From the NCBI GenBank assembly GCA_019241425.1, contig JAFAXA010000047.1, positions 1 through 35,742 of the forward strand: a stretch of 35,742 nucleotides of DNA, in the 5' to 3' direction. The translations under genes and the position numbers were made by a program. Within the stretch, counting starts at the first letter, position 1. Each line of letters starts with the position of its first letter. The notes beneath the pieces are model-generated. The model was not told the DNA's origin, made no database searches, and was given only the letters and a program-made list of their open reading frames with translations. This DNA is from Acetobacteraceae bacterium. Its GTDB lineage: Bacteria; Pseudomonadota; Alphaproteobacteria; Acetobacterales; Acetobacteraceae. Of the stretch, positions 1 through 35,742 are shown piece by piece.

Positions 1-605
1 GCACCGAGCAAGGCGGCCAGGCAATCGCCGGCGCCGATCGCGCCGACATGCAGCACGGTCCCCAGATGGTCGAGATAGAGCCGGACATCCTTCAGCACCG
101 CCTCCGCGCCGCCCGCGAGGATCAGCAGCCTGCCCGCCTCGGCCTGCGCGTCCGTTCCGAGAAGCGAGGCGTCGAGCAGGTGCACGCTGCGGTCGCTCAG
201 CTCCGCCGCGATCCGCCTTGTGTTGGAAGGGTCGGACACGCTCAGATCGAGCAGCATGGTCCCGGCGGTGACGCTTGCCGCCAGGCCGGCGATCGTTGCG
301 CCGGCCTCCGACGCGGTCGGCCGCAGGACCGCGACCATGTCGCAGCGTTCGGCGAGTTCGGCGAGGATCGGCGTCGTATGCACCTCGCCCCGCCCTTGGG
401 CCTGATCGATCAACAGGCTGAGCCGCGCCGGGTCTTCGTCGCAGCCGAGCAACGGAAAGCGCGTCGCGAGCCGGAGCGCGGCGGCGAGACCCAACCCGTT
501 CAGCCCGACAAAGCCGAGCGGACGCCCGTGAGCGGCGCTCCCCTCGCGCGGGCGCGCGCTGACCGGCGTCGCGTCGTCGCGGTCGTCGCTGGTGGTTTCC
601 GACAT
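1..605 (-). CDS. NAD-binding 3-hydroxyisobutyrate dehydrogenase-like protein (partial, C-terminus off window)
   Basis: The N-terminal ~201 residues of a beta-hydroxyacid dehydrogenase of the HIBADH/tartronate semialdehyde reductase/6PGDH-like type; the reading frame is open to the left edge. These enzymes oxidise 3-hydroxy acids with NAD(P) in the cytosol. After a ~28-residue polar leader comes the Rossmann start GFVGLNGLGLAAAL. The middle part has the family signature around DLSVSDPSNTRRIA, then LLDASLLG, then LLILAGGAEAVL, and the frame leaves the window at GAIGAGDCLAALLG, where the catalytic Lys helix should follow. The usual GxGxxG is GLNGLG here, so the second glycine is Asn. Start: ATG at 605, 88 bp from the divergent start at 694. 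Family is fairly sure; substrate and activity are unknown because the catalytic Lys lies outside the window. Confidence 0.75.
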   Translation of the reverse strand, partial: MSETTSDDRDDATPVSARPREGSAAHGRPLGFVGLNGLGLAAALRLATRFPLLGCDEDPARLSLLIDQAQGRGEVHTTPILAELAERCDMVAVLRPTASEAGATIAGLAASVTAGTMLLDLSVSDPSNTRRIAAELSDRSVHLLDASLLGTDAQAEAGRLLILAGGAEAVLKDVRLYLDHLGTVLHVGAIGAGDCLAALLG

Positions 606-682
606 GGGGCCTCCGTGGTGGCGCGCGGGAGGAGGAAACCGATCCCGCTTCCACATGGTTGCACGCTTTGGGGAGCGGCAGC

Positions 683-687
683 GGAGG
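683..687 (+). promoter_or_regulatory. Ribosome binding site GGAGG for the DUF6496 gene
   Basis: GGAGG lies six bases before the ATG at 694. It fixes the start there rather than at the in-frame upstream ATG at 604, which would overlap the divergent gene. Confidence 0.6.
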
Positions 688-693
688 CAATCG

Positions 694-1080
694 ATGGCGA
701 AGCAGACCGGGCGGCAGAAGGAGATCGTCGGCCGCGTGATGCACGAGTTCAAGCACGGCGAACTGGAAACGGCGGGCGGGCGGAAGGTCCGCAATCCACG
801 GCAAGCGATCGCGATCGGTCTCAGCGAGGCAGGCGCTTCCAACCGCGAGAGCGCGGCCGCCAATCGCCGGAATAAGGCGCGGACCGAGCGCAAGGAGCGC
901 GCCGGCAAAACCGCCCGGCAGCAGAAGGAAGGACCGGCCCCGAAGCGGGCGACGACGAAGCGCGGGGGCATCGGCGGCAGGACGCGCGCCGAGCTCTACC
1001 GGGAAGCGCAACGGCGCGGCATCGGCGGCCTGTCGCGGGCCAGCAAGGCCGAGCTTGAGGCGGCACTCCGCCGCCGCTGA
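694..1080 (+). CDS. Small basic DUF6496-type protein with C-terminal SAP/Rho-N-like helix pair
   Basis: A 128-residue, very Lys/Arg-rich protein. Residues ~14-50 (VMHEFKHGELETAGGRKV followed by a NPRQAIAIGLSEAG stretch) match the DUF6496 pattern of small alphaproteobacterial proteins. A basic, low-complexity linker follows (~50-95). The last ~35 residues (RTRAELYREAQRRGIGG, then SRASKAELEAALRR) look like a SAP or Rho-N-terminal helix-turn-helix of the kind used to bind nucleic acid. No enzyme motif is visible. Nucleic-acid binding is an inference from charge and the C-terminal motif. It is convergent with copD, with only three bases between the stop codons. Confidence 0.7.
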   Translation: MAKQTGRQKEIVGRVMHEFKHGELETAGGRKVRNPRQAIAIGLSEAGASNRESAAANRRNKARTERKERAGKTARQQKEGPAPKRATTKRGGIGGRTRAELYREAQRRGIGGLSRASKAELEAALRRR

Positions 1081-1083
1081 CCG

Positions 1084-2736
1084 CTACGCCTCCCGATAGG
1101 ACAGCAGCATCAGGCCGATCAGCGCCATGCAAACGGGCCAGATCCAGCCGGCGATCCGGCTGCCGGGCGGCCCGAGCCGGAGTTCCAACCAGCGCGACGC
1201 GCCGGCGACGATCGCGGTGAGCGCAAGCGGCGTGTGGGTCAGTTCGATCAGGAGCTGATCCTTGATGTTGGCGATGGCGTGGCTATGGGTCAGCAGCAGG
1301 ATGCCGCCGAGCGCCGACAGCAGCGGAAATACCAGCGCGGCACGCCGGTCACCCCAGCCTTGCGCCCGCACCCGCCATTCGAACCAGGCAAACAATAGGA
1401 TGAGCGCCACGAACACGCGGTGCTGCAGCACCTCGACATCGCGGAAGCTCGCGATGAAGTCCTGTTCGCCGAGCGGCCAGACTTCCGGGTCGGAGCGCAG
1501 GAACAGGAACACGGCGAGACCGACGAAGATCAGCGGCCAATGCCGCGCCCATCGCAGCCCCGCCTGGTTCAGCAGTGCGAGAAGGCCGATCGCCAGCACG
1601 AACAGGCCCGACCAGTGGTGGTTGTACTCGGACCACGCGATGTCGTCGGCGTTGCGCGGCGGCAGGTCGCCCGATCCCGGCACAAAGGCGGGAGGCGGCT
1701 TCGCCTCGTTCTTCGCCGCTTCCTGGTCGAGTTGCGCTTGCAGCGCCGGCAGCGCGAGCTGGTCGTGATCCGGCGACACGAGGCGGGGCCAGCGCGGCGC
1801 GTTGCGATCGGCGATTTCGGCGAGCGTGACGCGGTCTTGCGTGAGATCGACGGCGGGCGGCACGGAGGTCAGCGAGGCGGCGGCGAAGAAGATCGCGAGT
1901 CCGATCCCGACTTCGACCTCGGCGAAACGCTTCAGCCGGTTGACGGAGGCCGACGGGTCGCTCCGCAAGCGCTCGACCGCCAAAAAATTCATGCCGCCCA
2001 GGCCGAGCAGCATCAGGAACATGACGATCTTGGCGCCGACCATGACGCCGTAGGCGGTGCCGTAGAACCCCTGCGCGTCGCCGACATACAGCACGCTCAT
2101 GACGACGCCGCTCAGCAGGATGCAGGCGACCCCCGCCATCGACACGCGGGAGAATCGGGCGCCGATCAGCCGGTGGGCGTCGCCGCCGCGAACCCGGGCG
2201 AGCGCCAGCAAAAAGCTCGGAATGCCGCCGATCCAGAGTGCGGCGCCGAGCTGGTGCAGGAAATTGACCAGCAGCAGGGGAACGCGCGCATCCAGCCGCG
2301 CCGCGGCGTGCGTCGTGAGTGTGGCCGCGGCGAGTTCCAGGACAGCGAGCAGGAGCAGCGCGGCGGGCGGGGTTCGCTCCGCCCGGGCGAACAGCAACGC
2401 TGCGAGCAAGGCCGCCGCGCCGGCCTTGACGAGGCCCGCCACCGCGAAATCCGCGCCCAGTGCGTTCGCGATCGAAAGGTCGACCGTGCCCACCAGCACC
2501 GCCGCCTGCAAACCGACGGTCAGCGCCTCGCACGCGAGCAGGGCGACGGCGCTCCACGCCGCCAGCCGCACGGTTCCACCGGCGATCTCGGCGCCGGCGG
2601 CCCCGAGCCGCGCCCGGAACGGCAGCGCCACCAGCAGCAGAAAGAACACGCCGCCCACCGCCAGCGACTGCGCGACGATGGTGAAGCCGTGCAGGACGAT
2701 CGACAGATAGCCGAACAGGTCGATCAGCAGCGCCAC
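1084..2736 (-). CDS. copD: CopD family copper transport membrane protein with C-terminal extension
   Basis: A 550-residue polytopic inner-membrane protein. The N-terminal ~300 residues form the CopD domain: many hydrophobic helices, the segment NFLHQLGAALWIGGIPSFLL characteristic of CopD, and a loop with LYVGDAQGFYGTAYG. CopD proteins work with periplasmic CopC in copper uptake or resistance. Residues ~300-365 are hydrophilic (acidic and Pro-rich). Residues ~370-550 form a second membrane block with His pairs in or near helices (NHHWSG, LQHR, LTHSHA, ELTHTPL). The ATG at 2736 lies two bases after the copC stop, so the pair is one transcription unit. Copper specificity is from the family; no regulator is seen nearby. 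Confidence in CopD is high; the role of the C-terminal block is unknown. Confidence 0.85.
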   Translation of the reverse strand: MALLIDLFGYLSIVLHGFTIVAQSLAVGGVFFLLLVALPFRARLGAAGAEIAGGTVRLAAWSAVALLACEALTVGLQAAVLVGTVDLSIANALGADFAVAGLVKAGAAALLAALLFARAERTPPAALLLLAVLELAAATLTTHAAARLDARVPLLLVNFLHQLGAALWIGGIPSFLLALARVRGGDAHRLIGARFSRVSMAGVACILLSGVVMSVLYVGDAQGFYGTAYGVMVGAKIVMFLMLLGLGGMNFLAVERLRSDPSASVNRLKRFAEVEVGIGLAIFFAAASLTSVPPAVDLTQDRVTLAEIADRNAPRWPRLVSPDHDQLALPALQAQLDQEAAKNEAKPPPAFVPGSGDLPPRNADDIAWSEYNHHWSGLFVLAIGLLALLNQAGLRWARHWPLIFVGLAVFLFLRSDPEVWPLGEQDFIASFRDVEVLQHRVFVALILLFAWFEWRVRAQGWGDRRAALVFPLLSALGGILLLTHSHAIANIKDQLLIELTHTPLALTAIVAGASRWLELRLGPPGSRIAGWIWPVCMALIGLMLLSYREA

Positions 2737-2738
2737 GC

Positions 2739-3104
2739 TCAGGGCGCCCGGACGGTGAACGGCACGCTGCCGCGGGTGATGTGTCCGTCCACCGCCAGCA
2801 CCTGCCAGCGCACCGTCTGCGCGCCGGGTTTCAGATCGACCTTGCTCAGCAGCACGTTGCCGACGCCGCCCCCCGCGACCGGGATCACGACGGTCTGGCT
2901 ATCCGGGTCGGTGAGGGTGAGCCGCGACCGGCCGGAGTCGATCCGGCTGTTGAAGCGAAATTCCAGCTCCTGTGGCCCGCTGGCGACCGTGCCGTTGGCG
3001 GCCGGCTCGCTCGACACCAGGATCGCGTGCGCTTGACCGGCGGCGGGCAGGGCCAGAAGCATCGGCCCGAGAACCAAGCGGAGGCGAAGCACGAAAGAAG
3101 CCAA
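2739..3104 (-). CDS. copC: CopC domain periplasmic copper-binding protein
   Basis: 121 residues with a signal peptide ending in AGQA, so the mature protein begins HAILVSSEPAANGTV. This is the standard CopC N-terminus, with an amino-terminal His that can ligate Cu(II). The C-terminal DGHITRG supplies the Asp-x-His that completes the Cu(II) site. The Met-rich Cu(I) site of classical plasmid CopC is not seen, so this looks like a Cu(II)-only type. I chose the TTG at 3104 because GAGGA lies seven bases upstream and the signal peptide then has normal length. An in-frame TTG at 3134 would add ten hydrophilic residues and has no good ribosome site. It precedes copD by two bases and probably delivers copper to it. 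Confidence 0.82.
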   Translation of the reverse strand: MASFVLRLRLVLGPMLLALPAAGQAHAILVSSEPAANGTVASGPQELEFRFNSRIDSGRSRLTLTDPDSQTVVIPVAGGGVGNVLLSKVDLKPGAQTVRWQVLAVDGHITRGSVPFTVRAP

Positions 3105-3111
3105 GATCGAA

Positions 3112-3116
3112 TCCTC
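3112..3116 (-). promoter_or_regulatory. Ribosome binding site GAGGA deciding the TTG start of copC
   Basis: On the minus strand, GAGGA is followed by seven bases and then TTG (3104-3102). This favours the shorter copC start. Confidence 0.45.
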
Positions 3117-3134
3117 GAAGTCTACGGGCGGCAA

Positions 3135-3162
3135 GGGGCGCGGTTTAGCCCGCCGGCGCCCC
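3135..3162. other. 7-bp GC-rich inverted repeat in the copC/SDR divergent intergenic region
   Basis: GGGGCGC at 3135-3141 is perfectly repeated in inverse at 3156-3162, with 14 bases between. It sits between the divergent copC and SDR starts, so it could be an operator or only a chance GC-rich hairpin. No T-tract follows on either strand, so it is not an intrinsic terminator. Confidence 0.25.
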
Positions 3163-3243
3163 GAGTGTCCAACTTCGGCCTTTACCGGTGTGGCGGCGGC
3201 CGCCGACCGGAGTAAGCTTCTGGTTTCTCCATGACGTGCCGAC

Positions 3244-3248
3244 GGAGG
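3244..3248 (+). promoter_or_regulatory. Ribosome binding site GGAGG deciding the TTG start of the SDR gene
   Basis: GGAGG is followed by five bases and then TTG at 3254. Starting there places the beta-1 strand of the Rossmann fold at the usual distance from the N-terminus. Confidence 0.5.
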
Positions 3249-3253
3249 CCACC

Positions 3254-4036
3254 TTGGACTTGGGGCTGAGAGGCAAGCGGGCGATCGTTTGTGCGGCGAG
3301 CAAGGGGCTCGGGCGCGCCTGCGCGATCGCCCTGGCGAATGAGGGGGTCGACGTCGTGATCAACGGCCGCAACGCCGATCTCTTGGAACGCACCGCGGCG
3401 GAGATACGGGACGCGACCGGCGTGCAGGTCGTCCCGGTGGCCGGAGACATCACCACGGAGGAAGGCCGCCAGGCGGCGCTGGCCGCCTGCCCTGCCCCGG
3501 ACATCCTGGTGAACAACGCCGGCGGCCCGCCGACCGGCGATTTCCGCAACTGGAGCCGGGACGAGTGGATCGCGGCGCTCGACGCCAACATGCTTACCCC
3601 GATCGCCCTGATCCGGGCCGTCATCGACGGCATGATCAGCCGGCGCTTCGGCCGCATCGTCAACATCACCTCGGGGGCGGTGAAGTCACCGATACCGGAA
3701 CTCGGGCTCAGCAACGGCGCGCGCGCCGGGCTGACCGGCTTCGTTGCCGGGCTGGCCCGGCAGGTCGCGCGCCACAATGTGACGATCAACAATCTTCTGC
3801 CAGGCCCGTTTCTCACCGACCGGCTCGACCACACGCTCGGTCACGTGGCGCAGGTGTCGGGACGCTCCTACGAGGAGGTGAAAGCGGAGCGCACACGCAG
3901 CAATCCGACCGGCCGGTTCGGCGACCCCGCCGAGTTCGGCAATGCGTGCGCCTTTCTGTGCGCGGCCTCCTCCGGTTTCATCGTCGGACAGAATCTGTTG
4001 CTCGACGGGGGAGCGTTCAACGCCACCATGGGCTGA
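3254..4036 (+). CDS. SDR-family protein (BKR-like) with degenerate cofactor and catalytic motifs
   Basis: A 260-residue short-chain dehydrogenase/reductase fold. The usual TGxxxGxG is CAASKGLG (residues 13-20), so the leading Thr-Gly is Cys-Ala. NNAG (87-90), the tetrad Asn (112) and the catalytic Ser (140, in NITSG) are kept. The YxxxK pair is Ser153 and Arg157 (SNGAR). This matches the known subgroup of BKR-like SDRs that lack perfect NAD-binding and tetrad motifs. The C-terminus (LLLDGGAFNATMG) is normal for SDRs. The TTG start has a clear GGAGG. Four bases separate its stop from the substrate-binding protein, so they are probably co-transcribed. Fold is certain; whether it is a reductase, and of what, is not known. 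Confidence 0.85.
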   Translation: MDLGLRGKRAIVCAASKGLGRACAIALANEGVDVVINGRNADLLERTAAEIRDATGVQVVPVAGDITTEEGRQAALAACPAPDILVNNAGGPPTGDFRNWSRDEWIAALDANMLTPIALIRAVIDGMISRRFGRIVNITSGAVKSPIPELGLSNGARAGLTGFVAGLARQVARHNVTINNLLPGPFLTDRLDHTLGHVAQVSGRSYEEVKAERTRSNPTGRFGDPAEFGNACAFLCAASSGFIVGQNLLLDGGAFNATMG

Positions 4037-4040
4037 CGCC

Positions 4041-5555
4041 GTGCCCGCCGGTTCACTCCTCCGTGGCTTGGTACTCGTGGCGCTTTTGGCCGGACCCGCC
4101 CACGCCCAGAAATCGGCGGACACGCTGCGCGTGACCTGGCGCTCGCAGGTGACGGATATCGACCCCTACTACAATCCGCTGCGCAATGGCCTCGTGCTCG
4201 CCCTGCATGTTTGGGACGCGCTGCTCTATCGCGATCCGGAAACATTTCAGATCAAAGGACTGCTCGCAAGCGAATGGCGGTGGGCCGACGATCGCACGCT
4301 CGAGTTCACGCTACGCCCGGGGGTCACGTTTCATAACGGTGACCGGCTGACGGCGGATGACGTGGTCTACACGGTCAATACCGTCATTGCCGATCCGTCG
4401 ATCTCGGTTCCGAGCAACTACCGGTTTCTTGCCGGCGCCGAGAAGATCGACGATTTGCATGTGCGCCTGAAGCTGACGCGCGTGTTTCCGGCCGCCATCG
4501 AATATATCGCCATGGTGCTGCCGATCTGGCCGAAGGCATACCGCGAACGGGTCGGGCCGGAGGCATTTTCGCGGGCGCCGGTCGGCAGCGGTCCGTATCG
4601 CGTGGCGAAGCTCGAAGGCGCCGATCGCATCTTGTTGCAACGATACGAGGACTACTTTCCCGGCAGCCCGAAGGGAAAACCCGCGATCGCCACCATCGAC
4701 ATCCACCAGGATCCGGTTCCAGGCCGGGATCTGGCCGATCTTCTGAACGGACGGGCCGACTGGATTTGGCAATACACGCCCGATCTCAGCTACACGATCA
4801 CCCGCATTCCGACGCTGCAAGCCATTCGTTCCGAGTCGATGCGCTTCGGCTATCTCAGCCTCGATGCCGCCGGGCGGACCGGTGCCGGCAATCCCCTGAC
4901 CAATCCGAAGGTGCGGCAGGCGATCTTTTTCGCGATCGATCGCGGCGCGATGGCACGCCAGTTCATGCAGGGAAGCTCGCGCGTGCTCGATGCGCCGTGT
5001 TTTCCGACCCAGTTCGGCTGCGATGCCGGCGCGGCCCGCCGCTATCCCTATGATCCCGATCACGCCAAGGCTCTGCTCGCCGAAGCCGGTTTTCCCGACG
5101 GTTTCGACACCGAACTGGTGACGTATGAACTGCCGCAGCTCGCGGAAGCGCTGCGAGACTACCTGAGCGCTGTCGGTATCCGCGCGACGATCCGGCACAT
5201 GCAGACGGCCGAGGAAGTCGCGCGCGCCCGCGCCGGGCACAATCCTCTCGACGCCGGCGACTGGGGTAGTTTTTCGATCAACGACGTGTCGGCCGTGCTA
5301 CCCTATTTCTTTGGCGGCGGCGACATGGATTACGCGCGCGACCCCGAAGTGCAATCGTTCATCGAAGCGGGCGGCTCGACCATCAACCCCGACGAACGGC
5401 GGCAGAACTACTCGAATGCCATCCGCATCATCACCGAACGCGCGTTCTGGCTGCCACTCTTTACATTTTCGATCACCTACGGCTTCACCCGCGAGCTGAC
5501 GTTCAAACCCTCGCGGGACGAGATCCCGCGATTCTATCTCGCGATCTGGAAATAG
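4041..5555 (+). CDS. ABC transporter substrate-binding protein, family 5 (peptide/nickel/opine type)
   Basis: A 504-residue periplasmic solute-binding protein. The GTG at 4041 gives a short signal peptide (hydrophobic LVLVALLAG, cleavage after PAHA). Family 5 landmarks follow in order: VTDIDPYYNPLRNG, the EFTLRPGVTFHNGD segment, LTADDVVYTVN, and later NPKVRQAIFFAIDR, as in DppA/OppA-type proteins. The region VLDAPCFPTQFGCDAGAARR carries two Cys residues that could form a disulfide. No permease or ATPase gene is nearby, so the transporter partner is elsewhere or missing. It lies between the SDR gene (4-base gap) and mobA (10-base gap) in one probable operon. The ligand cannot be told from sequence. 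Confidence 0.88.
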   Translation: MPAGSLLRGLVLVALLAGPAHAQKSADTLRVTWRSQVTDIDPYYNPLRNGLVLALHVWDALLYRDPETFQIKGLLASEWRWADDRTLEFTLRPGVTFHNGDRLTADDVVYTVNTVIADPSISVPSNYRFLAGAEKIDDLHVRLKLTRVFPAAIEYIAMVLPIWPKAYRERVGPEAFSRAPVGSGPYRVAKLEGADRILLQRYEDYFPGSPKGKPAIATIDIHQDPVPGRDLADLLNGRADWIWQYTPDLSYTITRIPTLQAIRSESMRFGYLSLDAAGRTGAGNPLTNPKVRQAIFFAIDRGAMARQFMQGSSRVLDAPCFPTQFGCDAGAARRYPYDPDHAKALLAEAGFPDGFDTELVTYELPQLAEALRDYLSAVGIRATIRHMQTAEEVARARAGHNPLDAGDWGSFSINDVSAVLPYFFGGGDMDYARDPEVQSFIEAGGSTINPDERRQNYSNAIRIITERAFWLPLFTFSITYGFTRELTFKPSRDEIPRFYLAIWK

Positions 5556-5565
5556 CGGCAAACCG

Positions 5566-6180
5566 ATGGTCGCCCCGCCGACCAATGGCGCGATCCTGGC
5601 GGGCGGTCTCGCCCGGCGCATGGGAGGCGGCGACAAGCCGCTGCGTGCAATCGGCGGAGCAACGCTGCTCGCCCACATAACGGGGCGCTTGCGGCCGCAG
5701 GTCGCGTCGCTGGTGTTGAATGCCAATGGCGATTCTTCGCGCTTCGCGTTCTGCGGCCTCCCGGTGGTCGCGGACAGCGTTGGCGGCAATGCCGGACCAC
5801 TTGCCGGCATCCTCGCGGCGCTCGAATGGAGCGCGGCTAGCGCACCGGACACGCAATGGGTCGTCACCGTTCCCTGCGACACGCCCTTTCTTCCGTCCGA
5901 CCTCGTTGACCGCCTCCACACCGCCCGCATCGCGGATGGCGCGATCCTCAGCATCGCGGCGTCGGGAGGGCGCGTGCATCCCGTCATCGGGCTTTGGCCC
6001 GTGGCTTTGCGGCGAGAGCTGCGCGAGGCAGTGCAAGAGAGCGGCATCCGGCGCGCCGGTGCATTCGTCGCGCGCTTCCGTTACGCATGCGCGGATTGGG
6101 AGGGCGAGCCCGATCCGTTCCTGAACATCAACACGGAAGCGGACTTGCAAGCGGCCGACCAGAGACTTTCCCTCAGATAA
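5566..6180 (+). CDS. mobA: Molybdenum cofactor guanylyltransferase MobA
   Basis: A 204-residue nucleotidyltransferase that couples GTP to molybdopterin to form MGD. The N-terminus has the signature GAILAGGLARRMGGGDKPL (residues 8-26) for GTP and metal binding. GPLAGI, PCDTPFLP, RVHPVIGLW and NINTEADL follow in the order expected for MobA. Start: ATG at 5566, ten bases after the substrate-binding protein stop, so it is the last gene of that plus-strand run. Its 3' end overlaps mobB by eight bases in opposite orientation. Length is normal for the family. Confidence 0.93.
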   Translation: MVAPPTNGAILAGGLARRMGGGDKPLRAIGGATLLAHITGRLRPQVASLVLNANGDSSRFAFCGLPVVADSVGGNAGPLAGILAALEWSAASAPDTQWVVTVPCDTPFLPSDLVDRLHTARIADGAILSIAASGGRVHPVIGLWPVALRRELREAVQESGIRRAGAFVARFRYACADWEGEPDPFLNINTEADLQAADQRLSLR

Positions 6181-6670
6181 CCGCCGCCGCGTCGGCCATC
6201 GTCGTCGCGATCGCCGCCGCGTCGTCGATCGGCAGCACGGGAATCAGCAGCCCGGCCAACTTCACGTCGGAGGCGACCGCGACGATCGCCGGATCGTCCG
6301 GATAGAGCGGCGGCTTGCCGACGGATTGACGCCGCACCTCGATCTTGGGATGAGAGTCGCGTTTGAAACCTTCGACGATCACCAGATCGACCGGCATCAA
6401 GCGTGCGAGCAGGTCGGGGAGGGCCGGTTCCGGCTCGTCGCGCAACTCGTGCATGAGCGCGAACCGCGCGGCGGACGCGACCAGCACCTCGGTCGCGCCC
6501 GCCTCCCGATGCACCCAGGAATCCTTGCCCGGCTGGTCGACGTCGAAGCCATGATGCGCGTGCTTGATCGTGGAAACGCGCAGGCCGCGCCGGATCAGAA
6601 CGGGCAGCACCCGCCGGATCAGGGTCGTCTTGCCGGCGCCGCTCCATCCCGCAACACCGATGACCCGCAC
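6173..6670 (-). CDS. mobB: Molybdopterin-guanine dinucleotide biosynthesis protein MobB
   Basis: A 165-residue P-loop GTP-binding protein that assists MobA in molybdenum cofactor maturation. The Walker A GWSGAGKTT (residues 8-16), TIKHAHHGFDVDQPGKDSW and VDLVIVEGFKRDSHPKIEV are diagnostic of MobB. The start is GTG at 6670, three bases after the stop of the upstream cysteine-rich protein gene, so it ends the minus-strand run folE - lutA-like - mobB. Convergent with mobA, overlapping it by eight bases. Confidence 0.93.
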   Translation of the reverse strand: MRVIGVAGWSGAGKTTLIRRVLPVLIRRGLRVSTIKHAHHGFDVDQPGKDSWVHREAGATEVLVASAARFALMHELRDEPEPALPDLLARLMPVDLVIVEGFKRDSHPKIEVRRQSVGKPPLYPDDPAIVAVASDVKLAGLLIPVLPIDDAAAIATTMADAAAVI

Positions 6671-6673
6671 CGA

Positions 6674-7447
6674 TCAGCTTGCCGGCGCGCCGATCGCGGG
6701 CACGTCGTTCGTCATTCCGGCCAGCACTTCGGCGACGTGCCGCACCTCGACCGGGCGGCCTTCGCGGCTGAGCCGCCCCGCCATGTTGAGCAGGCATCCC
6801 ATGTCGCCGGCCAGCAGCAACCCCGCACCGGTATCCGCGACCGCGCGCGCCTTGTCCGTCACCATGCGGGTCGAGATGTCGGGATACTTGACGCAGAACG
6901 TACCGCCGAAGCCGCAACAAACATCGGCATCCGGCAGTTCGGTGACCGGAACGCCCATCGACCGGAGCAACTGCCGCGGTTGCTCGCGGACCTTCAATTC
7001 CCGCAGACCGGCGCAACTGTCGTGATAGGTGACGCTGCCGCCGCTCCAGCGCGCCGCGACTTCGCCCACGCCCATCACGTCGGTCAGGAAGCTCGTGAGT
7101 TCGAACACGCGCCCAGCCAGCGAGTCCGCGCCCAAGCGGAAATTCGGGTCATCGTCGAACAGATGCGGCATGTGGGTGCGCAGCATTCCGGCGCACGAGC
7201 CGGACGGCGCGACCACGTAATCGAAGCCGCGAAAGGCATCCAGGAACGCGCGGGCGAGCGAGGTTGCGGTCGCGCGGTCCCCGGCATTATAGGCGGGTTG
7301 CCCGCAGCAGGTCTGCACGCGCGGCACTTCCACCTGGCAGCCGGCTTGTTCCAGCAGCCGCATCGCCGCAAATCCGACGCTCGGCCGGTACAGATCGACC
7401 AGGCAGGTGACGAACAGGCCGACGCGCGGGGGCTTGTCAGTCATCAT
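6674..7447 (-). CDS. LutA/GlcF-like cysteine-rich (CCG domain) Fe-S protein
   Basis: About 257 residues with two cysteine-rich CCG domains: [11 protein letters not shown] then [14 protein letters not shown], and [19 protein letters not shown] then [19 protein letters not shown]. This is the layout of LutA/YkgE, the small subunit of the LutABC L-lactate oxidising complex, related to the CCG part of GlcF and HdrB. No signal peptide, so it is cytosolic. LutB and LutC partners are not adjacent. The start codons ATGATG (7447/7444) overlap the folE stop by 8-11 bases, pointing to translational coupling. Family is confident; assignment to lactate use is less so without its partners. Confidence 0.85.
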
Positions 7448-8075
7448 GCGTCACCGAAGCGCGATAGCTGATCATCGACAGCAACTCCCGGCGTGTACTC
7501 GGATTGTCGCGGAACGCGCCGAGCATCCTGCTCGTCACCATCGTCACGCCCGGCTTGTGCACGCCGCGGGTCGTCATGCATTGATGCGCCGCTTCGATCA
7601 CCACGGCGGTTCCGCGTGGCTGGAGCACATCGTGCACCGTGTTGGCGATCTGCGCCGTCAGCTTTTCCTGGATCTGCAGGCGCTTGGCGAACGCATCCAC
7701 CAGACGCGCGAGCTTGCTGATGCCGACCACCCGCCGATAGGGAAGATAGGCGACATGCGCGACGCCGACAATCGGCGCCATGTGATGCTCGCAGATGCTT
7801 TCCACGCGGATGTTTCGCAGCAATACGATCTCGTCGTAGCCGTCGGTTTCCTCGAAGGTGCGCTCCAGCATCGCCACCGGATCGTGAGCGTAGCCCGCGA
7901 ACCACTCCGCATACGCGCTCGTGACCCGTTTCGGCGTTTCGAGCAGGCCCTCGCGGGCGGGGTCGTCGCCCGCCCAGCGTATCAGGGTCCGAACCGCCTC
8001 CTCCGCCTCCTCCCGGCTGGGGCGGCCACCGCCGGCCGGTGTCGCCGGCCTCGGCTCGCCCATCGAAAACGTCAT
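7437..8075 (-). CDS. folE: GTP cyclohydrolase I
   Basis: A 212-residue type I GTP cyclohydrolase, which converts GTP to 7,8-dihydroneopterin triphosphate, the first step of folate/pterin synthesis. The zinc site is complete: Cys95 and His98 in [12 protein letters not shown] and Cys166 in HQCMTTRG. Other landmarks are [16 protein letters not shown] near the N-terminus and [20 protein letters not shown] place the start at the ATG at 8075 (MTFSMGE); an in-frame upstream start at 8126 would add 17 residues running towards apaG. It follows apaG on the same strand and overlaps the next gene, so the three are probably expressed together. Confidence 0.94.
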
Positions 8076-8136
8076 CTCATGTTCCAGTTCAAGGGAGTTC
8101 GGGCCGCGCCCGACGCATCCCCGCAAGCCGCGCCTG

Positions 8137-8610
8137 CTAATGTACTTGGCCCCGCTGATGCGGGCTGTCGAGGCTGAAGGGGGGAATGGTCACGTCGAAC
8201 GTTTCTCCGGAGGACGGAACGATCATGTGGTAGGCGCCCATCATGAAGCCTGATGGCGTGTCGAGCGGCGTTCCGGAGGTGTATTCGAAGCTCTCGCCCG
8301 GCTCGAGTAGCGGCTGCTGACCGACGACGCCGGCACCGTGGACATGCTGGACCCGGCCGTGGGCGTCCGTGATGCGCCAGGTCCGCCTCAGCAATTGGAC
8401 CGGCATCCGGCCCCGGTTCTCGATCCGGACGCGGTAGGCCCAGACGAAGTGCCCATCCTCGGGCTCGGATTGGTCGGCCAGGAAGTTGGGGCGCACGGTG
8501 ATGCAGACGCCGCGGGTCGTACAGACATAGTCTTCCTTCCCGGCCTTCGCCCCGGCGGCCGAACCGCCGGCCGTGCTACCGGCGGTCCGCCGCGAAATCC
8601 GTTCCGCCAT
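8137..8610 (-). CDS. apaG: ApaG (Co2+/Mg2+ efflux-associated) protein
   Basis: A 157-residue protein with the single ApaG/DUF525 immunoglobulin-like domain. Signatures: [25 protein letters not shown], then [19 protein letters not shown] and [16 protein letters not shown]. The family is linked to divalent cation homeostasis and Ap4A metabolism in enterobacteria, but the molecular role is not settled. There is a ~30-residue Ala/Gly-rich N-terminal extension compared with the ~125-residue E. coli protein. Start: ATG at 8610, 29 bases after the histidine kinase stop. Confidence 0.92.
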
Positions 8611-8639
8611 GCCACGAGGCCCCCCGCACCGCGCGGCGG

Positions 8640-10997
8640 TTATCCAAGACCGATGTCCGCCGGTTGTCCAGGAGGCGCGCCGTTCCCATCGTCCGGCATC
8701 CGGCGGCACACTTTCCTGAGCGTGTCGCGCAACTGGCGCAAGGTGAACGGCTTGCGCAAAACGGCCGCGAGCATCCTCTCGGCGCCGCCGGGATGGGAAA
8801 AATCGGCGTAGCCGGTGGCGAGGACGATCGGTTGTGTCCATCCACGCCCACGAATGGCGGCGGTGAGTTCGAGGCCGTTCATGAACGGCATCGCGAAATC
8901 GACGATCAAGAGGTCCCAGTTTTCCGGGTGCTCGCCGAGCAACGCCAGGGCTTCGACGCCGCCGGGCACGTCGCAAACCCGGTAGCCCAGCTCGCCGAGC
9001 ATCGCGGCGGTTGCCAGCCGCACGTCGGAATCGTCGTCGACGATCAGCACGCCGATCCCCGAACGGCTGGCGGGTCCTGGCGCCGGATGCCCGCCCACCT
9101 CGGCCGATTGCATCGCGCGCGGCAACAGCACCGACACGGTCGTGCCCCGACCCAGATCGCTGGCAATCCTGAGCGCACCTCCCGATTGCCGCGCCATGCC
9201 GTAGACCTGGCTAAGGCCCAGTCCCGAAAACCCCGGCCCCTTGGTGGTGAAGAAGGGTTCGATCGCCCGGGCGGCGGTCTCCGGCGGCATGCCCACGCCG
9301 GTGTCGCACACATCGATGCGCACATAGTCGCCCTCGTCGACATCGTCCTGGTTGCCGGCCGGAACCCATTCATTGGCCGTGGAGATCGTCAGGGTTCCGC
9401 CTTCGAGCATGGCCTCGCCCGCATTAAAGGCGAGGTTGAGGATGGCTGCCTCGAGCTGGCTGCGGTCGGCCATGGCAAGCCAAAGCTTGGGCGCGAAGGC
9501 CGTGACGACCTCGACCCGGCGACCGAGCGCCGACATCGCAAGGGTCCCGAGATCGGCTGCCAGAAGATTGAGATCGATCGGGCCGTTGGAAAGCCGCTGC
9601 CGGCGTGAGAAGGCGAGCAGGCGGGAGGTGAGCTGCGCGCCCCGCTGCACGGCGGCAATCGCGCGTTCGACCCAGGATTTCAGCCGTGGATCATCCTCGG
9701 GCAGGCGCCGTTCCAGCAGTTCCAGATTGCCGAGCACGGTCGCCAGCATGTTGTTGAACTCGTGCGCGACACCGCCCGCAAGCTGGCCGACCGCTTGCAG
9801 CTTCTGGGCGCGTTGCAGGGCGACTTCCGTGCGCTCGCGTTCGATGATCTCGACATGGAGACGGTTATTCGTCTCGGACAGCGCGCGTGTGCGCTCCTCT
9901 ACGCGCTCTTCGAGCAGAAGTGCGTGACTCATCCGTTCGTCCTCCCGTTTTTTGAGAGCGGACACCAGTTCGTTGTATGCGGTCGCCAATTGACGGAGTT
10001 CGGTCGCCGCGACCGGGACCGGCGCGCGGGCAGAGAGATCGCCGCGCCGCCAGCGCTCGGCGGTTTGCAGCAACATCCGGGTTGGCCGGGTGATCCATCG
10101 CTGTCCCGACAACCAGGCAAAGGCGAACGCGACCGCCGCCGCCGCCGCGCGCAGTAAACCGCCGCGCCACATCGCTGCCTCGATCCCCGCGGTCGCGTCG
10201 GCCGCGTAGAAGCCGCTGGCAACGAAAAGCCCGAAGGGTGCGACCGTCGCCGGGACATAGCCGACGATGCGCGGCTGCCCCTCGCGGTCCGCCAGCATCG
10301 CGGTTCCGGCCGTTGCCGCGTTGACCAGCCCGAGCACGCTCGCCGCGACCGTTTTGCCGATCCAGTGTTCGGGATCGGCCGACCGGAACAGAAGCACGCC
10401 GTGCCGGTCGGCGACGGCGAGCGTTCGTCTGTCGCCGCCCTGGGCGTCGCCGTGCGAGAGCAGCGGCGCCAGCAGGTCGGGCAACCTACGCAGATCGAGC
10501 GCCGCGATCAGATAGCGGGGCGCGCCGCTTTCTGCTCTGTAGCGCAAAGCAAACGGCAGAAATGCATCCGACCCGTCGATCTGCGTGTAATCGCCGGTCT
10601 GAAATTCGGGACTGTTCGCCGCGTCCACCTGCCATCCGGCGTTCTGCAATGGCCCGGCGGGCACGCCGCCGGCCGAGCAGAGGACCTGGCCGGACTCGGT
10701 CGTCACCGCCATGAACCGGTACCGGGGCAGCCCGGCATGCATGTCGGCCAGCAGCCCGTCACATCCGGGCGCCGCCTCACGGAGCTGCGGTATGCGGGTG
10801 GCGGCGCGTGCGATGTCGTGTGTAGCGGTGACAAGTTGCTGCAGCGCGGCGTTCAGCAGCGCGGCTTCCTGGCGCGCCCGGTCGGCCAGTTCGGCCCGCC
10901 GGGCATCCCGCAGATCCGCTTCGGTGTAGAGAGCCGCTCCCAAGACGGGTAGCAGAGCCAGACAGACGAGAAGTGATAGGCGCGCCGTAAGCCGCAT
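8640..10997 (-). CDS. Membrane-bound hybrid sensor histidine kinase/response regulator
   Basis: A 785-residue hybrid kinase. Order: membrane helix (~5-25); a ~250-residue periplasmic sensor region that looks like a double-Cache fold (FMAVTTESGQVLCS; LLFRSADPEHWIGK); second membrane helix (281-297); HAMP (~298-352); coiled coil (~355-400); HisKA with phospho-acceptor His412 in GGVAHEFNN; HATPase_c with N box NLAFNAGEAM, G1 DTGVGM and GLGLSQVYGM; then a C-terminal receiver with the acidic pair in VDDDSD, phospho-acceptor Asp700 in LIVDFAMP and Lys749 in RKPF. All key residues are present. I chose the ATG at 10997 because it directly precedes the first membrane helix; an in-frame extension to 11129 would be hydrophilic. 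No separate regulator gene is adjacent, so its output partner is unknown. Confidence 0.92.
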   Translation of the reverse strand: MRLTARLSLLVCLALLPVLGAALYTEADLRDARRAELADRARQEAALLNAALQQLVTATHDIARAATRIPQLREAAPGCDGLLADMHAGLPRYRFMAVTTESGQVLCSAGGVPAGPLQNAGWQVDAANSPEFQTGDYTQIDGSDAFLPFALRYRAESGAPRYLIAALDLRRLPDLLAPLLSHGDAQGGDRRTLAVADRHGVLLFRSADPEHWIGKTVAASVLGLVNAATAGTAMLADREGQPRIVGYVPATVAPFGLFVASGFYAADATAGIEAAMWRGGLLRAAAAAVAFAFAWLSGQRWITRPTRMLLQTAERWRRGDLSARAPVPVAATELRQLATAYNELVSALKKREDERMSHALLLEERVEERTRALSETNNRLHVEIIERERTEVALQRAQKLQAVGQLAGGVAHEFNNMLATVLGNLELLERRLPEDDPRLKSWVERAIAAVQRGAQLTSRLLAFSRRQRLSNGPIDLNLLAADLGTLAMSALGRRVEVVTAFAPKLWLAMADRSQLEAAILNLAFNAGEAMLEGGTLTISTANEWVPAGNQDDVDEGDYVRIDVCDTGVGMPPETAARAIEPFFTTKGPGFSGLGLSQVYGMARQSGGALRIASDLGRGTTVSVLLPRAMQSAEVGGHPAPGPASRSGIGVLIVDDDSDVRLATAAMLGELGYRVCDVPGGVEALALLGEHPENWDLLIVDFAMPFMNGLELTAAIRGRGWTQPIVLATGYADFSHPGGAERMLAAVLRKPFTLRQLRDTLRKVCRRMPDDGNGAPPGQPADIGLG

Positions 10998-11129
10998 ACT
11001 TTGGTTGATCCGCCTTTGGACAGCCCGTTTTGTCTTAGTTAGTAGGCTGGTTTCTTCGGACAACCTTAAGGGGTGGTTAATGGCTGTTATGCATCTCAAG
11101 GTAGTCAGGGGAGGGCGCTGGAAGATCAC

Positions 11130-11150
11130 AAAAACGCGAGCTGCCCGCTC
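11130..11150 (-). terminator. Possible intrinsic terminator after the EcsC-family gene
   Basis: Read on the minus strand, GAGC, five bases and GCTC form a short stem, followed by GCG and five T residues. It lies 14 bases past the EcsC gene stop and would separate that unit from the histidine kinase. The stem is short, so strength is uncertain. Confidence 0.4.
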
Positions 11151-11163
11151 CTCACCACCTTGT

Positions 11164-11994
11164 TCATAACAGCGCGGACCAAGCCATGCGGACCCGATCG
11201 GTGCCGTAACGACGCTCCAAGCGGCGGATCGTGAAATGCGCGCGGGCGAGGCTCTGGTAGTGGTCGAGAAAGACGCTGTTGACGATCGCCGCCCCGGCCG
11301 CGCCGATGACGGGCGCCGCCTGTAGGGTGAGCTTCTGTGAGACGCGGATGCCGTACGACGCGGCGATCTCCGAAATCATCAGCATCAGCGGCCGCCCCTG
11401 GAGCACGAAACGGGCCGTCCAGTAGCGCAGCTCCGGGTCGGCTTCCTCCGTCCTGCCGATGATACCGCTGGTCGCGGCCGGGTGATCGAAGGCGAACACT
11501 TCGAGACAGGCGGCGCGCGCGTCCTCCCGCGTCAGATCCTCGCCCTCCTCGGCGGCGATGGAGGCGATCCGCCGCATGATGAGGAAGGTGTTCAGCGTCA
11601 CGTCGGGCAGAAAACCGATGGCGCCGGCGAAGCCGCTCACCGCCCCCGATGCGGCGGCCACCATCCTGCCGGTACGGTCCGACAGACGCGGCACCCGGCC
11701 CTTGCGGGGCGTCGTGGCGACGCCCGCGATCGCCACCTCGAAGGCGCGCTTCAGCGCGGTCTCGGCGAGCTTTTGCCCCTTTCCGATCAGGCCGGAGGGG
11801 AGGCGCAGTTGCCGCAAGCCGAGCGCCGCCGCCGGCCCGAGCATGCCCGCGAGCAGGTCCGCCGCCCGCACGATGACGCCCCGGCTCCGCCGCAGCCGTT
11901 CCACCGCGGCGCGCAGGTCGGCCAGGTCGGCGGGATCGAAGTCCCCGTCCGTCAGGGCCGTGTCGGCGGGGGCGGTCAGGGCTCGTTCGCTCAT
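11164..11994 (-). CDS. EcsC family protein
   Basis: 276 residues. Residues ~80-260 carry the EcsC pattern: a small amphipathic/hydrophobic block (VSGFAGAIGFLPDVTLNTFL), acidic IASIAAEEGEDL, CLEVFAFDHP, LRYWTARFVLQGRPLMLMI and PVIGAAGAAIVNSVFLDHYQ. The Gly/Ala-rich stretch around APVIGAAGAAIVNS could insert in or sit against a membrane. EcsC proteins are named after the third gene of the Bacillus ecs ABC transporter locus, but their biochemical role is not established. The gene follows the ROK kinase by 54 bases on the same strand, so it may be co-transcribed with it. Confidence 0.85.
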   Translation of the reverse strand: MSERALTAPADTALTDGDFDPADLADLRAAVERLRRSRGVIVRAADLLAGMLGPAAALGLRQLRLPSGLIGKGQKLAETALKRAFEVAIAGVATTPRKGRVPRLSDRTGRMVAAASGAVSGFAGAIGFLPDVTLNTFLIMRRIASIAAEEGEDLTREDARAACLEVFAFDHPAATSGIIGRTEEADPELRYWTARFVLQGRPLMLMISEIAASYGIRVSQKLTLQAAPVIGAAGAAIVNSVFLDHYQSLARAHFTIRRLERRYGTDRVRMAWSALL

Positions 11995-12048
11995 GCCTTG
12001 CTCTCCGGTTTGACGGAGAACGCAGCGGACGCGGTTCGGATGTCCCGC

Positions 12049-12939
12049 TCAGCGCGGCCAAAGCCAGGCGGCGCCTCGCACCCCGGAGCTGTCGCCGTGA
12101 ACGTTGCGCAGAATGGGCGTCTGCCAGTACGGCACGAGCGCAAGTTTCGCCATCAGCTTCGGCACCTCCACGTAGAGGTGGTCCATGTTCGACAAGCCGC
12201 CCCCGAGCACGATCACATCCGGATCGAGCAGATTGACGACATCGGTAAGGGCGCGGGCCAGCCGTTCGGCGTGGGTCGCGAGCGCCGCCCTGGCCGCGGC
12301 GTTGCCGGCTTCGGCCCGCGACGGGATGAACCGGGCGTCGCGCGCCGCCGGCCCGTCGCAGCTCCGGGCGAGCGCGGGCCCGGCCAGCACCGTTTCGTTG
12401 CAGCCGCGCCGCCCGCACCAGCAGGGAAAGTCGGCGCCGTTCTCACCCTGGGTGAACGGAAAGGCGGCGTGCCCCCACTCGCCGGCGATGCCGTTCTGGC
12501 CGTCGAGCAGCCGGCCGTCGATGACGACGCCGCCGCCGCAGCCGGTGCCGAGGATGGCGCCGAACACCACCCGCGCGCCGGCGCCCGCCCCGTCCACCGC
12601 CTCGCTCAGCACGAAGCAGCCGGCGTCGTTGGCGACCCGGACCTCGCGGCCGAGCGCCGCCGAGATGTCCGGCCCGAATGTGTGCCCATCGAGGCAGGTC
12701 GAGCTGCGGAGCAGGCGGGTACGCGGATCGATCCGGCCGGGAACGCCGATCCCGACATGGCCGGATCCGCCGAGCGCCGCTTCGGCCTCGCCCACGAGCT
12801 GGGTCAGCGCGGACATCGCCTCCGTGTAGACGCGCGGCGTCGGCACCCGGTGCTCGAACAGGACGCTGCCATCCGCCGCCAGGGCCGCCAGCTCGATCTT
12901 GGTTCCGCCGAGGTCAATGCCGATCCGGTACTCGGTCAC
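12049..12939 (-). CDS. ROK family sugar kinase (fructokinase/N-acetylhexosamine kinase-like)
   Basis: A 296-residue cytosolic sugar kinase. Signatures: the phosphate-binding IGIDLGGTKIEL; GHVGIGVPGRIDP; VRVANDAGCFVLSEAV with the catalytic Asp; ILGTGCGGGVVIDG; GEWGHAAF; and the zinc-binding CWCGRRGCNE, the ROK CxCGxxGCxE. The overall pattern is closest to proteobacterial Mak-type fructokinases, but GlcNAc or glucose cannot be excluded. The start is GTG at 12939, with AGGAGG seven bases upstream, and it overlaps the stop of the preceding glycosyltransferase gene by four bases (GTGA). Tight coupling to two glycosyltransferases suggests a role in supplying or recycling a sugar for a glycan. Confidence 0.9.
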   Translation of the reverse strand: MTEYRIGIDLGGTKIELAALAADGSVLFEHRVPTPRVYTEAMSALTQLVGEAEAALGGSGHVGIGVPGRIDPRTRLLRSSTCLDGHTFGPDISAALGREVRVANDAGCFVLSEAVDGAGAGARVVFGAILGTGCGGGVVIDGRLLDGQNGIAGEWGHAAFPFTQGENGADFPCWCGRRGCNETVLAGPALARSCDGPAARDARFIPSRAEAGNAAARAALATHAERLARALTDVVNLLDPDVIVLGGGLSNMDHLYVEVPKLMAKLALVPYWQTPILRNVHGDSSGVRGAAWLWPR

Positions 12940-14048
12940 GCGCCTGCCTCCTCTATGGGGAACGATCGCCGAAGCTCGCCGAGCAGGCCGGCGGTGACGC
13001 CGTGCCACTCCGCGCGCGGGCCGGCCGGGGATGCCGCCGGCAGGACGGGCGGCCGGTCGAGCAGCCGGCCGAGCGCGTCCGCGAGGCTGTCCGGTTCCGG
13101 ATCGCACAGGATCGCGCCGGGCGCGCCCCCCAGTTGCTCGGCGAGGCCGCCGACGCGGGTCGAGACGATCCACCGCCGGGCCGCGATCGCCGCCGCGGCG
13201 ACGCCGCTCTGACTCGCCTCACGATGCGACAACACCAGCGCGTCGGCCCAGGCGATCAAGCCGCCGACCTCGCCTTCCGCCACCCAGCGGTTCTCGACGG
13301 TGACGTTCGGGAGGCTGCGCAAGGCTGCGAGCGCGTCGCTTTCCGGCCCGTGCCCGACCACCCGGAGTTCGATTTCATCCATGCGCGGAAATTGCCGCAG
13401 CGCGTCCGCGAGCAGGTCGAGCCCCTTGTAGGGCCGGAGACGGCCGAAGGCGAGCAAGCGACGCCGGCCGCCATGGCGCCCCGCCGGCGGCGGCGGCGGC
13501 CCGAACACGAAGGGCGGCAGGGAGGCGAGGAACAAGCGCCGCCGCACGCCTGGAATCCCGGCCAGGCGCTGCGCGCGCAGGCGCTCGCCGACATGGGCGG
13601 TGAGCGCGATCAGGCCATCGGCGCGCAGCACGAGACGGCGCTGCAAGAGCATCTGGAGCGGCAGCGCGTCGCCCGGATGCGGGTCTGCGTCGTGCACGAC
13701 CACGAGCATCGGCACCCGGGCCCGGCGCAGCGCCTCGGCCATCAGCAGGTCGAGCGGCCCCGGCATGGCGCAGATCGCCAGATCCGGCGCGAGCGCGCGC
13801 ACGCGGCGGGCGAGCGGCCCGACCGCGAGCGGGGCCGTCAGCAGCCGGCGCGCGAAGCCGCCAAGGCCGGCATAGGTGGGCATCGGCAGTTCGCATAGGG
13901 GCGCCTCCCCCCCGGCCATGATTTCGGCGTCCGTCGAGAGCGAAAGCAGGACGGACGTCCCGGCGGCGAGCCGCAAGCTTTCGGCAAGTTCGACCGCAAA
14001 GCGCGGCCCGGCGCCCCGCTTGCCCCATTGCCAGACCAGGATTTTCAC
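12936..14048 (-). CDS. Glycosyltransferase family 4-like protein
   Basis: A 370-residue GT-B glycosyltransferase. The N-terminal half starts MKILVWQWGKRGAGPRFA, a sugar-acceptor Rossmann domain. The C-terminal half has LLAFGRLRPYKGLDLLADAL, ELRVVGHGPESDAL, NRWVAEGEV and SHREASQSGVAAAAIAARRW, the GT4 nucleotide-sugar binding site. The usual second acidic residue of the E-x7-E motif is not seen; AAAAIAA stands where AEALA is common. No signal peptide. Its ATG overlaps the stop of the upstream glycosyltransferase by four bases and its stop overlaps the ROK kinase GTG by four, so the three form one unit. Donor and acceptor unknown. Confidence 0.87.
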   Translation of the reverse strand: MKILVWQWGKRGAGPRFAVELAESLRLAAGTSVLLSLSTDAEIMAGGEAPLCELPMPTYAGLGGFARRLLTAPLAVGPLARRVRALAPDLAICAMPGPLDLLMAEALRRARVPMLVVVHDADPHPGDALPLQMLLQRRLVLRADGLIALTAHVGERLRAQRLAGIPGVRRRLFLASLPPFVFGPPPPPAGRHGGRRRLLAFGRLRPYKGLDLLADALRQFPRMDEIELRVVGHGPESDALAALRSLPNVTVENRWVAEGEVGGLIAWADALVLSHREASQSGVAAAAIAARRWIVSTRVGGLAEQLGGAPGAILCDPEPDSLADALGRLLDRPPVLPAASPAGPRAEWHGVTAGLLGELRRSFPIEEAGA

Positions 14049-15268
14049 AGCAGGCGGAGGGCACGCAGCCCGTCCCGCAGCGAACCCGCGCCGAGCCGTC
14101 GCGCCGCCGCCTCCCGCGCCGCGCCGCCGAGCGCGACCCGAAGCTGCCGGTCATCCGCCAGCCGCCGCAAAGCCTCGGCGGCTTCCTGAAGGTCCGGCTC
14201 CGCCCACACCGCACCCTCCGCTTCGAATACGGCGCGCGGATCGGCGGCGGGCACCAGCCGGTAGCCGACCGGCACCGCGTTCTCCGCCGTCATGAAATCC
14301 ATGTTGCCGGACCAGCCGGTTGCGACAACGGCCCGGCCGAGGAGCATCGCTTCGGCCGGCACGAGGCCGAACCCTTCGCTGCGATGGAGCGAAAGTATGA
14401 TGTCGGCCGCCGCCGTCAGCGCGTGGCTGTCCGCCGCCGGCAGGGTGCGGGTTTCGAGTCGGATGTTGGCGGCCCCGGCCACCGCCTGCGCGATGACCCG
14501 GAACTCGGCCGGGAAATCGCCCGGGTTGCCGACCTTCAGCACCAAGAGCCGGTCCGGGCGGTCGCCGAACGCCGCGCGGAAGGCGGCGATCGCGCCCAGC
14601 GGGTTCTTGCGCGCGAATGAGGAGGCGAGACTGAAGGACGCGAGCACGACCACCGAATCGGGCGGCAGACCGAAATCGGCGCGGCCGAGCGACGACGGCG
14701 CTGGCGGCGCGGCGGCGACCGGGGGCGTGACCACCCGCACCCGCCCCGGCAGCAACGGCTCGATCGCCGCCGCCGTGAAATGCGACAGCACCCAGGCTTC
14801 GTGCACGAACGGCACACCGGCTCGCCAGCCTTCCGGCGCGACCGGCAACTCCCAGGCCCAGTAGCCGATCACCCGCCGTTTGCCGAGCAGCCGACGCGGC
14901 AGCTTCAGGAGCGCCAGCGGGAGAAACGGCGCGTTGACGTGGATCAACAGCGGCGCCGATGCCGGTGCGTCGGCGGGAAGCGACACCGAGCGGGTGTCGA
15001 TCGCCGTTCCCGTATCGAGCTTCCAGCACGGTACGCCGAGCTGCGCGGCGCCGGCCAGCATCAGGCGGGCCACCTCGCCGAGCCCGGATGCACGGGACAA
15101 TTCGCCCGCGACGATCAGCCCGCCGCCGGGGTCGAGCGGCGTGGCCGCGGGCCGTGGCGCCAGCAAGGCGGTGCCGCGCGCCAGCAGGGCGCGTCGTTCC
15201 CGCGCCGGGAAAGCGCGCCACAGGCGGTGCAGCGGGTTGAGCCGGCCCCGGGCCGCAACGGCGGACAT
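14045..15268 (-). CDS. Glycosyltransferase family 4-like protein
   Basis: A 407-residue GT-B glycosyltransferase, first gene of the minus-strand glycan unit. The N-terminal domain includes GGGLIVAGELSRASGLGEVA and the motif RRVIGYWAWELPVAPEGW. The C-terminal domain has FSLASSFARKNPLGAIAAF, LLVLKVGN, HALTAAADIILSLHRSEGFG and LVPAEAMLLGRAVVATGWSG with an intact E-x7-E. I chose the ATG at 15268 rather than the in-frame GTG/ATG-type start near 15397, because the extra 43 residues are basic, carry no fold signal and would overlap the argE start. The 127-bp gap to argE must hold divergent promoters. Confidence 0.87.
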   Translation of the reverse strand: MSAVAARGRLNPLHRLWRAFPARERRALLARGTALLAPRPAATPLDPGGGLIVAGELSRASGLGEVARLMLAGAAQLGVPCWKLDTGTAIDTRSVSLPADAPASAPLLIHVNAPFLPLALLKLPRRLLGKRRVIGYWAWELPVAPEGWRAGVPFVHEAWVLSHFTAAAIEPLLPGRVRVVTPPVAAAPPAPSSLGRADFGLPPDSVVVLASFSLASSFARKNPLGAIAAFRAAFGDRPDRLLVLKVGNPGDFPAEFRVIAQAVAGAANIRLETRTLPAADSHALTAAADIILSLHRSEGFGLVPAEAMLLGRAVVATGWSGNMDFMTAENAVPVGYRLVPAADPRAVFEAEGAVWAEPDLQEAAEALRRLADDRQLRVALGGAAREAAARRLGAGSLRDGLRALRLL

Positions 15269-15395
15269 CACACCCGGACCCTGCCGGGCGCGGCACACGG
15301 CGGCAAGGGGCCGAAATCGCAGCGTCGAGGGCGGTCCCTGTTGGTGGCCCGGCTTGCGGCTTGCTCCGAGCGGCCCCGCGTATAGAGTTACCGGC

Positions 15396-16574
15396 ATGTC
15401 CCAAACACCCAGCCCCGGTCCGCGCTATTCCTCGGCGGAACTGCTCGACCGCTTGGTATCATTCGATACCACCAGCCGGAACTCCAATCTGGAGCTGATC
15501 GGCTTCGTGCGCTCCTACCTCGATGCGCATGCGATCGCCTATCGCATCAGCACGGACGAGACCGGACGCAAGGCCAATATCCATGCGACCGTCGGCGGTT
15601 CGGCGGATGGCGGTTTGGCGTTGTCCGGGCATGTCGACACGGTACCGGTCGATGGCCAGAGCTGGACATCGAACCCGTTTGCGGTGCGCGACGCGGGCGA
15701 CCGCTATTACGGCCGGGGTACGGCCGACATGAAAGGGTTCGTCGCCTCCGCGCTCGCTTCCTTGCCGGACATCCAGGCGAAACGCTTCGGCCGTCCGCTC
15801 CATCTGTTCATTACGTACGACGAGGAAACGACCTGCAACGGCGCGCGCCGGATCATCGAGGACATCCGGCAGTCCGGCTACCGGCCGGAATGTTGCGTCG
15901 TCGGCGAGCCGACGAGCATGGCGCCCGTGATCGCGCATAAGGGCCGGCTCGTGCTGCGCGTCAGCGTGCGCGGCGCCCCCGGGCATTCAAGCCGCCCGAA
16001 AGGCGGCGTCAATGCGATCTACGCCGCAGCCGCCGCGATCACCCACGCCGCCGCCGAGGCCGACCGTTTCGCGGCCGAGGGACCGTTCGAGGACGGATTC
16101 GATCCGCCGCACACGACCGTTCACGTCGGAACGGTGGAGGGCGGCACGATCCTGAACATCATCCCGGAGCACGCCGCGTTCTCGATGGAATGGCGCACGG
16201 TCCCGGCCGATGACTTTCTCCAGGAAGTCGAGCGGTTCCAGGCATTCGTTCGGCGCTCGATCGAACCCGGGATGCGAGACGGACAACCGGATTCCGGCTT
16301 CACGTTCGAAATCGACAACTGGATACCCGGCCTTTCCTTGCCGCCGGATCATCCGCTCGCGACCGCCGTCAAGCATGCGGCGGGCGCCAACGCCTCCGGC
16401 AAGGTGAGCTACGGAACCGAGGCGGGGCTCTATGCGAAAGACGGGATCCCCACCATCATCTGTGGGCCGGGGGACATCGCCCAGGCGCATCGGCCGGACG
16501 AATGGCTCGCCCACAGTCAACTCGCGGCCTGCGATGCGTTCATTCGCCGGCTCGCCGACCAGTTGCTCGGCTGA
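15396..16574 (+). CDS. argE: Acetylornithine deacetylase (M20 family)
   Basis: A 392-residue M20 metallohydrolase close to ArgE, which removes the acetyl group from N-acetylornithine in arginine synthesis. Metal and catalytic sites: ALSGHVDTVPVDG (His, Asp), YYGRGTADMKGF (bridging Asp), TYDEETTCNGA (catalytic Glu and metal Glu), VGEPTSMAPVIAHKGRL, and near the C-terminus GTEAGLYAKDGIPTIICGPG, typical of ArgE. The dimerisation domain contains GAPGHSSRPKGGVNAI. Start: ATG at 15396. The next gene, an aspartoacylase-family hydrolase, begins 27 bases after its stop, so both may act on N-acyl amino acids. ArgE-like deacylases with other substrates exist, so the exact substrate is likely but not proven. 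Confidence 0.87.
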   Translation: MSQTPSPGPRYSSAELLDRLVSFDTTSRNSNLELIGFVRSYLDAHAIAYRISTDETGRKANIHATVGGSADGGLALSGHVDTVPVDGQSWTSNPFAVRDAGDRYYGRGTADMKGFVASALASLPDIQAKRFGRPLHLFITYDEETTCNGARRIIEDIRQSGYRPECCVVGEPTSMAPVIAHKGRLVLRVSVRGAPGHSSRPKGGVNAIYAAAAAITHAAAEADRFAAEGPFEDGFDPPHTTVHVGTVEGGTILNIIPEHAAFSMEWRTVPADDFLQEVERFQAFVRRSIEPGMRDGQPDSGFTFEIDNWIPGLSLPPDHPLATAVKHAAGANASGKVSYGTEAGLYAKDGIPTIICGPGDIAQAHRPDEWLAHSQLAACDAFIRRLADQLLG

Positions 16575-16601
16575 GCGGGTTCAGGCCGCCTGTGAGGTTC
16601 C

Positions 16602-17576
16602 GTGGAGACGAAACCAGACCCGTCCATCGTCCCGCCGCCTTTTCCGCACTTCGAGGTGCGGCTGACGGCGCCCGACCTCGATCCCTGGCTCGCCGGAAAC
16701 ACCGGACTGCCCGGTTTCGTCACCCGCGATAGCGGATTGCCCGGACCGCATCTCGCGATCACCGCCCTCACCCACGGCAACGAGATCGCGGGCGCGATCG
16801 CCCTCGACCGTCTACTGCGCGACGATTTCAGGCCGGCGCGCGGACGGGTCACGTTCGGTTTCATCGACCTTGCGGCGTTTGCCCGGTTCGATCCGCGCCA
16901 GCCGACGGCGTCGCGTTTCGTCGACGAGGACATGAACCGACTCTGGGCGGAAGACGTGCTGGACAGCGCGCGCCGCTCCTATGAACTGGACAGGGCGCGC
17001 GAGATCCGGCCCTTCATCGAAACCGTCGACGTGCTGCTCGATCTGCATTCGATGCTGTGGCCGTCCGACCCGCTCTTGCTCAGCGGCTCGTCCGAGAAGG
17101 GGCGGCGGCTTGCGTTCGGGATCAGCGTGCCGGGGTTGATCGTCGCGGATTACGGACATGCGAGCGGGCGCCGACTGATCGACTATCACCGCTTCGTCGA
17201 TCCGGACACCACCGCCGCCGCCGTGCTGGTCGAAGCCGGCCAGCATTGGGAGGTGGAGACCGTCGACACGACGCTTGCGTGCATTCGCAGCGCTTTGCGG
17301 CATGTCGGGCTCGATGGGCCGCAGACGGCCGCGCGTTCGGGGCCTGCGCCGGCCCGCTTCGCCGAGGTGACGACCGTGGTGACGGCCGCCACGGGCGCGT
17401 TCGCGTTCACGGAGCCATTCCGCGGCGGCGACCTGATTTCGGAGGCGGGCACGCTGATCGCGGTGGACGGCGCCACCGAAATCCGCACGCCGCACCCCGA
17501 CTGCCTGCTGGTGATGCCCAGCCTGCGGCCGAGCCGGGGCCACACGGCGGTCCGCCTGGCGCGGTTCGCGCCCTAG
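16602..17576 (+). CDS. Succinylglutamate desuccinylase/aspartoacylase family protein
   Basis: A 324-residue zinc hydrolase of the AstE/AspA family, which cleaves N-acyl amino acids. The zinc site is seen as ALTHGNEIAG (His, Glu) and DLHSMLWP (second His), with a catalytic Glu likely in VLVEAGQHWE. RFVDEDMNRLW is the family's substrate-binding arginine segment. The C-terminal ~75 residues form the small beta domain typical of the family (FAFTEPFRGGDLISEAGTLI). Start: GTG at 16602 with AGG upstream. Follows argE closely. The acyl group and amino acid cannot be told from sequence. Confidence 0.82.
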   Translation: METKPDPSIVPPPFPHFEVRLTAPDLDPWLAGNTGLPGFVTRDSGLPGPHLAITALTHGNEIAGAIALDRLLRDDFRPARGRVTFGFIDLAAFARFDPRQPTASRFVDEDMNRLWAEDVLDSARRSYELDRAREIRPFIETVDVLLDLHSMLWPSDPLLLSGSSEKGRRLAFGISVPGLIVADYGHASGRRLIDYHRFVDPDTTAAAVLVEAGQHWEVETVDTTLACIRSALRHVGLDGPQTAARSGPAPARFAEVTTVVTAATGAFAFTEPFRGGDLISEAGTLIAVDGATEIRTPHPDCLLVMPSLRPSRGHTAVRLARFAP

Positions 17577-17591
17577 CGCCCGCGCTTTTTT
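17575..17591 (+). terminator. Weak intrinsic terminator candidate after the aspartoacylase-family gene
   Basis: AGCG, CCCG and CGCT form a four-base-pair stem with a four-base loop, starting inside the TAG stop and running directly into six T residues. The T-tract is unusual in this GC-rich DNA. The stem is short, so activity is uncertain. Confidence 0.35.
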
Positions 17592-17651
17592 GCTTTGCGC
17601 CGCGCCCGACAAAAGAGAACATACGGGCGTTCGTCATCGGGGATTGCGCCT

Positions 17652-18398
17652 ATGGGGTTCGGTCGCCGCTTTCTGGTCGTCGCCGTGGCGCTTTGGCCGC
17701 TCGCGTCCCGCGCCGCCGAGCCGGTGGACGTCGCGATGGTGCTGGTGACGGACGTGTCGCGGAGCATCGACGACGCCGAGTTCAACCTCGAAAAAACCGG
17801 GTATTCGACGGCCTTCACCAGCCCCGAAGTGCTCGCCGCGATCCGGGGCGGCCCGAATGGCGCGATCGCGGTTTCATATCTGGAATTCGCGAGCGCCGGG
17901 GAAGTCAAACAGGTTCTCGACTGGACGGTTATTCGCGACGGCGGCTCCGCCCAGAGCTTCGCCGACCGGCTGACCAATGCGCCGCGCTCTTTCTTCGGCC
18001 GCACCGCGATCAGCGCGGGCATCGACGCCGCCGCGCAGTTGCTGGCCGACGCCCCGCTTGCGGCTTCTCGGCGCGTGATCGACGTGTGCGGCGACGGCAC
18101 CAATAATGCCGGCCGCGATGTGACGGCGGCCCGCGACGATGCCCTGGCGGCCGGCATCGTCATCAACGGGCTCGCGATCATCAACGAACACCCGATGTCC
18201 TGGACCTACGCCCACGTGCAGCCGCCCGGCGGCTTGGCCAATTATTATCGCGAGAACGTGACGGGCGGCCCTGGCAGCTTCGTTCTTGAGATCCACGAGT
18301 TCCGCGCCTTCGGCGACAGCATGATCCGTAAGTTGGTCAGCGAAATTGCAGGCATTGCGCCGCCGGCCGGCGGCGCGGTCGCGACCGCCTCACGCTGA
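17652..18398 (+). CDS. DUF1194 domain-containing (VWA-like) secreted protein
   Basis: A 248-residue protein with a signal peptide (FLVVAVALWPLASRAA) and a DUF1194 domain. DVAMVLVTDVSRSIDDAEF has the DxSxS metal-binding motif of von Willebrand A domains; VIDVCGDGTNNAGRDV, NGLAIINEH and ANYYRENVTGGPGSFVLE are typical of DUF1194. Such proteins are found mostly in alphaproteobacteria, are predicted to be periplasmic, and have no established function. Start: ATG at 17652. It is followed by a glutathionyl-hydroquinone reductase gene 73 bases later, with no obvious functional link. Confidence 0.85.
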   Translation: MGFGRRFLVVAVALWPLASRAAEPVDVAMVLVTDVSRSIDDAEFNLEKTGYSTAFTSPEVLAAIRGGPNGAIAVSYLEFASAGEVKQVLDWTVIRDGGSAQSFADRLTNAPRSFFGRTAISAGIDAAAQLLADAPLAASRRVIDVCGDGTNNAGRDVTAARDDALAAGIVINGLAIINEHPMSWTYAHVQPPGGLANYYRENVTGGPGSFVLEIHEFRAFGDSMIRKLVSEIAGIAPPAGGAVATASR

Positions 18399-18471
18399 GG
18401 CGACGGGCGGCGGCGGCGATCAAGCGTGCGCTCGGCGCCGCCGTGATTTCGGACGAGCAAGGGGTGACGCC

Positions 18472-19491
18472 ATGGGCCTGCTGATCGACGGCAAGTGGCA
18501 CGCGGACGCAGTGCAGCGGGAGCCCGCAAAGGGGGTGGCCGGACAGCCGGACGGCAGCTTCGTGCGGGAGGAAGCCGCCTTCCGCAATTGGGTGACGCCG
18601 GACGGCCGCCCCGGTCCCACCGGCCATGACGGGTTCGCGGCCCAGCCCGGACGCTACCATCTGTACGTTTCGCTTGCGTGCCCATGGGCGCACCGCACGC
18701 TGATCGTGCGGGCGCTCAAAGGTCTCGGCGACATCGTCCCGATTTCGGTCGTTCACTGGCTGATGGCCGAGAATGGCTGGACGTTCGAGCCCGGGGACGG
18801 CGTCATTCCCGATCCGCTGTTCGAGAGCCGCTATCTGCACGAGATCTACACGCAATCGGACCCGGATTACACCGGCCGGGCGAGTGTGCCGGTGCTTTGG
18901 GACAAGTTCACGCAAACGATCGTAAACAACGAATCGTCCGAGATCATGCGCATGTTCAACAGCGCCTTCGACGCTTGCGGCGCGACCCCGGGGGACTTCT
19001 ACCCGCCGCATCTGCGGGACGAGATCGACGCCTACAACACCCGCATCTACGAAACGCTCAATAACGGCGTCTACGCGGCCGGTTTCGCAACCACGCAAGC
19101 GGCGTACGAGACAGCGGTCTGGCCGTTATTCGAGACGCTCGGCTGGCTGGAAGCGCGGCTTTCCGAGCACCGCTTCCTGTGCGGCGACGTGCTGACCGAA
19201 GCCGACATACGGCTGTTCACGACCTTGCTGCGCTTCGACTCGGTCTATCATGGACATTTCAAATGCAACGTCCGGCGCCTCGTCGATTATCCGTCGCTAT
19301 GGGCCTTCACACGCGACATCTATCAACTGCCCCGTGTCGCGCCGACCGTCGATTTCGGCCACATCAAGCGGCACTATCACCTTAGTCACCGATCGATCAA
19401 TCCGACGGGGATCGTGCCGGCCGGGCCGGACCTCGATTGGGGAGAGCCGGCCGCTCGCGCCCGGGATGTCGCGAAACTGCTGCTGACCTGA
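18472..19491 (+). CDS. yqjG: Glutathionyl-hydroquinone reductase (omega-like glutathione S-transferase)
   Basis: A 339-residue cytosolic enzyme of the YqjG/PcpF family, which reduces glutathionyl-hydroquinones using glutathione. The catalytic Cys70 sits in SLACPWAHRTLIVRALKGL. The N-terminal segment RNWVTPDG, DPDYTGRASVPVLWDK, the NNESSEIMRMFNSAF motif and the C-terminal helical domain (LTEADIRLFTTLLRFDSVY) with YQLPRVAPTVDFGHIKRHYH all match the family. Length is normal. The start ATG at 18472 has AAGGGG eight bases upstream. Confidence 0.92.
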   Translation: MGLLIDGKWHADAVQREPAKGVAGQPDGSFVREEAAFRNWVTPDGRPGPTGHDGFAAQPGRYHLYVSLACPWAHRTLIVRALKGLGDIVPISVVHWLMAENGWTFEPGDGVIPDPLFESRYLHEIYTQSDPDYTGRASVPVLWDKFTQTIVNNESSEIMRMFNSAFDACGATPGDFYPPHLRDEIDAYNTRIYETLNNGVYAAGFATTQAAYETAVWPLFETLGWLEARLSEHRFLCGDVLTEADIRLFTTLLRFDSVYHGHFKCNVRRLVDYPSLWAFTRDIYQLPRVAPTVDFGHIKRHYHLSHRSINPTGIVPAGPDLDWGEPAARARDVAKLLLT

Positions 19492-19500
19492 AGGCGACGG

Positions 19501-19758
19501 TCAGCGCCGTCCCGCGGCCCAATACATGAGCCAACGGGCGGGAAACACCCACGCGACGCCCGTGACCGCGAAATACAGTGCGGCACGCCAGCCCGTGCCG
19601 CCGAGATGATCTGCGAGGGTGACCACGACCGCAACGTAAGCGGCGAAACCGGCGAGGCCGGCGCAGCTCGCGATCCAGACGCGGCTCACCGGCGCGCGGA
19701 GCGGCGACGCGCGGGACGGCGGCGGGAGGTTGCCTGGGCGCCAACTCTCATCGTACAC
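19501..19758 (-). CDS. DUF2842 small membrane protein
   Basis: An 85-residue protein with two predicted membrane helices (LAGFAAYVAVVVTLADHLGG and ALYFAVTGVAWVFPARWLMY). The spacing, the LADHL between helices and the WVFPARWLMYW end match DUF2842, a small alphaproteobacterial family of unknown function. The start is uncertain: GTG at 19758 (used here) gives a 28-residue hydrophilic leader; an in-frame GTG before SRVWIAS would give a shorter protein. Convergent with the hydroquinone reductase and divergent from apt. Confidence 0.7.
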   Translation of the reverse strand: MYDESWRPGNLPPPSRASPLRAPVSRVWIASCAGLAGFAAYVAVVVTLADHLGGTGWRAALYFAVTGVAWVFPARWLMYWAAGRR

Positions 19759-19796
19759 GCCGTGCCTGAGCTTCGCCGACGGTTCAAGGGGGTAGG

Positions 19797-20312
19797 ATGG
19801 ATCTGAAGGAGTGTATCCGCGGGATTCCCGATTTCCCGAAGCCCGGTATCCTCTTCTACGACATTTCGACGCTGCTGCGGGACGCCGATGGCTGGCAGGT
19901 CGCGATGGGACGCATGGCGCGCGCCGTTCGGCCGTATCAGCCCGACATTCTGGCGGGGGTCGAGAGCCGCGGCTTCCTGATCGCGGCGCCGCTCGCGCTC
20001 AAGCTCGGTTGCGGCTTCATCATGCTGCGCAAACCCGGCAAGCTGCCGGGGCAGACGGTGGGGCTCGACTACACCTTGGAATACAGATCGGACCGTATCG
20101 AGATGCAGGCCGACGCCGTGGAGAAGGGGCAGAAGGTCGTGGTCGTCGATGATCTGCTCGCGACGGGCGGCACGATGAAGGCCGGCATCGATCTGCTGCG
20201 AAGCAGCGGCGCGGTGGTGGCGGCAGTGGGGGCGCTCATCGAACTGGCGTTCCTGAACGGCCGATCCAAGCTCGACGTGCCGGTGGAGACGCTGATTTCA
20301 TACGATCGGTAG
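19797..20312 (+). CDS. apt: Adenine phosphoribosyltransferase
   Basis: A 171-residue purine salvage enzyme that makes AMP from adenine and PRPP. It begins with the family's [18 protein letters not shown]. The PRPP-binding motif is [18 protein letters not shown], and [17 protein letters not shown] and LRKPGKLPG are also diagnostic. Normal length. AAGGGGG lies just upstream of the ATG. Monocistronic by position. Confidence 0.95.
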
Positions 20313-20663
20313 TCGGGCTTCGCTTAGGTTTCGGAGGTCGGCCGCGCTGCCGATTGCGGGAAGGTAAGCCGCCGGTCGCCGTGCCGTTTCGCGGTTGAGC
20401 AGCCAGGGACCATCCATGCGCCGATGACGGGCCTCATCCGCCACGCGCCGTGCTATCGTTTTGGTTGTTCAACGAAAGCGGCGCACCCATGCACCTTCTC
20501 GGTATGTTCCTTTTCGCGGCGTTGTTTCTGCGGGTCGCCGCAGCGCTTGCCGGCCCGCTCTGCCTGATCTGGGTCGTGCTCTGGTTGACCGGCCAGTTCT
20601 GATCCGGAGCGGCCGGGCGGGCGGTTTCCTGCTTCTTCCCGGCCTGTCCGCCGCCCGCGCGTT
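20313..20663. other. apt/flbT intergenic region
   Basis: A 351-bp gap between apt and the flbT stop. It holds one short candidate gene (20489-20602). About 35 bases before that ATG, TGCTATCG resembles an extended -10 element, but no convincing -35 is seen. The first ~130 bases after apt hold nothing I can recognise. Confidence 0.4.
20489..20602 (+). CDS. Candidate 37-residue single-helix membrane peptide
   Basis: An open frame starting at ATG 20489, MHLLGMFLFAALFLRVAAAL, followed by a 17-residue hydrophobic tail ending WLTGQF. Almost the whole peptide is hydrophobic, with one Arg, so it could be a small membrane protein. The ribosome site is weak (GAAAGCGG), and an extended -10-like TGCTATCG lies upstream. 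In GC-rich DNA such frames can be chance, so this is a candidate only. Confidence 0.3.
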   Translation: MHLLGMFLFAALFLRVAAALAGPLCLIWVVLWLTGQF

Positions 20664-21131
20664 TTACTTGACGGCGGCGACCGCGTCGCGTGCCTCGGCC
20701 GCGTGGGCCGGGCGGAACATCGGCGCGGCGTCTTCGGCGGCGCGGCCCAGCACCGCATCCTCGTGTCGGATGATCTGCCGCACCAGCTTCAGCGCTTGAT
20801 AGCAGTCATCGGCTTCGGCGGCGGCCAGCGCCCGATCGAGGATCTGGCCGCCGAGCGCCGAGGTGGTCGCGGCCTTCCACTCGGCGACAAGGCGATGTGC
20901 ATCGCCGAGGCCGGCCGCCCGTTCCTCGGCGGAACCGATATAGGCGCATTGCAAAGCGAAATAGATCCGGCGGGCCGGGCTGTCGGCCTGCTCCGGGCGC
21001 ATGATCTGCTTGCCGAACAGGAACCGCGCCTTGGCGGTGAGTTCGATGCGTGCCTTGGTGCGAAACCGGATGGGCGCGCCGTTGATGATCATCATCTCAC
21101 CCTGGCGCAGCTCGAGAACCAGATTGGACAT
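20664..21131 (-). CDS. flbT: Flagellin synthesis regulator FlbT
   Basis: A 155-residue protein of the alphaproteobacterial FlbT family, which binds flagellin mRNA and controls its translation and stability in step with flagellum assembly, usually together with FlaF. The N-terminus MSNLVLELRQGEMMIINGAP, then ARFLFGKQIMRPEQADSPAR and RIYFALQCAYIG are the family's hallmark. The C-terminal helical part (ALAAAEADDCYQALKLVRQI) is also typical. It lies 84 bases downstream of a collapsed flagellin frame on the same strand; no flaF is present between them. The start ATG at 21131 opens directly into the conserved region. Confidence 0.9.
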   Translation of the reverse strand: MSNLVLELRQGEMMIINGAPIRFRTKARIELTAKARFLFGKQIMRPEQADSPARRIYFALQCAYIGSAEERAAGLGDAHRLVAEWKAATTSALGGQILDRALAAAEADDCYQALKLVRQIIRHEDAVLGRAAEDAAPMFRPAHAAEARDAVAAVK

Positions 21132-21215
21132 GTATCTCCGTTCCGGTCGGGCCGGCGGCGTCGGGGTTGAAAGGCGGCTGGACGGTCGGCCACGGGATGT
21201 TGGCCGCCGGTGGTC

Positions 21216-21617
21216 TTACTCGCAGAGGCTAAGCAGCGTTTGTGGCACCTGGTAGGCAATCGGGAGCGCCCCGGCCGCGCGTTGCTGCCGCAATTGCAGC
21301 GCCCGCAGTTGAGCGGTCTCCTTCGGCAGGTCGGCATCGGTCAAAGAGGCGCGCAGGCAATCCCCGTTTCCGGGCCGCCCGTTCGCGGTGGCCGACGCGC
21401 CCGCCTCCGCGCGCGCATGCCGGGCAACGGGGCCCGCGCGCTCGTCGCTCGCGAAGGCGACACGGTAGCCGGTCGAGGCAGGCGTCGGCGCTTGTTGCAA
21501 GCCGGCGGGCGGCGTGCGAAGCGAGAGCCGGGTGACGATGTTGGCGGGCGGAGACAGGGCGTGTGATCCTATGTTTCCGAGGTCAAAGCATGCCCCGATT
21601 TTCGGCGACGGTTTCAT
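21216..21617 (-). pseudogene. Flagellin remnant: N- and C-terminal segments with the centre missing
   Basis: A 133-residue frame. The C-terminal ~44 residues (SLTDADLPKETAQLRALQLR, then ALPIAYQVPQTLLSL) match the D0/D1 C-terminus of alphaproteobacterial flagellins. Residues ~22-63 resemble the flagellin N-terminus: NIVTRLSLRTPPAGLQQ, a heptad-like stretch, followed by STGYRVAFASDERAG (compare the family's STGYRVxxAxD). Only ~26 residues (64-89), rich in Ala, Gly and Arg, separate the two halves, whereas flagellins have at least 150. Several prolines (SPPAN, RTPPAG, APTPAS) stand in what should be a coiled-coil helix, pointing to decay rather than a working mini-flagellin. Its place directly upstream of flbT is the normal place for a flagellin gene. 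The N-terminal match is weaker than the C-terminal one. Confidence 0.5.
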
Positions 21618-21912
21618 TCTGGCGAGCCTGAATTAATGGCCCGTGAAACGCGCGCCCCGCTCCGGATCAGCAGAGAAATTTGGTCAGAGACAGGCCGCTA
21701 GCCGGGGAAGCTGACAGACGCTTGCATGATCCGGACGGCGGTTTCCAATCCGCTCATTGGCGATGATGTTTGATCGCCTGGCGCCCCGATGCAGCGTCTG
21801 CGGTCCGCCTGCCCCGGTTCGCGCGGCGATGGTTGCGCGCGCAGAAGAGCGCCCGGCGGTGCGGCCGGGGCCGCCTTGCTGGCCTCCTGGCGATTTGATA
21901 CTCGAATTGCCG

Positions 21913-22674
21913 ATGACGCGGTCGATTTGGCTCTTCGCCGCCCTGCTTCTCGCCGGCATGTCCGCCGGGGCGGCGGCGCACGAGGATGCCGGGCCCTGCG
22001 AGATCCCGCAGCAATTCGTCACCAGCGAGGACACGCTTTCGCATGTAGGCGCTGCCTTGGCCGCGAAGCAGCCGGTGGAGGTGCTCGCGATCGGGTCGGC
22101 GACGACGGTCGGGCAGGATCTGATGCCGCAGGGCACCTCGTTTCCGTATCGCATGATCGAGGACATGCGGGCGGCACTGCACGACGCCGATTTGCGCATC
22201 ACGGTGCTGGGCGGGCGCGGGCTTGCCGCGTCCGAGATGCTCGACCTTTTGCGGACGGCGTTGCAGCGCCAGCATTTCGCGCTGGTGCTCTGGCAGACCG
22301 GCACGGTGGAGGCGGTGCGCGGCCTCCCGCCCGAGGAGTTTCGGGCGGTGCTGGAACAGGGGATCGACGCCATTGCGGCGCAAGGCGGCGACACGCTGCT
22401 GATCGACCCGCAATTCAGCCGCTTTCTGCAATCCCAGGCGGAACTGGAACCCTACGAGGCGGTCTTTCGCGAGGAGGACGCCCGGCGCGGCGTGATCGCG
22501 TTCCGGCGTTTCGACCTGATGCGGCAATGGGCGGAGAACGGCGAACTCGATCTCGAACATGTCAGCCGCGACAATCGTGGGCCGGCGCTCGATAAGCTGC
22601 ACGGCTGTCTCGGCACCGCCCTGAGCCGGCTGGTGGTCGCGGCGGCGGCGGGGAGCGGCGCGCCGCATCCGTAG
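21913..22674 (+). CDS. SGNH/GDSL-family hydrolase-like periplasmic protein
   Basis: A 253-residue protein with a signal peptide (SIWLFAALLLAGMSAGAAA, cleaved before HEDAG). Block I is EVLAIGSATTVGQ, with the nucleophile candidate Ser62; block II Gly lies in VLGGRG; block III is WQTGTVEA, where the usual Asn of GTND is Val132; block V is likely LDKLHGCLG with Asp227 and His230. Members deacylate or remodel periplasmic substrates. Loss of the oxyanion Asn makes activity uncertain. An in-frame extension to 21757 exists, but the signal peptide argues for the ATG at 21913. Divergent from the flagellin remnant, with 295 bases between. Confidence 0.72.
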   Translation: MTRSIWLFAALLLAGMSAGAAAHEDAGPCEIPQQFVTSEDTLSHVGAALAAKQPVEVLAIGSATTVGQDLMPQGTSFPYRMIEDMRAALHDADLRITVLGGRGLAASEMLDLLRTALQRQHFALVLWQTGTVEAVRGLPPEEFRAVLEQGIDAIAAQGGDTLLIDPQFSRFLQSQAELEPYEAVFREEDARRGVIAFRRFDLMRQWAENGELDLEHVSRDNRGPALDKLHGCLGTALSRLVVAAAAGSGAPHP

Positions 22675-22721
22675 TCCGCAGGGTCGCGCAACTTTGGCCG
22701 ACGCGATGCCTTTAGGGCGGC

Positions 22722-22928
22722 ATGACCGATTTGCGACAAGGTACCGGACGGGGCTGGCCGGAGCGCGAGGAAGCCTCCCGCGCGATCGATCGCTGGGTGA
22801 GCGAGGATCTGACACGCCGGCACGGCGACGCGTGCACGGAAGACTTGCCGGATGGCTGGCTGTCGCTGATCGCGGCGGCGGAACGCGGCGGCGAGGGACG
22901 GCGCCGGGAGGCCCGATCGACCGCCTAG
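22722..22928 (+). CDS. Small hypothetical protein, 68 residues
   Basis: A charged 68-residue protein (EEASRAIDRWVSEDLTRR, then LPDGWLSLIAAAE) with an AGGG ribosome site six bases before the ATG. It reads as two short amphipathic helices and no membrane segment. I do not recognise the family. Its TAG stop shares the CTAG palindrome with the stop of the convergent YdcF-like gene. It lies 47 bases after the SGNH hydrolase on the same strand. Confidence 0.55.
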   Translation: MTDLRQGTGRGWPEREEASRAIDRWVSEDLTRRHGDACTEDLPDGWLSLIAAAERGGEGRRREARSTA

Positions 22929-23458
22929 ATCCGGCCTGTCGCACGCAGCCACAGCATCAGCAGGCCGTCCACCAACACCGCCGGGAGTTCGCGCCCGCGC
23001 CAGTACCAGCGCATCAGCAGCGCGTGAGAGGCCGGAAAGGCGGGCGGCGGGCAAGCCTGCGCGGCGACGCCCGCCAAGCGCAGCAGCATCAGGCAGCGCG
23101 GCAGATGGTAGACGCTCGTCGCCGCGAAGACCGGTCCGCAAAGGCCGCGTTCATCACGCATCCGGCGGATCGCCCGCACGGAGGACAGGGTCGACGTTGC
23201 GGTCTCTTCCAGCAGCACGCGGTCGGGGGGAACGCCGAGCGCGGCCAGCAGATCCGCCATCACGGAGGCTTCGGACGCACCGAAGCGGCCGACGGCGCCG
23301 GTGGGGACGTACCACGGGCTCGGCAGCCGGGCGCCGAACGCGGCGGCGGCTTCGACCCGGCGGCGCAAGGTTTGGCTCGGCGTGCCGTCGCGCCGGACGG
23401 CGGCGCCGAAGATCACGATCGCGGGCGCGTCGTCGCCGGCGCGCGGAGGCTCAGCCAT
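22925..23458 (-). CDS. YdcF/SanA/ElyC-like DUF218 domain protein
   Basis: A 177-residue protein with a DUF218 domain: IVIFGAAVRRDGTPSQTLRR (the family's GxxxxxxGxPSxxLxxR), YVPTGAVGRFG and EASVMADLL, VLLEETATSTLSSVRAIRRM, then FAATSVYHLPRCLMLLRLAG. DUF218 proteins are linked to envelope biogenesis in enterobacteria (ElyC, SanA); YdcF binds S-adenosylmethionine. No N-terminal membrane anchor is seen, but a hydrophobic LVDGLLMLWLRATG ends the protein. Its ATG overlaps the end of the MfnB-like/FolB-like gene by eight bases, so the two are translationally coupled. Confidence 0.85.
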   Translation of the reverse strand: MAEPPRAGDDAPAIVIFGAAVRRDGTPSQTLRRRVEAAAAFGARLPSPWYVPTGAVGRFGASEASVMADLLAALGVPPDRVLLEETATSTLSSVRAIRRMRDERGLCGPVFAATSVYHLPRCLMLLRLAGVAAQACPPPAFPASHALLMRWYWRGRELPAVLVDGLLMLWLRATGRI

Positions 23459-24266
23459 GCGCCGGCTGCTCCCCGCGCACTCGCACGATTTCGACGCCCA
23501 CCACGCACGGGCATACGTCGAGCTTCTCGATCCGCACGCTCACCCGCATGGCGCGCGGGTGCCGCAGCAATTGCGCGGCGATGCGCTCCGCCAGACTTTC
23601 GATCACGATCCAGTGGCCGGAGGCGGTGAGCAGCCGGATGGCGTCGAGGATCCCCTTCTCCGGCGATGACGGACCGCCATCCGGGAGGGCGAGGATGAGG
23701 GCGTCCGGCTCGAGTTCCAGGAGCCGCGGCACGTCCGGCGCTTCGAACGGGCCGCACAGGCCGGCGGCGAGACGGGCGGCGGCGCAGGCGCGAACGAAGC
23801 GGCCGATCGTCGCGACCGGCAGGCGCTCCGGGCTGCGCCCGCGGCTCAGATCCAGCCGCGCCCCGGCGAACCCGGCGGCGGCGCAGGCGCCGAGCCAGTC
23901 GGCAGGGTCCGCTTCGCCGGTGCCGATCGCCGCGTGGACGCTGCCGGGCGGAAGCTCCGCCGCGATCCGGCGACAGGTCGCCGCGGTCTCCGCGCCGTCG
24001 CTCACCGGAAGGATCACGTAATCGGCACCCTGCGCGAGCGCCTGGCGCGCGGCGTCGATCAGGGCGGCGACCGTCGGCATCGGCGGGATCGCAGCGCCCA
24101 GCGGACACCGCCCGCCGATTGCTTCGGCGATCGGTGCCACCCCTTCCGGGGAGGCCGCCTCGACGCCGTCCGCCCCGGCGGCATGCGCCGCGCGCGCCGC
24201 CTCGCGGCTGGCCACGCGGACGATCAGGCGGGTCAAGCGGGAACTCTGCGGCCCATGCGAAACCAT
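23451..24266 (-). CDS. MfnB-like domain fused to a C-terminal FolB (dihydroneopterin aldolase-like) half domain
   Basis: 271 residues. Residues ~10-200 look like the DUF556/MfnB TIM barrel ((5-formylfuran-4-yl)methyl phosphate synthase): LIVRVASREAARAAHAAGAD, QGADYVILPV, FAGARLDLSRG and LAAGLCGPFEAPDVPRLLEL align with the family's landmarks in order. The Schiff-base Lys region (family VKNPKEG) reads EAASPEG, and other family lysines (KVG, MLDTAxK) are also replaced. Residues ~201-262 (GILDAIRLLTASGHWIVIES, LAERIAAQLLRHPRAM, VSVRIEKLDV, VVGVEI) match the second half of dihydroneopterin aldolase, keeping its Glu (IES) and Lys (RIEK); the first half with the catalytic Tyr is absent. Start: ATG at 24266. 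Divergent from paoA-like, coupled to the YdcF-like gene. Both domain calls are by eye. Catalysis is doubtful. Confidence 0.6.
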   Translation of the reverse strand: MVSHGPQSSRLTRLIVRVASREAARAAHAAGADGVEAASPEGVAPIAEAIGGRCPLGAAIPPMPTVAALIDAARQALAQGADYVILPVSDGAETAATCRRIAAELPPGSVHAAIGTGEADPADWLGACAAAGFAGARLDLSRGRSPERLPVATIGRFVRACAAARLAAGLCGPFEAPDVPRLLELEPDALILALPDGGPSSPEKGILDAIRLLTASGHWIVIESLAERIAAQLLRHPRAMRVSVRIEKLDVCPCVVGVEIVRVRGEQPAHG

Positions 24267-24400
24267 GGCATGGGGAGGTTCGGCGCTCCACCGCCCCGGG
24301 GCGTGGTGGTGGACGGGAACATTCGGCAGAGGCTTGCGCTTACACGCGGCGCGGCCAATTCGGACCGCGTGCGGTGGCTGAACTTTCGGGAAGGCGGATC

Positions 24401-24916
24401 GTGGGAACAGAAGCAAGCGCGGCCGGCGTTTTCTCGGCGGCGGTCCGTCCGGTCACGCTGTCCGTCAACGGCGCAGATCGCGAACTCAGGATCGCGCCGT
24501 GGACGACCTTGCTCGACGGGTTGCGCGAGTATCTCGGCCTGACCGGAACCAAGAAGGGCTGCGACCACGGACAGTGCGGCGCTTGCACGGTTCTCGTCGA
24601 TGGCGTGCGCATCAATTCCTGCCTCACGCTTGCCGTGATGCACGAGGGCGCGACCATACGAACGATCGAGGGTATCGGCGCGGAGGGTGCGCTGCATCCG
24701 TTGCAGCAGGCATTCATCGATCATGACGCCTTTCAATGCGGCTACTGTACGCCCGGCCAGATCTGTTCGGCGACGGGGCTGATCGCGGAGGGCCGCGCCC
24801 GAACGCCGGAGGAGATCCGCGAGCTGATGAGCGGCAATCTCTGTCGCTGCGGCGCTTATCCGAACATCGTCGCCGCGATCGAACATGCGATGCGGGTCGC
24901 GGAGACGGCGCCATGA
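24401..24916 (+). CDS. paoA: 2Fe-2S subunit of PaoABC/YagTSR-type molybdenum aldehyde oxidoreductase
   Basis: A 171-residue iron-sulfur subunit of a xanthine-oxidase-family enzyme. The first cluster is held by Cys54, 59, 62 and 74 ([17 protein letters not shown] ... NSC), the second by Cys113, 116, 148 and 150 ([18 protein letters not shown]). It passes electrons from the Mo site to FAD. GTG at 24401 has AAGGCGG upstream and gives a short leader without the twin-arginine signal of E. coli PaoA, so the enzyme may be cytosolic. The stop overlaps the next ATG by four bases. Gene symbol is by similarity. Confidence 0.88.
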
Positions 24917-25929
24917 ACCGGTTCGAATACGCGCGGGCGAGCGACGTCGCCGAGGCGGTGCGCGCGCGCGCCGCCGATGCCTCGGCGCGCTTCATCGCCG
25001 GCGGCACCAACCTCATCGATCTGATGAAGGAGAACGTCGCCCGGCCGACGCGGCTGATCGACATCAACCACCTGCCGCTGCGGGGCATCGAGGACACCGA
25101 CGCCGGCGGCGTGCGGATTGGCGCGCTCGCGACCAACACGGCGGTTGCCTATGACGCGCGGATCGAGGCGCGTTATCCACTGCTGTCGAGCGCGATCCTC
25201 GCCGGCGCGTCGCCGCAGCTTCGCAACGCCGCGACGACCGGCGGCAATCTGCTGCAACGGACGCGGTGCTACTATTTCTATGACACGGGCACGCCGTGCA
25301 ACAAGCGCGAGCCGGGAACGGGCTGTCCGGCGATCGCGGGCGTCAACCGCATTCACGCCATTCTCGGCGCGAGCGAGAATTGCATCGCGACGCATCCCTC
25401 CGACATGTGCGTGGCGCTGGCCGCTTTGGCGGCGACGGTGCGAGTCACCGGTCCGTCCGGCGAGCGGGAGATCGCCTTCGCCGATTTTCACCGGCTGCCG
25501 GGCGACACGCCGGAGCGCGACACCAACCTCGGCGAAGACGAGTTGATTACCGCGATCGACCTGCCGCCGGAGGGTTTTGCCTCGAACTACTCCTATCTGA
25601 AACTGCGCGACCGGCTTTCCTACGCGTTCGCGCTGGTGTCGGTGGCGGCCGCGCTCACCTTCGATGGCGACACCATCCGCGAGGCGCGGCTCGCGCTCGG
25701 CGGCGTCGCGCACAAGCCGTGGCGCGACACGGCGGCGGAGGCGGCGCTCGCCGGCAAGCCGGCGAACCGCGCGACCTTCGAGACGGCGGCGGCGGCGTTG
25801 CTCGCCGACGCGCGCGGCTATTCCGGCAATGCGTTCAAGATCGAGCTGGCGCGACGGGCGATTGTGCGCGCGCTCTCGCAAGCGGCGGCGGGAACGCCGC
25901 AAGTGCAAACCGACAAGCGGGTGCGATGA
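24913..25929 (+). CDS. paoB: FAD-binding subunit (with 4Fe-4S motif) of PaoABC/YagTSR-type oxidoreductase
   Basis: A 338-residue FAD subunit. [16 protein letters not shown] and [15 protein letters not shown] are the FAD-binding loops of the family. The insertion [19 protein letters not shown] with TGCPA, and later SENC, supplies Cys119, 129, 138 and 157, the extra 4Fe-4S cluster known from PaoB but absent from most xanthine dehydrogenases. ATG at 24913 and the stop at 25929 overlap the neighbouring genes by four bases each. This places the enzyme in the PaoABC subgroup rather than xanthine or CO dehydrogenases. Confidence 0.9.
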
Positions 25930-28157
25930 GCATGACCTATCTCGGCAAGGCGGTTTCCCGCGTCGACGGACCGGCGAAGGTGACGGGCGCGGCCCGCTAT
26001 GCAGGCGAGTTTCCGGTGCCGGAACTGACCTATGGCGTCGTCGTCTCCAGCACGATCGCGCGCGGCAAAATCACGCGGATCGACAGCGCGGCGGCGCTCG
26101 GCGTTCCTGGCGTCGTGCAGGTGTTCACGCACGAGAACCGGCCGCACACCGCCTATCTGAACCGGAGCTGGCGGGACGAGGTGGCGCCGCCCGGCGCGCC
26201 GTTCCGGCCGCTCTACGACGCCGAGATCCATTTCAGCGCGCAGCCGGTGGCGCTGGTGGTCGCGGAGGATTTCGAGACGGCGCGCTATGCGGCCTCGCTG
26301 GTGCGGGTGGAGTACGAGCAGGGGCCGCACACGACCGATCTCGAACGGGAGCGCGGCACGGCGTATGTGCCGCCGAAGAAGCGGAACGGCATCGCGCCGC
26401 CGCCGGACCCGCGCGGCAACGCGGTCGAAGCGCTGGCGGCGGCGCCGCGCAAGATCGCCCGCCAGTACGTGTCGCCGTTCGAGCACCACAATCCGATGGA
26501 GCCGTTCGCAACAACCGTTCTCTGGCAGGACGCCGGACGGCTCACCGTGTTCGACAAGACGCAGGGCGTCCAGAACGTGCAGTCCTACATCACGAGCGTG
26601 TTCGGCCTGAAGGCGGCCAACGTGCAGGTGATCTCGCCCTTTGTCGGCGGCGCGTTCGGGTCGGGCTTGCGGCCGCAATATCAGGTGTTCCTGGCCGTCA
26701 TGGCGGCGACCGAACTGGAGCGTTCGGTGCGAGTGACCTTGACGCGCCAGCAGATGTTCAGCTTCAGCTATCGGCCCAACACCATTCAGGCGATCTCGCT
26801 CGGCGCGCGGCCGGACGGCAAGCTGCTCGCGCTCACGCATGAGGCGATCGGCAACACCTCGCAGCACGAGGACTACCAGGAAACCGTCGTCAACTGGTCC
26901 GGCCTGTTATACGGGGCAGAGAACGCGAGTTTCATCTACAAGCTGGTCAAGACCGATTGGGCGTCGCCCGCCGACATGCGGGCGCCGGGCGCGACGCTCG
27001 GCGTGTTCGCGATCGAGACCGCGATCGACGAGCTGGCCTACGAGTTGTCGCTCGATCCGCTGGCGCTGCGGCTCGCCAACTACACGGAGCGCGACGAGAA
27101 CGACGGCAAGCCGTTCACCAGCAAGGAGCTGCGCGCCTGCTACCAGCAGGGCGCCGAACGGTTCGGCTGGTCGAAGCGCAACCCGGCGCCGCGTTCGATG
27201 ACGGAGGGGCGTGAGTTGATCGGCTGGGGCATGGCGACCGGCGCCTGGGAGGCGCTGCACATGAAGGCGGCGGCGCGCGCCACGTTGCGGGCCGGTCCGA
27301 TGCTCGAAGTCGCGAGCGCGACCGCCGATATCGGCACCGGCACCTACACCATCATGGCGCAGATCGCGGCGGAAACGCTCGGCGTGCCGATCGAGGCGGT
27401 GTCGGTGAAGCTCGGTGACTCATCCTTGCCGAAATCGCCGATCGAGGGCGGCTCGTGGACCGCGGCCTCGATCGGCGCGGCGGTGCAGGCGGCGTGTGAG
27501 ACGGTGCGCGGCAAGCTGTTCAAGCTGGCGCGCGGCCTCGAAAACTCGCCGCTGGCGAATGCCGATATCGAGCATGTCGAGTTCGCGGACGGCACGATCC
27601 GGCTGCCCGGCGATCCGTCGCGCTCGGTGCCGATCGACCGGGCGCTGGCGGCGGCCGGCACGGAGGCGCTCGAAGCCGAAGAAACGGTCGGGCCGGGCTT
27701 GATCAGCTCCAGGCGCTTCTCCCGCAACACGCATTCGGCGGTGTTTGCGGAAGTGCGGGTGGATGAGGAGCTTGGCATCGCGCGCGTGACCCGCGTCGTC
27801 AACGCCGTCGCGGCCGGGCGCATCCTGAATCTCAAGACCGGCGGCAGCCAGGTGATGGGCGGCGTCGTCATGGGCATCGGCATGGCGCTGCACGAGGAAA
27901 CGATGCCGGATCATGCACTCGGCCGTTTCATGAACCACAATCTCGCCGAGTACCACATCCCGGTTCACGCCGACATTCCAGCGGCGATCGAGGTGATCTT
28001 CGTGGAAGAGCACGATCCCGAGGTCAGCCCGCTCGGCGTCAAGGGCCTGGGTGAGATCGGCATCGTCGGCACGGCGGCGGCGATCGGCAATGCGATCTAT
28101 CACGCGACCGGCAAGCGGGTGCGTGACCTGCCGATCACGATCGACAAGCTGCTGTAA
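25926..28157 (+). CDS. paoC: Molybdopterin-binding catalytic subunit of PaoABC/YagTSR-type oxidoreductase
   Basis: A 743-residue catalytic subunit. It starts [20 protein letters not shown], the family's usual N-terminus. Cofactor and substrate loops follow: [86 protein letters not shown], and finally [12 protein letters not shown] with the catalytic Glu710. All expected residues are present, so it should be active on aromatic or other aldehydes, as known for PaoABC; the substrate here is not known. In E. coli the cofactor is MCD, inserted by PaoD; neither an XdhC/PaoD nor a MocA gene is adjacent. The next gene starts 18 bases on. Confidence 0.92.
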
Positions 28158-28175
28158 GCCGGGCAAATAACCGGC

Positions 28176-29189
28176 ATGAAAGCCGTCGGATACCGCGCCT
28201 CCCTACCCATCACCAAAGCGGAGGCGCTGATCGACTTCGACGCCCCGGTGCTGGATCCCGGCCCGCGCGATCTCCGCGTTTCGGTGCGCGCGGTGTCCGT
28301 CAACCCGGTCGATACGAAATTGCGTTCCGGCATGGCGCCCCCATCCGGCGAGACGCGCATTCTCGGCTTCGATGCCGCGGGTGTCGTCGAAAGCACCGGC
28401 TCGATGGTGACGCTGTTCAAGCCGGGCGACGAGGTGTTCTACGCAGGCGCGATCGATCGCCCGGGCAGCAACGGCGAATTGCATCTGGTCGATGAGCGCA
28501 TCGTCGGCCGCAAGCCGTCCTCGCTCTCCTTTCCGCAAGCGGCGGCGATGCCGCTGACCGCGATCACCGCGTGGGAGCTGCTGTTCGACCGGCTCGGCGT
28601 GCCGTATGGACGGAAGGAGAAGCAGGGCGAGTTGCTGGTGATCGGCGGCGCGGGCGGCGTCGGCTCCATCCTGACACAACTCGCGCGGCGGCTGACCGGG
28701 CTTCGGGTGATCGCGACCGCCTCCCGGCCGGAAACGATCGCGTGGTGCCGGGAGATGGGCGCGCATGACGTGATCGACCACCGCCGCCCGTTGGACGAGG
28801 CGCTGGGCGAGATCGGGCTTTCCAACATTCCGTTCATCGCCGCGCTCACCGGGACGGAGAAGCATTTGCCGGTGCTGCCGAAGGTGATCGCGCCACAGGG
28901 CAAGCTCGCGGTGATCGACGATCCGAAGGTGCTCGACGTGATGCCATTTAAGCGCAAATGCGCGTCTGTTCATTGGGAATACATGTTCGCGCGCCCGGTG
29001 TTTCAGACGCGCGACATGATCGCGCAGCACCTTCTGTTGAGCGAAGTTTCGGAACTGGTGGATGCGGGCGTGTTGCGGACCACGATGACCGGCAATGCCG
29101 GGCCGATTCGCGCCGCCAATCTGCGAAGCGTGCATGCGGCGGTCGAAAGCGGACGCGCGATCGGCAAGACGGTTTTGTCCGGGTTCTAA
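28176..29189 (+). CDS. Zinc-free MDR alcohol dehydrogenase/quinone reductase-like protein
   Basis: A 337-residue medium-chain dehydrogenase of the quinone-oxidoreductase branch (often called zinc-binding alcohol dehydrogenase family protein). It has VSVNPVDTKLRSG, ILGFDAAGVVESTG, PLTAITAWELLFDRL, the NADPH loop VIGGAGGVGSILTQLARRLTG and a C-terminal AHAAVESGRAIGKTVL-like end. The Cys/His zinc ligands of true alcohol dehydrogenases are absent, so a reductase acting on quinones or enones is more likely. It follows paoC by 18 bases and may be co-transcribed, which would join an aldehyde oxidiser with a carbonyl/quinone reductase. Confidence 0.88.
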   Translation: MKAVGYRASLPITKAEALIDFDAPVLDPGPRDLRVSVRAVSVNPVDTKLRSGMAPPSGETRILGFDAAGVVESTGSMVTLFKPGDEVFYAGAIDRPGSNGELHLVDERIVGRKPSSLSFPQAAAMPLTAITAWELLFDRLGVPYGRKEKQGELLVIGGAGGVGSILTQLARRLTGLRVIATASRPETIAWCREMGAHDVIDHRRPLDEALGEIGLSNIPFIAALTGTEKHLPVLPKVIAPQGKLAVIDDPKVLDVMPFKRKCASVHWEYMFARPVFQTRDMIAQHLLLSEVSELVDAGVLRTTMTGNAGPIRAANLRSVHAAVESGRAIGKTVLSGF

Positions 29190-29197
29190 ACCGGCGT

Positions 29198-30268
29198 TCA
29201 GGGGCGGATGATCGCGCCGCCCGACAGCGGGCGCGGGGCGCCGGTGGTGCCCGGGAAGGTGAGCGGCATTCGGCGCGCGACGCGCACCGCGAGCAGCGCG
29301 AAGCATTGCGCTTCCAGCGCGTCGCCGTTCCAGCCGACCGACTCCACGGGTTCGACGGACCCGCTCAGCGCGCGGGCCAGCGCCCGCATGATCGCCGGAT
29401 TGTGACGGCCGCCGCCGGTCACGAGCCAGCGTCGAGGCGGAAGCGGCAGCAGGTCGGCGGCGCGCAGGACGGCGCCGGCGGTGAAGGCGACCAGGGTTGC
29501 CGCGCCGTCCGCCGGGGTGAGCCCGGCGATGCCGCTGGCCGCCACGGCCCGCACGAACTGGAGGCGGTCCAGGGATTTTGGCGGCGGGCGGTCGAAATAC
29601 GGATCGGCGAGGAGCCTGCCCAGCACGGTCTGGTCGGGCCTGCCAGACCCGGCGAGCTTGCCGTCGCGGTCGAACGCGGCGCCGGTGTTTTTCGCCGTCC
29701 AGTCATCGAGCAGCGCGTTGCCCGGCCCGGTATCGAAGGCGAGCAGCGCACCGTCGCCGCCGATCCACGTCACATTGGCGACGCCGCCGATGTTCAGCAC
29801 CGCGATCGGCCGTTCCAGGTCACGGGACAATACGTCATGCATGACCGGGGCGAGCGGCGCGCCCTCGCCGCCCGCCGCAACGTCCGCCACCCTGAAATCG
29901 TGGGCGACGGGGAGGCCGGTGCGCCGGGCCAGCAGCGCCGCGTCGCCGATCTGCCAGGTTCGGCGGCGATCCGGCCGGTGCAGGATCGTCTGGCCGTGGA
30001 AGCCGACGATGTCGGCCGGTGTCGCGAGCGCCGCGACGGCGTCGGCGTGACGCTCCGTGAGCCGGGCGGTCGCGGAAAGCAGCGCCGGGTCGGCCTGATC
30101 GAGGCCGTCCGCCCGGTCGAGCAAGCCGCGGAGATCGGCGCGCAGCGCGTCGTCATAGGGCAGCGTCCGGGCCGGGCCGAACGCGGTTACGGTCTCGCCA
30201 TCGGTTTCAAGGAAGGCCGCGTCCACGCCATCGAGCGAGGTGCCGCTCATCAGCCCGATTGCCCGCAT
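29198..30268 (-). CDS. anmK: Anhydro-N-acetylmuramic acid kinase
   Basis: A 356-residue kinase that phosphorylates 1,6-anhydro-MurNAc during peptidoglycan recycling. Signatures: [65 protein letters not shown] and [14 protein letters not shown], with [12 protein letters not shown] near the C-terminus. The ATG at 30268 has a near-perfect GGAGGTG four bases upstream; in-frame codons up to 30358 overlap tyrS and are unlikely to be used. Divergent from tyrS with 58 bases between, an arrangement common in alphaproteobacteria. Confidence 0.94.
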
Positions 30269-30270
30269 TT

Positions 30271-30277
30271 CACCTCC
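30271..30277 (-). promoter_or_regulatory. Ribosome binding site GGAGGTG for anmK
   Basis: On the minus strand, GGAGGTG sits two bases before the ATG at 30268, which puts the GGAGG core four bases from the start. It settles this start over the upstream in-frame codons. Confidence 0.6.
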
Positions 30278-30326
30278 CCCGCCGGTCTGTGATAGGCCGC
30301 ACCCCTCCCCTACCGGACGTGCCGCC

Positions 30327-31589
30327 ATGCCGAGAAGCGATTTCCTGCAGGAAGCCATCGAACGCGGCTTCGTGCATCAATGCACGGACGCCGAGGCGCT
30401 GAACGCGGCCCTCAGCGCCGGGCCGGTGCCGGCCTATATCGGCTTCGACTGCACGGCGGACAGCCTGCATGTCGGCAGCCTGGTGCAGATCATGCTGCTT
30501 CGGCTGTTGCAGAAACACGGGCACAAGCCGTTCGTGCTGCTCGGCGCCGGGACGACGCGCATCGGCGATCCGAGCGGACGCGACGAAAGCCGGCAGATGC
30601 TGACGGACGACGCCATCGCCGCCAACATGCGCGGCATCCGGCGCGCGTTCGAACCGTTTCTGCGCTTCGGCGACGGCGCGTCGGATGCTGCCGTGGTGAA
30701 CAACGCGGACTGGCTCAATGCGCTCGGCTACATTCCGCTGCTGCGCGAGGTCGGCACGCATTTCACGATCAACCGCATGCTGACATTCGACAGCGTGCGC
30801 CTGCGCCTCGATCGCGAGCAGCCGCTGACCTTTCTCGAATTCAACTACATGATTTTGCAGAGCTACGATTTTCGCGAACTGCTGCGCCGTCATGGCGTGC
30901 TGTTGCAGATGGGCGGTTCCGATCAGTGGGGGAACATCGTATCTGGTGTCGAATTGTGCCGCCGCACCGACGGCAAGCAGGTTTTCGGGCTGACCAGCCC
31001 GCTGATCACGACCGCATCGGGCGCGAAGATGGGCAAGACGGCGGAAGGCGCGGTTTGGCTGACGGCGGATCGTGTGACGCCCTACGACTACTGGCAATTC
31101 TGGCGCAACGCCGAGGACGCCGATGTGGGCCGGTTCCTGCGCTTGTTCACCGAGTTGCCGTTGGATGAGGTGAAACGGCTGGAGTCGCTGGGCGGCGCGG
31201 ACATCAACGAGGCGAAGCGGACGCTTGCTTACGAAGCGACCAGGCTTGCGCACGGGGAGAATGCTGCGTTGGGTGCGGAGCAAACAGCCAAGCAGATCTT
31301 CGCTGGTGCCGCCGACGCGGCGGTTGGCGCGGGCGCTCTCAACAGCGAAGGTGTTGTTGTCGCTCTGCCGGATTTCGAAGCTGGAAAGCCGGCGTTTCAA
31401 TTGTTCGTTGCGGCCGGACTCGCGGAGAGCAACGGCGAGGCCCGGCGGCTGATTCGCGGCGGCGGGGCGAAAGTAAACGACCAAACGATCACCGACGAGA
31501 TGCGCCTGATCTCGTCCGCCGATGCGGTTGGCGGCTTCGTCAAGCTTTCAGCGGGACGAAAACAGCATCGGCTAGTCAGGGCGGCTTGA
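30327..31589 (+). CDS. tyrS: Tyrosyl-tRNA synthetase
   Basis: A 420-residue class I synthetase that charges tRNA-Tyr. The HIGH box is LHVG (His48) in [19 protein letters not shown]; the KMSKS box is KMGKT (234-238); the tyrosine-binding loop [13 protein letters not shown] and [14 protein letters not shown] are diagnostic. The C-terminal S4 domain (~355-420) contains [20 protein letters not shown]. Length and order are normal for bacterial TyrRS. Divergent from anmK and convergent with the CbbY-like gene. Confidence 0.96.
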
Positions 31590-31611
31590 GCGGCGCTTTA
31601 TGGCGCGGCGG

Positions 31612-32379
31612 TCAGGAATCGGGCGCAACGTTCGGCTTCTCCACCCATTCGCGGAGTTGCGCGAGGCTGAGCATTGTTCCGTGCAGGGACGGCCCGCGCA
31701 GCATGTGGCAGGGCTGTCCGGGGTCGCCGAGATGATCGAGCACGGCCAGCGCCGCATCGAGTCGGTCGGTGCCGCCGTAGAGGCTGACGGTGATGACCGT
31801 CGGAATGCCCGCGGCGCGTGCGGAGAGGAGGCCGTTTTCCGTGTCCTCGATGGCGATGCACTCCTCCGGTCGCAGGCCCAACCGCGCCAGCACGAAATGG
31901 TAGATGTCGGGCGCAGGTTTTTTCGCGGGCACGCAGTCGCCGGCGCCGATCACCGCGAAGCGCTCCGGTCCGCGTTCGCCGAGCGTCGCGCGCAGCAGCG
32001 CCTCGACATTGGCCGGGGTCGTCGTGGTTGCGATTGCCACTGGTAGACGCGCCGCCTCCGCCTCGTCGAGCAGCCGGGCGACGCCTGGGCGGAGAGCGAG
32101 CAGGCCCGCCGCGACCGCATCGGTGTAATGCGCGGTTTTGGCGGCGTGCAGTTTGGCGATCGCTGCCGCATCCAGCGCCGGTGCCGCGCCGTGCGCCCCG
32201 ATGTAGTGCGCAATGCGTTCCTTGCCCCCGGTCACGTCGAGCAAGCGAGCGTAGAGTGCGCGGTCCCAGTTCCAGCCGAGACCGGCATCGGCGAACGCGC
32301 GATTGAACGACTCGCGATGCAGTTCCTCCGTTTCCGCCAGCGTTCCATCCACGTCGAAGATCAGGGCACGGAGCGGCAT
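31612..32379 (-). CDS. cbbY: CbbY-like HAD-IA sugar phosphatase
   Basis: A 255-residue HAD hydrolase. Motif I is LIFDVDGTLAETEELHR (Asp9 nucleophile, Asp11), motif II is AIATTTTPANVEALL, motif III Lys is in PAKKPAPDIY, and motif IV is IAIEDTENGLLSARAAGI. The cap begins FNRAFADAGLGWNWDRALY and carries TGGKERIAHYI, the CbbY signature. CbbY removes xylulose-1,5-bisphosphate, a Rubisco inhibitor, in Calvin-cycle bacteria; no cbb genes are visible here and related phosphatases have other substrates, so the symbol is by similarity. The ATG at 32379 is preferred over an in-frame start at 32481, which adds 34 non-conserved residues. Confidence 0.85.
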   Translation of the reverse strand: MPLRALIFDVDGTLAETEELHRESFNRAFADAGLGWNWDRALYARLLDVTGGKERIAHYIGAHGAAPALDAAAIAKLHAAKTAHYTDAVAAGLLALRPGVARLLDEAEAARLPVAIATTTTPANVEALLRATLGERGPERFAVIGAGDCVPAKKPAPDIYHFVLARLGLRPEECIAIEDTENGLLSARAAGIPTVITVSLYGGTDRLDAALAVLDHLGDPGQPCHMLRGPSLHGTMLSLAQLREWVEKPNVAPDS

Positions 32380-32579
32380 GGGCGTTCCCGGAGATGGGTC
32401 GTGGTTGGGGCGGGCTCGGATGCGAACGGCATAGGCCGGCCCCAGGCTGCTGTAGCCTCCGGGCGGGCCGATTGCCAGCATCGGGCGGCCCCCGCTTGCG
32501 AGCCCGCAGCCCGGGCCGCGCCGTACCGGGCGCGAAACTAATTCTTGCCGCGCGCAATGGTTGTGGAGATTCTTGCGGC

Positions 32580-33254
32580 GTGATCGCCGCTGCCCTTCCT
32601 GTCCAGAGCCTGACCGAGCGCTTCGCCTTTGCGGTCGAACTGGTGCTGCGGGGCTTTTCCCTCAGCCTGCCTAGGAGCCGTGAAGTGGGGCCGCTGGCGC
32701 TCGGCACGTGGAACCGGCTGAAGCGGCTGGTTGCGCGATTTTCCGCGCTGGTCGCCGCCGTCGAGGCCGGGCGGTTTTCCAGCGCCCGCCGCACCCAAGC
32801 CGCCTTGGGGCGGCACCCCCGCGTGGTGTCGCCGGAGTTCCGGAGCCAGCCTGAGGCGTCGGTCCAGGTCGCGAAAATCCCGATGCCGACGGCGTATGGC
32901 TGGCTGCTGACCCTGGCGCCCGAGTTGAACACCAGAATCGGCCGCGCCCAGATCGAGACGCTGCTCAGCGACCCGGCGCTCCTGGCGCTGCTCGCGCAGG
33001 CACCGCAGGCGGGCCGCATCCTGCGCCCGCTTTGTCACATGCTGCGGATCCCGTTGCCGGACTGCTTGCGGCTGCCCCCGCGTCACCGGCGGCCGCGCCT
33101 CGCCCCCTCCGGCGAGCCGAAACCGGCGCGGGAGCCCCGGCGGTCAAAGCCGGGATGGCTGCGCTGGCCGAAATCGCCGCCGCTGCCGGGGATGGAGCGA
33201 ACGCCCTGCTCCCCGCCATTCTGCCGCACCGGGGCCGGACCGCCCGGCGACTGA
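32580..33254 (+). CDS. Hypothetical protein, 224 residues, basic C-terminus
   Basis: I do not recognise a named family, though such proteins are seen in Acetobacteraceae. Residues ~1-60 (SLTERFAFAVELVLRGFSLS, LALGTWNRLKRLVARFSALV) form an amphipathic helical block. The middle (GWLLTLAPELNTRIGRAQIE, LLSDPALLALLAQAPQAGRI and LRPLCHMLRIPLPDCLRLPP) is helical and looks conserved in design. The last ~65 residues are Pro/Arg-rich and probably disordered. No membrane segment or signal peptide is clear. The GTG at 32580 is a tentative start with GGAG 11 bases upstream. Confidence 0.6.
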   Translation: MIAAALPVQSLTERFAFAVELVLRGFSLSLPRSREVGPLALGTWNRLKRLVARFSALVAAVEAGRFSSARRTQAALGRHPRVVSPEFRSQPEASVQVAKIPMPTAYGWLLTLAPELNTRIGRAQIETLLSDPALLALLAQAPQAGRILRPLCHMLRIPLPDCLRLPPRHRRPRLAPSGEPKPAREPRRSKPGWLRWPKSPPLPGMERTPCSPPFCRTGAGPPGD

Positions 33255-33282
33255 CCGGACCGCGGAACGAAGAGGGTGTAAG

Positions 33283-33777
33283 GTGCAACTGGAAGGCTCG
33301 TGCCATTGCGGGAAGGTGCGCTTTCGGCTCGCGAGCGCGCATCCCTACCCCTATCAGCGCTGCTACTGCTCGATCTGCCGCAAGACTCAAGGCGGCGGCG
33401 GGTACGCGATCAACCTGTCCGGAGACGCGAAGACGCTGCGCGTCACCGGCAAGCGGCATATCGCGATCTACCACGCCAAGCTGCGCGGCGGTCCCGGCGA
33501 GCGCGCACGAACCAGCACCGCCGAACGGCATTTCTGCTCCCTTTGCGGATCGGCGCTCTGGCTGTTCAGTCCGGAATGGCCGGATCTGGTTCACCCCTTC
33601 GCGTCCGCGATCGACACGCCGCTGCCGGTGCCGCCCGAGCACACGCATCTGATGCTGGCATTCAAGCCGTCCTGGGTGGAGGTTCGCGCGACCCGGGCGG
33701 ACACGCAGGCCGACACCTATCCGGAGGAATCGATCGCCGACTGGCACGAACGGCTGGGCCTCGCCGACCCCGGCTGA
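33283..33777 (+). CDS. GFA family (CENP-V/GFA zinc) protein
   Basis: A 164-residue protein with the GFA zinc fold. Cysteines fall in the standard pattern: Cys7/Cys9 (SCHCGKVRF), Cys27/29/32 (CYCSICRKTQG) and Cys85/88 (HFCSLCGSALW). The family was first described for glutathione-dependent formaldehyde activation, but most members have no proven activity. Lengths agree with the family. The start is GTG at 33283 with GAGGG six bases upstream. It follows the hypothetical gene by 28 bases, possibly in one unit. Confidence 0.85.
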   Translation: MQLEGSCHCGKVRFRLASAHPYPYQRCYCSICRKTQGGGGYAINLSGDAKTLRVTGKRHIAIYHAKLRGGPGERARTSTAERHFCSLCGSALWLFSPEWPDLVHPFASAIDTPLPVPPEHTHLMLAFKPSWVEVRATRADTQADTYPEESIADWHERLGLADPG

Positions 33778-33799
33778 AGCCCAGGGGGCACGGCCCGGC

Positions 33800-35742
33800 T
33801 CAAAACGGCTTCAGCAGCCGGTCGATGTAGTCGAGTTCCTGTTGCGGGCGGGCGCGGTCGGCGCCGCGGCGGCGCAACTCCTCCTGAATGGCGCGGCCGC
33901 GCTGCCGTTCCATCTCCTCCGGCACCTTCACATCGCTCCCCTCATCGGCGCCGGACGTGCCCTGCCCCACCTGCCGCCCCAGCGGATCGCGGCGGCCCTG
34001 GCGGCCGCGCTGGCCGGGGATGGTGCCCTGGCTGCCATCCTCGCCGTCACTGCGCCCGTCCTGCAACGAGAAGCCGGTGGTGCCGCCGGGGTCGCCGTCG
34101 TCCCCCTCCGCCTCGCCGGGCTGGCCCGGTCCGAACTGCTTGGCCATCGCCTCGGCCATCTGCTGGCCGCCCTTCTGCAACGCCTCGATCGCTCGCCCCT
34201 GGGCGCTGCCCGCCTGCTCGTCCTGGCCGTTCGCCAGCGCCTCTCCCGCCTCGCGCATCGCCGATTCGGCTTCCCCGAGGCTCGGCGGCACCTGCCCGGT
34301 CGCGTCCCCGAATTGCTGCATCAGTTCGCCCAAGGCACGCCGCAACGCTTGCTGGACCCGCCGGTCGGCCTCCCGCTGGGCAGCCGGATCGCCGCCATTG
34401 GCCTCGCGCCCGGCATTCGGCTTGGCCCGCGACGGCGGCGTCCGGCCGGCGGATGGCTGCTCCGCCCCGTTCTGGCGGCCCTGCGCGTGGTCGAGCAGCC
34501 CGCCCTCGCGCCCGACCATGTCCTGCAACGCGCTCTGCCCCTGCCGGGCCTTCTGGCGCTGCTCGGCGTTGCGGCGCTGCTCGCCGCCGCGCATCGGCCG
34601 GCCGTTGCGCAAGCGGTCCAGCATCTGCTCGAGTTCGGCCATGCGCCGCCGCGCCTCGTCGAGCTTGCCCGCGCGCGCGGCCTCGCGCGCCTCCTCGGCC
34701 ATCCGTTGCAGATCGCGGCTGCTGAGCTGCGGGGCGTTCGGGTCGTTCGGCGCCACCGCGTTCTCCCGCCGCGCTTGTTCGGCGAGCGCCTCCATGTGGC
34801 GCTGGATCGCGTCCTCCAATTGCTTCAAGCGCTCCTCGAGATCCTTGGACGCCTGATCGCTCGGCGACTGGGTGGCGCGGTCCATCGCCTCACGCACCGC
34901 CTCCCGCGCCCGTTCGAGCGCGCGCGCGGTCAGCTCGGCCGCGCCCTCCTCGAGATGCAGCGCGAGGTCCCACATCCGCGCCTGCGCCTCCGGCACCGCA
35001 TCGGCCCCGCGCTCCCGCACCAGCAGGGCCGAGATCGCGGCCAGGTTCAGGAAGGCGGCGGAATCGTCGCCGAGCAATTCGGGGTGCTGCAACAGGTCGT
35101 TGACGGCGCCAATCGCCGGGTCCCGATCATCCGGATCGAGGCTGAGGGACTTGCGGGCCGCGACCAGGGCGCGCGCCGCCGGGTTCTCGAACGGCCGCTC
35201 CGGGAGCGTGAAGCGGGCGTCCTCGCTGGTTGCCGTTTGCCCGGCGGCGTCCCGCGCCACCAGCCGCGCAGTCACCTCCAGCCCCGCCCAGGGGTGGGAG
35301 GTGAAGTCCTGCAGGCTGACCCCGTGCGCCTCGCGCGCCGCGGTCGCGGGAACCGGGATCGCGACGGTCAGCGGCGGCGCGTGGGGGCGCGCCTGCAGGC
35401 GCATCTCCGCTTGCAGCACGGTGACGCCGTAGTCGTCGCCGGCCCGCCAGGGCAGCCGTGTTTGCAGGGTGCGGGGCGCCCGCCCGGGCGGTTCGGCCCA
35501 GGCGACCACCGGCGGTCGGTCGGGAATGACCGTGAGCTGCCAGGAGGCAAGGGCGTGCCCCTGACGGCGCAGGTCCACGATCCCATCGGCGGCCAGATCG
35601 GTATCGGCCTGGAAGCTCAGGGCGTCGAGCTTGCGCAACGGGGACGGCTTGCCCGCGATCGCGAGGGTCGGCTCGCCCTCGCCGCCGGTGACGCTGATCG
35701 TGAGGTGGGAGCCGGCCGGCACCCGCGCCGCCCCGCCCTCGG
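33800..35742 (-). CDS. DUF4175/TIGR02302 family protein (partial, N-terminus off window)
   Basis: At least 646 C-terminal residues of a large alphaproteobacterial protein; the frame is open to the right edge. The N-terminal ~180 visible residues are beta-rich (HLTISVTGGEGEPTLAIAGK, RLPWRAGDDYGVTVLQAEMR), followed by the helix FENPAARALVAARKSLSLDP and then a long, charged coiled coil rich in Arg, Glu and Gln (EERLKQLEDAIQRHMEALAE) and a Gln/Gly-rich low-complexity stretch. The end (RPQQELDYIDRLLKPF) is the family's conserved terminus. TIGR02302 proteins have N-terminal membrane helices, expected off window. Function unknown; an envelope role is inferred from topology. Confidence 0.85.
   Translation of the reverse strand, partial: EGGAARVPAGSHLTISVTGGEGEPTLAIAGKPSPLRKLDALSFQADTDLAADGIVDLRRQGHALASWQLTVIPDRPPVVAWAEPPGRAPRTLQTRLPWRAGDDYGVTVLQAEMRLQARPHAPPLTVAIPVPATAAREAHGVSLQDFTSHPWAGLEVTARLVARDAAGQTATSEDARFTLPERPFENPAARALVAARKSLSLDPDDRDPAIGAVNDLLQHPELLGDDSAAFLNLAAISALLVRERGADAVPEAQARMWDLALHLEEGAAELTARALERAREAVREAMDRATQSPSDQASKDLEERLKQLEDAIQRHMEALAEQARRENAVAPNDPNAPQLSSRDLQRMAEEAREAARAGKLDEARRRMAELEQMLDRLRNGRPMRGGEQRRNAEQRQKARQGQSALQDMVGREGGLLDHAQGRQNGAEQPSAGRTPPSRAKPNAGREANGGDPAAQREADRRVQQALRRALGELMQQFGDATGQVPPSLGEAESAMREAGEALANGQDEQAGSAQGRAIEALQKGGQQMAEAMAKQFGPGQPGEAEGDDGDPGGTTGFSLQDGRSDGEDGSQGTIPGQRGRQGRRDPLGRQVGQGTSGADEGSDVKVPEEMERQRGRAIQEELRRRGADRARPQQELDYIDRLLKPF

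What the first reader, a model, noticed from the sequence alone, without database searches (positions are those of the whole stretch)
21216..21617. Collapsed flagellin: both ends kept, centre lost
The sequence shows a flagellin-like C-terminus (TDADLPKETAQLRALQLRQQ and PQTLLSL) and a weaker N-terminal half ending STGYRV, joined by about 26 residues instead of the 150 or more of known flagellins. The frame remains open. Either this is a recently shortened relic that has kept its frame, or a working mini-flagellin. Prolines inside the N-terminal helix argue for decay; the open frame and adjacent flbT argue for some maintenance.
Basis: partly seen in the sequence, partly recalled or inferred. Interest (0 to 1): 0.65.

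Follow-up and report, generated by a model that had tools for sequence, protein, structure and literature searches.

The report
Dead flagellin beside a kept regulator
A bacterium that seems to have lost its swimming tail still carries the shrunken, decaying remains of the gene for the tail's building block, while the regulator gene beside it and the old control region look kept, which suggests that the regulator has a job unrelated to swimming.

Summary
The ORF at 21216-21617(-) is a flagellin gene that kept both ends and lost about 165 central codons; it lies 84 bases before an intact flbT. It is a relic rather than a working mini-flagellin. The native ATG has become CTG (21557-21555), and the ORF's ATG lies in the former 5' leader. 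Bases that 28 flagellated relatives conserve are lost in both ends (118 of 165 kept) but not in flbT (195 of 202). The genome has no FlhA, FliG, rod/hook or other flagellin hit; flanking genes show that this is the old flagellar cluster with only flbT and the relic left.

A second genome, of another genus (G087/L107), shows the same locus: a collapsed flagellin and a clean flbT. In both, the promoter/leader is kept, including a CtrA-type box (TTCA-N7-TTAA) found before the flagellin in 27 of 28 flagellated relatives and in 0 of 1745 control stretches.

Best reading: flbT is maintained for a flagellum-independent role, expressed from the old flagellin promoter, while the flagellin frame erodes between them. 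Its target is unknown. A still-useful mini-flagellin is not excluded but unlikely.

The parts
21216..21617 (-). open frame of the collapsed flagellin (133 codons plus stop); codons 1-20 are former 5' leader
21354..21557 (-). decayed N-terminal block of the flagellin (codons 21-88), beginning at CTG where relatives have ATG
   Evidence: 59 of 86 conserved bases kept, 13 more gapped
21219..21347 (-). C-terminal block of the flagellin (codons 91-133)
   Evidence: Flagellin_C E 0.0013; 59 of 79 conserved bases kept
21555..21557 (-). former flagellin start codon, now CTG
   Evidence: DNA alignments
21558..21640 (-). former flagellin 5' leader
   Evidence: 18 of 20 bases conserved in 28 relatives kept (its stretch includes the start codon)
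21633..21647 (-). CtrA-type box TTCA-N7-TTAA, 90 bases before the former start
   Evidence: same box in 27 of 28 intact relatives, 0 of 1745 control stretches; window scan: 3 matches where 0.08 expected
20664..21131 (-). flbT, intact, 155 aa
   Evidence: Pfam FlbT 4.6e-30; 195 of 202 conserved bases kept
19797..20312 (+). apt, left flank; also flanks the flagellar cluster in flagellated relatives
19501..19758 (-). DUF2842 protein, left flank
21757..22674 (+). NonGDSL lipase-like gene (PF25182), right flank; follows flhA and flhF in relatives

Best explanation
This is what remains of a flagellar gene cluster in an acetobacteraceal lineage that lost its flagellum. Shown: the cluster that in relatives lies between apt and a lipase gene is reduced to flbT plus a flagellin gene with its centre deleted and its start codon lost; flbT and the promoter/leader with its CtrA-type box are conserved, the flagellin coding sequence is not. 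Inferred: CtrA still drives transcription from the old flagellin promoter through the relic into flbT, and FlbT, known elsewhere as a post-transcriptional regulator of flagellin mRNA, acts on some other RNA or on its own leader. The flagellin frame is now an eroding spacer, shortened by deletion because nothing needs its protein.
For: Own genome: 0 matches to FlhA, rod/hook, FliG_C; its only Flagellin_C match is the relic. Synteny: in flagellated G002, DUF2842-apt ... flbT-flagellin ... flhF-lipase spans about 27 kb with FlhA between; the window has DUF2842-apt-flbT-relic-lipase. Retention of bases conserved in at least 90% of 28 intact relatives: leader 18 of 20; flagellin N-term 59 of 86, C-term 59 of 79; flbT 195 of 202 (intact rows left out one at a time: mean 0.978). 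flbT against flagellin: Fisher p 6e-12 in the window, 5e-10 in L107. Second genus, G087/L107: leader 19 of 20, N-term 39 of 55, C-term 66 of 79, flbT 199 of 202; no FlhA, FliG or rod/hook. CtrA-type box: 27 of 28 intact, 0 of 1745 controls, present in both relics. In another genus a second FlbT lies away from flagellin, near formate-THF ligase in 6 of 7 congeners fetched (the seventh fragment is short), and it is the one FlbT kept by G016, which has no FlhA, rod/hook or FliG match.
Against: The window FlbT has a long end branch (0.47 against a median of 0.16) and an unusual composition, so some relaxation is possible. Leader against coding is significant only when the two lineages are pooled (p 0.009; singly 0.11 and 0.13). 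Both genomes are draft assemblies (350 and about 300 contigs, 90% and 97% complete). No target of FlbT and no transcript is shown. In G301, another genome without FlhA and rod/hook matches, FlbT shows mild excess change at codon positions 1 and 2, as if retention can be transient. 56 of 79 FlhA-less family genomes have no FlbT match, so it is not needed by all.
Confidence: 0.7

Rival explanations
1. The whole locus is dead. The flagellum was lost too recently for flbT to have decayed; flbT and the relic are both pseudogenes in waiting.
For: Long end branch of the window FlbT; mild relaxation of FlbT in G301; 56 of 79 FlhA-less genomes show no FlbT.
Against: Over the same time the flagellin lost about 28% of its conserved bases and flbT 3.5%, within the spread of intact rows; the same contrast in a second genus.
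Confidence: 0.15
2. The collapsed flagellin is still made and useful: a stripped regulatory flagellin that partners FlbT, as FljJ does in Caulobacter, or a short translated leader that keeps ribosomes on the mRNA and so protects flbT from transcription termination. Both lineages would have shortened it in frame for that reason.
For: Two genera each keep an open frame joining N-terminus and C-terminus, with different junctions; L107 keeps the native ATG; in L107 the C-terminus is kept better than a neutral model fitted to its N-terminus predicts (aa identity 0.73 against about 0.46, my interpolation between rows), and in the window slightly better (0.585 against about 0.43). FlbT binds only FljJ among Caulobacter flagellins tested (PMC7591256, passages).
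Against: Start codon lost in the window; conserved bases eroded in both ends; N and C do not differ significantly in retention (p 0.49 window, 0.09 L107); prolines in the N-terminal stretch that is helical in flagellins (recalled); an open frame has about 15% chance under neutrality.
Confidence: 0.12
3. Assembly artefact: a chimaera of two flagellin copies in a fragmented assembly.
For: The assembly has 350 contigs; flagellins are often multi-copy.
Against: Both ends are far from any intact copy, no intact copy was found in the assembly, and a second assembly shows the same thing at the same place.
Confidence: 0.03

Closest known systems
Flagellin-flbT pair of flagellated Acetobacteraceae (for example L067, L069, L084)
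   Same: Gene order, spacing to flbT, leader and CtrA-type box, both flagellin ends
   Different: Those flagellins have an intact centre and start codon (frames mostly of 281-312 codons) and the ones whose surroundings were read lie in a full flagellar cluster
FljJ, regulatory flagellin of Caulobacter (PMC7591256, passages read)
   Same: A flagellin that cannot build a filament alone and is linked to FlbT
   Different: FljJ is a glycosylated, exported flagellin in a flagellated cell; the relic has lost its start codon and many conserved residues
Partly pseudogenised flagellar genes of Brucella (PMC8781033, passages read)
   Same: flbT listed as a gene beside flagellar pseudogenes
   Different: Brucella keeps many flagellar genes and flagellin; here nothing else was found

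Membership tests
Flagellin (FliC) | Flagellin_N domain (PF00669) | tested here: not met
   no match at E up to 10; homology of the N-terminus seen only against close relatives
Flagellin (FliC) | Flagellin_C domain (PF00700) above curated cut-off | tested here: not met
   19.5 bits against a cut-off of 23; the L107 relic scores 37.1
Flagellin (FliC) | start codon and both conserved ends under constraint | tested here: not met
   CTG start; 118 of 165 conserved bases kept
Flagellin (FliC) | a flagellar export apparatus in the same genome | tested here: not met
   no FlhA, FliG or rod/hook match; assembly 90.45% complete
FlbT | full-length FlbT domain (PF07378) above cut-off | tested here: met
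   104.6 bits against 27
FlbT | purifying constraint like that of flagellated relatives | tested here: met
   195 of 202 conserved bases; intact rows 0.978 on average, lowest 0.932; but long end branch
FlbT | binds flagellin mRNA leader | not testable with these tools
   known in Caulobacter from reviews read in passages
CtrA-dependent promoter | TTAA-N7-TTAA site | tested here: inconclusive
   TTCA-N7-TTAA present and conserved in place; full-site consensus from PMC6180460 passages; binding not tested

The most novel reading that the evidence does not exclude
After flagellum loss, the CtrA box, flagellin leader, collapsed flagellin frame and flbT were re-used together as a small flagellum-independent regulatory operon: the short flagellin-derived peptide or its translation tunes FlbT, which controls other mRNAs in step with the CtrA-driven cell cycle.
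Probability: 0.12. Interest if true: 0.75.

Novelty: new variant of a known kind. Interest (0 to 1): 0.45.

Why it matters
In the papers seen here FlbT is described only as a regulator of flagellin synthesis. Lineages that lost the flagellum but keep flbT, with the flagellin leader still attached, make it testable whether FlbT regulates anything else, and give natural backgrounds in which its other targets can be sought without flagellin in the way.

Tried and rejected
Pfam Flagellin_N on the relic: nothing. Plasmid collection with the relic protein: no match. Rfam over 20000-22500: nothing up to E 0.5. Sigma-70 scan over 20300-21800: no promoter-like site. FlbT in the PDB by sequence: no convincing relative. 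AlphaFold model of FlbT (mean pLDDT 75.6) against the PDB: best E 1.9, so a CsrA-like look of its first strands, which is my own impression, gained no support. FlbT tree: cannot say whether the window and L107 are sisters; holding them together gave a likelihood 7.76 higher, p-AU 0.68, while the free tree put the window beside L067/L096/L102 with weak support. Shared changes in the C-terminus: 2 where 2.2 are expected by chance, so one shared loss is neither shown nor excluded. I first thought that the C-terminus was specially constrained; with corrected boundaries N and C do not differ significantly. In some searches part of the leader was counted with the N-terminus; one search had the leader boundary wrong; one search replaces them. 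One search read some loci on the wrong strand; one search replaces it.

Papers: eight searches returned a listing or a count (one found none). Passages were read of PMC7591256, PMC8781033, PMC3930126, PMC7170780, PMC6169604, PMC4347634 and PMC6180460, none in full. No paper on FlbT in flagellum-less Acetobacteraceae appeared in those listings; subscription journals are mostly not held.

Full report
WHAT IS THERE. The frame at 21216-21617(-) reads 133 codons to a TAA. Its C-terminal 43 codons are plainly flagellin: Pfam Flagellin_C at E 0.0013, under the curated cut-off, and 62-64% identity to flagellins of family genomes in most of the best rows. The N-terminal part has no Pfam hit but matches the same flagellins at about 36% (for example E 2.9e-8 over residues 5-122 in G010). 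A DNA alignment with relatives shows that codons 1-20 lie in the old 5' leader, that the native ATG is CTG at 21557-21555, and that the N-terminal homology runs to about 70 residues before it meets the C-terminal block. Intact flagellin frames beside flbT in relatives are mostly 281-312 codons, so about 165 codons are gone. FlbT lies 84 bases downstream and is complete.

THE GENOME. The window is a whole contig of a 3.58 Mb assembly in 350 contigs, 90.45% complete; its nearest named FlbT relatives are Acetobacteraceae. It has no match for FlhA, the rod/hook domain or FliG_C, and its only Flagellin_C match is the relic. Of 60 genomes in the relatives set, 44 have FlhA, 45 rod/hook and 36 FlbT. 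Independent of completeness, the place itself tells the story. In flagellated G002 the order on one contig is DUF2842, apt, a gene of unknown family, flbT, flagellin, FlhA, flhF, lipase over about 27 kb; G003 is alike over about 23 kb. In the window DUF2842 and apt are followed directly by flbT, the relic and the lipase.

A SECOND CASE. The 80 best FlbT loci of 253 found in genome contigs include L107, labelled Acidisphaera sp. CP_BM_RX_R8_15, whose contig length equals that of G087 contig 82, a 97% complete genome of another genus. There a 97-codon frame directly before flbT contains the native flagellin start and joins, in frame, a decayed N-terminus of about 47 residues to the C-terminus. 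The flanks are the same (apt and DUF2842 on one side, lipase on the other), with an flhF still between relic and lipase. G087 has no FlhA (it is not among the 318 of 397 with a match), FliG or rod/hook match. Among the 79 FlhA-less family genomes (of 397), only these two show a Flagellin_C match limited to the last half of the profile in a short frame before flbT (read). Whether one ancestral loss or two lies behind this is open: the FlbT tree does not decide, the junctions differ, and shared changes equal chance.

WHAT IS KEPT AND WHAT IS NOT. From loci with a full flagellin directly before flbT I took 33 by hand; 28 with a recognised start were used here (L082, L087, L101, L109 and L138 fell out for their start pattern). 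Of bases conserved in at least 90% of these 28, the window keeps 18 of 20 in leader plus start codon, 59 of 86 in the N-terminus (13 more gapped), 59 of 79 in the C-terminus and 195 of 202 in flbT. L107 keeps 19 of 20, 39 of 55 (44 gapped), 66 of 79 and 199 of 202. Intact rows left out one at a time keep 0.946, 0.987, 0.980 and 0.978 on average. flbT against flagellin is p 6e-12 and 5e-10; leader against flagellin is 0.11 and 0.13 singly and 0.009 pooled, where pooling assumes that the two lineages count separately. By codon position, with all 33 intact rows, excess divergence of the window C-terminus is 0.13, 0.18 and 0.15 at positions 1, 2 and 3, as in neutral decay, against -0.02, 0.03 and -0.01 for FlbT. 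Against this, the window FlbT has a long end branch and an odd composition, so full constraint is not proven.

THE PROMOTER. The pattern TTNA-N7-TTAA occurs 84 to 107 bases before the flagellin start in 27 of 28 intact relatives and in none of 1745 other 150-base stretches of the same loci; it is kept in the window (21633-21647, 90 bases before the former start) and in L107 (119 bases before). In the whole window it gives three matches, two of them one palindrome at 11066-11080, where 0.08 are expected. TTAA-N7-TTAA is the full CtrA site (PMC6180460, passages), and CtrA occupies the flbT promoter of Caulobacter (PMC6169604, passages). Binding here is inferred.

FLBT WITHOUT FLAGELLA. Of the 79 FlhA-less family genomes, 23 match FlbT, 20 above the cut-off. 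Rod/hook was then sought in 22 of those 23 plus G162: 17 of 23 have it, so most merely lack FlhA in the assembly. Without FlhA and rod/hook but with FlbT above cut-off remain G000, G087, G016, G301 and G348; none of the five has FliG_C (11 of its 14 genomes had no match, some with rod/hook genes, so that search alone is weak), and G348 holds a flagellin-like frame of 511 codons. In G016 (100% complete) the FlbT lies among non-flagellar genes near formate-THF ligase. Seven genomes of its genus, all with FlhA, carry an FlbT 59-67% identical to it; in six of the seven fragments the same ligase lies nearby and the seventh fragment is short; no flagellin match lies in any of the seven. In G301 FlbT sits by a DUF1217 fragment and shows mild relaxation.

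READING. The flagellin is a relic. The maintained unit is promoter/leader plus flbT. FlbT regulates flagellin mRNA after transcription, as a repressor in Caulobacter and a proposed activator in Brucella (PMC4347634, PMC8781033, passages); in Caulobacter it binds the flagellin FljJ (PMC7591256, passages). What it would act on here is unknown. That the short frame still serves as a FlbT partner or a translated leader is the boldest reading left; the open frame itself is weak evidence, since 15-17% of simulated neutral descendants stay open at this level of decay.

Noticed in passing
window 11066-11080: A second CtrA-type palindrome, TTAAGGGGTGGTTAA, rare in this GC-rich sequence.
   Followed up: no
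L173 (G016) 9159-9527 and L238-L244: A second FlbT near formate-THF ligase, away from flagellin, in one genus; kept by flagellum-less G016.
   Followed up: partly
L176 (G301) 9284-9769: A DUF1217 fragment next to flbT in another genome without FlhA and rod/hook matches.
   Followed up: partly
window 23454-24416: One frame matches 4-HFC-P synthase and, more weakly, FolB, a possible fusion.
   Followed up: no
L097, L098, L100, L111, L126, L135, L146: In several loci the flagellin lies after flbT instead of before it.
   Followed up: no
L071, L085, L097, L117, L139: FlbT loci in records labelled Pirellulales, Nitrosovibrio, Terriglobia, Mycobacterium and Solirubrobacterales look like mislabelled or mixed bins.
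   Followed up: no

Follow-up and report, generated by a model that had tools for sequence, protein, structure and literature searches.

A degenerate MfnB-FolB fusion gene in an Acetobacteraceae genome, probably the non-catalytic remnant of a bifunctional enzyme

The window, meaning the whole analyzed stretch of 35,742 nucleotides (contig JAFAXA010000047.1, assembly GCA_019241425.1), originates from an Acetobacteraceae MAG of 350 contigs and 90% completeness. On its minus strand, at 23451..24266, a degenerate MfnB-FolB fusion gene was identified by translation, Pfam, NCBIfam and codon signature, with the start ATG at 24266, the stop codon at 23451-23453 and a product of 271 amino acids, termed P0001. 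The length of the open frame was discarded as coding evidence, because at 69% G+C 122 of 200 random 2.5-kb sequences of the same composition held a frame of at least 333 codons. Codon usage reached 0.271 per codon, compared to 0.16-0.37 for correctly framed neighbours, and clearly beat the other five frames; each quarter of the frame, in both halves, showed the codon statistics of a normal gene of the contig. Given this neighbour-like codon usage and the homology of both halves, we therefore regard P0001 as the product of a real coding gene. A DUF218 (YdcF/ElyC-like) gene, detected by Pfam at 22925..23458 on the same strand, has an ATG overlapping the end of the P0001 gene (ATGGCTGA), a candidate arrangement in which both genes are probably co-translated. 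Neither mfnE nor the flavoprotein gene, the usual neighbours of live fusions (those with all catalytic residues), was seen among the open reading frames of the window. No consistent synteny emerged when the window was compared with fusion loci, the sole match being a CoxM-like gene near Aurantimonas-type fusions. The window carries CoxS/CoxM/CoxL-type molybdenum hydroxylase genes at 24400-28157 (plus strand), divergent from P0001; in Aurantimonas and Fulvimarina (L089, L097, L100), a CoxM with 60% identity is encoded 3-5 kb downstream of the live fusion, which may be chance.

Residues ~10-196 of P0001 (23679..24239, minus strand) correspond to an MfnB-like (beta-alpha)8 barrel, as judged by PF04476, alignment, AF2 and Foldseek. 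The PF04476 (4-HFC-P synthase) profile matched residues 37-190 with 31.5 bits, above the cut-off of 22.4. An AF2 model predicted from 35 input sequences contained all eight barrel strands at a mean pLDDT of 83, with the barrel mostly at high confidence. Using this model in Foldseek, 4rc1/4u9p were matched with a target TM of 0.62-0.68, MJ1099 ranking third among many barrels, so that the predicted structure is a TIM barrel as in MfnB. The fold and the above-cut-off Pfam match are common to P0001 and MfnB (MJ1099, PDB 4u9p/4rc1; Orf22, the MfnB homologue of Methylorubrum, PMC8141765). Unlike MfnB, P0001 lacks Lys27, Lys85 and Lys155 (barrel residues are numbered by mapping onto MJ1099), of which Lys27 is the Schiff-base residue (PMC6604932); the loop following strand 2 is deleted and barrel helix 8 is replaced. 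Aligned to intact fusions, Lys27 was found changed to Ala, Lys85 to Ile (codon at 24012..24014, minus strand) and Asp25 to Glu, while Lys155 was deleted. An MfnB-like barrel devoid of its catalytic lysines, as proposed in the original prediction, was hence recovered. With a mean identity of 33%, it diverged further than any other barrel in the family set compared.

The C-terminal half of FolB, dihydroneopterin aldolase, follows at residues ~205-262 (23481..23654, minus strand; PF02152, alignment, AF2) and consists of two helices and a beta hairpin, predicted as helices 202-215 and 219-234 and strands 241-251 and 254-263. The PF02152 profile matched residues 208-260 over its positions 55-112 of 113 with 25 bits, under the cut-off of 31.8, and phmmer matched solved FolB over the same half. 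In common with FolB (e.g. 3v9o), P0001 retains the equivalents of Glu74 and Lys98 (E223, K248); in contrast to it, the N-terminal half including Tyr53 is gone, leaving neither a complete domain nor the full Tyr53/Glu74/Lys98 set. That only the half without the catalytic Tyr is present had been anticipated from the sequence. An apparent match to FolB Glu21 ("fE21=E") was rejected as an alignment artefact within the deletion. Compared to relatives, a single in-frame block of ~100 residues is absent between barrel strand 8 and FolB helix 1, comprising barrel alpha-8, the linker and the FolB N-terminal half, with the junction located at 23652..23687 (minus strand) by alignment and junction codons. 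In the AF2 model barrel helix 8 is substituted by FolB helix 1, a placement of low confidence (46-58 in ten-residue blocks). The remaining FolB tail is slightly more divergent (54% mean identity to relatives versus 58-71% among relatives). Every other family fusion locus that was checked has a complete FolB, save one frameshifted assembly and one stretch of undetermined sequence. The frameshift at L048/L116 (G345), which separates the MfnB part from the FolB part, may be a real split or a sequencing error.

Surveying 397 genomes of the same family, PF04476 was detected in 23, all but one of which carried MfnB-linker-FolB fusions, usually of 355-395 amino acids, or remnants thereof; G034 alone departs from this, its MfnB being unfused. 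When named genomes were scanned with the fusion alignment, at least 528 relatives were obtained among at least 596 candidate stretches, the best 80 of which include Rhodopila, Methylocystis, Aurantimonas, Aureimonas, Roseiarcus and Bartonella; the contig scan with P0001 alone as query, in contrast, gave no matches. Fusions of ~370 amino acids are widespread in Hyphomicrobiales and Acetobacteraceae. The fusion had been considered suggestive in itself; it is real, but standard in the lineage rather than special to this genome, and as such ordinary. P0001 contains both domains in the same order and the fusion-specific motif ExPDxPRLL, as do the live fusions of Rhodopila, Methylocystis and Aurantimonas, with identity to an aligned live fusion reaching 39%; those fusions, unlike P0001, possess all catalytic residues, are accompanied by Ftr in the genome and usually have mfnE as a neighbour. 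Hyphomicrobium-type genomes carry mfnB next to folB as two separate genes, and Azospirillum has folB ~2-3 kb upstream of mfnB, which suggests a possible origin of the fusion. Separate adjacent or overlapping mfnB and folB genes at seven loci (L102, L119, L120, L121, L123, L130, L149) likely represent the pre-fusion state.

All 73 live fusions and all 22 lone MfnB proteins carried Lys27, Lys85 and Lys155. In 36 other fusions, Lys27 was lost or the site wholly reworked ("dead barrel"); one Bartonella MAG has a Lys aligned at position 27 without the rest of the site, and two truncated gene models do not contain the region. The residues replacing Lys27 vary by lineage (A, T, Q, I, E, S, P, G). Of 32 genomes with lysine-bearing fusions, 29 carried Ftr (PF01913), the formyltransferase of the methylofuran pathway, the three misses being MAGs of 86-88% completeness; Ftr was found in none of 17 dead-barrel genomes, i.e., Bartonella, Roseiarcus, several Acetobacteraceae and the P0001 genome (16 of 16 lacking it without the latter). 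Fae was absent from all six dead-barrel genomes of the first set, to which this comparison was confined. Both Ftr and Fae were sought in the P0001 genome and neither was found; as this MAG is only 90% complete, the case for their absence leans in part on what is seen in relatives. The suspected link to methanofuran and methanopterin genes was confirmed. Contrasts were visible even within genera: in g139 lysines and Ftr are both present in G434 and both missing in G238 and G422, and likewise in g132 for G190 and G269 versus G131 and G300. Using a tree of the FolB part only, the dead state required 12 changes on the best tree, at least 5 of them forced by supported branches, while P0001 itself, with an end branch of 1.5, had no supported position. 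A Fisher test over 35 rows gave 3e-10, a value which ignores relatedness; with relatedness taken into account, the pair test was left with only 3 supported pairs, which all pointed the same way. Genomes with two copies (G770, G834, G611) were left out of the co-occurrence test. In these three genomes of the Bartonella family one full-scoring and one dead fusion are present (G770:C17, G834:C40, G611:C23; L186, L189, L191), the dead copies retaining the whole FolB site, which fits redundancy and not pathway loss. An MfnE-like kinase gene still lies near the dead fusions L194, L195, L198, L201, L203 and L204, apparently an intermediate stage of pathway loss.

The FolB part of the dead-barrel fusions was retained. 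Glu21, Tyr53, Glu74 and Lys98 were kept in 36 of 36, the fusion was the only FolB in 14 of 17 genomes, and folK was present in all 15 genomes tested, as it is in the P0001 genome; in Roseiarcus, folP-folK is found ~1 kb from the dead fusion. Because the FolB residues are intact, the fusion is usually the sole FolB and folK is present, dead-barrel fusions very probably act as folate aldolases. P0001 shares with the dead-barrel fusions (Bartonella, Roseiarcus, G238, G422, G131, G130, G300) the lost lysines and the absence of Ftr, but differs from them in lacking the complete FolB active site. Its genome contains a second, unfused FolB on contig C90, beside an SDR gene and uvrC. The same site harbours the lone FolB of many relatives and is also occupied in G131 and G422, which likewise have two FolB.

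Dead barrels of relatives are still under purifying selection. Dead barrels gave Nei-Gojobori dN/dS values of 0.07-0.33; the listed live barrels ranged over 0.04-0.17 and the FolB part over ~0.00-0.20, to be read with several pairs saturated in dS and some (e.g. G238/G422) possibly spanning time before lysine loss. Two usable pairs diverged after lysine loss, namely L139/L150 (dS 0.25, ratio 0.12) and G770b/G525 (dS 1.04, ratio 0.09). Comparing alignment columns, ExPDxPRLL was near-invariant in live and dead fusions and not conserved in lone MfnB. Its E, P, D, P, R and first L were 94-100% conserved in dead barrels; Arg185 was found in 100% of both live and dead fusions, while the commonest residue in lone MfnB was Ala (32%). 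P0001 keeps the motif as EAPDVPRLL (residues 175-183; 23718..23744, minus strand). Since the motif is conserved in fusions and not in lone MfnB, a contact with FolB is suggested. The dead fusion of B. apihabitans was predicted with a pLDDT of 90.5, and its model matches both MfnB and FolB structures.

Taken together, P0001 is probably (at roughly 0.7) a vestigial, non-catalytic remnant of a bifunctional MfnB-FolB enzyme which has lost both activities. In methylotrophic Alphaproteobacteria the barrel of the live fusion would supply methylofuran synthesis with its furan precursor, and folate and methanopterin would both draw on 6-hydroxymethyl-dihydropterin made by the FolB domain, two roles which we infer from the residues, the co-occurrence and the assignment of Orf22 as MfnB (PMC8141765). 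Once the formaldehyde/H4MPT pathway was lost in a lineage, the barrel lysines would erode; the eroded fusion would persist since the cell usually has no other FolB domain, a relation observed as a correlation. In the P0001 genome the second, uvrC-linked FolB would therefore render the fused FolB dispensable as well, and the in-frame deletion would then have taken the linker together with the final helix of the barrel and the Tyr-bearing half of FolB. The deletion is seen in the alignment, while the order of events is what we infer. The remaining protein is predicted to fold as a complete barrel, closed by the helix recruited from FolB, and would catalyze neither reaction. The term "non-catalytic" of the original prediction is accordingly well supported, the lysines and the Tyr-bearing half of FolB being gone. 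The main uncertainty of reading P0001 as a relic is a non-catalytic scaffold role which it may have retained: its codon signature is normal, none of its indels against relatives shifts the frame and the motif is intact, and therefore it may still be under selection.

An alternative which we consider unlikely is that of a selected pseudoenzyme, in which the dead barrel serves as a structural or regulatory partner of FolB, docked via ExPDxPRLL and stabilizing or tuning the aldolase, with the P0001 barrel retained either for an independent role or as a modulator of the remaining FolB. The low dN/dS of dead barrels, including the pairs L139/L150 and G770b/G525, the conservation of the motif in dead barrels and not in lone MfnB, the confident model of the B. 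apihabitans fusion and the motif and predicted fold kept by P0001 are all in agreement with it; nevertheless, half of the FolB part to be served is gone from P0001, the C90 FolB is unfused, and the constraint on dead barrels could simply protect the folding of a sole FolB. A broader reading, somewhat less likely than not, is that in Alphaproteobacteria the MfnB half has repeatedly become a dead but selected partner of an essential folate aldolase, docked via ExPDxPRLL, with P0001 as a barrel outliving its FolB partner and perhaps acting alone.

We were also aware that a MAG of 350 contigs might have lost ~300 bases of a true gene with a full FolB half, as every dead-barrel relative carries the full FolB active site. 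Such an assembly or binning artefact is very improbable: the join is exactly in frame and puts a helix in place of barrel helix 8, the FolB tail has substitutions of its own (54% versus 58-71% identity), and assembly collapse rarely acts so inside a unique gene. Even less credit is given to a barrel enzyme with new chemistry or a pterin-binding protein, both raised originally, although the barrel is intact in the prediction and the equivalents of FolB Glu74 and Lys98 remain. No new conserved polar set takes the place of the lysines, and since dead relatives replace Lys27 differently in each lineage, no new common active site is indicated; a pterin pocket would lack half of its fold, which makes binding unlikely.

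Taken by itself, the gene of P0001 represents a known fusion in decayed form; new here is the pattern around the fusion, namely barrel death with pathway loss while FolB is kept. In the literature searched, which was of limited coverage, no description was found of dead MfnB-FolB fusions or of a domain that repeatedly dies yet is retained and constrained, while the fusion as such may have been mentioned before. The pattern ties what becomes of a fused enzyme to whether its lineage has lost a one-carbon pathway: the dead half would persist by virtue of its linkage to an essential folate enzyme. It would also explain why folate aldolases of Bartonella and other Ftr-less genomes carry a methanogen-type barrel. 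Annotating dead-barrel fusions as furan-phosphate synthases would be wrong. Offering many independent replicates of active-site loss under selection, these fusions make a pseudoenzyme-domain role directly testable.

The second FolB of the P0001 genome (G000:C90, 9227-9649; L181) was only ~30% identical to the FolB of relatives at the uvrC/SDR site, compared to mostly 68-80% for the adjoining UvrC in family relatives. The C90 FolB is thus unusually fast-evolving, possibly with a changed role.
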